Source of the DNA: Halovivax asiaticus JCM 14624
GTDB lineage: Archaea; Halobacteriota; Halobacteria; Halobacteriales; Natrialbaceae
Length of the DNA stretch: 64,000 bases
Direction: 5' to 3'
Assembly (NCBI RefSeq): GCF_000337515.1
Contig: NZ_AOIQ01000008.1
Location: 125,837 to 189,836, forward strand
Below the pieces are notes generated by a model. The model saw only the letters and a program-made list of their open reading frames with translations, made no database searches and was not told the DNA's origin. Shown piece after piece: positions 1-64,000 of this stretch (position 1 is the first letter of the stretch; the number at the start of each line of letters is the position of its first letter). The translations under genes were made by a program, and so were the position numbers.

Positions 1-55
1 TGCGCCCGGCACGGAGCCGGATCTTCGCGGTCAGTGTGGTTCCTATCCTCAGCCA

Positions 56-523
56 ATGGCACGAATGCACCCCCGCCGTCGCGGCTCGTCCGGTTCGGAC
101 AAGCCGACGGCAGACGACCCACCGGAGTGGAGTGACGTAGACGAAGACGCGATCGAAGAGCGCGTCGTCGAACTGGCCGAGCAGGGCCACGACCCCAGCC
201 AGATCGGCATGAAGCTGCGCGACGAGGGCGTCACCGGGACGCCGGTCCCGGACGTCTCGCTCGCGACGGGCAAGTCCATCACGGACATTCTCGACGAGAA
301 CGACGCCGGCCCGGAGCTGCCGGAGGACCTGCGCAACCTGATGAAGCGCGCCATCCGCCTGCGCGAACACATGCAGGAGAACCCGCAGGACCACCAGAAC
401 AAGCGCGCACTGCAGAACACGGAGTCGAAGGTCCGCCGACTCGTCCAGTACTACAGCGGTGACGAGATCGCGGCCGACTTCACCTACAGCTACGACGTCG
501 CCGTCGAGCTGCTCGAAGAGTAA
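56..523 (+). CDS. rps15: 30S ribosomal protein S15 (uS15)
   Basis: Binds 16S rRNA in the platform of the small subunit. At 155 residues it has the archaeal/eukaryotic layout: an N-terminal extension starting MARMHPRRRG, then the S15 fold. The C-terminal half carries the conserved helices (LRNLMKRAIRLREHM, then NTESKVRRLVQYY). It is the first gene of a tight operon: its TAA stop is followed immediately by the ATG of the next gene, which continues into pcc1 and rps3ae. Identification is very secure; the start is the only good ATG near the window edge. Confidence 0.97.
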   Translation: MARMHPRRRGSSGSDKPTADDPPEWSDVDEDAIEERVVELAEQGHDPSQIGMKLRDEGVTGTPVPDVSLATGKSITDILDENDAGPELPEDLRNLMKRAIRLREHMQENPQDHQNKRALQNTESKVRRLVQYYSGDEIAADFTYSYDVAVELLEE

Positions 524-1786
524 ATGACTGCAACGGGCCGCACCACCGAGGCGCAGCCGGCCGCCATCGAGAGCGCCGGCTTCGTCACACTGCTCGCTCG
601 CCCCGACGGCGACGCCCTCGCCGCGGCCGGCGTCCTCGCACGGGCGCTCGCCGCCCGCGAGACGCCGTATCAGGTGAGCCTCGGTGAACGGTCCGAACGC
701 GCGACACGCGTCGCGACGGACGACGACGCGGTGACGGTGGCCCTCGGGCCGCTGGCCGACGAGAACGACCCAACCGACGACGGGACAGACATCGGGGGCA
801 ACCCCGACGTTCGGATCCTTGACCCCGAAGCGGGGTCGCTGACAGGACAGGCCGTCGCACTCGTCGACGAACTCGACGCCGACACCGAGGGTGCAGCCGA
901 CCGTGACGGCACGGCCACCGCCGGCCCAGACCCGGCCCTCGCACTCGCGGGGACCATCGCGGCCGGCCACGCCGAAGCCGACGCGGAAGCCGTCGCCACC
1001 GTCGTCGAAATCGCCCGCGAGGCGGGCCGGCTCGACCGACAACCCGGCGTCGCGATTCCGACGGCCGATCCCGTCGACGGGCTCGCCCACTCGACGCTGG
1101 TTCGCGCCGCGTGGTCCGGCGACGAGGCCGCCGTCGCAGAGGCGATCGGCGACGCCAACGGGCGCCAGCTGGCCTCGATCGTCGCGATCGACGCCGTCGG
1201 ACACGGGCAGGCCACGGAGCGCGCCGCGACCACGATCGATCGGTTCGTCCGGCCGGACGGCACGCCGGACGGCCCGCTCGCAACCGCTGGCGGCCTGGCC
1301 GACGTCCTCACGGCGACGGCACACACGTCGCCCGCTGCGGCCATCGCCCTCGCGATCGGCCACGGCGGCACCGACGCCGCGCTCGACGCCTGGCGGACCC
1401 ACGGCGAGGCAGTCCACGCCGCGATCGACGGCGCGGACGCCGAACGCCACGACGGCGTCTACGTCCTGCGACTGGACGAGGAGACGCCCGACCTCGCTCG
1501 CACGGACGCGATCGAATCCGTCGCCGGGCTGGTCGCCGCGACGAGCACGCCGGAACCACTGGTGTGCGTCGTCGGCGACGACCGCCTCGGCCTCGCGACC
1601 ACGGACGAACCAGTCGGCCCGCACACCGACGATATCGCCGACGCCCACGGGCTCCCGTGGGACGCCGGACACCGTACCGCGACAATTCGCCTCGACGTCG
1701 ACACCGAAGCGACGAGTGAGAACGACGAACGCGCGACCGACACGGACGTCGACGCGATCGTCGAGACCGCACGGGGGCGACCATGA
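524..1786 (+). CDS. RecJ/DHH-family homologue, probably catalytically inactive
   Basis: A 420-residue acidic protein between S15 and Pcc1. The N-terminus keeps a DHH-superfamily motif I remnant (ARPDGDALAAAGVLARAL), but I cannot find the DHH triad or the later metal-binding His/Asp motifs, and the region where motif III would lie reads DPEAGSLTGQAVALVDEL. By family knowledge, RecJ-like proteins in archaea act as 5'-3' exonucleases or as Cdc45-like CMG components; losing the metal ligands suggests a structural role here. It starts directly after the S15 stop and overlaps pcc1 by 4 bp (ATGA), so it is translationally coupled to both. Exact function is unknown; the assignment rests on motif I and gene context. 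Confidence 0.75.
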   Translation: MTATGRTTEAQPAAIESAGFVTLLARPDGDALAAAGVLARALAARETPYQVSLGERSERATRVATDDDAVTVALGPLADENDPTDDGTDIGGNPDVRILDPEAGSLTGQAVALVDELDADTEGAADRDGTATAGPDPALALAGTIAAGHAEADAEAVATVVEIAREAGRLDRQPGVAIPTADPVDGLAHSTLVRAAWSGDEAAVAEAIGDANGRQLASIVAIDAVGHGQATERAATTIDRFVRPDGTPDGPLATAGGLADVLTATAHTSPAAAIALAIGHGGTDAALDAWRTHGEAVHAAIDGADAERHDGVYVLRLDEETPDLARTDAIESVAGLVAATSTPEPLVCVVGDDRLGLATTDEPVGPHTDDIADAHGLPWDAGHRTATIRLDVDTEATSENDERATDTDVDAIVETARGRP

Positions 1787-2151
1787 CGCGGCGCGCGACG
1801 ATCCGGACGGCCCACGCCGAGCCGGAGACGATCGCCGCCGCGCTCGCGCCCGACAACACCGACGAGATGGCAACGCGCGTCGAGCCCGCCGGCGACGACA
1901 CGGCAGCGACCGACGCTGGCGACCGGGTCGTCGTCACGACGATCGAGCGCGACGCGACCAGTGGGTTGCAGGCCACTGTAGACGACACGCTCGTCAATCT
2001 CGCCGTCGCCGATCAGGTCGTGTCCCTCGCCCGCGACGAGCCGGACACCAGACCGACGTCAGGTACCGAATCGACGTCGGGCGCCGAATCGCCGACCGAA
2101 GCCGAATCGACAGCCGACCAACCAACGACAGACACCAACGATACACTATGA
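1783..2151 (+). CDS. pcc1: KEOPS complex subunit Pcc1
   Basis: Small 122-residue protein matching Pcc1, the dimerisation subunit of the KEOPS complex that, with Kae1, Bud32 and Cgi121, makes t6A37 in ANN-decoding tRNAs. The core is residues 1-85 (TIRTAHAEPETIAAALAPDN, then a VVVTTIERDATSGLQATVDD strand-helix and a NLAVADQVV end). The last 35 residues are a Thr/Ser/Glu-rich low-complexity tail typical of haloarchaea. Start and stop both overlap neighbours by 4 bp (ATGA), placing it firmly in the ribosomal operon and linking tRNA modification with ribosome synthesis. Confidence 0.88.
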   Translation: MTRRATIRTAHAEPETIAAALAPDNTDEMATRVEPAGDDTAATDAGDRVVVTTIERDATSGLQATVDDTLVNLAVADQVVSLARDEPDTRPTSGTESTSGAESPTEAESTADQPTTDTNDTL

Positions 2152-2789
2152 GTGAACGATCAGTTTCACGTACGAAGCAAGAGAAGCGGTGGTACACCGT
2201 GCTCGCTCCGGAGATGTTCGACCGGACGGAGCTCGGCGAGACCCCCGCGGACGAAGCCGAACAGGTATACGACCGAACCATCGACACGACGCTCGGCGAC
2301 TTGACGAACAACGCCAGCGAGAACAACATCAAGCTCACGTTCCGCATCACGGACGTCGGCAGCGACTCGGCGTACACCGAGTTCGTCGAACACTCGCTCA
2401 CGCGGGACTACCTGCGCTCGCTCGTCCGGCGCGGCGCCTCGAAGATCGAGGCCTACGTGACCGTGCTGACGACCGACGACTACCGCGTCCAGATCCAGCC
2501 CGTCGCGTTCACGACCAAGAGCGCCGACGCGAGCCAGGAGCAGGCCATCCGCGAACAGATGGTCGAGATGGTCGAGTCGGCCGCCGCCGACCGAACCTTC
2601 GAAGAGCTCGTCGACAGCATCGTCCACGGTCGCCTCTCGTCGGCGATCTACGGCGAGGCCAAGACGATCTACCCGCTTCGACGCGTCGAGGTCCAGAAGA
2701 CGACGCTCGTCGCACACCCCGAAGAGGTCGCCGAAGAGGAAGCGACGTCCGTCGACCTCGACGAGAGCGACGTCGAAACCGACGACTGA
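2148..2789 (+). CDS. rps3ae: 30S ribosomal protein S3ae (eS1)
   Basis: 213-residue eS1 protein, found in archaea and eukaryotes on the small-subunit platform near the mRNA exit. Recognisable stretches are KRWYTVLAPEMFD near the N-terminus, LGETPA, and the central LTRDYLRSLVRRGASKIEAY segment; the C-terminus is Glu/Asp rich. The open frame extends far upstream through the RecJ-like and pcc1 genes as a shadow, but the ATG at 2148 overlaps the pcc1 stop by 4 bp and gives the family N-terminus MSERSVSRTKQEKRW. It is the last gene of the operon. Confidence 0.97.
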   Translation: MSERSVSRTKQEKRWYTVLAPEMFDRTELGETPADEAEQVYDRTIDTTLGDLTNNASENNIKLTFRITDVGSDSAYTEFVEHSLTRDYLRSLVRRGASKIEAYVTVLTTDDYRVQIQPVAFTTKSADASQEQAIREQMVEMVESAAADRTFEELVDSIVHGRLSSAIYGEAKTIYPLRRVEVQKTTLVAHPEEVAEEEATSVDLDESDVETDD

Positions 2790-2802
2790 GCGGTTCGCGC
2801 GG

Positions 2803-2817
2803 AGCGTTTCGTTTTCG
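2803..2817 (+). terminator. possible T-rich terminator after rps3ae
   Basis: About 15 bp after the S3ae stop the sequence GCGTTTCGTTTTCG has two short T clusters, the type of U-rich signal that stops archaeal RNA polymerase. No hairpin is needed or seen. Weak evidence. Confidence 0.3.
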
Positions 2818-2884
2818 AGTACGTCACACCGGCGAGCGGTCGCGTCGGCCAACCCAGTCGACTCGGCGAGTCATCGAACGACAT

Positions 2885-2917
<33 letters not shown>

Positions 2918-2971
2918 CGGACGAGACCCGATTCGGTCATCGTGGCGTGGCGCCAGGAACTACCGAGACAC

Positions 2972-3421
2972 TTACTCAGTGACGACGACCGTCCCGACCA
3001 TCCGGACGCGACCGTTGCCGTCGGTCTCGTGTGGCACGCAAAAGTACTGGTACTCGCCGGGGACAGAAATCGTGTGCTCGAACGTCTCGCCGACACCGAT
3101 GGCGCCGCCCTGATCGTCGAACCAGGCGTCGCGGGCGGCCGACTCGGATTCGTAGCCACCGGAGGCGAAGTAGTCCGCCTCGCTGGTCTCGAAAACGCCG
3201 CCGTACGCCGTGACGGTGTGGACGGACCCGCTCGTGTTCTTCCAGCGGATCGGCTCGCCGACGGTCGTCTCGTAGGTCTTGGGCGTGAACGCGTTGCGGT
3301 CCATTCCGATGTCGTACTCGTCGCCGAACAGGGCACTCGCGGCGTCGCCGATCGCCGCACAGCCCGATAGCGAGACGAGGCCGACCGATCCCGCACCCGC
3401 GAGGTACGCGCGCCGTCGCAT
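2972..3421 (-). CDS. halocyanin-like blue copper lipoprotein
   Basis: 149-residue plastocyanin/halocyanin-type electron carrier. The N-terminus MRRRAYLAGAGSVGLVSLSGC is an export signal ending in a lipobox (LSGC), so the mature protein should be lipid-anchored outside the membrane. The type-1 copper ligands are visible: His in GSVHTVTAYG, then Cys and His in YFCVPHETDG, and Met in RVRMVGTV. Family members carry electrons to or from terminal oxidases. It is a single gene, convergent with the S3ae operon and divergent from the phospholipid gene upstream. Confidence 0.9.
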   Translation of the reverse strand: MRRRAYLAGAGSVGLVSLSGCAAIGDAASALFGDEYDIGMDRNAFTPKTYETTVGEPIRWKNTSGSVHTVTAYGGVFETSEADYFASGGYESESAARDAWFDDQGGAIGVGETFEHTISVPGEYQYFCVPHETDGNGRVRMVGTVVVTE

Positions 3422-3565
3422 ACCAGGAGTTCGGACGGTGGGCGTTTAACCCGCGCGGTTCGCACCCACGCGCTGGGAATGGACGACGATGGAGGAGTCA
3501 CCCACTCACCCACCCTCACGCCGAGACGGAACACGTAAGGTCGGTGCCGCGCCACGGAGACGTAT

Positions 3566-4285
3566 ATGCGACCCCGGTTCGTCGGTCGGCTGGGCGTCGC
3601 CGACGTCGTCACGATCGGAAACGCGGCGCTCGGCTTTCTGGCCGTCGTCTTCGCGTTCGTCGACGTTCGGCTCGCCGCTCGGCTCGTCCTCCTCGCAGCC
3701 GTCCTCGACGGGCTCGACGGCGTCCTCGCCCGCCGCTACGGCGGGACGGCGGCCGGTCCCTACCTCGACTCGCTGGCCGACGTGGCCTCCTTCGCCGTCG
3801 CGCCCGCGACGCTCGCGTACGTGGTCCTCACGCGCGGCTTCGACGTCAGCCAGACGAGTCCGAGCGTCGAACTGGCGGGGATCGCCGTCGTCTGTGCCAC
3901 GTTCGTCGCGATGGCCGTCGCCAGACTCGGGCTCTACACCGCCTACGACACCGCATCAGAGTGTACGGAGGGCGTCCAGACGACACTCGCCGCGACGATC
4001 CTCGGCGCGGCCATCCTCGCGGGCGTCGACGAACCCGCCGTCGTCCTCGGACTCACCGTCGCCTTCTCCTACCTGATGGTGTCGACGATTCGTTACCCGG
4101 AGCTACTCGCCCGGGATGCGCTCTTGATGGGCGTCGTCCACGTGCTCGCCGTCGCGATCCCCTCGTTCGCCGGCCGGACGTTCCCCTACGGCCTCTTGAC
4201 CCTCGGCGTCGCCTACCTCGTCTTCGGCCCCTGGCTCTACTGGCGCGGCGGCGCGTTCGCCGCCCGGGTGTATGGAAACGCTTAG
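3566..4285 (+). CDS. pssA: archaetidylserine synthase (CDP-alcohol phosphatidyltransferase)
   Basis: 239-residue integral membrane enzyme of the CDP-alcohol phosphatidyltransferase family. The signature is complete at about residues 52-75 (DGVLARRYGGTAAG followed by DSLAD), giving the DG-x2-AR...G-x3-D-x3-D metal and CDP site. Several hydrophobic helices follow. It should join serine to CDP-archaeol; in haloarchaea a PssA of this type also supports ArtA-dependent surface-protein anchoring through archaetidylethanolamine formation. That exact substrate is inferred from family resemblance; another CDP-alcohol transferase activity is possible. Confidence 0.8.
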   Translation: MRPRFVGRLGVADVVTIGNAALGFLAVVFAFVDVRLAARLVLLAAVLDGLDGVLARRYGGTAAGPYLDSLADVASFAVAPATLAYVVLTRGFDVSQTSPSVELAGIAVVCATFVAMAVARLGLYTAYDTASECTEGVQTTLAATILGAAILAGVDEPAVVLGLTVAFSYLMVSTIRYPELLARDALLMGVVHVLAVAIPSFAGRTFPYGLLTLGVAYLVFGPWLYWRGGAFAARVYGNA

Positions 4286-4348
4286 GGGGATTTGTACCAG
4301 AACGGCGGGTATGAAGACGCCCAGCTATCGGCGGTCACCCGACCGCGC

Positions 4349-4355
4349 GGAGGTG
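4349..4355 (+). promoter_or_regulatory. Shine-Dalgarno site deciding the HEAT-protein start
   Basis: GGAGGTG sits 5 bp before the ATG at 4361. This favours that ATG over the upstream in-frame TTG at 4292, whose extra 23 residues look non-coding. Confidence 0.7.
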
Positions 4356-4360
4356 CGGGC

Positions 4361-5791
4361 ATGAGCGACGGGGACGACGCCGACGACGAATCGGCGGACG
4401 ACGCAGCCCCCGTTGGCGAGTTCGAGTCGGCACTCGCAGCCGTCAGCGAGCGGGTCGACGAGCTCGAAGCCGCCCTCGAGGCGGCCGAGACCGAGCCGGA
4501 CCTCGACGCGGTCGAAGCCGATCTCGCCGACGTTCGTGAGGAGTACGAGGCGATCGACGAGATTCCAGAGCCACCGGAGGAACCGGACGACGAGGACGAA
4601 GAACCTCCGGAAGATCCCTACGAGGACGTCAGAGACGACCACGACGAACTCGGCGACGCGCTCGACGACGTCGAATCGGGGATCGAGGACCAGCGTGGCC
4701 CCTACGGCGAAGACGTCCGCGACGAACTATCGAGCGCCCGAAGCGATATCGACTCGACGCGCTGGACCGCAGAAGGAGTCGACGACCTCCGCACCGTCGT
4801 CGCTACCGCCCGCGCGGAGATCGTCGAGACGCTCGGCGCCGACGAGGCTGCGATCGAGCCCGTCGACGAATCGGCGTTCGACGCGTCCGACGGCGAGCCA
4901 GCGGCCGACGACGCTGCCGAGGCCGATCGTCCGGCAGCGGACGATCCGGGTGCGAGGCGTGCCGCCATCGACGACCGAATCGACGCGGCGATCGACGGAC
5001 TCGTGGCGACGCTCGACGATGCGGACGAGGCGGTCGAGGCCGCCGGACTCGACGCTGACGACGACGCGGCGACGATCGCGACGCTCCTCGAGATCGCGGA
5101 CGACCTCCAGTCCGGCGTCGACGACGCGACCGCCTGGGACGACCTCGAAGTGCGCGAACAGCTCCGTCGGGAGGGGTTCTACGACGTCCTCGATCACGTC
5201 AAGGACTTCCCGCCGGAGTGGCACGCGCTCAAGGTCCACCAGCGCCAGGAAAACGTCGAGATGATCCTGCTCGCGCTCGAGTCGCTCGACTCGGATTATA
5301 TGGAGAAACACTGCTTCGAGGCACTGGAGCGGTTGGCTGATCCGGCAGCCATCGACACCATGGTCCAGAAGGCAAATCGTCGCGACGAGAACGCGATCGC
5401 CGTCCTCGGCGCGATCGGCGAACCAGACGACGCGGCTGTCGACACCCTGCTCGACTACGTCGACACCGGCGACGTCGCGATGCGGACGACCACGATGCGC
5501 GCCCTCGGTCAGCTGGGGACCGACGAGGCCGTCCAGCCGATCGCGAACCAGCTCGCGGACGACGACGAGACGATCCGCAGTCGCGCGGCTCGCTCGCTGG
5601 GACTCATCGGCGATACGCGAGCCATTGCTCCGCTCGCAGACGTGCTCGCGGACGACGAGAGCGACACCGTCCGCGCCAGCGCCGCGTGGGCACTCCGACA
5701 GATCGGCACCGAAGACGCACTGGCCGAGGTCACCCCCTACGCCGACGATCGGGTCTACCTCGTCCAGGCCGAAGCCCAGAGAGCACAGTAA
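4361..5791 (+). CDS. HEAT-repeat (PBS-lyase type) protein
   Basis: 476-residue cytosolic protein. Residues 1-230 are extremely acidic and predicted coiled-coil or disordered (ALAAVSERVDELEAALEAAE; DEDEEPPEDPYEDV). The C-terminal third holds at least four HEAT/PBS-lyase repeats, for example AIAVLGAIGEPDDAAVDTLL, MRALGQLGTDEAVQPIANQL and ARSLGLIGDTRAIAPLADVL. The C-terminal repeats form a scaffold for protein binding; no catalytic motif is visible. It follows pssA by 75 bp. Function unknown. Confidence 0.85.
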   Translation: MSDGDDADDESADDAAPVGEFESALAAVSERVDELEAALEAAETEPDLDAVEADLADVREEYEAIDEIPEPPEEPDDEDEEPPEDPYEDVRDDHDELGDALDDVESGIEDQRGPYGEDVRDELSSARSDIDSTRWTAEGVDDLRTVVATARAEIVETLGADEAAIEPVDESAFDASDGEPAADDAAEADRPAADDPGARRAAIDDRIDAAIDGLVATLDDADEAVEAAGLDADDDAATIATLLEIADDLQSGVDDATAWDDLEVREQLRREGFYDVLDHVKDFPPEWHALKVHQRQENVEMILLALESLDSDYMEKHCFEALERLADPAAIDTMVQKANRRDENAIAVLGAIGEPDDAAVDTLLDYVDTGDVAMRTTTMRALGQLGTDEAVQPIANQLADDDETIRSRAARSLGLIGDTRAIAPLADVLADDESDTVRASAAWALRQIGTEDALAEVTPYADDRVYLVQAEAQRAQ

Positions 5792-5893
5792 GGCGTCCGA
5801 TTCGTCGCCCCGTGTCGAGACGGTCCCCTCCACCGCTTCGATCCACTCGTCGACGCCACTAGGACCCGCCAGTCGCCACTGTTTCGATCCGCT

Positions 5894-5903
5894 AGTTTAA
5901 GTC
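5894..5903 (+). promoter_or_regulatory. TATA-like box for the PLD-domain gene
   Basis: AGTTTAAGTC lies about 28 bp before the GTG at 5927, the spacing expected for a haloarchaeal promoter driving a leaderless transcript. Confidence 0.45.
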
Positions 5904-5926
5904 GGAAGCCGCGGCCACCCGAAACC

Positions 5927-7930
5927 GTGACCCGACGGGCCGCAGCAGTCCCCGCCACGAAGCCGAACCACGCACGGCGAGCGACGTGTATCCTCCGGGT
6001 GAGCCTCAGTGTGCTCGTCTGTCTCGCGGCCTGCGTCGGCGCCGCACCCATCGGGACCGCAACCGACGGTGGCGGGCCTGGAATCGTTCAGGCAGTGAGT
6101 ACATCCGGGCCGGACGACCCGAATCCGATCGTCGAGCGATCGCTTCGGGCCAGCGTCGCATCGACCAGCGGGCCGAACTGCAGTGTCGTGACGAACAGCC
6201 AGCGCCACCGCGCTTCGTCGCCCCGGATCGTCGAACTCTATCCGAACCCACCGACGGACGGCAACGTCGGCGAGTACGTCGTCGTCGACCATGCGAACGC
6301 AAGCACGCCGCTCACCCTCTCCGACGGGTACACCACGGCGCGAGTTCCGACCGATCGACCGGCCGGGCGGGTCGCCGTCAGCCTCGATCCGAACGTGACC
6401 CGGGAACTCACCGACTACCCAGTCGTCAAGTTACAGGACCATCTCAGATTTGCCGCGGATGGGGAGACGCTTACCCTGTCGGGCTCGAACGGGACGGTCG
6501 ACCGAGTGACCTACGACGACGCACCCGAGGGAGCAATCTGGTACCGAACAGGAACGCCTGACGGCAACACGACGTCGACCTCGTCGCAAGCGATTCGCCG
6601 CGGCGAGTGGTGGTCACAGGGACGAACGTGTTACCCCGTTTCCACGTTCGACGTCGACGACGCGACGACGTTCGTCCTCCCCGACTCGCCGACGGTCGTC
6701 ACCGAGACCCTCGCGAGTGCGAAAGAGCGGATCCGACTGGCGGGCTACACCTTCACGGACGGCGACGTCCAGCAGGCACTCCACGATGCGATCGATCGGG
6801 GCGTCGATGTCGAGATCCTCGTCGAGACGAGCCCGGTGGGCGGCCTTCCCGAAGCGACGCGTCCCCTGTTGACGGAACTCGACCGAGCTGGGGCGACTGT
6901 TCGCACGATCGGTGGGGAGGGTGATCGGTACGATTACCACCATCCGAAGTACGCCGTGGTCGACGACACCGTCCTCGTGACGACGGAGAACTGGAAACCG
7001 GCCGGCGTCGGCGGCGAGTCGAGTCGTGGCTGGGGCGTCGTCGTGTCTGACCCCGAGCTGGCCGACGCGCTCGGCGCCGTGTTCGACGCCGACGCAAGCG
7101 GACGCGACACCGCCACCTGGTCGGAGCGACTCCCGTCGCTCGAGTTCGTCGACGACGGGGCGCCAGAATACGCCGAGACAGATACCAGTCAGTCGTTTCC
7201 GGAGCGACACGAACCCGCAGTCGCCGACGTCGACGAGGTCGAACTCCTCCTCGCCCCCGACAACGCCGGCACACGGCTCCGAGAACTGATCGACGGCGCC
7301 GACGAATCCATCCAGATCGTCCAAGTTGACATCGGTGAACCCGACTTCGTGTTGCTCGAGGCGGCGCTCGCTGCGGCTCACGACGGCGTCGACGTCGACC
7401 TGCTGCTCGACGGTACCTGGTACGTCGACGAGGAGAATCGGGCGCTCGCCGACCGCATTGAGGCCGCCGCGGCGAGCGAGGATATCCCGATCGACGTGCG
7501 TCTCGCAGACGGAGGCGACCGGTTCGAGAAGATTCACGCGAAAGGAGTGATCATCGACGGCGAGACGACCGTCCTCGGGAGCATCAACTGGAACGACAAT
7601 TCGCTCACCGAAAATCGCGAGGTGGCACTGGTCCTCCACGGGACGGAACCCGCAGCGTACTACGCGTCGGTCTTCGAGGGAGACTGGAGCGACGGGTCGG
7701 AGTGGTCGCTACCAGTCTCGCTCGCCCTGGTCGTCCTGGCCGGACTCGCCGGGGCGATTCTGCTCGGGCGGCGCTACATCGGGTTCGACGACGGGCCGAC
7801 GGCGACTGGACCGGTCCGAGAGACACCATCGACAGCCGCGAGGCCGGTGACGATCGAGCGTCGAGAACGGCCCGACGACGATCGAGATGGCGAGACGCCA
7901 CCGGACGATCGGCTCCCACCCGCCCCTTAA
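5927..7930 (+). CDS. secreted membrane-anchored phospholipase D-like protein
   Basis: 667 residues. An N-terminal hydrophobic stretch (residues about 22-45, VSLSVLVCLAACVGAAP) is a signal or anchor. Residues about 100-210 resemble a lamin-tail-type beta domain (VELYPNPPTDGNVGEYVVVD). Two PLD catalytic motifs follow: HHPKYAVVDDTVLVTTEN and HAKGVIIDGETTVLGSINWN, each with the H-x-K-x4-D core, so the pseudodimeric active site is intact. A C-terminal helix (SLALVVLAGLAGAILLG) and a polar tail follow. It is therefore an extracellular phosphodiesterase or nuclease tethered to the membrane. Substrate is unknown. The GTG start is supported by the upstream TATA-like box. Confidence 0.85.
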   Translation: MTRRAAAVPATKPNHARRATCILRVSLSVLVCLAACVGAAPIGTATDGGGPGIVQAVSTSGPDDPNPIVERSLRASVASTSGPNCSVVTNSQRHRASSPRIVELYPNPPTDGNVGEYVVVDHANASTPLTLSDGYTTARVPTDRPAGRVAVSLDPNVTRELTDYPVVKLQDHLRFAADGETLTLSGSNGTVDRVTYDDAPEGAIWYRTGTPDGNTTSTSSQAIRRGEWWSQGRTCYPVSTFDVDDATTFVLPDSPTVVTETLASAKERIRLAGYTFTDGDVQQALHDAIDRGVDVEILVETSPVGGLPEATRPLLTELDRAGATVRTIGGEGDRYDYHHPKYAVVDDTVLVTTENWKPAGVGGESSRGWGVVVSDPELADALGAVFDADASGRDTATWSERLPSLEFVDDGAPEYAETDTSQSFPERHEPAVADVDEVELLLAPDNAGTRLRELIDGADESIQIVQVDIGEPDFVLLEAALAAAHDGVDVDLLLDGTWYVDEENRALADRIEAAAASEDIPIDVRLADGGDRFEKIHAKGVIIDGETTVLGSINWNDNSLTENREVALVLHGTEPAAYYASVFEGDWSDGSEWSLPVSLALVVLAGLAGAILLGRRYIGFDDGPTATGPVRETPSTAARPVTIERRERPDDDRDGETPPDDRLPPAP

Positions 7931-7983
7931 CTGCTACAGTGAGACAGCCTGCCGCCTACCACCTGGCCGATCGAATCAATTCC

Positions 7984-8469
7984 ATGCACGATCAGTCGAC
8001 TGACCGCTGGGATGGCTCCGTCCCGCGTCCCGTAGATCTCCGCTTGCTCGCGGTCGTCGGAGGACTCGCCGCACTCGCTGCATCGGTCAACGTTCCGTTC
8101 GGTGGGCTCTCGCTCGCCGTCATCGCTTTCGGAATTCTCGCGACCGGTGGCGTTATCGCACACCTTCGCGGGCGCCACCGCCTCCACCGGATCACGAGCG
8201 GACTCGCCGAGCGGTGGGACGAGGACGGGACCGGCGTCGAGGCGGTCGAACTCGCAGCTGGCCGGACGCGAACGACCTGGGTCGTCAGGACCACCGCTGG
8301 TCCGGTGACGATCTCCGGACTCGCCCTCGCGCCGGTGTCGAAGGTCGCGATCGAGTGGCGCGGGACGACGGACGTGCTTCCGGCCGCCGACGCCGAGGAC
8401 CGACTCGACACGCTCGCGACGGCGTGGTTTGGTGAAGTCAGCGACGGGACTGCGACCGTCACCGGCTGA
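7984..8469 (+). CDS. small membrane protein, function unknown
   Basis: 161 residues with two adjacent transmembrane helices near the N-terminus (LAVVGGLAALAASVNV and LSLAVIAFGILATGGVIAHL), then a soluble beta-rich acidic domain of about 100 residues (TTWVVRTTAGPVTISGLALA). I do not recognise the family. The ATG at 7984 is chosen because upstream codons read through the end of the PLD gene. It may be co-transcribed with the PLD gene, which ends 53 bp before it. Confidence 0.7.
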   Translation: MHDQSTDRWDGSVPRPVDLRLLAVVGGLAALAASVNVPFGGLSLAVIAFGILATGGVIAHLRGRHRLHRITSGLAERWDEDGTGVEAVELAAGRTRTTWVVRTTAGPVTISGLALAPVSKVAIEWRGTTDVLPAADAEDRLDTLATAWFGEVSDGTATVTG

Positions 8470-8519
8470 GCCACTCAGGTCGTGAGGACGTCGCCAGCCG
8501 TCGGTACGAAGCAGGCCGA

Positions 8520-9707
8520 TTATTCATCACGGAGGATCCGGTCGACGATCGCGGTCGAATCGCCGTCGAGTGCCGACTTGACGAGGAGGTGGCCACCGAG
8601 TTGTGAGGGGCTGATGACCGAGTCTGCACCCGCACGCTTCAGTTTCTTCACATTTTCACGATCCGTGGCCGCGGCGACGATCCGGGCTTCGGGACGAAGT
8701 TCGCGGGCGGTCAGGATCGCCAGCGCATCGGTGGCGTCGTCGTCCGTCGCGACGACGATCGCCAGCGCACGATCGATGCGAGCGCGTTCGAGTGGCGCTT
8801 CGTCGCTTGGATTGGCGGACAGGACCGGCACGCTCTCGTCCAGCGAGAGTGACTCACCAACGTCCAGGTCGCGAGAGACGACGGCGAACGGCGTCCCAGC
8901 GTCGGCGAGTTCGTCGATGATCGATTCGGTCAGGTCCCCGTGCCCGAGCACGAGGATGTGGTCGTCTAGCGTCTGCAGTTGTGAGTCGGTCATCTTTCCG
9001 AGGGTTTTCGAGATGCGGGCCTGGATCGCGGGCCCGACGAGAGCACCGATCGCGATACCGAAACTGGCGACACCGAGAACGAGGACGGACATGGTAAAGA
9101 GCAGCCCCTGGGTCGAAGCGCTATTCGGTGTAATGTCGCCGTAGCCGACGGTACTCGACGTGATCAGCGTGAAGTAGAAAGCGTCGAGGATCGTGTCGAT
9201 GCCGTCGAAGTGTTCCCGAAGGTGGTAGCTACCGAGCGTGCCGTAGGCCTGGACGGCGACGAGTGCGGCGCCGGCCGCGAGCTGGGTAGTCGCCAGCGAT
9301 AGGCTGGCGTCGAACCGCTCGCGGGTGAGGAGCAACACCGGAATCGCAAGCAGCGAGAGGGCGATCAGGGGAGCGGAGTACGGACTCGACTGTAAGAAGC
9401 CCTGGGCGGCCGTCAACGGCATGAGCAACAGCGTCGCCCACCAGCCGGCGCGCAGGCCGCGGCGGAGAGCGAGCACGCTGGCGACGATCACGAACCCGGT
9501 GAGCGCGCCGGTGAATCCGGCAGCCTCCTGGACGGCGTCCGGAACGTACGGAGCACCCTGGGCCGTGACCGCCCCGGTGCCGATGTTGAAGAACGCGGTC
9601 GCGATCGACAGCACTGCGACCGCCAACGCGAGTCCGACGGTACCACGCGTCGTCAACAGGTACCGCCAGTCCGTCGGCGCGGTCGGCCCGTCGGTCTCCT
9701 CGCGCAT
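8520..9707 (-). CDS. potassium channel with RCK/TrkA-N domain
   Basis: 395 residues. Five or six N-terminal membrane helices lead into a pore helix and selectivity filter (TSSTVGYGDITP) at about residues 183-194 and a last helix (LVLGVASFGIAIGALVG). A cytosolic RCK-type Rossmann domain follows (DDHILVLGHGDLTESIIDEL, then VVATDDDATDAL), which binds nucleotide or ions to gate the pore. The protein ends shortly after, without an obvious TrkA-C domain. K+ channels are central to the salt-in osmotic strategy. The ATG at 9707 is preferred over the GTG two codons upstream. Confidence 0.88.
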   Translation of the reverse strand: MREETDGPTAPTDWRYLLTTRGTVGLALAVAVLSIATAFFNIGTGAVTAQGAPYVPDAVQEAAGFTGALTGFVIVASVLALRRGLRAGWWATLLLMPLTAAQGFLQSSPYSAPLIALSLLAIPVLLLTRERFDASLSLATTQLAAGAALVAVQAYGTLGSYHLREHFDGIDTILDAFYFTLITSSTVGYGDITPNSASTQGLLFTMSVLVLGVASFGIAIGALVGPAIQARISKTLGKMTDSQLQTLDDHILVLGHGDLTESIIDELADAGTPFAVVSRDLDVGESLSLDESVPVLSANPSDEAPLERARIDRALAIVVATDDDATDALAILTARELRPEARIVAAATDRENVKKLKRAGADSVISPSQLGGHLLVKSALDGDSTAIVDRILRDE

Positions 9708-9833
9708 AGCCACTGCTGGGACGGGGACGCTGATAAATCCAGCCGATGCCGGTCGATTCGCCGAACGAAATGCGATCCCAGCTCGTGGCTGCGAATTAGA
9801 GTGGCAACTACTCTCGCGTTCGGGGTAGAGAGC

Positions 9834-10148
9834 TCAGCAGCTCACCCGCTCGAACACCCGGACCATCTCCAGTCTGATCACGACCGTCGCCGTCTCGGTC
9901 GCGAAGCGAACCTCGCCTGGATCGCGCGACGTCTCGTCGGGACGGGTCGCGAACAGCGCATCGAGGGCGTCCGGATCGATAAATTCGTACAGCGGCGTCT
10001 CCATCGACGTCGGTGAGCAGCCCTCGAACTGGGCGAGGGCTTTCGCGACGGCGACGCTCGGCGGTTCGTCGGTCGATCGACTGTACTCCACCCACCCACG
10101 GCGCATCCCCAGCTTCGGGCCGCAGTCAGTAGTATTGGCCTCTCTCAT
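9834..10148 (-). CDS. HalOD1 output-domain protein
   Basis: 104-residue single-domain protein matching the haloarchaeal output domain HalOD1 (SVAVAKALAQFEGCSP, then PLYEFIDPDALDALF and VRFATETATVVI). HalOD1 domains occur alone or fused to receiver domains and are presumed signal outputs; their target is not established. A TATA-like GTATCTAG on the minus strand about 27 bp upstream supports a leaderless start at 10148. The open frame could extend 24 codons further, without support. Confidence 0.82.
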   Translation of the reverse strand: MREANTTDCGPKLGMRRGWVEYSRSTDEPPSVAVAKALAQFEGCSPTSMETPLYEFIDPDALDALFATRPDETSRDPGEVRFATETATVVIRLEMVRVFERVSC

Positions 10149-10241
10149 GTCTCTCTGCCGTCTGTCCGACGGGCTAGATACACCGCCAACGACCGCCCCC
10201 TTATCGCTTCCGTCAGACACCGAGGGGTGAGAACTCCGTGC

Positions 10242-10258
10242 GTGAGTATGACACTCAC
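10242..10258. repeat. short inverted repeat between HalOD1 and PfkB genes
   Basis: GTGAGT-ATGAC-ACTCAC is a perfect 6-bp inverted repeat with a 5-bp spacer. It lies upstream of the HalOD1 gene and just past the 3' end of the PfkB gene. It could be a protein-binding site or a weak hairpin; no other support. Confidence 0.4.
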
Positions 10259-10295
10259 TCGTGTAGATCGCTGTCTGTCGGCTCGTCGTGACGGG

Positions 10296-11180
10296 TTACA
10301 TCTCACAGTCGGCAAGCAGCGAGTCGAGCCGCTGCGGAGAGAGTGACGACTGGGCACCGACCGTCCTGGTGGCGAGCGCCCCGCAGGCGTTCCCAACTCG
10401 AAGCGCCCGTTCCACGTCACCGGCCTGTAACCAGTTCGTGAGAAAGCCGGCGACGAACGCATCGCCTGCACCCGACGTATCCGTCGTGTCGACGTCGAAT
10501 CCGGCGTGGTGTGAGGTTGCGTTGGGGGCGTGGACGACCGCGCCGTCGTCGCCGTCCGTGACGACGACAGTCCGTTCGCCGAACGCCCGTTCACCGGCCG
10601 CAGTGGCGCGGATGGCGTCCGCCTCCCGGCTCGAGAGGAAGAGCACGTCGACCAGGTCGATAGGAGCCTCGATCGAGCGCTCGGTGAGTTGCCGACCGGG
10701 ATCGTAGCTGACGGACACGCCCGCCTCGGCAGCCAGCGACGCGATGGCCTCCGTCGTCTCCGGGCGATTGCCCGTGAGGTGAACGTGGTCTGCCTGCCGA
10801 ACGAGGGCAGGATCGACGTCCGACGGGCCGACAGCCTCGTTCGCGCCGTCGTCACCGAGGACGGAGACGGCGCCAGATTCGTCGACCACGAGGTACTTGC
10901 GAGCGGTCGTCGCGTCGGGAATCCGTCGAATTCCCGTACAGTCCACGCCAGCCCCCTCGAGGGTCGCCACGGCGTCACGGCCGCACTCGTCGTCACCGAC
11001 GCTGCCGATCAGGTCGACATCGACGCCGAGTCCGGCGAGCCCGACCGCGACGTTCGCAGCGCTCCCACCGCATCCACAGTGTCGGTCACGAATCGTCGCC
11101 TCACCGTCGACGGGAGGAAGCGAATCGACGCGGAGGGTAACGTCCCAGTTGACGTGGCCAGCGACGAGACAGCGGTCCAT
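10296..11180 (-). CDS. PfkB-family sugar/nucleoside kinase
   Basis: 294-residue ribokinase-fold enzyme. The N-terminal PfkB signature region is GCGGSAANVAVGLAGLG (residues about 36-52). The C-terminal signature TDTSGAGDAFVAGFL carries the anion hole and the catalytic Asp (GAGD). It phosphorylates a sugar or nucleoside from ATP; the substrate cannot be read from sequence. On the same strand lies the DUF63 gene, and the deoxyribose-phosphate aldolase gene is divergent beyond that, so a role in pentose or nucleoside breakdown is a reasonable but unproven guess. Confidence 0.87.
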   Translation of the reverse strand: MDRCLVAGHVNWDVTLRVDSLPPVDGEATIRDRHCGCGGSAANVAVGLAGLGVDVDLIGSVGDDECGRDAVATLEGAGVDCTGIRRIPDATTARKYLVVDESGAVSVLGDDGANEAVGPSDVDPALVRQADHVHLTGNRPETTEAIASLAAEAGVSVSYDPGRQLTERSIEAPIDLVDVLFLSSREADAIRATAAGERAFGERTVVVTDGDDGAVVHAPNATSHHAGFDVDTTDTSGAGDAFVAGFLTNWLQAGDVERALRVGNACGALATRTVGAQSSLSPQRLDSLLADCEM

Positions 11181-11302
11181 TCACCACGGAGAACGGTCGC
11201 TCCCGGCTTAGGTGTCCCGCCCACTCACACTTGATGGGAACGGCCGGCTGGATCGGAGGCTGTGAGAACGGTAGCTGACCGGAAACGAAGATCGCGAACG
11301 CC

Positions 11303-12133
11303 TCAACCGGAGATCGTGAACAGGAGCAGGTTGTGAACGCCGGGGCCGAGACCCACGGCGGCGACGAAGCCGAGCGCGATGCGGCCGGCGCGTGGGCGAT
11401 CCCGGACCAGATCGGCGAACAGCCAGACGACGACGAGCGCGAGCGTCAGTTTCACCAGGACGAACAGCCAGCCGGCGCCGATATACTCGGCCGTGGGGAG
11501 GTCCCCGGCCAGTCCGAGGATGGCCGTCGAAAGTGGAACCTGTTCACCGGCACCCAGCACGTCGTAGCCGATCGCCGTCGACGTCCCGTCTAACACCTGG
11601 CCGAAACAGACCAGGGCGCCGGTGAGACCGGTGACAGCCGCGACCTCCGTCGCCCACAGACTCAGCGCGAACCAGCCGATCGCCGTGACGATGCCGGTAA
11701 TCACGACGGCGACGACGGGCCAGAACGGCGTGAACGTCCCGCCCTCGACACCGGTCATGATCGCGGCGGTTGCGAAAACCGACAGGAACGCCGTTCCGCA
11801 GATGCCGACGAACCGGGGGATCGACCGGTAGAGCCCGCCTGCGTGGAGGATGTTCGCGACGATCCAGACGAATCCCGCCAGGATCGCCGTCGTAACGTAG
11901 ACACTCGGAGCCTCGAACAGTGGCGCGATCGGCTCCGGGAACGCACTGACCGGGTCCCGTCCCAGCACGTACAGCGTGGACCCGAACATCATCCACGGGA
12001 CGAAGGCGAGCACCGTGCGGTCGGTCACGGGCGGGTCGATCGCCCACAGCAGCGCACCGACGCCCGCAATTCCGAGCAGTAACACCACGGTAAAATACCA
12101 CGGTGGTATCGCGAATCCCTCCGGCAGTACCAT
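11303..12133 (-). CDS. DUF63 family membrane protein
   Basis: 276 residues with about eight transmembrane helices, for example FTVVLLLGIAGVGALLWAI at the N-terminus and ALVVVWLFADLVRD near the end. Family features include PWMMFGSTLYVLGRD and the C-terminal GLGPGVHNLLLF. DUF63 is an archaeal integral membrane family of unknown function. It is transcribed towards the PfkB gene with a gap of about 120 bp and is divergent from deoC. Confidence 0.85.
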   Translation of the reverse strand: MVLPEGFAIPPWYFTVVLLLGIAGVGALLWAIDPPVTDRTVLAFVPWMMFGSTLYVLGRDPVSAFPEPIAPLFEAPSVYVTTAILAGFVWIVANILHAGGLYRSIPRFVGICGTAFLSVFATAAIMTGVEGGTFTPFWPVVAVVITGIVTAIGWFALSLWATEVAAVTGLTGALVCFGQVLDGTSTAIGYDVLGAGEQVPLSTAILGLAGDLPTAEYIGAGWLFVLVKLTLALVVVWLFADLVRDRPRAGRIALGFVAAVGLGPGVHNLLLFTISG

Positions 12134-12319
12134 GCACTAACAGGTACGTAGCAGGGTCAAACAAGTTGCGGTTACGACCGATCGGCATCGATACCAGTCG
12201 ATCGCCGTCCCACTCCGTCGAATCGACTACGAAGAGCCATCATCCGACCAGTGGTGAGGGTAACCGGCCGTCGCGGACGATCCCGTCGGCTTTTGGTGGC
12301 TCGGGGAGAGCCCCCGACC

Positions 12320-12961
12320 ATGGACCGCACGGCGCTCGCCCCACGGATCGATCACACCGTTCTCGGACCGGAGACGACGGCGTCAGAGACACGACGCGTC
12401 TGTCAGGAGGCAGTCGATTACGGCATGAACGCCTGTCTCCCACCGTGTTACCTCCCGGACGTTCGCGAGACGTTCCCCGACCTCACGATCGCGACGGTCG
12501 TCGGCTTTCCGCACGGACAGCAGGCGCCGGCCGTGAAAGTCGAGGAGGCCGTCGCCGCCTGGCGTGCCGGCGCGGACGAACTGGACGTCGTCTGTAACGT
12601 GGGCCGACTCCTGTCGGGAGACACCGAGTCGGTCACGGACGAACTCGCCGAGGTCGTCGCCGCCGTCCCGATCCCGGTGAAGGTGATCGTTCAGGCGCCG
12701 CGGCTCACGCCCGACCAGCTCCGGACCGCCTGTGAGGCCGCCGCCGAGGCCGACGCCGCGATGGTCAAAACGGCGACCGGGTTCGCCGACGGTGGCGCGA
12801 CCGTCGACGACGTCAGTCTCATGGCCGAATACCTTCCAGTCAAGGCCAGCGGCGGGATCGGCTCCTACGACGACGCGATGGCGATGATCGAGGCCGGTGC
12901 CGAACGCATCGGGGCCTCGAGCGGCGTCGCGATCGTCGACGGCGCACCGTCGGAAGCCTAG
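12320..12961 (+). CDS. deoC: deoxyribose-phosphate aldolase
   Basis: 213-residue TIM-barrel aldolase that splits 2-deoxyribose-5-phosphate into glyceraldehyde-3-phosphate and acetaldehyde, the last step of deoxynucleoside breakdown. Family motifs are present: [10 protein letters not shown] at the N-terminus, ELDVVCNVG (catalytic Asp and surroundings), the Schiff-base lysine in [14 protein letters not shown], and [13 protein letters not shown]. The ATG at 12320 gives the normal start [13 protein letters not shown]; the 23 upstream in-frame codons are arginine-rich and unlike coding sequence. Confidence 0.95.
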
Positions 12962-13039
12962 TGGACCACGCCCGGGTGAAAAACGAAGGTCGCCGGGATG
13001 GAGACGGCGGCGACGAACGGAAAAACGGACAGCAGGTGA

Positions 13040-14938
13040 TCAGTCGTCGAGCGGGGCCGCGCTCGAGAGCGCTTCGTCGATCGGGGCATCGGCCATCTTC
13101 TCGACGAGCGCGTCGATGACCTCCTCGCGCTTGCCGCGGACGAACTTGATCGAGCCGACGACGAGGTGGCCGCCGCCGGAGATGCCGGCGCCCGGAACCT
13201 CAGCTTTGAGTTCGGCGACCATCTCGGGGATGTCCAGTCGGACGCCGTCACTGCGAAGGACGGCGAAGTCGGGACCGTAGCCCACCGTGATGACCGGATC
13301 GCCGGTCTCCTCGACCTGCACGTCGTGGATCTCGCCGGTCGTCTTGCCCGGGGCAGGGTAGGTGAAACGATGGGTATAGTTCTCGACGTCGATCCGGTAG
13401 AGGTGGGCGCCGTTGTCGAGTGACTCGTGTTCGAGGTGGGGCGTCGCGTCGTCGAGTTGCGTCTGGATCGCCTCGGTGGCGCTCGACTCGAGCGACGAGA
13501 CCACGGCTCGGTGATGGTCGGGATCGGTGTCGATCCCCAGGACGTCGGTGATCAACGGCGTCCCGGCGCTGTATCGGAGCCAGTGGGCCGCGTAGTCCAG
13601 CGCCTCGCTGACGTCGCGGAGATGCTCCTCGTCGTAGCCCGCCTCGACCGCGAGGTCGATGTACCTGCCCATGGCGTCGGCCTTCGAACGGTCGGCGAGC
13701 CCGGCGACCGCAGGCAGGTGCTCGATATCGTTCGACAGGTCGGGGTAGATCATCCGGGCGAGTTCGACACAGAGCATCCCGGTCGTGATCCGATAGTCCT
13801 CGTCGTGGAGGTACGGGTTCACGTGGGCGTCGAGCAGGTCTTCGACGGCGTCGGGGTCCGGATGGTGGTGATCGATCGCCAGGATCGGGATGTCGTAGTG
13901 AGCGAGCGTCTCGTAGGAGGGGACGTCCTCGGCGGTCGACCCGTTGTCGAGCATCAACAACATGGGGAGTTGCTGGCCGTGTTTGTCCCGGTCCTCCAGC
14001 GCGAACGTGAGGTCGCGCGTCGAATCTTCGAGTTCATAGTACGGCGCCTTCGATGGCAGGCGTTTGAAGAGGTGGCGCGGCGCCTCGGGCGACTCGTGGA
14101 CGTCGGCGATGAAGCGTTCGAGAGCGAGCTGGAGCGGGACTGCGGCACACATCCCGTCGCCGTCGGCGTGGTGACGCACGCGGATCGGGCGCCCTTCGAG
14201 AACGGTCCGGCGCAGGGTTCGAGCGACCTCGGCCAGCTCCTCGCGAAGCGGCTCGAGTGCGGGCCAGTCGATGAGCGGGTCGACCTCGTGTGGCGCGGCA
14301 CGTTCGTCCCTGGCGCGTTCCAGCCGGTCGCTGGCGTCCGCCGCGTCCTCGCCGTCGAGGACGGTGAGTCCGTCGACTTCGAGCTGGATCGCGTCGTTTC
14401 GCCGTTCGACCGTCGCGTTGATGCGGGCGACGTCGCCGACGTCGACGGCGGGATAGGCCCGAACGCCTGCTTCTTCGAAGGCTGCGGCCGGGACGACACC
14501 GTGTTCGTCCGCGACGTGGAAGATCGTCGGCCCGCCCGTCTGCTTGATCTGGACGATCTCGCCCTCGACGTGGATCTGCTCGCCGATGTTCGCGTCGAGT
14601 CGATTCGTCCCGGTCAGTGAGACGTCGTGCTCGACGGCGACGAGTTCGTACTCCTCGACGTCGGCGGGGGCGAACGAGAGGTCGCCGTTGTCTCTGACCG
14701 TCTCCAGTTCGACGACCAGTTCGTCGTCGACGCGGTACGTTCCTTCGAGAACGGACTCGTGGACCAGTCCGGAAACGTGCTCCGAGAGATCGACGAAGAT
14801 ACCGTAATCGACGATACCGTTTATCTCCGCGAGATACGGCGTCTCGGGCTCGACCTCCTCGGCAGTACACTCCGGGTCGAGCTCGTAGACGACCGACTCG
14901 CGTGGCTCGCCGGCGTCGCCGGCGGTCTCGCGTGTCAT
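13040..14938 (-). CDS. DHH-family nuclease with S1 and OB domains
   Basis: 632 residues. An S1 RNA-binding domain comes first (about 40-100, GIVDYGIFVDLSEHVSGLVH), then an OB-fold (about 120-190, IHVEGEIVQIKQTGGPTIFH), then a RecJ-like DHH domain with HHADGDGMCAAVPLQLALER (motif I), MLLMLDNGS (motif II) and ILAIDHHHPDP (the DHH motif). DHHA1 follows with AGISGGGHLVVGSIKF. Metal ligands look intact, unlike the DHH homologue next to S15. It is probably an exonuclease on RNA or single-stranded DNA. The ATG at 14938 is chosen since a TATA-like GGTTATACG on the minus strand lies just upstream. Confidence 0.88.
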   Translation of the reverse strand: MTRETAGDAGEPRESVVYELDPECTAEEVEPETPYLAEINGIVDYGIFVDLSEHVSGLVHESVLEGTYRVDDELVVELETVRDNGDLSFAPADVEEYELVAVEHDVSLTGTNRLDANIGEQIHVEGEIVQIKQTGGPTIFHVADEHGVVPAAAFEEAGVRAYPAVDVGDVARINATVERRNDAIQLEVDGLTVLDGEDAADASDRLERARDERAAPHEVDPLIDWPALEPLREELAEVARTLRRTVLEGRPIRVRHHADGDGMCAAVPLQLALERFIADVHESPEAPRHLFKRLPSKAPYYELEDSTRDLTFALEDRDKHGQQLPMLLMLDNGSTAEDVPSYETLAHYDIPILAIDHHHPDPDAVEDLLDAHVNPYLHDEDYRITTGMLCVELARMIYPDLSNDIEHLPAVAGLADRSKADAMGRYIDLAVEAGYDEEHLRDVSEALDYAAHWLRYSAGTPLITDVLGIDTDPDHHRAVVSSLESSATEAIQTQLDDATPHLEHESLDNGAHLYRIDVENYTHRFTYPAPGKTTGEIHDVQVEETGDPVITVGYGPDFAVLRSDGVRLDIPEMVAELKAEVPGAGISGGGHLVVGSIKFVRGKREEVIDALVEKMADAPIDEALSSAAPLDD

Positions 14939-15191
14939 CGTTGCCGGTCGTTTGCGACCGTCGCGTATAACCCTTATCAAGCGCCTTTCCGAAACGCCAC
15001 AGCCCGCCGGCTCTCGACCTGGGCACCCCATCGCCACCCAGCCTCCAGCACCACCAGCACCACCAGCACGGCGAGAAACCGGCCCGCACGGGGAAGGAGG
15101 CCGAGCCGATCGAGCTGACAACCCGGCTATTCAGGCGTACGGTCGCCAGGGTTGCCACTACACTTTTAGGCCACTGTGTCGAATCCGGGCC

Positions 15192-16748
15192 ATGAGTCGT
15201 CTCACGGGGCCAGCCACCGAGTCGGACCCGAGATCGGACGACGACCCGGCCACCAGCGTCATCGTACACGACCGCGAGCTGGGAGCGGGAGACGACCTCG
15301 CTGGGGCACTCGAGGAGCAGCAACCGGACCTGACCGTCGACTTCGAAGCCAGACCGGAAGTCGTGCGAAGACGGCTCCGCTCCGAATCCGTCGGGTGCGT
15401 CGTCCTCGTTTTCGACGGGGCAGAGCGGCCAGACGCGGGTGAGTCGACGTCGGCGGACGATCTCGTTCCGTCGACCGTCCTCGAAACCGCGAGCGAAGAA
15501 CGACCGGCTATCCCGGTCGTCCTGTACGGTCGAGCGATACCGAGTGCCGTTGCGGCCACTGCCGTCGAGAACGGAGTGAACGACGTCCAGCGCGTCCCGG
15601 CGGCCGAATCGGCCGATCGATTCCTGCACGACGGCGAGGACAAGGCCGACGAGATCACGCCCATCGGCGAACTCGCCTGTCGGATCGCGTCACTCCTCGA
15701 CCATCGTCGGCAGGCAGCGACGGCAGTCGACGAGCGTGACCGGCTCGAATCGATCGCCGCCCGATTTCCCGGCATCGTCTATCGATGTCTGGCGACGCCG
15801 GAGTGGCCGATGGAGTACGTCACCGGCGAGGTCGAACGGCTCGCCGGCTACACCACAGCCGAACTCGAATCGGGCGCCATCACCTGGGGGAGTGACGTCA
15901 TCCATCCGGACGACCGCGAACGCGTCGCTGACGTGGTCTTCGAGGAACTCGAATCGACCGGTGCCTTCGAGTTCACCTATCGGATCACGACTGCAGGCGG
16001 GACGACCAAGTGGGTCTGGGAGCGTGGCCGCCAAATCGAGCCCGCCCCGGACGCCACACCGCGACTTCAGGGATTCATCATCGACGTCACCGACAGGCGC
16101 GAGCGGGCCGACCAGTTACAGGTCATCAGTCACCTGCTCCGCCACAACCTCCGCAACGACATGACGGTCGTTCGCGGCTACACCAGTAAGATCGCCGAGG
16201 AGAGTACAGGGTTCGAAGAAGAGACGACGACGATGCTCGACCGAATCGACGGCCTGCTGACGACCGTCGACAAGACGCAGCCGATCGTGGACGTACTAAC
16301 GACGCCACACGACCGGGAGATCGTCGCGATCGACAGTGCGATCGAACGAGCCATCGAGACCGTCGGCTCCAGACACGACGTCACGCCCACGGTGGTCTCG
16401 ATCGAGTCGGCGACGGTCACGGCGATACCCGAACTCGAACGCGCGTTCGTCGAGGTGCTCGAGAACGCCGCCATCCACACCGGTGAGGACACGCCCTGGA
16501 TCGCCGTCCGTACCACGGTGACCGACGAGACGGTCGACGTGGTGATCGTCGACGAGGGCCCCGTGATCCCGGACATGGAACGCGACGTCCTCACCGGCGA
16601 GCGGACGCCCGAACCGCTGTTTCACGGCACCGGACTCGGCCTCTGGCTCGTCGAACTGATCGTTCGGCGCTCCGGCGGCTCGCTCTCCTTCGACGAGACG
16701 GCAGACGGCGGCAACGTCGTCACGCTGGCGCTTCCTCGGCTGGAGTGA
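15192..16748 (+). CDS. PAS-domain sensor histidine kinase
   Basis: 518 residues. Residues 1-170 resemble a response-regulator receiver fold (SVIVHDRELGAG; GCVVLVFDGAE) but without a clear phospho-acceptor pattern. A PAS fold follows (FPGIVYRCLATPEWPMEYVT through TDRRERADQLQ). The H-box is VISHLLRHNLRNDMTVVRGY with the phospho-accepting His. The ATPase has an N box (VLENAAIHTGED), G1 (VDEGPVIPDME) and G2 (GTGLGLWLVELIV). No membrane helix is seen, so it senses in the cytosol. No response regulator lies next to it; its partner is probably a stand-alone receiver elsewhere. Confidence 0.9.
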   Translation: MSRLTGPATESDPRSDDDPATSVIVHDRELGAGDDLAGALEEQQPDLTVDFEARPEVVRRRLRSESVGCVVLVFDGAERPDAGESTSADDLVPSTVLETASEERPAIPVVLYGRAIPSAVAATAVENGVNDVQRVPAAESADRFLHDGEDKADEITPIGELACRIASLLDHRRQAATAVDERDRLESIAARFPGIVYRCLATPEWPMEYVTGEVERLAGYTTAELESGAITWGSDVIHPDDRERVADVVFEELESTGAFEFTYRITTAGGTTKWVWERGRQIEPAPDATPRLQGFIIDVTDRRERADQLQVISHLLRHNLRNDMTVVRGYTSKIAEESTGFEEETTTMLDRIDGLLTTVDKTQPIVDVLTTPHDREIVAIDSAIERAIETVGSRHDVTPTVVSIESATVTAIPELERAFVEVLENAAIHTGEDTPWIAVRTTVTDETVDVVIVDEGPVIPDMERDVLTGERTPEPLFHGTGLGLWLVELIVRRSGGSLSFDETADGGNVVTLALPRLE

Positions 16749-16806
16749 ACCCCTCCCGGCCGGCCACCAGTAGTCCGCATCCGGAACGTTTAGCAACGGC
16801 AAGCAC

Positions 16807-16812
16807 GGAGGG
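16807..16812 (+). promoter_or_regulatory. Shine-Dalgarno site of the JAMM gene
   Basis: GGAGGG lies 6 bp before the ATG at 16819 and supports that start. Confidence 0.6.
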
Positions 16813-16818
16813 ACGGGC

Positions 16819-17319
16819 ATGGGGCTGCTCTCCGGGCTCTTCCGCTCGAGCGAGATTCTCGGGATCGCCGAGGAGACCCTCGAGTTCGTCCTCGAGTCCT
16901 CCGAAGCGACGCACCCGAACGAGTACATGGGCTTTCTCAGAGGGACCGAGGCGAGCCGACTGGGACTCGACCGGGACGGGCTCGTGATCACCGACGTGCT
17001 GGTGATCCCCGGGACCAGCCAGAACAGCGTGAGCGCGACCGTCAAGACGAATTCGATTCCGAACGACACGAAGGCGCTGGGGAGCATCCACTCGCACCCG
17101 AACGGCGTCTTGCGACCGAGCCAGGCCGATCTGGCCACGTTTACGCGCGGATCGGTCCACGTCATCATCGGTGCGCCGTACGGACGGCACGACTGGCAGG
17201 CGTTCGACTCGGACGGGAAGCCGACGACGTTGCACGTCATCGACGTCGAGGTCCCCGACGAGGACGACTTCTTTCACTTCACCCAGGAAGACATCGACGA
17301 GGAACTCAAATGGAACTGA
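16819..17319 (+). CDS. JAMM/MPN-domain metalloprotease (possible desampylase)
   Basis: 166-residue JAB1/MPN/Mov34 protein with an intact JAMM zinc site: an upstream Glu in NEYMGFLRG and [17 protein letters not shown] (H-x-H...S-x2-D). In haloarchaea such enzymes remove ubiquitin-like SAMP proteins from conjugates; whether this one is a SAMP-specific isopeptidase is inferred. Its last 10 bp overlap the following FAD-synthase-type gene, so the pair is translationally coupled. Start fixed by a good Shine-Dalgarno. Confidence 0.85.
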
Positions 17320-17867
17320 GCGACGGCGACGAGACGGACGGCAGTATCGACGGAACGTCGGCGGGCAGCCGGGACACCTCCCGGACAGCGGACCGGGACG
17401 ACGACCAGACAGCGGATCGAAGTGGCGATGACGAACCGGACAGGACGCTCGTCGTCGCCCAGGGAACGTTCGACATCCTTCACCCCGGGCACGCCCACTA
17501 CCTGCGCGACGCAGCCTCGATGGGCGACGAACTGGTCGTCATCGTCGCGCGTCGCTCGAACGTCGATCACAAGGCCCAGCCGATCTGTCCGGCGACACAG
17601 CGACGGGACATCGTCGACGCTCTGGAACCGGTCGATCGGGCCATCCTCGGCCACGAGTCGGACATCTTCGTGCCCATCGAGGAACTCGATCCCGACGTGA
17701 TCGCCCTCGGCCACGACCAGCACCACGACGAGGACGCCCTCGCCGACGAACTCGCCGGACGGAACATCGAGTGTGACGTCCGCCGGGCCAGCGGGGCCGA
17801 ACCGGCTGACGACGAACTCTACTCCAGCCGACAGATCGTCGAACGGATTATAGCGCGACGCAGGTGA
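17310..17867 (+). CDS. ribL: FAD synthase-type nucleotidyltransferase
   Basis: 185 residues. After an unusually long disordered acidic N-terminus (about 45 residues, [20 protein letters not shown]) comes a cytidylyltransferase-like core: [19 protein letters not shown] with the HxGH active site, and [10 protein letters not shown] near the end. Archaeal RibL transfers AMP to FMN to give FAD; the family also includes glycerol-3-phosphate cytidylyltransferases, so substrate is inferred. The ATG overlaps the end of the JAMM gene. The N-terminal tail might mean that the real start lies further in, but no good internal ATG or Shine-Dalgarno is seen. Confidence 0.8.
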
Positions 17868-17901
17868 GCCGTCGACGAACACCGCCAGGGAGCCGAGACT
17901 G

Positions 17902-18048
17902 TCACGTTCGGCGCACGACCAGTACGATCACGCCGACGACGAGCAACCCGATCCCCCACCACAGCGAGTCGCCGGGCAGGCCGATCAGTGCGAGGGTGAC
18001 GAGTCCCGAGGAGACGAGGGACCAGCCGATAGTCGTTCGATAGGTCAT
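17902..18048 (-). CDS. 48-residue two-helix membrane protein
   Basis: A short frame reading MTYRTTIGWSLVSSGLVTLA then LIGLPGDSLWWGIG and LLVVGVIVLVVRRT. It makes two hydrophobic helices with a short polar turn and a basic end, a common pattern for tiny haloarchaeal membrane proteins. It lies between ribL (convergent) and the aminotransferase gene. Function unknown. Codon use with G/C third positions supports real coding. Confidence 0.6.
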   Translation of the reverse strand: MTYRTTIGWSLVSSGLVTLALIGLPGDSLWWGIGLLVVGVIVLVVRRT

Positions 18049-18173
18049 TGTCCGTCCTTCACCGTCGAGCAAGGTAGAAGGCAGGGGGAGTTCGCAGGCA
18101 CTGAGTCGGCGTCGATGGAAGACGGCGGAGAGCGGAACTCGATTCGATTTTACGTGTGAAAACGGGCGGTGTT

Positions 18174-19361
18174 TCAGAGGTAGCCTGCGTCGACGAGTCG
18201 CTCGACGCCCTCGCGGAGGCGCTCCTCGCTGGCGGCGTAGGAGAGGCGAGCATAGCCGGGTGCGCCGAAGGCGCTGCCGGGGACGGTCGCGACGTGGGCG
18301 TCTTCGAGTGCGCCCTCACACCACTCGGTATCCGGTGACTCCACAGGTAGCATCATGTAGAACGCACCGTCCGGCGTCGGCACGTCGACACCCGCGTCGG
18401 CGAACAGGTCGAGCAGGAGGTCGCGTCGCTGCTCGAATGCGTCGACCATCTCGTCGACGGCCGTCTCGGTGTGTTCGAGCGCCTCGACGCCGGCGTGCTG
18501 GACGAAGTTGGTGGCACAGGAGACCGAGTGGCTGTGGAGTTTGCCCGCCTGGTCGATGAGCTCCTCCGGCCCGGCGAAGTAGCCCAGCCGCCAGCCGGTC
18601 ATCGAGTAGGCCTTCGAGAAACCGTTGACCGTCACGGTGCGCTCGGCCATCCCGTCGAGCGAGCCGAGGCTGGTCGGGTCGGTGTCGTAGGTGATCTCGC
18701 CGTAGATCTCGTCGGCGACGACGGTGACGTCGTGCTCGACGGCGAGGTCGCGGACGCCCTCCAGCGCGGCGTCGGTGTAGACGGCGCCCGTCGGGTTCGA
18801 CGGGGAGTTGACGATCAGCAGCTCCGTCGAGTCGCTGATCACGTTCTCGAGGTCGGGAAGGGCCGGTTCGAGGCGGAAGTCGTACGGCGAGAGATCGACG
18901 CGGACGAGTGAGCCGCCGGCGAGTTTCACCATCGCCTCGTAGGAGACCCACGCGGGGTCGAGCAGGACGACCTCGTCGCCAGCGCGGGACGACGTCCCGC
19001 GAGCAGACGGGCCCTGCCCGTCAGCGCCGTCGATGAGCGTCTGGGTGATCTCGTACAGCGACTGCTTGGCACCGGGGGTGACGATCACGTTCTCGGGACC
19101 GTAATTCAACCCGTCAGCCTGCAGTTTGTCGGCGATCGCTTCGCGGAGTTCGGGAATTCCGTTCGAGGTGGTGTAGCCGGTGTGGCCGGCGTCCATGGCA
19201 TCCTGGCCAGCCTCGACGACGTTCTCGGGCGTGGGGAAGTCGGGTTCGCCGACGCTCAGGTCGACGACGTCGGCGCCCTCGGCCTCGAGTTCGGAGGCGA
19301 GCGCCGAGATGGCGAGCGTTGCGGACGGTTCGACTCTCGTGACGCGATCTGCGTAGTGCAT
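18174..19361 (-). CDS. aspC: PLP-dependent aminotransferase (aspartate type)
   Basis: 395-residue fold-type I aminotransferase. Visible: DLSVGEPDFPTP, the YTTSNGIPELREAIA substrate region, NSPSNPTGAVY, ADEIYGEITYD, and the PLP lysine in VNGFSKAYSMTGWRLGYFAG. It should move amino groups between aspartate or other amino acids and 2-oxoglutarate. The ATG at 19361 gives the usual family start (MHYADRV) and is preferred to the ATG two codons upstream. Odd point: an extra stretch of about 15 residues (ADGQGPSARGTSSRA) interrupts a normally short loop before GDEVVLLDPAW, encoded by two tandem DNA hairpins. The reading frame stays open. Confidence 0.92.
   Translation of the reverse strand: MHYADRVTRVEPSATLAISALASELEAEGADVVDLSVGEPDFPTPENVVEAGQDAMDAGHTGYTTSNGIPELREAIADKLQADGLNYGPENVIVTPGAKQSLYEITQTLIDGADGQGPSARGTSSRAGDEVVLLDPAWVSYEAMVKLAGGSLVRVDLSPYDFRLEPALPDLENVISDSTELLIVNSPSNPTGAVYTDAALEGVRDLAVEHDVTVVADEIYGEITYDTDPTSLGSLDGMAERTVTVNGFSKAYSMTGWRLGYFAGPEELIDQAGKLHSHSVSCATNFVQHAGVEALEHTETAVDEMVDAFEQRRDLLLDLFADAGVDVPTPDGAFYMMLPVESPDTEWCEGALEDAHVATVPGSAFGAPGYARLSYAASEERLREGVERLVDAGYL
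18983..19022. repeat. twin-hairpin insertion inside aspC
   Basis: Two perfect short hairpins in tandem: CGCGGGAC-GAC-GTCCCGCG (18983-19001) and GACGGGC-CCT-GCCCGTC (19006-19022), separated by 4 bp. Together they encode the extra loop residues of the aminotransferase on the minus strand. The design (7-8 bp stem, 3-nt loop, twice) looks like a small palindromic mobile or REP-like element that inserted in frame. Confidence 0.75.
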
Positions 19362-19396
19362 GGGCATAGAGCTGGTGTGGTGGTTTCGTTCGGCTG

Positions 19397-19807
19397 TCAG
19401 GGGTCGGGTAGTTCGGTGAGTAAGTCGAGTGCGCCGTCGACCGCTTTTTTGGCGTTCTCGACGCGTTCTCTGGCTTCGGCGGCGGACATCCCCGGTCCGG
19501 TGACGCCGAGCGTGACCGGCGTGTCCCGTTCGAGGCTCACGTCGGACAGGCGCTGGGCGGTGGCGTCCGTGATCACCTGATCGTGGTCCGTATCGCCGGT
19601 GATGACCGCCCCGATGACGGCGACCACGTCGATCTCGTCGCGACGCGCCAGCCGATCTGCCGCGAGGGGCGCGTCGTAGACGCCGGGCACCGAGACGGCC
19701 GAACCGACCGTGGCACCGGCGTCGTCCGCGGCCTCGCGGGCCGCCGCCTCCATCTCCTCGGTGATCGGCCGGTTGAACTGCGCGACCACCAGTCCGAGCG
19801 TGGGCAT
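19397..19807 (-). CDS. ribH: 6,7-dimethyl-8-ribityllumazine synthase
   Basis: 136-residue RibH, which condenses 5-amino-6-ribitylaminouracil with dihydroxybutanone phosphate in riboflavin synthesis. Features: VAQFNRPITEEMEAAA at the start, VPGVYDAPLAADRLA, AVIGAVITGDTDHDQVI with the catalytic His, and TLGVTGPGMSAAEARER. It lies 35 bp upstream of the aminotransferase on the same strand, so the two may be one transcript. The FAD-synthase gene is nearby, giving a loose flavin grouping. Confidence 0.93.
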   Translation of the reverse strand: MPTLGLVVAQFNRPITEEMEAAAREAADDAGATVGSAVSVPGVYDAPLAADRLARRDEIDVVAVIGAVITGDTDHDQVITDATAQRLSDVSLERDTPVTLGVTGPGMSAAEARERVENAKKAVDGALDLLTELPDP

Positions 19808-19905
19808 ACGCGAGGGGTCACGTGGACCGGTAAAAGAGGTACCGTTCTCGTTCGATCTCGTCGGTCACGATCGCCGTCGGCAGCCCCAGTTCGGCGTCGA
19901 CCGAA

Positions 19906-22644
19906 TCAAGCCGGGTTCTTACCCGCCCGTTTGCACTTCTCGTACTCGCGTTTTGCGCGTTCGTAGGCGTGTCGCTTCTTTTTCAGTTGCTTCTTGTTCA
20001 CCTTCCCTTTCTCGTATTTCTTTTCGTACTTCTCGTACTCACGTTTCGCGCGCTCGTATTCGCGCTTTTTCTTCTTGCACTTCTTTCCGTCGTCAGGCGC
20101 CTTCGTAAACTCCAGAATGTCACCGTAGACGACCGTATCTTCCACCTGGGCGACCGCCCGGAACTCGTAGGTCGTGCCGGTCTCGAGATTGGTGGCCGTC
20201 GCGCTGAACGGTCCGGTTTGGGTGAGGACCTGCTCGTCGGTAAACGTCCACACCTCAGTTCCCTCGACGCGATACAGGAAGTAGACGGTCACTTCCTCCG
20301 CACCCTCGAGTTCGAGCAGTTCGCCGTTGAGCGTCGCGGTCGAGCCGTTGACCTCGGTTGCTGGCTTCGTTTCGACCGCTAGATCTTCCGGCGCCAGCTT
20401 GGTGAACGAGAGGGTGGCCCCGAGGAAGCGGTCGCCGTTCGCGACCATGACGGCCCGAAATTCGTACGTGGAACCGAGTTCGAGGCCCTCGATTCCGGCG
20501 CTGAAGTCGCCGGGTTCGTCGAGCGTCTGAGACTCGGTGGTTATCCACTCGTCCGCGCCGAGTTCGCGCCACTCGAAGAAGACGTCGACCGTCTCGAAGT
20601 CGCCGAGGTCGATCAACTCACCGTTGAGTACCGCCGTCGAGCCGTTGATCTCCGTCGCCGGCTGTGTCTCGACGCTAGGAACGCCGGCTTCAGCTTTGGT
20701 GAACGAGACGATAGTTCCTTCCTCGCGCGCGCCATTAGCCACGACGACTGCCCGGAATTCGTACGTGCTTCCGGGCTCTAAGCCCGCGATCTCGGCGTCG
20801 AAGTCGCCGGGCGCGTCGAGCGTCTGGGTCTCGGTCGCGGTCCATTCGTCCGTGCCGAGCTCGCGCCACTCGAAGAAGACGTCAACCGCGTCGTAGTCGC
20901 CGAGGTCGATCAACTCACCGTTGAGTACCGCCGTCGAGCCGTTGACCTCCGTGGCCATCTGGGTTTCGACGATGGGTGCACCGGGTTCGGCTTTGGTGAA
21001 CTCGATGATGGCCCCTTCGTCGCGCGTGCCATCGGTCACCGCGACCGCCCGGAATTCGTACGTACTGCCGGGCTCTAGGCCCTCGATTCCGGCGCTGAAG
21101 TCGCCGGGCGCGTCGAGCGTCTGCGTGTCGGTGGCGATCCACTCGTCCGTGCCGAGGTCGCGCCACTCGAAGAAGACGTCGACTGTGTCGTAGTCGCCGA
21201 GATCGAGCAGTTCGCCGTTCAGCGTCGCCGTCGAGCCGTTGACTTCTGTCGCCGGCGACGTAATGACCTGCGGGACGCCCGGCACCGTCTTGATGATCCG
21301 AAGCGTGGCCCCTTCGACCCGTTCGCCGTTCGCCAGCCCGACCGCCCGGAACTCGTACGTGTTGCCGGGTTCGAGGCCCTCGATTCCGGCGCTGAAGTCG
21401 CCGGGCGCGTCGAGCGTCTGCGTGTCGGTGGCGATCCACTCGTCCGTGCCGAGCTCGCGCCACTCGAAGAAGACATCGACCGTGTCGAAGTCCCCGAGAT
21501 CGGTCAACTCACCGTTGAGCGTCGCGGTCGAGCCGTTGACCTCCGTCGCCGGCGTCGTTACGACGTCGGGGATGGCTGCATCGCAACTAATGTCGAGCGT
21601 GGTGATATCGAGACCGATCGCGATATTGTCGGTCTCGAGCGAGTACGTTCCGTCCGCGAGCGCCCCCCACGTTGCCGACCCGCCGGCGGGAACCTCCATC
21701 GTCTCCTCGTACGCATCGGGACCAGTGACGGTCACCATCACCGAGACGTCGTTGGGGTTCGTTACCGTGATCTCCCCGTCCTCGTCGACGCAGGCCGCGT
21801 CCACTTGCAGGTCCACGAGATCGCAGTCGCATCCGGTAACCGTCGCCATCTGCAGATTGACGGCGGTCTGGGCGTACAAACAGCCGTCCACCGTCGCGTT
21901 GGTGAGCACGTTGATCGCCGTCTGGGCCAGGACGATCCCTGCGAAGTCCGCGTCCGTTCCGATCTCGACGCCGGGACCGCCGGCGACCACCCAGACGATG
22001 TTTTCGGGCTGCGCGCCCCCTTCCAGATTGATAGTCACCCCGCTCGCCACGCTGAGGCCGCCCGCGACCTGGAAGATCCAGGTGTCGTCTGGACCCCCGT
22101 CGAGGGTGATATCTCCGTCGATCGAGAGGCCGGTATCCCATTTGTACACGCCCGGAGTCAGTGTTTCTCCGTCAAGATTGCCGCCGCCTAAATTTGTAAA
22201 GTCCGGCGGGACGCGTCCGTACGCGTCGGTGAACGCGGATTCCATATCGCTTACGGCCGTAGTCAATCTGGACGGGGTCGGCTCCGAGTAATCGGCCGCG
22301 TACACCCGTCCGTCCACCTGCGTCGACGTCGAGTAGGCGCCAGTGGTTGAATCCAGCGTCAGATCGAATCCAGTGATGGCGGTCGACGCGATCGGACTGA
22401 CGCCGATATCCCCCGCGACGTCGGAATTGGGGACGCTGTCTATCCCCGATTTGGCCAGGATCGAAAAATCACAGGCTGTCCCGAGATCCACCGGTGCCGG
22501 GCCGTCTTGTTGGATCTGGACCTGGTTCGCGGGCGGGCCGCCTGTATCGCTTCCTTCCTGAGCGGCACCCAGACTACCGGCGAGACCAGCAGTGAGCAGC
22601 CCACTCGATATGACCACACGTCTTCTGGAGGGGGTGAGACCCAT
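19906..22644 (-). CDS. Tat-exported DUF3494 (ice-binding-like) surface protein with five repeats and a Lys-rich tail
   Basis: 912 residues. Residues 5-30 are a Tat signal (PSRRRVVISSGLLTAGLAGS). Residues about 50-275 form a DUF3494 beta-solenoid of the ice-binding/adhesin type (FSILAKSGIDSVPNSDVAGD; LTPGVYKWDTGLSIDGDITL; NIVWVVAGGPGVEIGTDADF). A short beta domain with two Cys follows (275-359). Residues 360-853 are five near-identical 99-residue fibronectin-like repeats, each with ATEVNGSTATLNGEL and DVFFEWRELGTDEW. The last 59 residues are extremely basic with two YERAKREYEK units. No PGF-CTERM or other membrane anchor is seen. Likely a cell-surface or matrix adhesin; the DUF3494 fold does not by itself prove ice binding. 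A TATA-like site 24 bp upstream fixes the ATG at 22644. Confidence 0.85.
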   Translation of the reverse strand: MGLTPSRRRVVISSGLLTAGLAGSLGAAQEGSDTGGPPANQVQIQQDGPAPVDLGTACDFSILAKSGIDSVPNSDVAGDIGVSPIASTAITGFDLTLDSTTGAYSTSTQVDGRVYAADYSEPTPSRLTTAVSDMESAFTDAYGRVPPDFTNLGGGNLDGETLTPGVYKWDTGLSIDGDITLDGGPDDTWIFQVAGGLSVASGVTINLEGGAQPENIVWVVAGGPGVEIGTDADFAGIVLAQTAINVLTNATVDGCLYAQTAVNLQMATVTGCDCDLVDLQVDAACVDEDGEITVTNPNDVSVMVTVTGPDAYEETMEVPAGGSATWGALADGTYSLETDNIAIGLDITTLDISCDAAIPDVVTTPATEVNGSTATLNGELTDLGDFDTVDVFFEWRELGTDEWIATDTQTLDAPGDFSAGIEGLEPGNTYEFRAVGLANGERVEGATLRIIKTVPGVPQVITSPATEVNGSTATLNGELLDLGDYDTVDVFFEWRDLGTDEWIATDTQTLDAPGDFSAGIEGLEPGSTYEFRAVAVTDGTRDEGAIIEFTKAEPGAPIVETQMATEVNGSTAVLNGELIDLGDYDAVDVFFEWRELGTDEWTATETQTLDAPGDFDAEIAGLEPGSTYEFRAVVVANGAREEGTIVSFTKAEAGVPSVETQPATEINGSTAVLNGELIDLGDFETVDVFFEWRELGADEWITTESQTLDEPGDFSAGIEGLELGSTYEFRAVMVANGDRFLGATLSFTKLAPEDLAVETKPATEVNGSTATLNGELLELEGAEEVTVYFLYRVEGTEVWTFTDEQVLTQTGPFSATATNLETGTTYEFRAVAQVEDTVVYGDILEFTKAPDDGKKCKKKKREYERAKREYEKYEKKYEKGKVNKKQLKKKRHAYERAKREYEKCKRAGKNPA
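19909..20085 (-). other. AAG-rich segment encoding the basic C-terminal tail
   Basis: This part of the DUF3494 gene encodes 59 residues with about 40 percent Lys or Arg, including the twice-repeated YERAKREYEK. Base composition is AT-richer than the rest of the gene and of the window. In a proteome where secreted proteins are acidic, this stands out. Confidence 0.85.
20086..21567 (-). repeat. five tandem 297-bp coding repeats
   Basis: Five 99-codon units in the DUF3494 gene. The phrase GAGCCGTTGA recurs at 297-bp steps (near 20344, 20641, 20938, 21235, 21532). Units 1-4 are very similar, and some blocks of more than 60 bp are identical between units, so recent duplication or gene conversion is likely. 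Unit 5 (nearest the C-terminus) is the most diverged. Confidence 0.9.
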
Positions 22645-23047
22645 ATCCGATGGCCACTGGTGCGTTATATTGTTAATGCCGAGTTGGCCCGATTGCACTT
22701 CATCATCGGTTTTCTAGCTATTTTTCGAATTTGTTCACTCCGTACATTCACCCGCTCGCGGCAATCAAACGGAGTCCGTAGTACGTGGTGATACAGCGTT
22801 ACGTGGATATTTCGCTGCGAGTAGTTCACTGACACATCGGGACGGGAGAGCGTCGAAACAGACGGCACGGGAGAGTCAGACGGACGATTCGGGAGGCTGT
22901 TTGAACACACGTACCACTCGTCCATCGTTCCGTACACGCCGTGCGACGCGTGGCAAGCGGTGAGAGCCGTGGGACGGTCGCCACGGGACCGTCCCGGTCC
23001 AAACCGAGTGAGAATTCTTAAGCGCCGACCGCCGAAACGGCCACCCA
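22645..23047. promoter_or_regulatory. divergent promoter region, DUF3494 gene and purK
   Basis: No gene is supported here. The left end has GTTATATTGTTAA (22664-22676), a TATA-like site for the leftward DUF3494 gene. The right end has TTCTTAAG (23015-23022), a TATA-like site about 29 bp before purK. The middle, around 22690-22800, is AT-richer than its surroundings and has an inverted pair ACTCCGT/ACGGAGT (22737-22743 and 22769-22775). Confidence 0.6.
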
Positions 23048-24256
23048 ATGACGACGTTACGGACGCCAGGACCCACGCTCGGGGTCGTCGGTGGGGGACA
23101 GCTCGGACGGATGCTCGGCGAGGCGGCGGCACCGCTCGGCGTCGAGCTGGTCGTGCTCGATCCGACGCCCGACTGCCCGGCCGCTCCCGTCGCCCGGGAC
23201 CAGCTAATCGCCGATTTCGACGACGAGGAGGCCATCCACCAGCTCGCCGAGCGGTCGGACGTCCTCACGTTCGAGATCGAACTGGCCGATCAGGACGCGC
23301 TGGAACGGGTGAGCGCCGAGACGGGCGTGCCGATCCATCCGAAGCCGTCCACACTGCGAACGATTCACGACAAACTCGTCCAGAAACGCGAACTCGAGGA
23401 CGCGGGGGTCCCCGTCCCACCGTTCCGTGCGGTCGAGGACGCCGACGACATTCGCGACGCCATCGACGACTACGGCGCGCCGGTCATGCTGAAGGCCCGC
23501 ACCGGCGGCTACGACGGCCGCGGCAACGTCCCCGTCGAGTCGAAAGCCGACGCCGAGGACGCGCTGGACGCCGTCGCCGGTCCCGCCATGGTCGAGTCGT
23601 TCGTCGACTACGAGCGCGAGGTGAGCGTCATCGCCGTGAAGGGTGCGACCGACGACGCGACCGGTGAAACCGACGACGGTGCGAGCGGATCCGGCGCAAC
23701 CGAGGTGGCGACCTTCCCCGTTGGCGAGAACGTCCATCGCGAGGAGATCCTCCGCGAGACGATCGTCCCGACGCGCTCGAGCGACGCGGCACGGGAGCGG
23801 GCTCGGGAGGTCGCGCTAGACGTGCTCGACGTGATGGACGGTCGTGGCGTCTACGGGATCGAGTTCTTCGAGACCAGAGACGGTGAAATCCTGCTCAACG
23901 AGATCGCCCCGCGCCCGCACAACTCCGGGCACTGGACCATCGAGGGCGCCGAGACGTCGCAGTTCGAACAGCACGTTCGCGCCGTGCTGGGATGGGCGCT
24001 GGGCTCCACGACGCTGCGATCCCCGACCGTGATGGCCAACCTGCTCGGCGACGTCGAAGAGGACACGCCCGCCGCGCTCGCGAACGTCGACCGCATCCAC
24101 GAGGCCGACGGCGCCCACCTCCACTGGTACGGGAAGGCCGAGGCGCGGCCGCTCCGGAAGATGGGACACGTGACGGTGACCGGGACCGACGGCGACGACA
24201 TCGAAACGCTGCTCTCGCGCGCGACCGAGCTTCGGCAGGACGTGACGTTCGCGTAA
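23048..24256 (+). CDS. purK: 5-(carboxyamino)imidazole ribonucleotide synthase
   Basis: 402-residue ATP-grasp enzyme that makes N5-CAIR from AIR, bicarbonate and ATP in purine synthesis. Motifs: LGVVGGGQLGRMLGEAAAPL at the N-terminus, MLKARTGGYDGRGN (ATP-binding loop), and EIAPRPHNSGHWTIEGAETS, with the FEQHVRAVLGW segment typical of PurK. An acidic insert (about residues 202-220, DATGETDDGASGSG) is the haloarchaeal addition. It is followed 83 bp later by purE, its pathway partner. Confidence 0.95.
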   Translation: MTTLRTPGPTLGVVGGGQLGRMLGEAAAPLGVELVVLDPTPDCPAAPVARDQLIADFDDEEAIHQLAERSDVLTFEIELADQDALERVSAETGVPIHPKPSTLRTIHDKLVQKRELEDAGVPVPPFRAVEDADDIRDAIDDYGAPVMLKARTGGYDGRGNVPVESKADAEDALDAVAGPAMVESFVDYEREVSVIAVKGATDDATGETDDGASGSGATEVATFPVGENVHREEILRETIVPTRSSDAARERAREVALDVLDVMDGRGVYGIEFFETRDGEILLNEIAPRPHNSGHWTIEGAETSQFEQHVRAVLGWALGSTTLRSPTVMANLLGDVEEDTPAALANVDRIHEADGAHLHWYGKAEARPLRKMGHVTVTGTDGDDIETLLSRATELRQDVTFA

Positions 24257-24339
24257 TCGGTCGCTGCTCTCTTTCACCGTACAGCGGTCCCAGCGCGGAA
24301 CCCGTACCTTTCATTGCCCGTGCCTGCAGATTCGCTCGT

Positions 24340-24984
24340 ATGAGCGAAACGGCCGTCTCCGAATTGATCGATCGGCTCAACGACGAGGCCACGCAGGATC
24401 GTCCGGCCGCCGAAACGCCCGACGTGGGGATCGTCATGGGGAGCGACTCCGACCTCGAGACCATGATGACCGGGGGTCGCCGCCGCGGCGCCTACGACGC
24501 GTTCGTCGACGAGCTCGGGTTCGACGAGCAGACGGATTTCGAAGCGCCACCGGCGGAGCGCTTTACCTTCGAAACGTACGTCACCTCGGCCCACCGCACG
24601 CCCGACCTGATGACGGCGTACGCCGAGACGGCCGAGGACAGGGGCCTCGACGTCATCATCGCGGGCGCAGGTGGCAAGTCGGCTGACCTGCCTAACATGA
24701 CCGCCTCGATCGCCTACCCGCTGCCGGTGATCGGGGTCCCCGTCCAGGAGAAGTCCGTCGACAGCGTCATCGGCATGCCGACGGGGGCGCCGTTGGTCGC
24801 CGTCGACGCCGGCAAGTCGTTCAACGCCGCGCTCTCTGCGGCACAGATTCTCGCTCGCCAGCACGACGAGATCCGCGACCGACTGGTGGCGTACCACGAC
24901 GAGCTCCGCTCGGGGGTAGGAACCGTCTCCCGCGACCTCCACGACCGCGGCACCGAGGCGTTCGCCGCCGATCGCGAGGAGTAG
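24340..24984 (+). CDS. purE: N5-CAIR mutase
   Basis: 214-residue PurE, which turns N5-CAIR into CAIR. Class motifs: VGIVMGSDSDLETM, TSAHRTPDLM (substrate-binding SAHRTP), IAGAGGKSADLPNMTAS and PVIGVPVQ. Between GSDSDLETM and SAHRTP there is an extra stretch of about 25 residues (GRRRGAYDAFVDELGF...) and the C-terminus is extended. The insert is probably a haloarchaeal loop. The ATG at 24340 is the natural start; in-frame upstream sequence is the shadow of purK. Confidence 0.94.
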   Translation: MSETAVSELIDRLNDEATQDRPAAETPDVGIVMGSDSDLETMMTGGRRRGAYDAFVDELGFDEQTDFEAPPAERFTFETYVTSAHRTPDLMTAYAETAEDRGLDVIIAGAGGKSADLPNMTASIAYPLPVIGVPVQEKSVDSVIGMPTGAPLVAVDAGKSFNAALSAAQILARQHDEIRDRLVAYHDELRSGVGTVSRDLHDRGTEAFAADREE

Positions 24985-25083
24985 GCCCCACGATCGCGGC
25001 GTCAGCCCGTCCCGCCGATGGGATCGACGGAGCGTACCGAACGGACCGAATCGGGCGCGCACGCCCGTCTGAGGCTTTGAGAA

Positions 25084-25104
25084 TTCTTAAATAGGGTTAT
25101 ACCC
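25084..25104 (+). promoter_or_regulatory. promoter of the complex I operon with small palindrome
   Basis: TTCTTAAATA (25084-25093) is a good haloarchaeal TATA box about 30 bp before the nuoA ATG. Immediately after it lies GGGT-TAT-ACCC (25094-25104), a perfect small inverted repeat placed where a regulator could block the transcription start. The palindrome's role is unproven. Confidence 0.6.
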
Positions 25105-25118
25105 AAGCCAAACGCGAG

Positions 25119-25532
25119 ATGAGTACCGCGTGGATAGCGATTAGTGCGATGGCCCTCATCGGGGTCGGCTTGCCGATCGGCATGATCACGTTGTCGAGCC
25201 TGCTCCGGCCGAGCGTCCCCGAAGACGGCAAACGCCAGACCTACGAGAGCGGGGAGATCCCGACCGGCGGAACGCGGTTCCGCTTCAACGTCCAGTACTA
25301 CATGGTTGCTCTTTTGTTCGTTATTTTCGACGTTGAAACCGCGTTCATCTTCCCCTGGGTCGTCACCTACCGTGACGCCCTCGAAGGCGGGCCGTCGGTG
25401 GTCGCCGTGCTGGCCCCGATGCTCGCGTTCCTCGGCATTCTCATCGTCGGGCTGGTCTGGGCCTGGCGCAACGGTGCCGTCAGCTGGGCGCGTAGTGAGA
25501 CAACCGACTGGCGATCGACACAGAATCAATGA
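25119..25532 (+). CDS. nuoA: NADH-quinone oxidoreductase-type complex I subunit A
   Basis: 137 residues with three membrane helices. It has the subunit A hallmarks QTYESGEIPTGGTRFRFNVQ and FVIFDVETAFIFPWVVTYRD. First gene of an 11-gene operon (A, B, CD, H, I, J1, J2, K, L, M, N). Genes overlap by 4 bp or less throughout. As in other haloarchaea, the NADH-input module NuoEFG is not present in this operon, so the electron donor is not NADH through the bacterial route. Confidence 0.95.
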   Translation: MSTAWIAISAMALIGVGLPIGMITLSSLLRPSVPEDGKRQTYESGEIPTGGTRFRFNVQYYMVALLFVIFDVETAFIFPWVVTYRDALEGGPSVVAVLAPMLAFLGILIVGLVWAWRNGAVSWARSETTDWRSTQNQ

Positions 25533-26230
25533 GTTCACACGACACCTACGACACGACAGGGCCGCGGGACGTCGCGTCGAAGACACAGCAGGCCCGAATG
25601 GGAGACGTCGACGACCGGTTCAACTCTCGACTTCGGGAGCTGTTCGGGTCGACACCCTTCATCCTCACGAAGTTCGACGCCTTCCTGAACTGGGCGCGCA
25701 GTGCCTCGATGTTCGTCCTCCAGTTCGGTATCGCCTGCTGTTCGATCGAGATGATGGGGACGTACATGCCGGGCCACGACCTGGACCGCTTCGGGACCGG
25801 CGTTCCCCGCGCCTCGCCCAGACAGGCGGACCTGCTGATCGTCCCCGGGACGATCGTCTCGAAGTTCGGCCCGCGGATGAAACGCCTCTACGACCAGATG
25901 CCCGAGCCCAAGTTCGTCGTCGGGATGGGCTCGTGTACGATCTCCGGCGGCCCCTTCCAGGAAGGCTACAACGTGGTGAAAGGCGCCGAGGAGATCATCC
26001 CGGTGGACATCCACGTCCCCGGCTGCCCGCCACGACCGGAAGCGCTGATCTACGGCATCCGCAAGCTACAGGATCGCGTCCAGCACGGCGAATCCGCCCC
26101 GGTCACCGTCAAACCCTACGAGCTAGAGGAGTTCGGCGACCTCGATCGCGACGAGGTCGTCCGCGAGCTCGCGAACGATATCGACGAGGAGACCCTCGTC
26201 ATGCGATACAACTGGGGTGACTCACCGTGA
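25529..26230 (+). CDS. nuoB: complex I subunit B
   Basis: 233 residues. The ligands for the N2 [4Fe-4S] cluster are all visible: the tandem Cys in GIACCSIEMMGTYM, Cys in GMGSCTISGGPFQ, and Cys in VPGCPPRPEALIYG. The N-terminal 55 residues are a polar extension. Overlaps nuoA by 4 bp. Confidence 0.97.
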   Translation: MSSHDTYDTTGPRDVASKTQQARMGDVDDRFNSRLRELFGSTPFILTKFDAFLNWARSASMFVLQFGIACCSIEMMGTYMPGHDLDRFGTGVPRASPRQADLLIVPGTIVSKFGPRMKRLYDQMPEPKFVVGMGSCTISGGPFQEGYNVVKGAEEIIPVDIHVPGCPPRPEALIYGIRKLQDRVQHGESAPVTVKPYELEEFGDLDRDEVVRELANDIDEETLVMRYNWGDSP

Positions 26231-27888
26231 GTCTGGAAGCACCACACGAGGATCCGCTCGCACGAACGGACGACCGGGAGTCGCTCGAATCGATCCTCGG
26301 CGATCACGCCATCGGCTGGGAAGAACACGTCAACGCCCAGGGCGTCGTGATCCGGCCGGACGAGGTACAGTCGTCGCTGCGAGCGCTGCGCGACGAGGGC
26401 GGCTTCGACCACCTCTCATCCGTCACCGCTCAGGAGTACGCCGACCGCTACGAGAGCATCTACCACCTGTCGAAGTACGACGACCGCACGCAGGAGGTCA
26501 GCGTCGTCGTGCCGACGGCCAAAGAGGAGCCGGTCAGCCAGAGCGCGGACGCCGTCTACCGCACCGCCGACTGGCACGAGCGAGAGGCCTACGACCTCGT
26601 CGGGATCGAGTACGAGGATCACCCCGACCTCCGACGGATCCTCCTGCCGGAGACCTGGCAGGGCCACCCGCTGGGACTCGACTACGATCAGGACAAACCC
26701 CAGCTCGTCAGCCTGTCGGAACACGCCAACCCGATCGCCGAGCATCACCACGACGAGGAGGGAGAGACGATGTTTCTCAACATCGGTCCGCACCACCCGG
26801 CGACCCACGGTGTGCTCCACCTGAAGACGGTGCTCGACGGCGAAACGGTCGTCGACGTCGACCCCGACATCGGCTACCTCCACCGCTGCGAGGAGCAGAT
26901 GTGCCAGCAGGGGACCTACCGCCACCAGATCATGCCCTACCCAGACCGCTGGGACTACGTCTCCGCGGGCCTGCTCAACGAGTGGTCCTACGCGCGAGCG
27001 ATCGAAGACATGGCCGACATCGAGGTACCGGAGTACGCCCAGGTCGTCCGGACGATGGGGGCGGAACTCTGTCGGATCGCCGCTCACCTGATCTCGATCG
27101 GTGCGTTCGCACTGGACGTCGTTGGCGACTTCACCGTCACCTTCCAGTACGCCTGGCAGGATCGCGAGGATGTCCTCAACATTCTCGAGGACCTCACCGG
27201 CCAGCGGATGATGTTCAACTACTTCCGGCTCGGCGGGGTCGTCTGGGACCTGCCCGAACCTCGCGAGGACTTCTTCGAGTCCATCCGGACGTTCCTCGAC
27301 AGCTTCGAGGGCTCGGTCGACGAGTACCACGACCTGCTGACGAACAATGAGATCTTCCAGCGTCGCTGTATCGGCACCGGCCACCTCGACGCGGAAACCG
27401 CGAAGAGTTACGGCTGCACCGGCCCCGTCGCCCGTGGCTCCGGGATCGACTACGACCTGCGCCGCGACGACCCCTACGGCTACTACGAGGAACTCGACTG
27501 GGACGTCGCCGTCCAGGACGAAGGCGACAACTACGCGCGCATGCTCGTTCGCATGCAAGAACTCGAGGAATCGGCGAAGATCGTCGACCAGTGCGTCGAC
27601 ATCCTGGAAGACTGGGATGAAGACGACCGGGAGATCCAGTCGAACGTTCCCCGGACCCTCAAACCCGACGCCGACGCGGAGGTCTACCGGGCCGTCGAGG
27701 GAGCCAAGGGCGAACTCGGCATCTACATTCGCTCCGACGGTTCCGACAAACCGGCGCGCTTCAAGATCCGGAGCCCGTGTTTCAGTAACCTGCAGGTGCT
27801 GGGCGAGGCCGCCAACGGCGAGTACGTCGCCGACCTGATCGCCACGCTCGGCAGTATCGACGTCATCCTCGGGGAGGTGGACCGGTAA
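26227..27888 (+). CDS. nuoCD: complex I subunits C and D, fused
   Basis: 553 residues joining NuoC (about residues 1-175, with the DWHEREAYDLVGIEYEDHPD motif) and NuoD (from about 178, FLNIGPHHPATHGVLHLKTV). NuoD keeps the quinone-site residues of the GPHHPATHG loop and ends in the usual SIDVILGEVDR. It begins with GTG in a 4-bp GTGA overlap with nuoB. This fusion is normal in haloarchaea and some bacteria. Confidence 0.96.
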   Translation: MSLEAPHEDPLARTDDRESLESILGDHAIGWEEHVNAQGVVIRPDEVQSSLRALRDEGGFDHLSSVTAQEYADRYESIYHLSKYDDRTQEVSVVVPTAKEEPVSQSADAVYRTADWHEREAYDLVGIEYEDHPDLRRILLPETWQGHPLGLDYDQDKPQLVSLSEHANPIAEHHHDEEGETMFLNIGPHHPATHGVLHLKTVLDGETVVDVDPDIGYLHRCEEQMCQQGTYRHQIMPYPDRWDYVSAGLLNEWSYARAIEDMADIEVPEYAQVVRTMGAELCRIAAHLISIGAFALDVVGDFTVTFQYAWQDREDVLNILEDLTGQRMMFNYFRLGGVVWDLPEPREDFFESIRTFLDSFEGSVDEYHDLLTNNEIFQRRCIGTGHLDAETAKSYGCTGPVARGSGIDYDLRRDDPYGYYEELDWDVAVQDEGDNYARMLVRMQELEESAKIVDQCVDILEDWDEDDREIQSNVPRTLKPDADAEVYRAVEGAKGELGIYIRSDGSDKPARFKIRSPCFSNLQVLGEAANGEYVADLIATLGSIDVILGEVDR

Positions 27889-28967
27889 TGGTGCCCCAGA
27901 CAGTGGCGACGGCCATGCCGCTCCCCGATGCGATCAGCGATCTGTTCGGACTCGGCGACCTCGGCTTGATCGGCCAGGCGATCACCGCGTTCGTCGCCGC
28001 GTTCCTCATCGCGAACGTGTTGCTCGTGATGGCGGCGTTCGCCGGCCCGTGGGGCAAGCGAAAGATTTTCGCTGACTTCTCGGATCGCTACGCCATCACC
28101 GAACACGGACCCTGGGGTCTGTTCATCATCCCGGCGGCTGCGATCCAGCTCATGTCGAAAGAGCTGATCGTGCCGAAGGGCGTCGACCGGCCCGCCTGGG
28201 ACATCGCGCCGATCATCATGGTCTTCTCCGCGATCTTCGGGTTCGCCGTGATCCCGATGGGGAGCGGGATCCACCTCGCCGACCCCGAAGTCGGTCTGCT
28301 CTTTGCGTTCGCGATCGCCTCGCTGTCGACGCTCGGGATGATGATCGCCGGCTACGCTTCCGACAACAAGTTCGCCCTGATGGGCGGCCTGCGTGCGACC
28401 GCGCAGAACATCGCCTACGAGATCCCATTGATCGTCACCGGCGCGTCGGTGATCCTCTACACCGGGTCGTTGCAGATGAGCGAGATCGTCGCCGTGCAGG
28501 CCGAGACGCTCGTCCAGCTCGGACCGATCTCGATCCCGGCCTGGTTCGCGTTCGTCAACCCGTTCGCGTTCGTCCTGTTCCTCGCGGCGGGGATGGCCGA
28601 GGTCGGCCGGAACCCGTTCGACGTCCCGGAGGCCCCGACCGAGATCGTCGCCGGCTACCAGACGGAGTACTCGAGCATCTACTTCGTGCTTGTCTACCTC
28701 TCGGAGTTCCTGCACATCTTCCTCGCCGGCGCGATTATGGCGACGCTGTTCCTCGGTGGCCCGGCAGGGCCCGGTCCGGCCGCGCTGGGAATCGTCTGGT
28801 TCCTGGCGAAGGTCGTGGCGTTCTTCCTGCTGACCCAGTGGTTCCGGACGGCGATGCCCCGCGTCCGGATCGACCAGCTGATCGAGATCGGCTGGAAGGG
28901 GCTGCTGGTGCTCTCGTTCGCGAACCTGCTACTGACGGCAGGGATCGTGGGGGTGTTCTTCGCATGA
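27888..28967 (+). CDS. nuoH: complex I subunit H
   Basis: 359 residues, about eight or nine membrane helices. Subunit H signatures include NPFAFVLFLAAGMAEVGRNP followed by FDVPEAPTEIVAGYQTEYS (quinone-chamber loop) and QWFRTAMPRVRIDQL. It links the hydrophilic arm to the proton-pumping arm. Its ATG overlaps the nuoCD stop by one base. Confidence 0.96.
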   Translation: MVPQTVATAMPLPDAISDLFGLGDLGLIGQAITAFVAAFLIANVLLVMAAFAGPWGKRKIFADFSDRYAITEHGPWGLFIIPAAAIQLMSKELIVPKGVDRPAWDIAPIIMVFSAIFGFAVIPMGSGIHLADPEVGLLFAFAIASLSTLGMMIAGYASDNKFALMGGLRATAQNIAYEIPLIVTGASVILYTGSLQMSEIVAVQAETLVQLGPISIPAWFAFVNPFAFVLFLAAGMAEVGRNPFDVPEAPTEIVAGYQTEYSSIYFVLVYLSEFLHIFLAGAIMATLFLGGPAGPGPAALGIVWFLAKVVAFFLLTQWFRTAMPRVRIDQLIEIGWKGLLVLSFANLLLTAGIVGVFFA

Positions 28968-29425
28968 TCGGACTACTCAAATCACTGGCGACGACGATGA
29001 AGCACGCACTGGACGGCGAAGTGTACACCGTGGCCTACCCCGACGAGGTGCCGAAGGTCTCGCCGCGCTTTCGCGGGGTCCACAAGTTCAGCCAGGAGCG
29101 CTGTATCTGGTGTCGCCAGTGCGAGAAGGTCTGCCCGAACGACACCATCCAGATCGTGATGGACGACAAGCGAAACGGCGAGCAGTACAACCTCCACATC
29201 GGCCAATGTGTCTACTGCCGGCTGTGTGAGGAGGTCTGTCCGACCGACGCCATCCTGCTGACCCAGAACTTCGAGTTCACCGGGGACACGAAGTCCGAAC
29301 TCGTCTACAACAAAGAACAGCTCAAGGCCGTCCCCTGGTACAAGGACATCGACCCGCTGGAGGTGCGCGAACCCGACCGTGGCGGCTGGGTCGGCGAGGG
29401 CGACGGGGAGGTGGACTACCAATGA
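28964..29425 (+). CDS. nuoI: complex I subunit I (ferredoxin-like)
   Basis: 153 residues with two [4Fe-4S] motifs, CIWCRQCEKVCP and CVYCRLCEEVCP, which wire electrons to NuoB. The ATG at 28964 overlaps the nuoH stop (ATGA); the longer in-frame upstream stretch is a shadow of nuoH. Confidence 0.97.
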   Translation: MIGLLKSLATTMKHALDGEVYTVAYPDEVPKVSPRFRGVHKFSQERCIWCRQCEKVCPNDTIQIVMDDKRNGEQYNLHIGQCVYCRLCEEVCPTDAILLTQNFEFTGDTKSELVYNKEQLKAVPWYKDIDPLEVREPDRGGWVGEGDGEVDYQ

Positions 29426-29709
29426 TGGAGACCGCCGCCTTCGCCCTGTTCGCCGCCGTCACGCTGACCAGTGCGGCTGGCGTCGTCCTGTTCCGGGACC
29501 CGTGGCACTCCGCGCTCATGCTCGGCGTCTCGCTGCTCTCGGTGGCCGTCCACTACGTGATGCTCACCGCCGAGTTCCTCGCGGTGATCCAGGTGCTCGT
29601 CTACGTCGGTGGCGTCCTCGTGCTGATCTCCTTTGCCGTCATGCTCACCCAGGCCGGTGAGACGCCGCCGGAGACGGCGACGGGAGACGGGGAGGTGACC
29701 GGCCGATGA
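29422..29709 (+). CDS. nuoJ1: complex I subunit J, N-terminal half
   Basis: 95 residues with three membrane helices (AAVTLTSAAGVVLFRDPWHS; ALMLGVSLLSVAVHYVML; FLAVIQVLVYVGGVLVLISF). It corresponds to the first half of bacterial NuoJ; the second half is a separate gene. The split is usual in haloarchaea, not a frameshift, because a 4-bp ATGA overlap joins both parts. Confidence 0.92.
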   Translation: MMETAAFALFAAVTLTSAAGVVLFRDPWHSALMLGVSLLSVAVHYVMLTAEFLAVIQVLVYVGGVLVLISFAVMLTQAGETPPETATGDGEVTGR

Positions 29710-30191
29710 GCCGACCACGACTCGTCTCACTGAGTTCACGACTCGTGCCCGGGCTCCTTGCGATCGCCCTGTTCGGCGTGTTCGCCGCCGTCGTCGTCGG
29801 GACCGACTTTGCCGGCTACGTCGGCTTCCCCGACGAGCTCTCGGTCACCGCCGAGATCGGCTACGCACTGTTCGACTTCACCGAACTGCAGGAGACGAAC
29901 ACGGAGTCGTTCCTGGTCTCGTTCCTCCTGATCGCGGTCGTCCTGGACGCGGCGCTCGACGCCTCGCTCGTGCTCGCGACGCGCGAAGGCCCCGACGAGT
30001 CGGTTCGCCCGAGCGCGTTCGACGGCCCGTCGACCAGGTCGACCGACGACACCGAGGCAAACGGGACGGCCGCGACCGACGGCGGTGCAGTTGACGGAGC
30101 AACGAAGATCGACGGCGAACCGGCGTCAGAGGCCGAGACAGCGTCGCCGACAGCTGGCGACGCCACGACCGACGGAGGTGACGGAGCATGA
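29706..30191 (+). CDS. nuoJ2: complex I subunit J, C-terminal half
   Basis: 161 residues. Two helices (LLAIALFGVFAAVVVGTDFA; ESFLVSFLLIAVVLDAALDA) are followed by a Thr/Asp/Gly-rich, probably disordered tail of about 75 residues (STDDTEANGTAATDGGAVDG). The tail has no counterpart in bacterial NuoJ and looks like a haloarchaeal acidic extension. Confidence 0.85.
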   Translation: MSRPRLVSLSSRLVPGLLAIALFGVFAAVVVGTDFAGYVGFPDELSVTAEIGYALFDFTELQETNTESFLVSFLLIAVVLDAALDASLVLATREGPDESVRPSAFDGPSTRSTDDTEANGTAATDGGAVDGATKIDGEPASEAETASPTAGDATTDGGDGA

Positions 30192-30490
30192 TGGCTATCG
30201 AGGGCTACGTCCTGCTCTCGGCCGGCCTGTTCTGCATCGGGCTGTTCGGCATCCTGACCCGTCGCAACGCGCTCATGTTCCTGATGGCGGTCGAGCTGAT
30301 GGTCAACGCGGCCGTGATCAATCTGGTCGCGTTCGCGCTGTACCACGGCACGCTGACCGGACAGGTGTTCGGGCTGTTCGTCCTCGGACTCGCGGCCGCG
30401 GAGGTCGCGATCGGCCTCGGGATCATCCTTGTACTGTATCGCAACTTCGGGACGATCGACGTCTCGGTACCGACGACGATGAGGTGGTAA
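30188..30490 (+). CDS. nuoK: complex I subunit K
   Basis: 100 residues, three helices. It has the NuoK features RRNALMFLMAVELMVNAAVI (with the membrane Glu) and LAAAEVAIGLGIILVLYRN (second Glu), residues of the proton path. Overlaps nuoJ2 by 4 bp. Confidence 0.96.
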   Translation: MMAIEGYVLLSAGLFCIGLFGILTRRNALMFLMAVELMVNAAVINLVAFALYHGTLTGQVFGLFVLGLAAAEVAIGLGIILVLYRNFGTIDVSVPTTMRW

Positions 30491-30491
30491 T

Positions 30492-32503
30492 ATGGAAGGA
30501 TTGTTTACATTCGCGCCCGCAATCGTGCTGTTCCCGCTGGTGGCGTTCGCGATCACGCTGCTCGTGGGCCGCTATCTCCCCCTCGGCGGCGCGATCCCGG
30601 GCATCGTCGCGACTGGCGGATCGCTCGCGCTCTCGCTGGTGATGGCCGCGGCCGTCGCCGGCGGCGAGACGACGAACGAACTGGTGTATACGTGGTTCGA
30701 GACGCCCGAGATCACGTTCCACTTCGGCCTGCTGATCGACCCGCTGTCGGCGGCCATGCTGGTCGTGGTCTCGCTGATCGCCTTCCTCGTCCACGTCTTC
30801 AGCCTGAGCTACATGAACGCCGAGGGCGAGACCGGCCTGCCGCGATACTACGCCGGCCTCGGGCTCTTTACGTTCAGCATGCTCGCGTTCGTGGTCGCGG
30901 ACAACCTGCTGATGTCGTTCGTCTTCTTCGAGCTGGTTGGGCTGTGTTCGTTCCTCCTCATCGGTTTCTGGTACCGGACGAAATCGGCGCCCTCCGCGGC
31001 GAAGAAGGCGTTTCTCGTCACGCGCTTCGGGGACTTCTTCTTCCTCATCGGTGTCGTCGCCATCGCCGCGTCCTACGGCACACTCTCCTTCGCCGGTGAC
31101 GCGTCGTTCGTCACCGCGGCCGAGTCGGCGATCGACTCGGAGACCTTCTTCGGCTTCGACGCCGACACCTGGGTGACGATCACCGGTCTCCTCGTCCTGG
31201 GCGGCGTAATCGGCAAGTCCGCCCAGTTCCCGCTGCACACGTGGCTGCCAGACGCGATGGAGGGTCCGACGCCGGTGTCGGCGCTCATCCACGCGGCGAC
31301 GATGGTCGCCGCCGGCGTCTACCTCGTCGCCCGGATGTTCGGCTACTACGCGCTGTCGCCCACGGCGCTCGCGGTCATCGCGTTCGTCGGCGGCTTTACG
31401 GCACTGTTCGCGGCGACGATGGGCTGTGTCAAAGACGACGTGAAACAGGTGCTCGCGTACTCCACCATCAGCCAGTACGGCTACATGATGCTCGCGATGG
31501 GCGTCGGCGGCTACGTCGCCGGCGTCTTCCACCTGCTCAACCACGCCGTCTTCAAGGCGCTACTCTTCCTCGGGGCCGGCGCGGTCATCATCGCGATGCA
31601 CCACGAGCAGGACATGTGGAAGATGGGCGGGCTCAAAGAGCAGATGCCCGTTACCTACTACTCCTTCCTCGCGGGTTCGCTCGCGCTCGCGGGCATCATC
31701 CCGTTCAGCGGCTTCTGGTCGAAGGACGAGGTGCTCTACGATGCACTCATCGTCGGACTCTCGGAGCCACTCATCCTCGCCGCGTATGCGATGGCCTTAC
31801 TCGCCGTGTTCTTCACCGGATTCTACACGATCCGGATGGTCCGGCTGACGTTCCACGGCGAGCCCCGGTCGGAGGCTGCCGAATCACCCCACGCGATCGG
31901 CCTGCCAGCGAAGATTCCGCTGGCCGTACTCGGCGTCCTGGCGCTCGTCGGTGGGGCGATGAATCTGAAGCCGCTCGAGGAGCTCGCCGGCCTCGAGGTT
32001 GCGTTCCTCGAACGATGGCTCGACGGACAGGGTGTCGGCTCGGTCGACGGGCTGACCTACCACGCCTACAGCGAGACGGTCCACTACGGCCACGAGTACA
32101 TCGGCGGTCCTGAGGGGACGGTGATCCTCTCTGCAGCCCTCTCGCTCGGCCTGGCGCTGGCTGGCGCCGGGCTCGCCTGGACACTGTACAGCGGCCCGGA
32201 GCCGACGCGCCACACCGAGCGCCTCGGCTCGCTTCGCGACCTCGCCGTCGCCAACTACTACCAGGACGAGTACCAGGTCTGGCTTGCACGTGGCCTCACG
32301 CTGCCGCTGGCCCGGGCGAGCGACCGGTTCGACCAGACAGCTATCGACGGCGTCGTCGACGGTGTCGGTAGCGTCAGCCGCTTCGGCGGCGAGCGACTCA
32401 GACGGCTCCAGACGGGGCAGGTGACCGACTACGCGGCGCTCGTGATACTCGGTGTGCTCGCGTTACTGGTCGTTCTCGGTATCAACGGAGGCTGGTTCCT
32501 GTG

Positions 32504-32504
<1 letters not shown>
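30492..32504 (+). CDS. nuoL: complex I antiporter-like subunit L
   Basis: 670 residues, 14-16 helices. Typical NuoL stretches: FFELVGLCSFLLIGFWY (functional Glu), KSAQFPLHTWLPDAMEGPTP, ALIHAATMVAAGVYLVARM, VKDDVKQVLAYSTISQYGYM and NHAVFKALLFLGAGAVI. The C-terminal part includes the long lateral helix region. One of three proton-pumping subunits in this operon. Confidence 0.97.
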
Positions 32505-34050
<1,546 letters not shown>

Positions 34051-34054
<4 letters not shown>

Positions 34055-35607
34055 TCGAACCCGTCCAGCTCCCCGACGCCGCGGCGCTCGGCCCGGCGCT
34101 CGTCCTGGGACTGACGGCGCTCGTCGTCTTCGTGTTCGACAGCGCAAGACCGCACGAACCGGACCGAGGGCTGCTCGCGGGGACGACCGCCGCGGGCTCG
34201 CTTCTCGCACTCGGCGTCGGCGTCTGGTACATGATCGCCGGCGTCGGCGTCCCCGAGCCCGACGGGGCCGGCGTCATCTCCCTCTTCGACGGTCAGCTCG
34301 TCGTCGACCAGCTCGCGCTGTTCTTCATGCTCGTGACGGCGATCGTCACGGCGCTGGTCGCGATCGCGAGCTACGACTACATGGACGGCCACGCCCACCA
34401 GGGCGAGTACTACTCGCTCGTCCTGCTCGCGGCGACCGGCATGGCGACGATGGCCGCGGCCAACAGCCTCGTCACCGTCTTCCTCGCACTCGAACTGGCG
34501 AGCCTGCCGTCGTACGCGCTCGTGGCCATCCTGAAGGACAATCGCGGGAGCGTCGAGGCGGGACTGAAGTACTTCCTGCTCGGCGCGCTCTCGTCGGCCA
34601 TCTTCGTCTACGGGATCAGCCTGGTCTACGGGGCGACGGGCGTCCTCCAGCTCGATCTCGTCGCCGAGGCGATCACAGGCGAGACGGGCCAGCACGTCCT
34701 CACCGGCAACGCCCACGACGTCGCGGGCCACGACGGCCTGCTCGGCGTCGGGATCGTGTTGCTCCTCGTCGGAATCGCGTTCAAGACCGCGAGCGTCCCG
34801 CTTCACTTCTGGGCGCCGGAGGCCTACGAGGGCGCACCTGCACCGATCGCGGCGTTCCTCTCGTCGGCCTCGAAGGCCGCCGGCTTCGTGATCGCGATTC
34901 GCGTGTTCACGACCGCATTCCCCGTCGAGGCGACGGCGGGGCTCGTCGGGTTCGACTGGTCGGTCGCGTTCGCCGTCCTCGCGGTCGCGACGATGACGAT
35001 CGGCAACTTCGCCGCGGCCGTCCAGGAGAACGTCAAGCGGATGCTCGCGTACTCCTCCGTCGGTCACGCCGGCTACGCGCTGATCGGCCTCGCCGGCGTC
35101 GGGGCCGGGGCGAACGAACTCGTCCTCGGCGCCGCGCTCATGCACCTGTTCGTCTACGCGTTCATGAACACCGGCGCGTTCCTCTTCGTCGCGCTCGCCG
35201 AGTACTGGGGCGTCGGCCGTACGTTCGCCGACTACAACGGACTCGGTCGACGCGCACCGATCGCCTGCGTCGCGCTGACGGTGTTCATGTTCAGCCTGGC
35301 CGGAATTCCGCCCCTGGGCGGGTTCCTGAGCAAGTACCTCCTCTTCTGGGGGTCGCTCCAGGCCGGCATGCTGTTCGTCGCCGGTGCGCTCGTGGTAAAC
35401 AGCGCACTCTCGCTGTACTACTACTCGCGACTGGTGAAGGCGGTCTGGTTCGAAGAGCCGGTGACCGACCACGGGTCGCTCGCCCAGCCGGTGGGCCTCT
35501 ACGCGGCCCTCATCGCAGCCGCCGTGATGACCGTCGTCGTCCTCCCCGGCTTCGGGCCGATCGCCGACTCGGCACTCGACGCGGCGACGGCAGTGCTCAC
35601 CTCCTGA
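34051..35607 (+). CDS. nuoN: complex I antiporter-like subunit N
   Basis: 518 residues, about 14 helices. NuoN features: VFLALELASLPSYALVAIL, KTASVPLHFWAPEAYEGAPA, VQENVKRMLAYSSVGHAGYA and FMFSLAGIPPLGGFLSKYLL. Starts with GTG in a 4-bp overlap with nuoM and closes the operon; the next gene begins 57 bp later with its own upstream region. Confidence 0.96.
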
Positions 35608-35664
35608 TCGGCGCTCGAGCACTGAACCCGGGTAGCTTTTACACGCGTCGGCCGAACTCCGCCC

Positions 35665-37197
35665 ATGGTCCGTCGGCTGATCCTCGGGTGTGGCGACGTC
35701 GGTGAGCGTCTCGCCGAGTCACTTGGGGCAGAGCCGACGTCAGTCCTCGGCATCGACGCCGATCGAACCGTCGTCAATCGACTCCGCGACCGTGGCGTCC
35801 CGGCCAGGCGGGGAGATCCGACGGAGCCCGCGACGCTCGACGACCTCGACCCGCCGGGGACGATCCTCGTCGCCGGCGATCGGGCAGACGAGAATCTGGC
35901 GGTGGCCACCCTGGCTCGTGACCGATTTCCCGAGGCCCGACTCATCGTCTACGCCGGCGCCGATCCAACGCAGACGGTCGTCGAGCAGCTCCAGACGATC
36001 GCCGACGACGTGGTGGAGGGCGCACGGGCGCTCGCCGATCGCGTCCTCGAAGAGGGAGCGAGTCCGGCGGCCGAGCGGGCGAGACGGCTCCGGTCGGCGC
36101 TCTCGGCGATCGACGGTCGACTTGCCGTCGTCACACACGACAACCCGGACCCGGACGCCATCGCCAGCGCGATCGCTCTCGTCGCGCTGGCCGAATCGGT
36201 CGGTATCGACGCCGACGCCTGCTACTACGGGGAGATTTCACATCAGGAGAATCGGGCGATGCTCAACGTCCTCGACCTCGAAGTCCGCCACCTCGAGGCG
36301 GCCAGCGCGATCGATGCCTACGACGGCGTCGCCCTCGTCGATCACTCCCGGCCCGGGATCAACGACGGGTTGGCGACGGACGCCGACGTGGATATCGTCA
36401 TCGACCACCACCCACCTCGCGGCCCGGTGGCGGGCTCGTTCGTCGACATCCGGCACCTGGCCGGGGCGACGAGTACGGTCATGACGGAATACGTCGACCG
36501 CTTCGGCGTCGGCTTCGATCGACAGACGGCGACGGCGCTCCTCTTCGGGATTCGCATCGACACGAACGACTTCACGCGCGAGACGACGGCACTCGACTTC
36601 CGCGCGGCCGCGGCGCTCAGCCCCCACGTCGATCAGACGGCACTCGACCGCATCGAACGGCCGACGGTCGACGGAGAGACGGTCGACACGATCGCCCGCG
36701 CGATCAAAAACCGGGAGCGATACGGCGACGTCGTGGTCTCGAGCTGTGGGCAGATCGCGAGCCGTGACGCCCTCCCCCAGGCCGCCGACCGATTGCTCTC
36801 GATGGACGGCGTCGACACGACGCTCGTCTACGGGTTCATCGACGACATGGTCTACCTCTCGGCTCGGTCTCGCGACGACGAACAGGACGTCGGCGAAGTG
36901 ATTCGCGACGCCTTCGAACCGATCGGCAGCGCCGGCGGTCACAGCGACATGGCCGGTGCCCAGCTCGAAATCGGCGTCCTCGGGAGCGGCGACGCCGACG
37001 GAACCGACGGCGACGGACCGGATCACGCCGCCGTCATCGTTTCGGCGGTCGAGGACGTCGTCGAACACCGCTTTATCGAGGCGATCGACTCGATCCCCGA
37101 CGTACCGAAAGGCGGCTACACGCGCGAGAGTGAGTTGCTGTTCGACCCGGCCCGTTCCGGCGTCGTGTCCCGCGACGAGGGCGAACGGTCGACCTAG
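35665..37197 (+). CDS. RCK-domain/DHH-phosphoesterase fusion protein
   Basis: 510 residues. Residues 1-130 are a TrkA-N/RCK-type Rossmann domain (RLILGCGDVGERLAESLG; ILVAGDRADENLAVATLARD). Residues 150-470 form a DHH-DHHA1 module: VVTHDNPDPDAIASAIALVA, VALVDHSRPG, VDIVIDHHPPRG and the DHHA1 loop SAGGHSDMAGAQLEIG. Metal ligands look intact. Proteins with DHH-DHHA1 hydrolyse nanoRNA or cyclic dinucleotides such as c-di-AMP; joining it to a nucleotide/ion-sensing domain suggests control by c-di-AMP or NAD(H), but this is inferred. Confidence 0.87.
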   Translation: MVRRLILGCGDVGERLAESLGAEPTSVLGIDADRTVVNRLRDRGVPARRGDPTEPATLDDLDPPGTILVAGDRADENLAVATLARDRFPEARLIVYAGADPTQTVVEQLQTIADDVVEGARALADRVLEEGASPAAERARRLRSALSAIDGRLAVVTHDNPDPDAIASAIALVALAESVGIDADACYYGEISHQENRAMLNVLDLEVRHLEAASAIDAYDGVALVDHSRPGINDGLATDADVDIVIDHHPPRGPVAGSFVDIRHLAGATSTVMTEYVDRFGVGFDRQTATALLFGIRIDTNDFTRETTALDFRAAAALSPHVDQTALDRIERPTVDGETVDTIARAIKNRERYGDVVVSSCGQIASRDALPQAADRLLSMDGVDTTLVYGFIDDMVYLSARSRDDEQDVGEVIRDAFEPIGSAGGHSDMAGAQLEIGVLGSGDADGTDGDGPDHAAVIVSAVEDVVEHRFIEAIDSIPDVPKGGYTRESELLFDPARSGVVSRDEGERST

Positions 37198-37338
37198 CGA
37201 GTGCGTCGTCGGGTTGGATCGCGGTCAGGTGGTTCTTGGAAACGACCGGTCTGAGAGCGGTCGAACGGGAGCGCGAGTGACAGTGAAGGTGATCGAGAGA
37301 GGAGCAGGTTTTTGCGCACGCGACGTGTTCGGCGACGT

Positions 37339-38148
37339 ATGGAGGAGGCGTGGCGCGGGAGCAAGCCCCAGGTTGGCGAGTATATGACCCAGGACGTCGC
37401 GACGGTCGCCCCGGAGGCGACGGTCGAGGAGGTCGCGGTCCGCATCGCCGAGAGCGACAATCACAGCGGCTATCCCGTCTGCGATCGCCGGCGCGTCGAA
37501 GGGTTCGTCAGCGCACGCGATCTGTTGCTCGCCGACGACGGCGAGCCGATCTGGAAGGTGATGTCGACGAACCTCATCGTCGCCCACCCCGAGATGAAAG
37601 TGACCGACGCCGCCCGCGTAATTCTACGCTCGGGAATCCAGAAGCTCCCGGTGGTCGACGACGCGGGCAACCTCGTCGGTATCATCTCGAACGCGGACGT
37701 GATCCGCAGCCAGATCGAGCGCGCCACGCCCGAGAAGGTCGGAAAACTCATCCGGACGCTGCAGAATATCCACGGCGTCAACTTCGAGCGCACGCGGCGG
37801 ACAGTCCCGCTCGACGACCTCGTCCCCACCCAGGGACGGGTCTACGCCGACGAATTAGAGGGCCGGCGCTACGAACTCGAACACGGCCTCGCCGAACCCC
37901 TCGTGGTCATCGACAACGCCGGCGCGATTCTGCTCGCCGACGGCCACCACCGCGTCCTCGCCGCGGATCGCCTCGACATCGACGAGATGGACGCCTACGT
38001 CATCGAGACGGGCGAGCCGCTCGATCTGGGCATGGCCCGGACGGCCCAGAAGGAGAACCTGACCTCGATCGACGACATCGAGGTCGTCGACTACGCTCGC
38101 CATCCGCTCGTCGAGACGACGAAGCGATTACAATCCGAAAGCGAGTGA
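37339..38148 (+). CDS. CBS-pair / ParB-like domain protein
   Basis: 269 residues. Two CBS motifs (about 10-130: VGEYMTQDVATVAPEATVEE and VMSTNLIVAHPEMKVTDAAR) form an adenine-nucleotide-sensing Bateman module. The C-terminal part is ParB/sulfiredoxin-like (about 155-230: VPLDDLVPTQGRVYADEL, then ILLADGHHRVLAADRL, with the GxxR nucleotide-binding motif as GHHR). No DNA-binding HTH is seen. The ParB-N fold binds CTP or ATP in its families, so this may be a nucleotide-gated enzyme or kinase. Function unproven. ATG at 37339 chosen because upstream codons are arginine-rich non-coding. Confidence 0.87.
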   Translation: MEEAWRGSKPQVGEYMTQDVATVAPEATVEEVAVRIAESDNHSGYPVCDRRRVEGFVSARDLLLADDGEPIWKVMSTNLIVAHPEMKVTDAARVILRSGIQKLPVVDDAGNLVGIISNADVIRSQIERATPEKVGKLIRTLQNIHGVNFERTRRTVPLDDLVPTQGRVYADELEGRRYELEHGLAEPLVVIDNAGAILLADGHHRVLAADRLDIDEMDAYVIETGEPLDLGMARTAQKENLTSIDDIEVVDYARHPLVETTKRLQSESE

Positions 38149-38234
38149 CAACGAGCGTCGCCTGTGGAGCGACCGGCCGTCGGGCCCCGTTCGACGGAAA
38201 TGGTTATACGCCAACCACTCGTTGGCGCGAGTGA

Positions 38235-39317
38235 ATGACCAACACGGACACGGCCAACGACTCGGCCGACCGAGCGGCCGTGGAGACGGTCCCTTCGGGT
38301 GACCGGACCGGTGGTGACGGCGAATCGACATCGCCGGAGTCGGCGCCACCGGCGTCCCCCTCGACCGACCCCATCGTCGAGGCTCGCGGGCTCACGAAGA
38401 CGTACGGCAGCGGCGACGACGCGGTCACGGCAGTCGACGACGTCGACCTTGCGATCGAGCGCGGGACGGTCGTCGGCATCCTCGGGCCGAACGGGGCGGG
38501 CAAGACCACGACGATCAAACTCCTGCTCGGGTTGATCCTGCCGGATGCGGGCGAAGCGCTGACCGATGGTGTCGACGTTATCGACTCGCCCAGAGTGGGC
38601 TATCGTGCGGTCGGCGCGATGTTAGAGGGCGCACGCAACGTCTACTGGCGCCTCACCGTTCGCGAGAACGTTCGCTACTTCGCGCGACTCGGTGATCGGC
38701 CGGCCGACCCGGATCGGATCGACGCGCTGATCGAGCAGGTGGGCCTCACCCAGAAGGCCGACACCACGGTCAACGAACTCTCCCGGGGGATGAAACAGAA
38801 AACCTCGCTGGCGTGTACGCTCGTCCGAGAGACGCCGGTGGTCTTCCTCGACGAACCGACGCTCGGACTCGACGTCGAGAGTTCGCTCGATCTGCGCCGT
38901 GAGCTCCGGACGCTCGTCGACGAGGAGGAGCGGACCGTGATCCTCTCGAGCCACGACATGGACGTCATCGAGGCCGTCTGCGACCGCGTCGTGATCATGA
39001 ACGAGGGTCGCGTCGTGGCCGACGAGACGATCGACGACCTCCTCTCGGTGTTCCGAACGCAGTCCTACCGCGTCCGCCTCGACGGGACACTCACCGCCGA
39101 GACGAAATCGACACTCGAGTCGACCGTCAACGCGACCGACTGGGTCGAACAGGGGGAGACGACGCAGTTCGACGCCCCGGCGGTCCAGGGTGACGCGTTT
39201 CACGAGATGCTGGCGACGATCCGCACGTCGCAGGCGGCGTTCCGGTCCGTCGACCTGCTGGAACCGGACCTGGAGGAAATCTTCCTCGACGTGACCGACT
39301 CGGAGGACGACGAATGA
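38235..39317 (+). CDS. ABC transporter ATP-binding protein
   Basis: 360 residues. After an acidic N-terminal tail of about 45 residues, the ATPase core has Walker A (LGPNGAGKTTTIKLLLG), signature (NELSRGMKQKTSLAC), Walker B (VVFLDEPTLGLD) and H-loop (ILSSHDMDVIEAV). The type resembles DrrA/NatA exporters. Its C-terminus overlaps the permease gene by 4 bp. A TATA-like GGTTATACG lies about 30 bp before the ATG. The exported substrate is unknown. Confidence 0.92.
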   Translation: MTNTDTANDSADRAAVETVPSGDRTGGDGESTSPESAPPASPSTDPIVEARGLTKTYGSGDDAVTAVDDVDLAIERGTVVGILGPNGAGKTTTIKLLLGLILPDAGEALTDGVDVIDSPRVGYRAVGAMLEGARNVYWRLTVRENVRYFARLGDRPADPDRIDALIEQVGLTQKADTTVNELSRGMKQKTSLACTLVRETPVVFLDEPTLGLDVESSLDLRRELRTLVDEEERTVILSSHDMDVIEAVCDRVVIMNEGRVVADETIDDLLSVFRTQSYRVRLDGTLTAETKSTLESTVNATDWVEQGETTQFDAPAVQGDAFHEMLATIRTSQAAFRSVDLLEPDLEEIFLDVTDSEDDE

Positions 39318-40189
39318 GTCACGGCACTGGCGGAGCGGAACGCACTCGAGAAGAGACAGCCGAAGACGAGCAGCGTCGAACGACAGCCGAACCCAAGTAC
39401 CGCCGATCGCCCGTCGCGTCGCTTCGCCGACTCACGACGGCCATCTTCGAGAAGCAACTCGTCCTCCTCAGGCGCTACTGGGTCAACACGGCTGCGATGC
39501 TCGTCACCACCTACTTCTTCTTCGCGATGATCTTCTACGGCGGACAGGCCGTCGCCGGCCCGGCCATCGAGGATTCGCTCGACGGAATCGTCGTCGGCTT
39601 CTTCCTCTTTACGGCGACGCTCTCGGCGTTCTTCGGGACGGCGGCGAACATCCAGAGCGAGGCCCAGTGGGGCACGCTCGAACAGCTGTTCATGTCGCCA
39701 CACGGCATCGGCCGCGTGATGGCGGTCAAGTCCGTCTGGAACGTCGCCCTGAGCGTTGCCATCGCCCTGATCCTGCTCGTGGTCATGCTCGTCACGACGG
39801 GGCGGACGCTGACCGTCGACGTCCTGACCATCTCGGTCGTGACGGTGCTTGCGGTCTGTTCGGTCCTCGGCGTCGGCTTCGTCTTCGCCGGACTCTCGCT
39901 GCTCTACAAGCGCATCGAGAACGTCCAGCAACTCATGCAGTTCGCGTTCATCGGGCTCATCGTCGCACCCGTGACGAACGCCCACTGGGCCGTCGGCCTG
40001 CTCCCGCTCTCGATGGGGAGCGCCATGTTACAGACCTCGATGAGCGACGGGCAGGTCCTCTGGACGTTCCCGCTCGCCGATCTCGGGTTGCTCCTCTTCA
40101 CCGCCGTGGCGTACCCGCTCGTGGGCTATCTCGTCTTCCGCCTGTGCGTTCGTCGGGCACGGCGGCTGGGTGTGATGGGCCACTACTGA
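39314..40189 (+). CDS. ABC-2 type exporter permease
   Basis: 291 residues with six predicted helices (VNTAAMLVTTYFFFAMIFYG; VGFFLFTATLSAFFGTAANI; VALSVAIALILLVVMLVTTG and others). A QSEAQWGTLEQLFMSPHG stretch is typical of ABC-2 permeases of the drug/Na+ exporter class. It works with the overlapping ATPase gene. N-terminal 35 residues are polar. Confidence 0.9.
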   Translation: MSHGTGGAERTREETAEDEQRRTTAEPKYRRSPVASLRRLTTAIFEKQLVLLRRYWVNTAAMLVTTYFFFAMIFYGGQAVAGPAIEDSLDGIVVGFFLFTATLSAFFGTAANIQSEAQWGTLEQLFMSPHGIGRVMAVKSVWNVALSVAIALILLVVMLVTTGRTLTVDVLTISVVTVLAVCSVLGVGFVFAGLSLLYKRIENVQQLMQFAFIGLIVAPVTNAHWAVGLLPLSMGSAMLQTSMSDGQVLWTFPLADLGLLLFTAVAYPLVGYLVFRLCVRRARRLGVMGHY

Positions 40190-40298
40190 CGGTCGACGCC
40201 ACTGTCTTTGCTCCCGGGACGACGCGGGATCGCTGGCCCGAACCACACCGTCGCACCGTTCCCGAAGGCTAATGTCGATACCTGTGTAACCTCGGGTC

Positions 40299-42002
40299 AT
40301 GTACGACGAGGAGGAGCTCTCCGAGATCCGGGAGGCCGAGTCCCGGTGGGAATCGGAGACACTGGATCCGGTACTCGATCGCTTCGGCGAACGCAAGGAT
40401 CGCTTCGCGTCGGTCTCGAACCTCGAGGTCGATCGGCTCTACACGCCCGACGACGTCGCCGACCTCGACTACGACGCGGATCTGGGCTTCCCGGGCGAGG
40501 AACCCTACACGCGCGGCCCGTACCCGACGATGTATCGCGGGCGAACGTGGACGATGCGCCAGTTCGCCGGTTTCGGCACCGCCGAGGAGACCAACGAGCG
40601 CTTTCACTACCTGATCGACCAGGGCCAGACCGGGCTCTCGACGGCGTTCGACATGCCCTCGCTGATGGGGCTTGACTCCGACCACCGGATGAGCCAGGGC
40701 GAGGTCGGCAAAGAGGGAGTCGCCGTCGACACGCTTCGGGACATGGAGATTCTCTTCGACGGGATCGACCTGGACGAAGTCTCGACGTCCTTCACGATCA
40801 ATCCCTCCGCGCCGGTCATCTACGCGATGTACGTCGCCCTGGCCGACAAACAGGGCGTTCCCCGCGAGGAGATCCGCGGCACCCTCCAGAACGACATGTT
40901 CAAGGAGTTCATCGCCCAGAAGGAGTGGACCATCCCGCCGGAGCCCTCCCTCGACCTCGTCACCGACGTCGTCGAGTTTAGCGCCCAGGAGACGCCGAAG
41001 TTCCACCCGATCTCGGTCTCGGGCTATCACATCCGCGAGGCCGGCTCGACCGCGGTGCAGGAACTCGCCTTCACCCTGGCGGACGGCTTCGGCTACGTCG
41101 AAGACGCGATGGATCGCGGCCTCGACGTGGACGACTTCGCCCCGCGCCTGTCTTTCTTCTTCAACTGCCACAACTCGTTCTTCGAGGAGGTCGCGAAGTT
41201 CCGCGCCGCCCGGCGCATCTACGCCCGCGTGATGGACGAGTGGTACGATGCAGAGCAGGCGGAGTCGAAGCGCCTGAAGTTCCACACCCAGACTGCGGGT
41301 CAGTCCCTGACCGCCCAGCAGCCGCTCAACAACGTCGTCCGCGTGACGATCCAGGCGCTCGCGGGCGTGATGGGCGGCACGCAAAGCCTCCACACCAACA
41401 GCTTCGACGAGGCGCTGGCGCTCCCGAGCGAAGACGCCGTCCGCGTCTCGCTGCGCACACAGCAGATCATCGCCGAGGAGTCCGGCGCCGCCGACATCGT
41501 GGACCCGCTCGGCGGCTCGTTCGCCGTCGAGAGCCTCACCAACGAGGTCGAGGAGAAGGCGATGGCCTACATCGAGGAGATCAAAGACCTCGGCGACGGC
41601 TCCGTTCGCGACGGCATCCTGCAGGGCATCGACGACGGGTTCTTCCTCCGAGAGATTCAGGAAGCCTCCTACGAGTACCAGGAACGCGTCGAACGTGAGG
41701 AGGAGGTCGTCGTCGGTGTCAACGAGTACACCCTGGAAGAAGACACCAGTCCGGACCTGCTCCACGTCGACGAGGAAGCCACGAAGGAACGCCAGCTCCA
41801 GCGCCTGGAAGCGGTCAAGGACGAACGCGACGACGAGGCTGTCGCGGACTCGCTCGATACCCTCCGTGAAGCGATCGAGGCCGGCGAGAACACGATGCCC
41901 TACATCGTCGACGCCGTGAAGGCCTACGCCACGATGGGCGAGATCATGGAGGTCTTCGAGGAAGTTCACGGCGCCTACACGGAGCAGATCGGATTGGCCT
42001 GA
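40299..42002 (+). CDS. mutA: methylmalonyl-CoA mutase, large (catalytic) subunit
   Basis: 567 residues forming the TIM-barrel catalytic part only; the B12-binding domain is absent, as in archaea where it is a separate small subunit. Motifs: YTRGPYPTMYRGRTWTMRQF (substrate barrel), GLSTAFDMPSLMGLDSDH, PKFHPISVSGYHIREAGSTA and GGTQSLHTNSFDEALALPS. It converts between (R)-methylmalonyl-CoA and succinyl-CoA for propionate and branched-chain breakdown or the methylaspartate route. No small subunit or epimerase is next to it. Confidence 0.96.
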   Translation: MYDEEELSEIREAESRWESETLDPVLDRFGERKDRFASVSNLEVDRLYTPDDVADLDYDADLGFPGEEPYTRGPYPTMYRGRTWTMRQFAGFGTAEETNERFHYLIDQGQTGLSTAFDMPSLMGLDSDHRMSQGEVGKEGVAVDTLRDMEILFDGIDLDEVSTSFTINPSAPVIYAMYVALADKQGVPREEIRGTLQNDMFKEFIAQKEWTIPPEPSLDLVTDVVEFSAQETPKFHPISVSGYHIREAGSTAVQELAFTLADGFGYVEDAMDRGLDVDDFAPRLSFFFNCHNSFFEEVAKFRAARRIYARVMDEWYDAEQAESKRLKFHTQTAGQSLTAQQPLNNVVRVTIQALAGVMGGTQSLHTNSFDEALALPSEDAVRVSLRTQQIIAEESGAADIVDPLGGSFAVESLTNEVEEKAMAYIEEIKDLGDGSVRDGILQGIDDGFFLREIQEASYEYQERVEREEEVVVGVNEYTLEEDTSPDLLHVDEEATKERQLQRLEAVKDERDDEAVADSLDTLREAIEAGENTMPYIVDAVKAYATMGEIMEVFEEVHGAYTEQIGLA

Positions 42003-42133
42003 TATTTATCGCGCTCCTGTTGTCGAAATCGGTCCAGGAATAGGCGGCCAACCACCATCAGGCAGTGGAATCGACCCGGGACGCGGAGCGTTCACGAACC
42101 ACCTCTTCCGCCCCAACGCGGATATCGTTCGGT

Positions 42134-42142
42134 AATTTTATA
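42134..42142 (+). promoter_or_regulatory. TATA box of the Cys-rich peptide gene
   Basis: AATTTTATATTC is a strong AT-rich box about 30 bp before the ATG at 42170, which favours that start over the in-frame ATG at 42158. Confidence 0.65.
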
Positions 42143-42169
42143 TTCGTCCACATGTGAATGTGTGACGGG

Positions 42170-42436
42170 ATGACAGACGAACGATCCGCTTCCACGGAGA
42201 CGAGTCGACGACAGGTACTGCGTAATCTCTCGGCAAGCGTCGCCGGCGCCGGTGCACTGGCTGCAGTTGGCGGAAGTCGCGGTGCCGAGGCCGAAACCGA
42301 AGCCGAGACCGAAGATATTCCCGATCAATGTGAGTGGGAGTATCGATGCCACGGACGCTACCTCCAGAAACGGATGTGCTGTGATTTCGGCGACTACCAG
42401 TGCGATCCGTGGGAGACCACCAACATCCCGTGTTGA
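42170..42436 (+). CDS. small Tat-exported cysteine-rich peptide
   Basis: 88-residue precursor. Residues 8-38 form a Tat signal (ETSRRQVLRNLSASVAGAGA). A short acidic linker (EAETEAETEDIPD) leads to a 36-residue core with six cysteines, two adjacent: QCEWEYRCHGRY, then KRMCCDFGDYQC, and a C-terminal IPC. Six Cys suggest three disulfides. Tat export of a folded disulfide-rich peptide resembles the arrangement of microhalocins such as halocin C8, but I see no sequence match. It has its own strong promoter; no immunity or transporter gene is obvious beside it. Function unknown. Confidence 0.75.
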   Translation: MTDERSASTETSRRQVLRNLSASVAGAGALAAVGGSRGAEAETEAETEDIPDQCEWEYRCHGRYLQKRMCCDFGDYQCDPWETTNIPC

Positions 42437-42509
42437 GGCCGACACCCGAGAGTATCGCACGAACGTAGTTCGGTCGTGAGCAAAAACCGGGAACGGCGGC
42501 TACCGCCAC

Positions 42510-43304
42510 CTAGTCGGATCCCTGTCCCCGGTCGACAGTATCGACGCTACCACCGACGCGTAGCGTCCCCTCTCGATTCGCCTCGGGAACGCGCGTGATC
42601 GTCATCAGCGTGTAATAGTGATCGAACGCGGTTTCGTCAGCCCAGTCGGGGAACGTCTCCCGGCGCTTGCGAGCGAATTGCTCGCGGAAGTCAGGCGTCT
42701 CCTCGCCGGAGTCCGGGTCTCTCGCCGGGACGATACAGCGACCGCACGGCGTCACGCCCTCGAACCGCACGCCGTCGACCTCGAAGGCGGGTGCGTCAGC
42801 GCCGACGAATCGGTCCTCCCAAAAGGGATCGACGCCGCCGATCTCGACGTTCGCTCGGAGTCGCCGTCGGACGCTCTCGACAGAGAGATCGCCGAACCAG
42901 TCGGCGACGGTCTCGATCGTGGCCGTGGATATCACCGACGGGCCCATCGACCGACGGTCGACGTAGCCGAGCGAACGGTCGCGTTCGATGGTCACGTCGA
43001 GCCCAAAGTACTCGCCGAACCACGACGCCGCATCCCGTCGATCCGATTCGGCGTCGAGGTCGAATCGCCGTCGCGCCCCGTCCGGCGTCTCGACGGTGAG
43101 CGTGTACGAATCCGGCTCGAACGACGTCCGGAGGGTGTGGACGGCGGCCGTCCGCTTGCCGTTTATCACCGCGCCCTCGTTGTCGTACAGCGCGAACTCA
43201 CGGTCGTGAACGAGTGTCCCACCGGAGGTGAACGCCGACGACTCGACGTCGATCCCATCGAGCGCTTTCACCGGGTAGACGCGCAGGCGGTCGAGCGTGG
43301 CCAT
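42510..43304 (-). CDS. MOSC-domain protein
   Basis: 264 residues of the MOSC N-barrel plus MOSC type (mARC/YcbX-like). LRVYPVKALDGIDVESSA at the N-terminus is the usual start, and GVTPCGRCIVPARDPDSGE carries the conserved Cys thought to bind the molybdenum cofactor. Such proteins reduce N-hydroxylated compounds or carry sulfur/Moco. Substrate unknown. ATG at 43304 chosen for the family start MATLDRLRVYPVK; the longer frame adds 25 unsupported residues. Confidence 0.88.
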   Translation of the reverse strand: MATLDRLRVYPVKALDGIDVESSAFTSGGTLVHDREFALYDNEGAVINGKRTAAVHTLRTSFEPDSYTLTVETPDGARRRFDLDAESDRRDAASWFGEYFGLDVTIERDRSLGYVDRRSMGPSVISTATIETVADWFGDLSVESVRRRLRANVEIGGVDPFWEDRFVGADAPAFEVDGVRFEGVTPCGRCIVPARDPDSGEETPDFREQFARKRRETFPDWADETAFDHYYTLMTITRVPEANREGTLRVGGSVDTVDRGQGSD

Positions 43305-43395
43305 TACGGGATCGTCTAGGACGGAAGGGATTAGTCGTTCGCGTTCGGCCGGTGGTGGTGCGATAGAACGGCTGATCACTCGCCGTCATCGTCGC

Positions 43396-43950
43396 TCACT
43401 CAGACGGATTTCGTGCGACGAGTTCGACGCGGCGGGCATCCAGGTCCTCCACGTAGTGGGCGACGATCATGTCGTCCACGAGAGTCCGCAACTCGCCTGG
43501 CTCGAACCGGTATCGTGTCGCAACGCCCGGCCCCGCCCGGGCTTCGCTGACGAGGTGGTGCTCGTAGCAGAGGACGCCACCGGGGACGAGCGTCTGCCGG
43601 ATCGCATCCAGCCGGTCGCGCGTGTCGAAGAAACTGATCGTCACCAGATCGTACGCACCCGATGGAAAACAGTAGTCGTCGACGTCGGCGAGGAGCCAGT
43701 TCACCGACACCCCGCGGTCGTCCGCCCGCCGTCGGGCAGGATCTAGCATCGCTCGCGAGATGTCGATCGCGTCGACCGTCCACCCCCGCTCGGCGAGGGA
43801 GATCGCGTTGCGACCGTGGCCGGTCGCGACGTCGAGTGCCCGACCGGGCGACAGCGCCCCGATCACGTCGCTGAGAACGGGTGACGGAGCCACCTCGCTC
43901 GCAGCTGCCTCATCTGACTCCTCATGGCAGCCGATCTGATCGCGAGTCAC
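43396..43950 (-). CDS. class I SAM-dependent methyltransferase
   Basis: About 184 residues if the GTG at 43950 is used. SAM-binding motif I is RALDVATGHGRNAISLAERG; then VDAIDISRAMLDPARRRA and ADVDDYCFPSGAYDLVTISF (motif II region) and LVPGGVLCYEHH. The class resembles TehB-like small methyltransferases. The open frame could start at the ATG at 44094, but that would place the start only 20 bp from the divergent acs start and inside its promoter, so a shorter start is preferred. Methyl acceptor unknown. Confidence 0.8.
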   Translation of the reverse strand: MTRDQIGCHEESDEAAASEVAPSPVLSDVIGALSPGRALDVATGHGRNAISLAERGWTVDAIDISRAMLDPARRRADDRGVSVNWLLADVDDYCFPSGAYDLVTISFFDTRDRLDAIRQTLVPGGVLCYEHHLVSEARAGPGVATRYRFEPGELRTLVDDMIVAHYVEDLDARRVELVARNPSE

Positions 43951-44078
43951 AGGTGGCCTTCGATCGCCAGGGGCGTAAGCATCTCCCGTAGGGTGTGCAT
44001 CTCCCACTGGGTATCCCAGTCCGCGCTCCCGCGCGACTGTGGAATCCGACGCGATCCAGAATTCGATGGAAGGGAGAA

Positions 44079-44087
44079 TGTTTATCG
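44079..44087 (+). promoter_or_regulatory. TATA-like box of acs
   Basis: TGTTTATCG lies about 31 bp before the ATG at 44115. Confidence 0.45.
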
Positions 44088-44114
44088 GGCTCATCGGTGA
44101 AGAGTTTCGTGACT

Positions 44115-46091
<1,977 letters not shown>

Positions 46092-46226
46092 GCGGGTCGA
46101 GAACTACCGGCACGGATATCGGACGGATGGACTGCCGTTATTTCTGATCTGACGCCGGTTCCCGCTGCCGCCGCTGATCGAGTCGGGCTCTCGGCAGTCA
46201 GTACAGCGTAAATCGGAAGATTAACA

Positions 46227-46234
46227 CATATATC
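46227..46234 (+). promoter_or_regulatory. TATA box of the TFS-like gene
   Basis: CATATATC lies about 29 bp before the ATG at 46260 and indicates a leaderless transcript. Confidence 0.55.
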
Positions 46235-46259
46235 CGACACCCGTGTGTCCCCATCCAAT

Positions 46260-46574
46260 ATGCAGTTCTGCGACGAGTGTGGTTCGATGATGCACACGGA
46301 GGGCGACACGTGGGTGTGTCGCTCCTGTGAGAACGAGGAGCCGCGGAACTCACACACAGAAGCGGCGATGACGACCCAGGATGGACAGCGGAACGACGGG
46401 GCACCCGCCGTAGCCGACGCGACCCAGGGCGCCACCGAGACGGTGCAGGAGTCCTGTCCGGCGGCCGACTGCGACAGCGACCAGGCTTACTCCGAAATGA
46501 TGCCGAAGCCGGGCGGCTCCTACGAGGTTCGGCTGTTCACCTGCGTCGAGTGCGGCCACAAGTGGCGCGAGTGA
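46260..46574 (+). CDS. TFS/RPA12/Rpb9-like zinc-ribbon protein
   Basis: 104 residues with two zinc ribbons: an N-terminal one (FCDECGSMM...VCRSCENEE) and a C-terminal one (SCPAADCDSDQAY...TCVECGHKW), the layout of transcription factor S and RPB9/RPA12/RPC11. In TFS the C-terminal hairpin carries the Asp-Glu pair that triggers RNA cleavage by RNA polymerase. Here that loop reads MMPKPGGSYEV and has no Asp-Glu pair. It may thus be a paralogue that binds polymerase without cleavage activity. Start set by the TATA box. Confidence 0.85.
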   Translation: MQFCDECGSMMHTEGDTWVCRSCENEEPRNSHTEAAMTTQDGQRNDGAPAVADATQGATETVQESCPAADCDSDQAYSEMMPKPGGSYEVRLFTCVECGHKWRE

Positions 46575-46640
46575 GAGAGTGGATTCGACTCTTCGCCGAT
46601 CGGACAGTGCGAAATCAATATCCTCGGACGCCGTCACGAC

Positions 46641-47705
46641 TCAAACGTCCCGCTCGACGACGAATTCGGCGAACGATCGCAACTGCTCGGTCGCCCCGGG
46701 ATCGATGTCGAGGGCGTCGACGTGGGCGAGTGCTTCCTCCGAGAGCGCTCGTGCGCGGTCTTTCGCGTACTCGATGCTCCCGGCGTCCTCGATGATGCGC
46801 AGCGCCTCGGTGATCTCCTCGTCGGTGTTCTCCTCGGCGGCGATGATGTCGGCCAGGCGTTCGGCATCCGCGGGGTCGCTCTCCTCGATCGCGTGAAGGA
46901 CGAGCAGGGTCTTTTTGCCCTCACGGATGTCGTTGCCGAAGGCCTTCCCGAAGTCGCCCGCGCGACCCAGCGAGTGCTCGACGTCGAGCACGTCGTCGCC
47001 GATCTGGAAGGCGACCGCGACCGTCTCGGCGTATTCGGCGGCGTGGCGCTCGACGGCGGCGGACTGGTCCGTCACGATGGCAGCCAGGCGGGCGACGATG
47101 CGACCGAGACAGCCCGTCTTACACGCGCACATCTCGAGGTACTGCTCCCGAGTCGCCCGGACTTCGCGCTCGTTGTGCCAGCAGATGTCCATCCCCTGGC
47201 CGAGGTGGGTGCGGTTGAGTTCGTGCATCAGCATCTCGTAGGCGGCCAGCCGCTGTGACTCCGGGAGGTCGCCCGGATCGTTCGTGATGATCTTCAGCGG
47301 CAGGAAGTACATCGCGTTACCGGCGTTGAGGGCGATATCCTGGCCGAAGCGGTGGTGTAAGGCGGGTTCGCCCCGGCGCGATTCCGCCTCGTCCTCGACG
47401 TCGTCGACGATGATCGTCCCGTTGTGCAAGATCTCGGGGATCGTCGCGTAGGGGAGGTAATCCTCCGGCTTCTCCCCGAAGGCCTCGACGAACACCAGAA
47501 AGAGGACGGCACGCCAGCGTTTGCCGCCGCGGTCCAGCAAGTCCCAGATCGGGTCGACGAGCGCCCGCTGAATGCTCTCTGGGTCGTACTCGAAGGTCGG
47601 CTCGCCGAAGTACGACTCGAGATACGCCGCGTCGACCTCCCGGGGAAGGACGTCGGCGATCGCCGCATCGACGGCGGGCCGCCACTCGGCAAGCGTCTCC
47701 TGCAT
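46641..47705 (-). CDS. idsA: polyprenyl (geranylgeranyl-type) diphosphate synthase
   Basis: 354-residue trans-prenyltransferase. First Asp-rich motif: TIIVDDVEDEAESRRGEPAL. Second: AFQIGDDVLDVEHSLGRAGD. GGKRWRAVLFLVF supplies the IPP-binding Gly-Gly-Lys. It elongates DMAPP with IPP to GGPP or longer chains for archaeal ether lipids. Chain length cannot be fixed from sequence. It fits with phosphomevalonate decarboxylase and archaetidylserine synthase, also in this window. Confidence 0.92.
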   Translation of the reverse strand: MQETLAEWRPAVDAAIADVLPREVDAAYLESYFGEPTFEYDPESIQRALVDPIWDLLDRGGKRWRAVLFLVFVEAFGEKPEDYLPYATIPEILHNGTIIVDDVEDEAESRRGEPALHHRFGQDIALNAGNAMYFLPLKIITNDPGDLPESQRLAAYEMLMHELNRTHLGQGMDICWHNEREVRATREQYLEMCACKTGCLGRIVARLAAIVTDQSAAVERHAAEYAETVAVAFQIGDDVLDVEHSLGRAGDFGKAFGNDIREGKKTLLVLHAIEESDPADAERLADIIAAEENTDEEITEALRIIEDAGSIEYAKDRARALSEEALAHVDALDIDPGATEQLRSFAEFVVERDV

Positions 47706-47771
47706 ACACGCCCGGTCACAGACCGGGGTGAAAAAGATTCAGTTCCCGATTCGTGACCCCCGATCGACACT

Positions 47772-47780
47772 GATTTCTTT
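47772..47780 (+). promoter_or_regulatory. TATA-like box of the NAD-kinase-like gene
   Basis: ATTTCTTTTATCG spans this site, about 28 bp before the ATG at 47805, consistent with leaderless transcription. Confidence 0.45.
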
Positions 47781-47804
47781 TATCGTCGGGACCGATGCGC
47801 ACGC

Positions 47805-48602
47805 ATGGATCCACTCGAGGGTACCGCGGAATCCCTCACTGTCGGCCTCGTCGGGACAGCGGTCGACGCGGTTCCCGGTCTCCGGGCAGTCGGCGCGGAG
47901 CTGGGAGTCGAGTTCTACGAGAGCGGCGCACTCGACGGGCGGCGTCCGTCGCTCGTACTCTGTCAGGGAAACGACGGGCTTCGATCGATCGCCCGTCGTG
48001 ACCTCGACGCGCCCATCCTCTTCATCGAACCACCCCGAACGACGGTGGACTCGACCGAGACACCTGTCGAGTGGGATAGTGACCACACCCCGCCGTTGGG
48101 CGTCGCTCCGACGGAAACGGCCGACGCCGTTCGGACGCTGTTCGAAGCCGGCGGCGCCACCCGCCGACTCGCGACGCTGTCGATCGAGACCGAGGCGACG
48201 ACGGATCTCGCCGTGCGCGACCTTGCCCTCGTCACCGCCGAACCAGGCGCGATCGCGACGTTCACCGCCACGTCCCGCGGCGATCCAATCACCGAGGTTC
48301 GCGCCGACGGCCTCGTCGTGGCCACGCCAGCGGGCAGCCGTGGTTTCGCCTGCGCTGCCGGCGGCCCGACCCTCGAGTGGGAACTGGACGCCGTCACCGT
48401 CGTCGCTCTGTCCCCGTTTACCACCGATACCGCGCCCTGGGTCGGCTCACCCGACGGGCTCGAACTGTCCATCGCGAGCGACGGCCCGGACGCCCATCTC
48501 CAGTGTGACGGGGCCGTGCATCGGACGATCCCGGCCGGATCGACAGTGGACGTCACCCCTGGACCCGACCTCTCGATCGTGACGCCGGCCGACTTGGATT
48601 AG
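47805..48602 (+). CDS. NAD kinase-like protein lacking the GGDG motif
   Basis: 265 residues. The C-terminal half matches the NAD kinase beta-sandwich: VRADGLVVATPAGSRGFACA followed by AGGP is the family DGLxVATPTGSTAYxxSAGGP motif. In the N-terminal half, where active enzymes have a GGDGT loop, this protein reads VLCQGNDGLRSIARRD, so the catalytic Gly-Gly-Asp is not intact, and the region is shorter. It may bind NAD(H) without phosphorylating it, or act otherwise. It is divergent from the prenyl synthase gene. Confidence 0.75.
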   Translation: MDPLEGTAESLTVGLVGTAVDAVPGLRAVGAELGVEFYESGALDGRRPSLVLCQGNDGLRSIARRDLDAPILFIEPPRTTVDSTETPVEWDSDHTPPLGVAPTETADAVRTLFEAGGATRRLATLSIETEATTDLAVRDLALVTAEPGAIATFTATSRGDPITEVRADGLVVATPAGSRGFACAAGGPTLEWELDAVTVVALSPFTTDTAPWVGSPDGLELSIASDGPDAHLQCDGAVHRTIPAGSTVDVTPGPDLSIVTPADLD

Positions 48603-48645
48603 ACCCTCAGAGCGAACGCGACGACGGTACCACCGGTCGCCGGCC

Positions 48646-48879
48646 TCAACTGTTCTCGGGCGCCTCGTCCCGGTGATAATCGAGGTTCTCCTGCTCGAGC
48701 GCGTCGCCTTCGCGCTCCTGGGAGGCGTGTTCGACGTCCTATCGTCGGTCCGCCTCCTGTGCAACTTCCCTGGCTTCCTGCTGTTTCTCGTGCAATTCGT
48801 CGTTCTCGCCGGCGTCTTCTTCCTCGTCGGCGGCAGCCGGGTGCTCGTCCAGTCCGTGATCGTTCGATTCGTTCACCAT
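48646..48879 (-). pseudogene. small acidic protein gene interrupted by an in-frame TAG
   Basis: From the ATG at 48879 the frame reads 46 acidic residues (MVNESNDHGLDEHPAAADEE ... EVAQEADRR), reaches TAG at 48739-48741, and then continues in the same frame for 30 more residues of the same composition (DVEHASQEREGDALEQENLD ... APENS) to TGA at 48646. The two parts read as one Glu/Asp/Gln-rich small haloarchaeal protein of 77 codons in which a CAG (Gln) may have become TAG. It may be a pseudogene, a 46-residue gene with a leftover tail, or a readthrough site; the sequence alone cannot decide. Confidence 0.55.
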
Positions 48880-48974
48880 GGCAGTCACCGGCGCGGCGGT
48901 ACCGCCGATGTGGGAAAATGGCTTGGGCTTGCAGACGCGCCGTCCCTCAGATGTCGAGAGAGAGACCAGCCCGG

Positions 48975-49658
48975 CTACCAGGGTTCGCCCGAGGCCAGGT
49001 CTACGTCGCTATCACCCTTCTCCGACGGACAGATGTCCGCCAGCACGCACGACTCGCAGTCGGGATTGCGCGCCGTACAGGTCGCTCGCCCGTGGTCGAT
49101 CAGCAGGTGCGTGAACTGGACCCAGTAGCCTTCGGGGACGATATCGAGCAAGTCCTGTTCGATGGCCTCCGGTCGCTCCTCCTCGGTGATCCCGAGCCGC
49201 CGCGTCAGGCGCTGGACGTGCGTATCGACGACGATGCCCTCGACGACGTCGTGGCCGTGCTGGAGGACGACGTTCGCCGTCTTGCGGCCGACACCCGGCA
49301 GCTCGGTCAACTCGTCCATCGTGTCGGGGACCTCGCCGTCGTGTTCCTCGACGATGAGGGCACAGGCCTCCCGGATGTACCCCGCCTTGTTGTTGTAGAA
49401 GTTGATCGAGTTGAGCGCCTCCGCGAGTTCCTCCTGTGGGGCATTCGCGTAGTCCTCGGGTGACTGGTAGGTCTCGAAGAGGTGTTCGGTCTCCGCGTTG
49501 ACCCGCTCGTCGGTACACTGCGCGGAGAGGATCACGGCGATCAGCAGTTCCAGCCGGTTCGAGTAGCGAAGCGAAATCGTCGAGTCGGGATACTCGGCCT
49601 CCAGTCGATCGATAACCTCGGCCGCCTGGTCGTCGCGAGTCTCGCGTGGCGTGCCCAT
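48975..49658 (-). CDS. nth: endonuclease III (DNA glycosylase/AP lyase)
   Basis: 227 residues. The helix-hairpin-helix with catalytic lysine is ELPGVGRKTANVVLQ, the catalytic Asp is in VVDTHVQRLTRRLG, and a C-terminal [4Fe-4S] cluster is built by C-x6-C-x2-C-x5-C (CTARNPDCESCVLADIC). It removes oxidised pyrimidines in base-excision repair. GGAGGT lies 2 bp before the ATG at 49658, a tight but visible Shine-Dalgarno; the longer frame upstream (to 49853) is unlike the family. Confidence 0.95.
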   Translation of the reverse strand: MGTPRETRDDQAAEVIDRLEAEYPDSTISLRYSNRLELLIAVILSAQCTDERVNAETEHLFETYQSPEDYANAPQEELAEALNSINFYNNKAGYIREACALIVEEHDGEVPDTMDELTELPGVGRKTANVVLQHGHDVVEGIVVDTHVQRLTRRLGITEEERPEAIEQDLLDIVPEGYWVQFTHLLIDHGRATCTARNPDCESCVLADICPSEKGDSDVDLASGEPW

Positions 49659-50090
49659 GGACCTCCTTCCGAGAGCGATCATTTCAGGAATTCGGTTGCG
49701 GTCAGCAGCACAGAGCAGACGCCGCTGCAGGCGAGTAAGAGACGGAGCCGAAGTCGTCGCGGTTCCCTGTTGCGTGAAAGCTCTTGCCGGGCGGCTGGAT
49801 GTCCAAACTCGTCGGAAGAATTGCGAATCGCAGGAGTCGCTTCCGAGGGCCACTCGACCGACCGAACTCCACTGATCGACGATGGCTCAACGGACCGGCC
49901 AAATCGGTTCAAATTAGTTATAGTTTATTCGAACTATCACACATCCTTATTATATTCTGGTTCGGTTGGTCACCAAGACGCGACCCAGGGCAGGCACTCG
50001 GCGCGGCAGGAGCGAATCGATCGCTCGGAGAGGCAAGCCTATCCGCGCTGAACACCCGCCGGACCGGCCGACGTCTGGCAGTGATCGAGC
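49659..50090. other. intergenic region with an AT-rich core
   Basis: No convincing gene. A strikingly AT-rich patch at about 49905-49960 contains ATAGTT-TATTCG-AACTAT (49920-49937), a perfect 6-bp inverted repeat, and TTATTATATT (49947-49956), a TATA-like site on the plus strand. The next gene starts about 135 bp further, so either its transcript has a long leader or a short RNA begins here. Confidence 0.6.
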
Positions 50091-51029
50091 ATGACAGTGA
50101 CAAATGGACACGGACAGCACGACACCTGCGAGGAATCGTTCGACGGATCGGGAGCCGACGCACTCGACGCGCTTCTCGAGGCCCTCAGGGCCGATCAGGG
50201 CGGTGCACGGACCGAGGCGCTCAAACGAGCGATCGAACACCGCCCAGAGCCCGACGACACCCAGGATCACCGACGCTCCGACCTCGCGGCGGCCGTCCAG
50301 CAGCTCGAAACCGACGTCCAGACGCTAGCGGAATCGACCGACGACGCGGAGTCCGGCACCGTTCGCGCCGAGCTCGACGCGGCTGCCGACGAGCGAGAAA
50401 CACTTCGGGCAGCCGTCGACGAACTCCGGACGACCACCGACGTTCAGGACAGAATCGAGACGATCGAAGGCGGACTCTCGGACCTCGCCGAACGCCAGGC
50501 GGCCCTCGAAACCGCGACTCGTGAGCTGCGTTCGGACCTCGACGCGGACGTGACCACTGACACACAGCCAGCTGCCGACAGTGACGCGTCGCCGTCCGAA
50601 CCGCCAAGAGATCAGTCGGACGTGATCGAACGGATCGATCACGTAGAACGGATACTCGACACGCGAACGACCGCTCTCGCGTCGAAAGCCAGGCGGATCG
50701 AGACGGTAGAAGCCCGGCTCGACGACCTCGAAGCCTCGCTCGACGAACGGACGAATGCCCTGGAAAACGACCTCGACGCCGTCAACGAGACGCTCGAAGA
50801 GGCCGCCACGATGCTCCAGTCCGAAACCAGAGCGGAACTCGAATCCGTCCGAACGGAGCTCGAAGAACGGATCGACGCGCTCGAATCGGAGTTCGAGACG
50901 GCGGTCGACTCGCTGGAATCCGATGTCGATACACTCGAGTGGCACGCCGTCGACATGATCCAGTGGCGCAAATCCTACGAGGAGTCGGTGCCCGACACAG
51001 AGGGCGACGACGGTCGGAATTCCACGTAA
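50091..51029 (+). CDS. coiled-coil protein, function unknown
   Basis: 312 residues, almost wholly predicted alpha-helical coiled coil with heptad-like Leu/Val spacing: VQQLETDVQTLAESTDDAES, ERQAALETATRELRSDLDAD, VEARLDDLEASLDERTNALE, and LEERIDALESEFETAVDSLE. A Pro/Ser-rich hinge (about residues 155-175) separates two coiled-coil blocks. No membrane helix or enzyme motif. It could be a structural or scaffold protein. Codon use and acidic character match the host. Confidence 0.75.
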   Translation: MTVTNGHGQHDTCEESFDGSGADALDALLEALRADQGGARTEALKRAIEHRPEPDDTQDHRRSDLAAAVQQLETDVQTLAESTDDAESGTVRAELDAAADERETLRAAVDELRTTTDVQDRIETIEGGLSDLAERQAALETATRELRSDLDADVTTDTQPAADSDASPSEPPRDQSDVIERIDHVERILDTRTTALASKARRIETVEARLDDLEASLDERTNALENDLDAVNETLEEAATMLQSETRAELESVRTELEERIDALESEFETAVDSLESDVDTLEWHAVDMIQWRKSYEESVPDTEGDDGRNST

Positions 51030-51126
51030 ACGCGTTCCCGAACGCGGCTGGGGTGGATCGCCTGCCGACGCGTCGGTCGAGCGGCGAGCCGTGACCTTTA
51101 TGCGACCTTCTCTCCCGTGTCACGGT

Positions 51127-52113
51127 ATGAAAGCGACGGCAATGGCCCATCCCATCCAGGGACTCGTCAAGTACCACGGGCTGCGGGACGATCTGGAGCG
51201 ATACCCGTATCACGACAGTATCAGCGTCTGTACCGCACCCAGCCACACACGGACGACCGTCGAGTTCTCCATGGACTACGACGAGGACACCTACGTGGTC
51301 GACGGCGAGGAACTGGAGGGAGCCGGCTTCGACCGCCTCGAACGCGTCGTCGAGAAGGCCCGCGGCATGTCAGACGCCGCTCATACCGTCTACCCCTGCC
51401 GAATCGAGTCCGAGAACTCCTTCCCCTCGAACGTCGGTCTCGGCTCCTCTTCCTCGGGCTTCGCCGCCGCCGCGATGGCGCTCTCCGAGGCGGCCGAACT
51501 CGACGCCTCCCGCACCGAGATCTCGACCATCGCCCGCGTCGGCTCCTCCTCGGCCGCCCGCTCGGTCACCGGCGCCTTCTCTATCCTCACGCAGGGACTC
51601 ACCGACGAGGACAGCCACGCTCGCCGACTGCAGACCTCGCTGCACGAGGACCTCCGGACCGTCGTCGCGCTGGTCCCGTACCACAAAGACACCGACGACG
51701 CACACAAAGAGGCCGCCGACAGCCACATGTTCGACGCCCGCAGGGCCCACGTCGACGACCAGCTCGCCGAGATGAAAGCCGCGCTCCGCGACGACGACTT
51801 CGAGCGCACCTTCGACATCGCCGAGAAAGACTCCCTCAGCCTCGCCGCGACCACCATGACCGGCCCCGAGGGCTGGGTCTACTGGCAACCGGCCACCCTC
51901 GCCGTCTTCAACACGGTCCGTGAACTCCGCGAAGAGGAGGGCATCCCCGTCTACTTCTCGACGGACACCGGTGCCAGCGTCTACGTCAACACCACCGAAG
52001 AACACGTCGACCGCGTCGAGGAAGCCGTCGCCGACACCGGCGTCTCGACCACCACCTGGAGCGTCGGCGGCCCCGCCAAGCTCTTGGACGACGAAGACGA
52101 TCACCTGTTCTAA
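51127..52113 (+). CDS. mvaD: phosphomevalonate decarboxylase
   Basis: 328-residue GHMP-superfamily enzyme. Motifs: AHPIQGLVKYHGLRDDLERY at the start, the phosphate-binding loop FPSNVGLGSSSSGFAAAAMA, VGSSSAARSVTGAF and YFSTDTGASVYVNTTEEH. Haloarchaeal members decarboxylate mevalonate 5-phosphate to isopentenyl phosphate in the archaeal mevalonate pathway, rather than the diphosphate; that substrate is from family knowledge. The ATG at 51127 gives the family start MKATAMAHPIQ; the frame extends 12 codons upstream without support. Confidence 0.92.
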   Translation: MKATAMAHPIQGLVKYHGLRDDLERYPYHDSISVCTAPSHTRTTVEFSMDYDEDTYVVDGEELEGAGFDRLERVVEKARGMSDAAHTVYPCRIESENSFPSNVGLGSSSSGFAAAAMALSEAAELDASRTEISTIARVGSSSAARSVTGAFSILTQGLTDEDSHARRLQTSLHEDLRTVVALVPYHKDTDDAHKEAADSHMFDARRAHVDDQLAEMKAALRDDDFERTFDIAEKDSLSLAATTMTGPEGWVYWQPATLAVFNTVRELREEEGIPVYFSTDTGASVYVNTTEEHVDRVEEAVADTGVSTTTWSVGGPAKLLDDEDDHLF

Positions 52114-52115
52114 AC

Positions 52116-52164
52116 CGAACTTTTCCTCTGCGGGCCGGCTGCGCCGGCCCTCGGGAAAACTTCG
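52116..52164. repeat. long imperfect hairpin just after mvaD
   Basis: Starting 3 bp after the mvaD stop: outer arms CGAACTTTTCC (52116-52126) and GGAAAACTTCG (52154-52164) pair with one mismatch; the inner arms GGGCCGGC-TGC-GCCGGCCC (52132-52150) pair perfectly. A possible 3'-end structure or a dispersed palindromic repeat. Confidence 0.75.
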
Positions 52165-52190
52165 ATGAAAAGCGCTCCTCCTTCCGTTTC

Positions 52191-52205
52191 GGGCGCATTG
52201 CGCCC
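52191..52205. repeat. second short hairpin downstream of mvaD
   Basis: GGGCGC-ATT-GCGCCC, a perfect 6-bp stem with a 3-nt loop, 26 bp after the first hairpin. Same stem-plus-three-base-loop style. Confidence 0.65.
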
Positions 52206-52512
52206 TTCACATCAGTCGTCGGCCCGCTCACTCGGCTGACGCCTCGTTCGCGGTAAGTGCACTGGTGTGCTAGCCCTTCCCCGTTGACGCGCAGATCGCT
52301 CACGCGACTGCGCGCCAGGCCACCCCGTCTCCGGAGCTGGCAAACACCAATGTCCGCCCACACCGACGTGCGCCCGGAATCGACTCCTCGCTGGTGCCCA
52401 GGTCCTCTCGTCACCGACCACGATCACAGACCCATCAGTCCGTTGTCGGTATCGGCACCCATAAGATCCGCCGGGACGAATACTGATTTACACGCACCCT
52501 CCGCTAATACCA

Positions 52513-53169
52513 ATGAACCCATTCAACAACACCCTGGACTGGAGTTTTCGCGGGAAGTACGTCCGCGTCCACGGGACGAATCGCGTTTACGAGGGGTGGG
52601 TCGACCGAATTCACCACAAACGATCGAGCGTGGTTCTTCACGACGCCACCGACATCACCGGCGACCGGGAACGGGACCTCGGGTCGGTCTACGTCCGCGT
52701 CGTGGAGACGATCGAGGTCCTCTCTCCCTCGAAAACGATCGAACTCGTGGCGCTCGACGACGTCGAGCCCTCCCCGCTTCACGACCAGGCCTTCGAGGCC
52801 TCCGACGAGGACATGCGCGCCGCCTCGCGCGACCAGTTCGCCGGCGGCTACCCGGTCGTCCGCCCGATCGACGACCCCGATCGCGCCCCCTACGAACTGC
52901 TCAACGGCCACAAACGGATCGAAGCGTGTCGCCGCGTCGGACTCGACGCTCACCCGGTCGAGATCGTCGAAGCGACGGACGAGGAAGCCAGAGAACTGTT
53001 CGAACTCGCACACCGAGAACAGGCCGCGTGCGAGGGAGACAGTGGGCCGGACGACGACCCTGACGACAACAAAGCTGACGACAAGGCGAGCACAGACGAC
53101 GCTGCGGACCGATCAGATGGCGACGACTCGGAGGGAGAACCGGAGCTCGAGTACGCTGCGAACGAATAA
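52513..53169 (+). CDS. ParB-like nuclease-domain protein
   Basis: 218 residues. Residues 1-70 form a small beta-barrel-like domain (FRGKYVRVHGTNRVYEGWVD). Residues about 75-165 are a ParB-N domain: ELVALDDVEPSPLHDQAFEA, then YELLNGHKRIEACRRVGLDA with the GxxR nucleotide-binding motif. The last 45 residues are a very acidic tail. There is no HTH or C-terminal dimer domain, and no ParA gene is adjacent, so it is not a classical partition protein. Function unknown; it may bind or hydrolyse a nucleotide. Confidence 0.82.
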   Translation: MNPFNNTLDWSFRGKYVRVHGTNRVYEGWVDRIHHKRSSVVLHDATDITGDRERDLGSVYVRVVETIEVLSPSKTIELVALDDVEPSPLHDQAFEASDEDMRAASRDQFAGGYPVVRPIDDPDRAPYELLNGHKRIEACRRVGLDAHPVEIVEATDEEARELFELAHREQAACEGDSGPDDDPDDNKADDKASTDDAADRSDGDDSEGEPELEYAANE

Positions 53170-53202
53170 TTCCCAGATCGGTCCGACGCCAATCCACCGG
53201 CG

Positions 53203-53355
53203 CTACCGCCACCTGGCGTTCGCGAGGCAGTAGCTGATCGCGACCCATCCGACGACGAGGCCCCTGATACCCACGAGGAAGTCGGCCGGGCAGGTTTCGA
53301 AGACGATGTAGTAGTAGCCGATTCCGATCGTCTTGCCCAGCGACCACGTGTACTG
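53203..53355 (-). pseudogene. start-less membrane-protein ORF (gene remnant)
   Basis: This minus-strand frame of 51 codons reads YTWSLGKTIGIGYYYIVFET, then CPADFLVGIRGLVVGWVAIS and YCLANARWR to a TAG. It has a protein-like mix of two hydrophobic segments and a charged end, but its upstream boundary is a tandem TAG-TAA and there is no ATG or GTG near its N-terminus. It looks like the 3' part of a decayed small membrane-protein gene. Confidence 0.35.
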
Positions 53356-53384
53356 CTATTACCGTCGCCATCATAGGACACTGT

Positions 53385-54554
53385 ATGCACGTCGTCGTCC
53401 TCGGCGGTGGCTACGCCGGTGTCGCGGTCGTCCGACGGCTGGAACGCCTGCTCCCCGCCGACGTCGATCTCACGCTTGTCACCGACACGCCCGATCACGT
53501 GCTGCAACACGAACTTCATCGGGTGATTCGACGGCCGGCAGTGGCGAACGATATCGTCGTCTCCGTCCCACAGGCAACCGATCGCGCACGGATCCACGTG
53601 GCGACTGTCGAAGGCATCAACCGCGAGCACCGCAGCATCGACCTCTCGACGGGCGAACTCGCGTACGACTACGGTGTCGTCTGTCTGGGTGCGGAGACAG
53701 CCTTTCACGGACTCGACGGCGTCCGGGATCGAGCGACACCACTGAAGCGAATCGGACACGCGCTGGCGATTCGCGAAACGTTCTTCGACGTGATCGAATC
53801 GACCGCGGGCCGCGTCCGTATCGTCGTCGGCGGCGCCGGACTCTCCGGGGTACAGGTCGCCGGGGAACTCGCCGCACTCACCCGCGAAACGAGCGTCGCG
53901 GACCGAACGACGGTGACCCTCCTCGAACGGTTAGATACCGTCGCACCGGGGTTCCCCGAGCGGTTCGGCGAGGCCATCAGCCAAACGCTCGAAGACGCGG
54001 GCGTCGAAATTCGGACCGGGGCGGCAGTGACTGGGGCCGACGACGAAGTCGTCGAGATTCGTGCGGGCGAGCCCGTCCAGTACGACCAGTTGATCTGGAC
54101 CGGTGGAATTCGAGGCCCCGAAACGCTTGGCGGCGATCGACCGCGGGTCGGCCCGGACCTCCGACTCGACGACGGGACGTTCGGCTGTGGCGACGCCGTA
54201 CGGGTCGAAGACACCACTGGCGAACTCGTTCCGGCGAGTGCACAGGCCGCTCGCCGGGAAGCACGAACGGCCGCGGCGAACGTGGCCAGCCTGGTCCGTC
54301 GTGATCGAACCGAGACCGCAGACAAGAACGGGTCGCTCGAAGAATTTCAGTTCAGGTCGCCGGGCTGGGTCGTCAGCGTCGGTGACGACGCGGTCGCGAC
54401 GATCGGATCGCGGGTGCTGACCGGAGCCCCCGCAAGAGCGGCGAAGGCGACGGTCGGAGCGACGTATCTGGCGGAGCTCGGCGAACGACGACGGGCCATC
54501 GGGCTCCTCCGGACGGAACTGAGAGCGGACGTCGGTGATTCGAACGACACGTAA
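53385..54554 (+). CDS. type II NADH dehydrogenase (NDH-2-like flavoprotein)
   Basis: 389-residue FAD/NAD(P)-binding oxidoreductase. An N-terminal FAD Rossmann motif (VVVLGGGYAGVAVVRRLERL), a central NAD motif (IVVGGAGLSGVQVAGELAAL), and a second FAD contact (GTFGCGDAVRV) are present. The layout matches NDH-2/Ndh, which passes electrons from NADH to quinone without pumping. Since the complex I operon in this window lacks NADH-input subunits, an NDH-2 is the expected entry point for NADH. Ends 48 bp from the convergent siderophore gene. Confidence 0.85.
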   Translation: MHVVVLGGGYAGVAVVRRLERLLPADVDLTLVTDTPDHVLQHELHRVIRRPAVANDIVVSVPQATDRARIHVATVEGINREHRSIDLSTGELAYDYGVVCLGAETAFHGLDGVRDRATPLKRIGHALAIRETFFDVIESTAGRVRIVVGGAGLSGVQVAGELAALTRETSVADRTTVTLLERLDTVAPGFPERFGEAISQTLEDAGVEIRTGAAVTGADDEVVEIRAGEPVQYDQLIWTGGIRGPETLGGDRPRVGPDLRLDDGTFGCGDAVRVEDTTGELVPASAQAARREARTAAANVASLVRRDRTETADKNGSLEEFQFRSPGWVVSVGDDAVATIGSRVLTGAPARAAKATVGATYLAELGERRRAIGLLRTELRADVGDSNDT

Positions 54555-54601
54555 AAGACGGTCTCTCGGACCGATAACGACGACCTGTGAGACGGACCAC
54601 G

Positions 54602-56638
54602 TTACCGCTCCGGTCGGGACAGCGGATTCGGAACGGACTCCAGGGCATAGTGGTGAGACCGGTCGGTGAGTCGCATCGTCGTCAGGCACTTGTAGTTCCA
54701 CGTTGCGTCGTACAGGACGGTTTCGGCGTCGGCGACCCACTCGTTGGGAACGCCGTCCCGCCGCAACTCCGCGAAGGCATCGGCGACGACCTCGGAGAGG
54801 AGTGCCCAACATCGGGATTCGTCGATCGGCCGATAGCGGACGAGAACCCGAACGAGCTCCGCGAGATGGTTCTGAAACAGTGCGTAGGTCAGTTTGTCGT
54901 AGGCTGGCTCCATCCCATCGTCGACCGTCACCGAGCCGGGGTACGGCTCGAACTCGTATCCGTGTTCGGCGAGACGATCCGTACACAGACGGAGACCGCC
55001 GTAATCGCGGACGAGTACCCGCTTCGGTTTCCACTCGTCGAAGACGACGACGCAGTTTTGCAGGTGGGCCTCGAGCCCGACGCCGTACGCGACGAGTAGC
55101 CGAAGTGCGTCGGGGACGATCGCCTCGGCGTATCGTCGAAGGAAAGCTGCTGCTGCGTCAGCACCGCCCTCGGGGACCAGTGAATCGATCAGTGGCCGGT
55201 CGGTGAGCGGTCCGCGAGCGAGCAGGGCCGCGGCGGTCATCGGTAGTTCACCGTCGTCGACGGAGTCGAGAGGATTCCGGCGGAGCAATGCAGCGAGGTG
55301 TTTCGCGCGAACGTGACCGCGCCCGTCGGTGTGAGGCCCGTCGGGGTCGTGAAAGCACGCACCAGCCGTCTCGGGAAGCCCACTGAGCGTTCGAAATTCG
55401 TCAGCGCCGAGAACCGTCTCGAGGACATCACTGACCGTCGGGCCGTTGAGCGTCGTCTGCGGGGTGATCGTCCGAACGGACGACGTCGTTCGGATCCCCA
55501 GTGACACCTTAACGTGTGGCGGTGCTTGGCGATCAGATAGTTTGGGGACGAGGGTCCGAAGCGAGAGGGTCGCCCCGGCCGGGAGCGACACGTCGGGAAC
55601 GGGAATCACGATTCCGCGGTCGAGTTCGCGACCGTATCGGTTCGTGAGCTGGTGTCGGTACTGCCACGGGTGGACCGGGAGAACGGTCACGTCTGCCGGA
55701 TCGCGGCCGGCGGTTGTCGTTTCGTCCGCGACCGCGTCCCGGAGACCGGGGACCAGCCGATACAGCCGTTCCGTGAAGGTCGGCCCATCCGCGACCGCGG
55801 CCGTCGCCGCGTATTCGTCGGCGATCGCGACGAACCTGAGCGCAGGAACGGCGTCGTACTCGGCAGCGTAGGCCACGACCTCTGACGGGCGAAATCCCTG
55901 TCGGAGCTTCGCTCCGGGATGAAGCGGATGGCCATCGACGACGAGGCGCTCGGAGCGCACCAGCGGGTCGGGCGCCGCGAGCAGGTAGTCCACATCGGTA
56001 TCCCACCCCGCATCGTCGGCACGTCCGCATACGGCCGCGGTGCGGCGGTCCCGCCGCACGGACGCGAGCGCGAGATTGGCCGCACTATCGGCCAGTTCGG
56101 ACGACACCCGATCGACATCGATTCGTGACGCACCGTCGAGACGTCCGGCCGCCCACGCCAGCTCCAGAACCACGCTCGGCCGTGCGACCGGCCGGACCGC
56201 CTTCCCATCGCACCGATACACGTCGCCGACGGGTTTCGGCCGCCTGTACGCCCCCATCCCGGTGATGAACACGGCGAGGGACGTATCTATCGCCGGGAGC
56301 GGAAGTACGAGAAGCGTCGACGCTGCCGCCGGGATCGGCCGGATACGGTCGACGCTCGGCGAACCTGCCACGTCGGTCGGCGTTTCGAGCGAGGCAACCG
56401 GGTCCGACAACCGCACCGTTCGAACGTCGTCGGCGAACCCGCCGACGTTTTCACGGATCAAGCCAGCGACCAGCCGGTGCGTGATCGCACGCCGCGCCGG
56501 TTCGATGGCCGACTGATACCGATCGTACGGACAGCCACCGTCGCCGTCCCGGACCAACAGCGGGACGGCCTCAGCAAGCCGACGCTCCGCGTCGGTCAGG
56601 TCCACGCCCTCGGGACGAGCGGTGGGTAACGTCGTCAT
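54602..56638 (-). CDS. IucA/IucC-family siderophore synthetase (second gene)
   Basis: 678-residue NRPS-independent siderophore synthetase. Motifs: VDGHPLHPGAKLRQGFRPSE (HP-x-HP-x2-K), LPVHPWQYRHQLTNRYG, LRTLVPKLSDRQAPPHVKVS followed by GIRTTSSVRT (ATP and substrate), and EAHLQNCVVVFDEW plus VRDYGGLRLCTDRL, with the FhuF-like C-terminal part (LFQNHLAELVRVLV). It condenses a citrate or other carboxylate with an amine or alcohol using ATP. It overlaps the upstream synthetase gene by 4 bp, so both are one operon controlled at 58721-58740. Confidence 0.92.
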   Translation of the reverse strand: MTTLPTARPEGVDLTDAERRLAEAVPLLVRDGDGGCPYDRYQSAIEPARRAITHRLVAGLIRENVGGFADDVRTVRLSDPVASLETPTDVAGSPSVDRIRPIPAAASTLLVLPLPAIDTSLAVFITGMGAYRRPKPVGDVYRCDGKAVRPVARPSVVLELAWAAGRLDGASRIDVDRVSSELADSAANLALASVRRDRRTAAVCGRADDAGWDTDVDYLLAAPDPLVRSERLVVDGHPLHPGAKLRQGFRPSEVVAYAAEYDAVPALRFVAIADEYAATAAVADGPTFTERLYRLVPGLRDAVADETTTAGRDPADVTVLPVHPWQYRHQLTNRYGRELDRGIVIPVPDVSLPAGATLSLRTLVPKLSDRQAPPHVKVSLGIRTTSSVRTITPQTTLNGPTVSDVLETVLGADEFRTLSGLPETAGACFHDPDGPHTDGRGHVRAKHLAALLRRNPLDSVDDGELPMTAAALLARGPLTDRPLIDSLVPEGGADAAAAFLRRYAEAIVPDALRLLVAYGVGLEAHLQNCVVVFDEWKPKRVLVRDYGGLRLCTDRLAEHGYEFEPYPGSVTVDDGMEPAYDKLTYALFQNHLAELVRVLVRYRPIDESRCWALLSEVVADAFAELRRDGVPNEWVADAETVLYDATWNYKCLTTMRLTDRSHHYALESVPNPLSRPER

Positions 56639-58710
56639 CGCCCACCACCACTCGTCGGGCGGACCTCGGTGAGCGGATTGCCGACGCGTGTCCGGCAGTA
56701 ATCGTGGACGCTATCGCGAAGTCGCATGGCGGTCAATCCTTTGTGAACCAGCCGATCGTCGAACAGCGACGAGCGATCCCCCGCCACTCGGTTCGACGGC
56801 ACGTCGTCACGGGCCGCGAGGTCGTCGAACGTTTGCTCACAGCGCTCACGAACCAGTTGCCAGCAGGTCTCGAGGGCGACCGGTTCCGTCGCACAGAGTC
56901 GACCGACGAGTTCTCCCAGATGGTTCTGGAACAACGAGTACCAGAGCTTCTCCCGAGCCGCCGAGACGTCGTCGGCGATCACCGCCGAATCGGGGTACGG
57001 TGCCAGGTCGGTCCCGCCAAATCGATCGGGGAACACGCGCACACCGCCGAAGTCACCCACCAACGTGCCGGTTGGTCGCCCGTCGTCGAACACCAGCGAC
57101 GTGTTCTGGAGGTGCGCTTCGAGCGCAACCCCCTCGGTGACGAGCAGTTCGAGCGGCCCGGGGACGACCGCGTCGAGGTACGCCGAGAGAAACGCTTCGA
57201 CGACCGTACGTCGGTCTGAACCCAAATCTGCGTCTGCGAACTCGTCGAGCGTCGCGGTGAGGACGGAGCGGCGACCGGCTGGCGGACGAGAAAGGAGACT
57301 TGCCGCCGTGACCACCCGTTCGTCGTCCCCGACGATCCGATGGGTCGAAGGATGCTGTCTGAGCAGTGCCGAGAGGTGGCGGGCATCGTCGTAGTCGGGG
57401 CCGTCAGGGCAGGGGCCATCGGCCGGGTGATAGCACGTCGCAGCCGGTTCCTGGAGGACACCGAACCGCTCGCTGTCCGCTGCGTTACAGACCGGTGTCA
57501 ACGCCTCGGTCAGTTGGGGGCCGTTGGTCACGGCGTTGGGAGAGAGCGTCCGGACGGCGTTAGTCGTCTGGACACCGATGGCGAGTTTGAGGTGGGGTGG
57601 TCGCCGTCCGTCGGCCGTCGGCGCCGATGGAACGACGGTCCGGAGCGATAAGAGCGGTGCCGCATCGACCGTATACGATGGAATCGTGACGACCGTTCCC
57701 GCGTCCTGGGCGGCCGTGTAGCGTTCCGGGAGGACGTGCCTGAACTGCCACGGGTGGACCGGAACGACGGCGTATTCCGCGACCGATCGGCCCGACGGGA
57801 TCGCCGTTTCTACCGCCATCCGAAGTCCGGGAAAACACGCGTAGAGGCGGTCGGTAAGCGACTCGTCGTCGACGCTCGTCTCCAGCGCCCGGTCTCGATG
57901 GATCGCAGCGAACCGGACGGGAATCGAATCGGCGAACTCGGGCGCAAACGACAGGACCTCGGTCGGAGACATCCCTCGTCGGAGCTTCGCACCCGGATGG
58001 AACGGATGACCGCCGATTACCAGTCGATCGAACGCCTCCGACGTGGCAACCGACGTCGGGTCGGGCCCCGTGGCCGGTGTCGGCGTCGCCGCCAGATCGG
58101 TCCAGCGAACGCGCCGCGCGAGTCGGGCCAGCGCCAAGTTCACGACGCTTTCACCGATCTCGGTCCGAAACCGCTCGAAGCCATCCACGACACCTTCGCG
58201 GTCTAACAACCTGACAACCGTCTCCGGCGTTTCGATCGGTTCGACCGTATCGAGGCGACACGCCACCGCCGGTGGGGCGAACGCAAACCGGTCGAAAGCC
58301 CGGTGGGATCGAACTGGCACGGCGACGACGGTTTCGGTCCGGGGAAATCGGAGGAGTAACGTTCTGTCGGTTCCCTCCGCGTCCGGAAGACGGGCGGAAA
58401 GCGCGTCCGAATCCAGCGACGTGAGCGGTTCCGCGGGTTCGGTGGGGACGACGGGATCCGTCGGTTCGGTGACGATCGGATCCGGGAGCGAATCCGGCCG
58501 GTCGCGAGCCAGTCCGCCCAGCAACCGGGCAAGAATTCCCCACCGTGCCGCCATCAATTCGCGTCGATAGGCCTCGTCGGGCGGCGAGGCGAGGTCGTGT
58601 CGCCGGGCGTACTGAAACGCTGCGGCGAGACCCGCCCGTTCGGAGTCGGTTAGTTCTCGATGGCGTACCGGCGAGCGATCGTCGGTCGGCGGTGACAGGA
58701 GTCGCGTCAT
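56635..58710 (-). CDS. IucA/IucC-family siderophore synthetase (first gene)
   Basis: 691-residue NIS synthetase, paralogous to its neighbour. It has IGGHPFHPGAKLRRGMSPTE, VPVHPWQFRHVLPERY, HLKLAIGVQTTNAVRTLSPN, ALEAHLQNTSLVFDDGRPTG and FGGVRVFPDRFG, so the catalytic framework looks intact. With two synthetases, each may join one amine to one citrate end, as IucA and IucC do for aerobactin; the product here cannot be named. The ATG at 58710 lies about 25 bp from a minus-strand TATA-like TTATTTTA, so a leaderless start; a longer frame adds 7 residues. Confidence 0.92.
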   Translation of the reverse strand: MTRLLSPPTDDRSPVRHRELTDSERAGLAAAFQYARRHDLASPPDEAYRRELMAARWGILARLLGGLARDRPDSLPDPIVTEPTDPVVPTEPAEPLTSLDSDALSARLPDAEGTDRTLLLRFPRTETVVAVPVRSHRAFDRFAFAPPAVACRLDTVEPIETPETVVRLLDREGVVDGFERFRTEIGESVVNLALARLARRVRWTDLAATPTPATGPDPTSVATSEAFDRLVIGGHPFHPGAKLRRGMSPTEVLSFAPEFADSIPVRFAAIHRDRALETSVDDESLTDRLYACFPGLRMAVETAIPSGRSVAEYAVVPVHPWQFRHVLPERYTAAQDAGTVVTIPSYTVDAAPLLSLRTVVPSAPTADGRRPPHLKLAIGVQTTNAVRTLSPNAVTNGPQLTEALTPVCNAADSERFGVLQEPAATCYHPADGPCPDGPDYDDARHLSALLRQHPSTHRIVGDDERVVTAASLLSRPPAGRRSVLTATLDEFADADLGSDRRTVVEAFLSAYLDAVVPGPLELLVTEGVALEAHLQNTSLVFDDGRPTGTLVGDFGGVRVFPDRFGGTDLAPYPDSAVIADDVSAAREKLWYSLFQNHLGELVGRLCATEPVALETCWQLVRERCEQTFDDLAARDDVPSNRVAGDRSSLFDDRLVHKGLTAMRLRDSVHDYCRTRVGNPLTEVRPTSGGGR

Positions 58711-58720
58711 CGACCACTGG

Positions 58721-58736
58721 TTTAGGCCCACCTAAA
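58721..58736. promoter_or_regulatory. iron-type operator for the iuc operon
   Basis: TTTAGGCCCACCTAAA, a near-palindrome (TTTAGG...CCTAAA arms). It overlaps the TATA-like TTATTTTA of the leftward iuc operon and lies just upstream of its start codon. The same arms occur at 58752 and 60022. The arms match the ends of bacterial IdeR/DtxR boxes (TTAGG...CCTAA), so the regulator is probably an Idr/SirR-type repressor. Confidence 0.8.
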
Positions 58737-58751
58737 ATAACTCTTTCTGGT

Positions 58752-58767
58752 TTTAGGCCAACCTAAA
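58752..58767. promoter_or_regulatory. iron-type operator for the MFS gene
   Basis: TTTAGGCCAACCTAAA. It lies directly before the TATA-like TTTTTAAG (58767-58774) of the rightward MFS gene, overlapping its BRE region. It is the twin of the site at 58721, separated by 15 bp, so the two divergent promoters may be co-repressed. Confidence 0.8.
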
Positions 58768-58774
58768 TTTTTAA
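58767..58774 (+). promoter_or_regulatory. TATA box of the MFS transporter gene
   Basis: TTTTTAAG, about 28 bp before the ATG at 58799. It favours that ATG over the upstream GTG at 58775. Confidence 0.6.
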
Positions 58775-58798
58775 GTGGTGGTGGTCGACAGAGAACGC

Positions 58799-59992
58799 AT
58801 GGGACGACTTTCCGGGCGGGCCCCGGAGCGGGGCTTTGCGGCACTGGCGGGGACGTCAGTGATACGCGCCTACGGGTACGCGTTGATGGCGACGTACCTC
58901 TCCTTCTACGCGGCGGCGTTCGACGCGACCGGACTCTGGATCGGCGCGTTCACCACGGCGTTTGCACTCGCTCAGACGGCGACGACGGTTGCACTCGGCG
59001 CCTGGGGAAGCGGCGACAGGGTCCGACGGCTACTCGTCTGGGGCGCGTTGGGGAGCGCCGCGACGTACGTGGGGTTCCTATTCGTCGTCGACGAGGTGAC
59101 GCTCGTCGTCGCCAGAATCGCCCAGGGAATCACGATTAGCGTCCTGTTCGTGCTCGGGACGGCGGCCGTCTCGACCAGAGCGTCGACGGACGAACGCGGC
59201 CGCCACGTCGGTATCTTCAACCAGGTTGGTGCACTCGCCGGCGGACTCGGGACCGCAAGTGCCGGCGTGATCTACGAATTCGCCGGGTTCGCGCCCGGAT
59301 ATCTCCTGCTCGCCGCCGCGAGCCTCGGGAGCGCGTGGTTACTCCGCGGTACCGACCTCGGTGTCGACGGGCTCGATGCCGGTGACGGGGTGAACGGATA
59401 CCGACAGCTCGTCGAGCAGCCCGCAATGCGCGGCCTTGCAGCCTACCGGGTCGGGACCGGGTTCGCAAAAACCGCCGTCAGGGTCTACCTCCCGATCTAC
59501 GCCTATCTGGCCGTCTCGTTGTCCGGCCCCCAGGTCGGCGTCGTGTTGACGGCCCCGCGTCTCGTCCGGGCGCTCTGCCAGGGCTATACCGGGACGCTCG
59601 CCGACACCATCGGGCGCCGACCGCTGCTCGGGGTCGCCGCGCTCCTGTACGTCGGCGCAGCGGCGATCGTTCCGTTTACGGCGTCGTTCTACCCGCTGAT
59701 CGCCTGTGCGCTCGTATTCGGTGTCGCCGACGCGTGTCGCGTCCCGGCAAGCGTCGCCCTCTTCACGGAGATCGGAACCGCGTCCCGAGCCCTCACCTCG
59801 CTGTCGCTTCGGAGTTTGCTCTGGAAGCCTGGCGCCGTCCTCGCGCCGTTACTCGCCGGCGTCATCCACGATTACGCCACAATCGGGCTCGTCTTCTACG
59901 CGACTGCGGCAGTCATGCTCGTGAGCGTGACTGTCGCCGCCTGGCTCGACACGTCCCAGTCGGTGTTTGGCTCAACCTCTCTCCCACAGTGA
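58799..59992 (+). CDS. major facilitator superfamily transporter
   Basis: 397 residues with about 12 hydrophobic helices (AYGYALMATYLSFYAAAFDA; VARIAQGITISVLFVLGTAA; GVLYEFAGFAPG-like loop; ADTIGRRPLLGVAALLYVGA, the MFS loop motif; and AAVMLVSVTVAAWL at the end). Placed between the siderophore synthetases and the siderophore-binding protein, and carrying its own copy of the operator, it is most likely the siderophore exporter. Substrate is inferred from context. Start fixed by the TATA box. Confidence 0.88.
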   Translation: MGRLSGRAPERGFAALAGTSVIRAYGYALMATYLSFYAAAFDATGLWIGAFTTAFALAQTATTVALGAWGSGDRVRRLLVWGALGSAATYVGFLFVVDEVTLVVARIAQGITISVLFVLGTAAVSTRASTDERGRHVGIFNQVGALAGGLGTASAGVIYEFAGFAPGYLLLAAASLGSAWLLRGTDLGVDGLDAGDGVNGYRQLVEQPAMRGLAAYRVGTGFAKTAVRVYLPIYAYLAVSLSGPQVGVVLTAPRLVRALCQGYTGTLADTIGRRPLLGVAALLYVGAAAIVPFTASFYPLIACALVFGVADACRVPASVALFTEIGTASRALTSLSLRSLLWKPGAVLAPLLAGVIHDYATIGLVFYATAAVMLVSVTVAAWLDTSQSVFGSTSLPQ

Positions 59993-60010
59993 TCGGCGGC
60001 CGTTCAACAG

Positions 60011-60020
60011 ATTATTATAT
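60011..60020 (+). promoter_or_regulatory. TATA box of the binding-protein gene
   Basis: ATTATTATAT, centred about 26 bp before the ATG at 60042, indicating a leaderless transcript. Confidence 0.65.
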
Positions 60021-60038
60021 GTTTAGGCTAGCCTAAAC
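60021..60038. promoter_or_regulatory. iron-type operator for the siderophore-binding protein
   Basis: GTTTAGGCTAGCCTAAAC, a perfect 18-bp palindrome between the TATA box and the start codon. It is the most symmetric of the three copies in the locus, placed where a bound repressor would cover the transcription start. Confidence 0.85.
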
Positions 60039-60041
60039 ATT

Positions 60042-61136
60042 ATGCGTCGAAGATTGTTCATTGCAGGTGCGACGGGCGTCACAACCGGGATCGTCAGCGG
60101 CTGCCTCACCAAAGCCGGCGACGAGCCGGACGAAACGACCGGCTCCTACTCCGTCTCGATGGAACCGATGGGGACGGTATCGTTCGACGAGCCGCCCGAA
60201 GACTGGGTCGCGCTGTTGCCGAGCTACGCCGACATGGGAATGGCACTCGACGTGGGCCAAACGCTCGGAATCCAGTTGCCGTACCGCTACGCGTCGCACG
60301 TTTACGAGGAGTTACCGGGGGTAGCGTACGATCCGGACGACGTGCGAACCCTCTATCAAAACGGCGTCGACAAGGAGCTCTTCTACGCGATGCAGGCCGA
60401 CGTTCACTTCATGGAGCCCAAGCAGATGATTCAGTGGTACGGCTGGTCCAAAGCGGACGTCGCCGACATCGAGAACAACGTCGGTCCGTTCTTTGGAAAC
60501 TTCATTCGACGGCGTAGCGACGACTGGCACGAGTACCGCTACTACTCCCTGTACGAAGCGTTCGAGAAGATAGCCAAAGTGTTCCAGCGCGAGGATCGCT
60601 TTCGGCAGTTCAAATCGTTCCACGACGACTTCCTCGCCGACCTTCAGGACCGACTGCCGAACGAGACACCCGAAGCTGCGCTCGTCTATCCGGCCGACGA
60701 ACCACCCGAGCGGTTCTACCCATACGGACTAAACGACGGCGGCGTCGGCAAGAAGCAGTGGCGGGACCTGGGACTTCGGGATGCCTTCGAAGGAACCGAC
60801 ATCGGCCACTACGCGGGAGATACGACCCTCGAAGTCGACTTCGAAGCGCTCCTCGAAACCGATCCGGACGTGCTCCTCGTCCGCGGCCAGGAAACGAAAG
60901 ACCGCGCAGCCTTCGAAGAAACCATCGTCGAACATCTCGAAGACCACGCGGTTGCCAGCAAACTCACGGCCGTTCGAAACGGGGACGTCTACCAGGGCGG
61001 CTACCTCGACCAGGGGCCGATCATCAATCTCTTCCAGACCGAACAGGCAGCCAAACGGATCTTCGCCGACGAGTTCACCGAGGATCGACTTTTCGACCGA
61101 CAGCAACTCGCGGATATCATCCTCGGCACCGCCTGA
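60042..61136 (+). CDS. ABC-type siderophore/iron-binding lipoprotein
   Basis: 364-residue extracellular solute-binding protein. The N-terminus MRRRLFIAGATGVTTGIVSG is a signal ending in a lipobox Cys (SGC), so it is membrane-anchored. The fold is of the FepB/BtuF class: an N-lobe with VALLPSYADMGMALDVGQTL, a long connecting helix, and a C-lobe with ALLETDPDVLLVRGQETKD and KLTAVRNGDVYQGGYLDQGP. Ligand is probably a ferric siderophore. No permease or ATPase gene follows; it must use a transporter encoded elsewhere. Convergent with fen. Confidence 0.85.
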   Translation: MRRRLFIAGATGVTTGIVSGCLTKAGDEPDETTGSYSVSMEPMGTVSFDEPPEDWVALLPSYADMGMALDVGQTLGIQLPYRYASHVYEELPGVAYDPDDVRTLYQNGVDKELFYAMQADVHFMEPKQMIQWYGWSKADVADIENNVGPFFGNFIRRRSDDWHEYRYYSLYEAFEKIAKVFQREDRFRQFKSFHDDFLADLQDRLPNETPEAALVYPADEPPERFYPYGLNDGGVGKKQWRDLGLRDAFEGTDIGHYAGDTTLEVDFEALLETDPDVLLVRGQETKDRAAFEETIVEHLEDHAVASKLTAVRNGDVYQGGYLDQGPIINLFQTEQAAKRIFADEFTEDRLFDRQQLADIILGTA

Positions 61137-61237
61137 GGCGACGGCGCACGGAGCGGGCATCCGATAGTCTGAACCCACCGTGTCACCATCCCGCCTTTGC
61201 CCTCGATGTATTTGCGTCTCTCGGCGTCAGGTCACTG

Positions 61238-62218
61238 CTACGTCCAGCGATCGAGCCCGGACTGGACGAGCGATTCCTCGATCCGTTCGAACCCGCGGGC
61301 GACTTCGTCGGCGTCGACCGCCCACTCCTCACAGACGTAGTCGCGAGCCGCCGCGACGTCCGGGTCGAGATCGGTGGTGAACTCGTAGTCGTCGGTGACG
61401 TTCGGATCGCGAAACAGCTGGCGAACCCGATCACCGTACTCGACGTGATCGCCACGGGCCTCCAGTGCGCTCCAGAGGTCGCCGTGTTCGTGAACGAGCG
61501 AGAGCGCCGTCTTCGGACCGACCCCGTCGACGCCATGGTTGAAGTCCGTCCCGATCATGATCGCGACGTCGATCAGCTGTTCGAGTGTGAGGTCGTGATC
61601 GTCGAGGGTCGCCTGGAGATCCATCAGTTCCGGATCACCTTTGCTGGTGAGCTGGCGCAGCGTTCGAGGCGAGCCAAAGAGCAACGCGTCGTAGTCTTCC
61701 GAGCCGACGTAGTCGGCGTCGCCGTTCCGGACGATGTTCGCCGCCTGGGCCTCGCCTTCGGCCGGCGCCTCGACCACCGGGACGTCGAGGAATCTGAGGA
61801 GTTCCCGGCTCGTCTCCTGGATCGTCGGGGTGAGCCGCTGCGTATAGGACTCGAGCTGTGCGATGGCGACCTGGTCGCCCTCCTCACGGGCAACTTCGAG
61901 TTGTTCCTCGTAGGATTCGCGTTGCTCGCGGCGAGATTCGATCTCGTCCGTTTTCAGGTCCGACGGGCCGCCGTCGAAGACCATCACCGGGACGATGTCG
62001 TGCTCGAAGAATTTCGGCAGACCCTGAACCATACCGACGAGGTTCGCGACCTCCGTCCCGTCCGGAGTGGTATAGGTCGACGAATTGGTCCACTTTACCG
62101 TCGTCGTCAGGTACCGGTAGAGCCAGTTGTGCGCATCGACCGCGACGACCGACCCCTCGAGCTCGTCGAAGGGGATCGATTCGATCGACGCGATGTCCCG
62201 AAGTGCTGCGTTTCCCAT
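61238..62218 (-). CDS. fen: flap endonuclease 1
   Basis: 326-residue FEN1/XPG nuclease for removing 5' flaps in Okazaki-fragment processing and repair. Acidic active-site motifs are visible: [56 protein letters not shown] and [20 protein letters not shown] (helix-two-turn-helix). The C-terminus QSGLDRWT is a PCNA-interaction-like box with the final aromatic replaced. ATG at 62218 (MGNAALRD) preferred to the GTG two codons upstream because mature FEN1 needs Met-Gly at its N-terminus. Confidence 0.95.
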
Positions 62219-62271
62219 CGACACGTCCTTCGAACGGCTGGGATTTGAGCGTTGGCCTCTCCGATGGCCAC

Positions 62272-62871
62272 TTAGTTTCGTGACCCATCCGTTCGGTCGC
62301 CTTGGTCGGCCCGATCGGCCACTCCCGTTCGGTCCGTCCGTCCGGCGCGATCGCCTGACTCAACCGGTTCACCCCGTTCGAGACGCTCCGAGACGAAGGA
62401 TCGTTCCGCGTCCGTGATGTCTCGGTCTCGAAACCGCTTCAGCCCGTTTCGATAGCGCTCGTCGACGGTGTCCTCCGGCGGGAACGCGAGGACGAGTTCG
62501 GCGATACCGGTCGTCTCGCCGGTGAACCCGAAGCCGGCGCGGTACAACGCTTCGTACGCGTACGGATTGTTGACCGCGATCCGCAACTCCTCGTAGCCCC
62601 GTTCCAGCGCACGGTCCCTGACGTATTCACAGAGGCGCGGGCCGATCCCCTCGCCCTTCCGATCCTGGCGGACGGTCACGTAGCGGAGCCAGCAGACGGT
62701 CTCGTCGGTCCGATCGGCGTTGAACGCGACCGCTCCGACGAGTTCGCCGTCCTCGCGGGCGACGGCCTTCCCGGTCGAGGACATGACGAACTTGCCCGCG
62801 TAGGCGAAGCGCTCGTAGTCGAGTCTGAGCGTCGGTCCGTCGGCCGGCCACCCGAGTAGTTCGACCTCCAC
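62272..62871 (-). CDS. GNAT-family N-acetyltransferase
   Basis: 199 residues. The acetyl-CoA-binding loop is [20 protein letters not shown]; the preceding strand ([10 protein letters not shown]) and the [20 protein letters not shown] region match GNAT motif B. After about residue 165 the C-terminus is a repetitive Asp/Arg/Thr tail ([20 protein letters not shown]). Acetyl acceptor unknown. Confidence 0.88.
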
Positions 62872-63019
62872 GGCACGACAGTCGGTCGCCCGACGGAAAA
62901 CGTTCGCTCATTGGGCGGTCGTGAATCGCGTGCTCGGCCGATCGACTCTCCCTCGCGTTTATTCGTTTTGGGAATCACCGTCGCGGCCTTCTTCCCGGAG
63001 TGAATTTCTCCAATAGAAA

Positions 63020-63027
63020 GGTATAAC
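63020..63027 (+). promoter_or_regulatory. TATA box of the zinc-finger gene
   Basis: GGTATAAC, about 28 bp before the ATG at 63052, which is chosen over the in-frame ATG at 63028. Confidence 0.5.
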
Positions 63028-63051
63028 ATGGTGAGATTCCAATTATCCGCC

Positions 63052-63252
63052 ATGGCAACCACCGACGACGCCTTTGACGGACTCACGGAACATTGTCAGG
63101 AATGCGACCTGGATACGCTGCACGAGGTCTCGGTACAGCTTCGAACCGAAAGCTCGAAGGCCGAGAACGCGGCGTTCTCTCGCGAACCCTACCGCGTCAC
63201 CGAGTGTCAGCGCTGTGGCCACCGCGACAGCCAGCGCATGAACAACGCCTGA
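63052..63252 (+). CDS. small zinc-finger-like protein
   Basis: 66 residues with two Cys-x2-Cys knuckles, EHCQECDLDTLHEV and ECQRCGHRDSQR, spaced as a single zinc ribbon. Many short haloarchaeal proteins of this kind exist, with roles from nucleic-acid binding to regulation. Function unknown. Clear TATA box and leaderless ATG. Confidence 0.78.
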   Translation: MATTDDAFDGLTEHCQECDLDTLHEVSVQLRTESSKAENAAFSREPYRVTECQRCGHRDSQRMNNA

Positions 63253-63352
63253 TCGGGTCGCGAGCGACCGATCGACTCGACCGCCGAAAACGCCCTGGCG
63301 TCGTCGGCGTCGCGATCACGGTTTCTTCGGTTTTCTGCCCCACGGTGAGTGC

Positions 63353-64000
63353 TCAGTCACAGGTATGCGAGGCGAGCCGGTGGGGGACCGGCTCCCCCAC
63401 GGGCCCCGTCTCGTCGACCGACTGGTCGACACGATAGAGCGTGACGGACCCGACGGTCGCCGGCGCCTGATCACAGGCGTACCGCGCTGCCGATTCGGCG
63501 ACTGCGGGACCCGATCCCTTCCCTTTGGAGCCGTATCGCTTCCAGAGTGTCGAGGGATAGCGGTCCATAGCGTCCGGTGGTCGATCGAACGCCGCGGGGC
63601 CGCCGTCGACGAGATCGATCGACTCCCCGCCATCGCTGTCGGCCTCGGCGACGTACCAGCTGTACGACGAGGGTGGATCGGGAGCGAAGAATTTCCAGCT
63701 ACCACGATCGAGGGAGTCGTCCGCGGCCGCCGGCGCATCCACGACGTCGGCCGTGACGAGTTGCCACCCGACCGTGGCCGCCAGTGCCGCAACGAGGATG
63801 ACCGCGGCCGCCGGTCGGATCCAGTGACCGGTGAACGACGGGAGCGACCCTCGCCGTCGCGTCGCAGCCGAATCCGCCGTCGACGACCACGTGACCTCGT
63901 CGAGGCGCGCGGCGAGCGCGCTCTCGGCGACGGCGCGATCGACGCGGTTCCAGATCCCGGGCGGCAGGAACGGGAGCACCGCGACGCACATGATGAACGG
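63353..64000 (-). CDS. membrane protein, 3' part only (possibly HTTM-type)
   Basis: The frame is open to the window edge; before the first in-window Met the codons read Pro-Phe-Ile, so the true start lies beyond 64000. Visible: a hydrophobic run VAVLPFLPPGIWNRVDRAV, a basic segment, one clear membrane helix (AAAVILVAALAATVGWQLVT), then an extracytoplasmic-looking C-terminal domain of about 130 residues with Cys near the end (ARYACDQA; SHTCD). The N-terminal remnant resembles the end of the HTTM (vitamin K carboxylase-like) membrane core of haloarchaea; this is a tentative call. Confidence 0.5.
   Translation of the reverse strand, partial: PFIMCVAVLPFLPPGIWNRVDRAVAESALAARLDEVTWSSTADSAATRRRGSLPSFTGHWIRPAAAVILVAALAATVGWQLVTADVVDAPAAADDSLDRGSWKFFAPDPPSSYSWYVAEADSDGGESIDLVDGGPAAFDRPPDAMDRYPSTLWKRYGSKGKGSGPAVAESAARYACDQAPATVGSVTLYRVDQSVDETGPVGEPVPHRLASHTCD

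Follow-up and report, generated by a model that had tools for sequence, protein, structure and literature searches.

The class I/II (aspartate-type) aminotransferase gene of Halovivax asiaticus, on the minus strand at 18174..19367 of the 64,000-nucleotide stretch of DNA analysed here (the window), contains a run of codons whose DNA folds back on itself twice, and this raises the question of how such a palindromic sequence came to lie inside a coding region. Most known examples of palindromic elements inserted in frame come from Rickettsia, Wolbachia and some REP-bearing bacteria. The host protein, 397 aa in length, was identified from its open reading frame, the Pfam domain Aminotran_1_2 (PF00155, E=6e-67) and PDB 1J32. 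About 15 extra residues and two tandem perfect hairpins had been claimed for this gene in a preliminary description. The extra residues number 15 (residues 115-129, ADGQGPSARGTSSRA) and have no counterpart in congeners or in 1J32, whose alignment shows a 15-residue gap exactly at the insert. The hairpins can be read directly on the minus strand: hairpin A (19006..19022) is GACGGGC-AGG-GCCCGTC with a 7-bp stem, hairpin B (18983..19001) is CGCGGGAC-GTC-GTCCCGCG with an 8-bp stem, both have 3-nt loops, and the linker between them is TGCT (19002..19005; TGCY in the family consensus). The length of 40 nt first given to the unit has to be corrected, as the insert comprises 45 nt or 15 codons (18981..19025) according to the comparison of filled and empty alleles and a leave-out covariance model. 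It lies between a GGC codon immediately upstream (Gly114, 19026..19028), where empty alleles almost all have GAC or GAG, and a GGC codon immediately downstream (Gly130, 18978..18980) that belongs to the original target site, so that the coding strand from 19028 to 18978 reads GGC GCT GAC GGG CAG GGC CCG TCT GCT CGC GGG ACG TCG TCC CGC GCT GGC. As single-stranded DNA the twin-hairpin insert folds with -20.7 kcal/mol (z=-4.4 against dinucleotide shuffles). In the AlphaFold model of the enzyme, residues 115-130 form the lowest-confidence stretch, located between a helix and a strand, which fits a flexible loop. Within the aminotransferase, the insert itself is probably functionless.

Comparison with orthologues confirms the predicted gap. 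The insert is absent from all four congeners and from 39 of 40 named haloarchaeal orthologues, which share a single fixed spacing of 31 aa; close orthologues are therefore empty and do not carry the same loop encoded by different DNA. The closest congener, G004 (97% protein identity), reads LVDDGDEVV where H. asiaticus reads LIDG-[15 aa]-GDEVV; at the DNA level, CTCGTCGAC GAC GGCGACGAG in the former corresponds to CTCATCGAC GGC-[45 nt]-GGCGACGAG in the latter. The 60-nt flanks of the two species match at 59 positions on either side of the insert, and no foreign or recombined patch was seen within them. The sole filled allele among the 40 named orthologues is that of Haloferacaceae archaeon XH8, which has +15 residues at the same site and a compensated stem (GACGAGC/GCTCGTC). 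In a tree of 52 aminotransferases, built with the insert columns removed, the 8 filled alleles require 8 changes, 7 of which are forced by well-supported branches. On this tree the site was hit independently at least seven times; precise loss of the filled state many times over is formally possible, but it requires many more events. Gly immediately precedes the insertion point in 8/8 filled alleles and in 1/43 empty ones, a regularity for which the mobile-element reading offers no explanation. Halalkalirubrum salinum has an empty allele with Gly-Gly (LIDGGDEVV) where the other empty alleles have Asp-Gly, possibly the scar left by an exact excision.

With up to 3 mismatches allowed, the 40-mer occurs only once in the H. 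asiaticus genome, and an exact-repeat search alone would have ended the case wrongly, since diverged copies of the unit do occur elsewhere in that genome. When the insert peptide was used in tblastn, relatives were found in other genes and other genera. A covariance model (R1) built from 22 of these relatives, picked by peptide similarity and not by structure, matches 156 of 246 relatives and 54 of 73 genera; in its seeds 96% of cells are paired, and both sides of a pair have changed in 15 cells, compared with 4.6 in shuffles. A second model (R2) was built from one sequence per site at 39 sites, none of them the aminotransferase site, and it recovers the copy in the window at 18978-19025 with 67.5 bits (E=4.4e-14). 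It finds 2 to 32 copies in each of 10/10 named haloarchaea and none in 12 named non-haloarchaeal genomes used as a negative control. At the 39 sites 98.3% of cells are paired, a figure biased somewhat upward because members were chosen with the structural model, and both sides have changed in 95 cells but one side only in 3. The near absence of G-U states in these covarying stems points to a palindrome that acts at the DNA level. Self-complementary copies occur in at least 46 distinct places at unrelated loci. The unit thus has relatives across many genes and genomes; a complete lack of other copies would have refuted the idea of a mobile element. A short core pattern searched in the relatives gave matches mostly at chance level. 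Two strict patterns had no match in viral contigs; phages gave partial matches only, in a Gordonia phage, and these were taken as chance.

The consensus of the 46 distinct places is GTC-[NNCGGNC nnn GNCCGNN]-TGCY-[CGNGGGAC nnn GTCCCNCG]-CTGNC, and its ends (GTC..CT) are not inverted repeats of each other. In Halorubrum-type genomes, so labelled from the position of one of them (G131) in the aminotransferase tree and from the named Halorubrum trapanicum genome, the same architecture occurs as tandem arrays of 7-bp hairpin, TGCC, 8-bp hairpin and CTGTC with a period of 17+4+19+5=45 nt. The insert in the window equals exactly one array period, 15 codons. Several Halorubrum-type arrays form part of a longer dispersed repeat, whose flanks gcacgcgcgaggtc ... 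gaggctggggaggcgtgaggtg are conserved and which looks like a structured non-coding element of unassigned kind.

Most copies are found within genes. Among 119 copies with context, 109 are coding as judged by codon-position GC, and 106 of the 109 lie in frame 0 (83 sense and 23 antisense). As two genes recur across related genomes, not every copy is an independent event; the distinct sites number 24 sense and 15 antisense. The encoded peptides are VDGxxPSARGTxSxAG (sense) and DSEGRSPSSSRTQSGD (antisense). Stop codons do not explain the frame preference, because the four other reading frames of the unit are also mostly stop-free. Read in the orientation in use, the peptide is acidic (+0.84 and +0.87 per unit), whereas the opposite orientation would yield a basic or hydrophobic one (-2.68 and -1.93); we infer a filter acting on the peptide. 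Hosts include an S9 peptidase and phosphoenolpyruvate synthase (annotated ppsA in Haloterrigena turkmenica), and, from reading of the sequences, putatively also cobyrinate synthase, a large helicase and MetB-like enzymes. In the MetB-like genes of H. asiaticus and G004, the loop that bears the unit in other genera holds a different extra stretch (e.g. ASGDDASPSA), and this loop seems to be generally tolerant of insertions.

Three insertions in H. asiaticus, each of net +45 nt, have no counterpart in the four congeners: that in the aminotransferase and those at C10:26018 and C6:227068. The unit at C10:26018 lies antisense in a gene that is metallo-beta-lactamase-like by sequence, and its junction CTCGTC^GACGAC marks a clean 45-nt insertion without target duplication. 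The copy in the S9 peptidase is common to H. asiaticus, G001 and G004, and its stems are mismatched in the two latter. Between unrelated genes of different genera, units can match at 44/45 positions where the flanks share about 33% identity. Copies within one genome, however, are 68% alike, compared with 70% for random pairs from different sites, and similarity is higher at the same site (AspC 0.82, S9 0.81, CbiA 0.93) than among different sites of one genome (0.69). Such dissimilarity within genomes and clustering by site speak against the mobile-element reading, at least as simple copy-and-paste inside each genome, which does not predict them; it seems that the source pool is shared between species, or that filled alleles have also been spread by recombination. 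The target context in the aminotransferase, CTCGTCG..CGACGAG, had prompted the idea of a preference for palindromic (hairpin-loop) target DNA, which found no support at coding sites (mean stem 3.65 there and 3.51 at control positions).

Taken on this comparative evidence, the insert is probably one copy of a non-autonomous palindromic element that lies scattered in genomes across the haloarchaea. A mobile palindrome like the Rickettsia palindromic elements (RPEs) had been proposed for it, and the analogy gains support, as far as sequence comparison can give it, because it predicts dispersed, in-frame palindromic insertions that are polymorphic for presence and absence. The proposal of a REP- or RPE-like mobile element is supported as to kind, though not in the expectation of near-identical repeats, for the copies are diverged and their architecture is conserved more than their sequence. 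One 45-nt unit, GTC-[7-bp hairpin]-TGCY-[8-bp hairpin]-CT, would insert without target duplication, usually where two codons meet as GNC^GNC. It may move as a single-stranded DNA hairpin, since changes in the stems are compensated pairwise and G-U states are nearly absent, and the nuclease or transposase would be supplied in trans or brought in with foreign DNA. Insertions would survive where the 15-residue peptide is hydrophilic, acidic and placed in a loop, so that the gene stays functional. Once fixed at a site, the unit may be passed on further by homologous recombination between haloarchaea. It is possible, though we hesitate to call it likely, that a modular hairpin pair of fixed size draws on a gene pool common to the haloarchaeal species and travels among the loops of unrelated proteins and of TnpB omega-RNAs. 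The mechanism would copy or perfect hairpins in single-stranded DNA and would need no known transposase.

Recombination could also carry the main part of the explanation, if every site received its unit in a single ancient event, short-tract homologous recombination of the host gene then spread the filled allele between haloarchaea and the unit is hardly mobile today. In its favour, copies sharing a site resemble each other more than do copies from different sites in one genome, third-codon positions are more conserved in the insert than in the flanks at S9, Lhr and CbiA, and the very conserved stretch just downstream of the aminotransferase site would favour recombination. We nevertheless consider it unlikely: the flanks shared by H. 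asiaticus and G004 (59/60 on each side) contain no foreign patch, the two other H. asiaticus insertions are at sites filled in no other copy fetched, and the aminotransferase copy of the Halorubrum group (G131) is closer to CbiA copies than to other aminotransferase copies.

The hairpins might instead be selected as RNA elements, for mRNA stability or translation pausing, and kept for function at each site. Pairing is indeed kept at orthologous sites (94-98% Watson-Crick), and synonymous positions are more conserved in the insert than in the flanks at most sites. Selection on RNA is hard to reconcile with the near lack of G-U intermediates, the use of both orientations, the functionally unrelated host genes and the mismatched stems of some copies (G001 and G004 at the S9 site); with a Halorubrum-type array as query, Rfam returned no match above threshold. 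This explanation is accordingly held to be quite improbable. Under the explanation by chance, codon bias in GC-rich DNA gave rise to two neighbouring palindromes within an unremarkable loop specific to the lineage. This explanation could appeal to the lack of a near-identical second copy in the H. asiaticus genome and to single 17-nt hairpins of this kind, which are no more frequent in the window than chance predicts if 3 mismatches are tolerated. Its probability is negligible, since it is refuted by the covariation under R2 (95 against 3 cells), the E-value of 4.4e-14 obtained with the leave-out model and the specificity of 10/10 haloarchaea against 0/12 others, and the identical 45-nt architecture recurs in unrelated genes, RNAs and arrays.

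The view of a stand-alone in-frame element holds for the coding insert but is too narrow, as the same architecture is found also in tandem arrays and in TnpB omega-RNA loops. Several non-coding copies are located about 200-300 bp downstream of a TnpB zinc-ribbon domain on the same strand, within the context CCCCGTC-[unit]-TTCAC-GACGGGGAGGATGTCA. At other TnpB right ends a similar stem is closed by a simple tetraloop, TTCA or TGAA, and no unit is present. We read these cases as insertions of the unit into the terminal loop of the TnpB omega-RNA, equivalent at the RNA level to those in protein loops; descent may also have run in reverse, with the unit released from the TnpB right end. Another conserved non-coding context, gaatagccagtcgtc ... 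gacgcccgctgtatg, was encountered at four loci in four genera, and in G192 it lies directly downstream of a TnpB domain. No Y1 transposase (PF01797) was found in H. asiaticus or in four other unit carriers (G064, G226, G131 and G202), and a RAYT/IS200 link was rejected for want of correlation with PF01797.

Among known systems, RPE-4 and RPE-6 have been equated with CGTC REPs, whose loops measure 4-5 nt and stems 8-9 bp, which end in a CGTC tag and are mostly head-to-head dimers (PMC3733652). Like these, the haloarchaeal unit is a short dispersed palindrome, in some cases within coding sequence where it adds residues, often paired as a dimer and without a dedicated transposase, and as in RPEs its in-frame insertions are present or absent among close relatives. 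Unlike them, it belongs to another domain of life and the majority of copies examined are coding; with 3-nt loops, 7-bp and 8-bp stems and GTC/TGCY/CTGNC linkers, it also falls outside the definition of CGTC REPs. GTAG REPs (REP/RAYT) are likewise palindromes able to cluster, but neither H. asiaticus nor several other carriers have a RAYT-like Y1 transposase, and the consensus has no GTAG tag. In the parts of PMC3119063 consulted, Haloquadratum walsbyi is described as harbouring SMRs (SMR-A, SMR-B) of about 80-110 bp with terminal inverted repeats, and PATEs, whose near-terminal palindromes are linked or homologous to IS605 ends. Both resemble the unit, as far as that text goes, in being haloarchaeal, transposase-free and without target duplication, PATEs also in being palindromic, and the insertion of SMR-A into near-terminal palindromes of IS605-type elements recalls the unit in the terminal loop of TnpB right ends. 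The unit differs from SMRs as characterised there in its 45 nt and in ends that are not inverted repeats, and those parts of PMC3119063 report no in-frame coding insertion for PATEs or SMRs. Some IS200/IS605 right ends, with their TnpB omega-RNA, have a clear family member in the terminal loop, whereas others have the plain tetraloop, and the coding copies occur without the remainder of the IS end. Two groups of nearly identical repeats in H. walsbyi J07HQW1 have a twin hairpin whose linker is GCC; one group resembles a section of a transposon-related coding sequence, and the repeats are possibly IS605/PATE relatives of the unit.

No description of an archaeal in-frame palindromic family was found in the open-access literature searched by topic terms and peptide motifs, and the haloarchaeal twin-hairpin family is apparently undescribed. 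A class-wide archaeal family would show selfish hairpins repeatedly adding peptides to housekeeping proteins outside bacteria. The filled and empty pairs, together with repeated hits at one enzyme site, would provide a system for studying what mobilises transposase-free palindromes and how proteins gain loops. In annotation, some lineage-specific loops of haloarchaeal proteins and some length variation of omega-RNAs would be recognised as inserted units.

Near the aminotransferase gene, the window also encodes on the minus strand (19906-22698) a secreted-looking protein of 930 aa with an ice-binding-like domain and repeated Fn3-like domains. Its C-terminal tail is strongly lysine-rich, which is unusual in an acidic haloarchaeal proteome.
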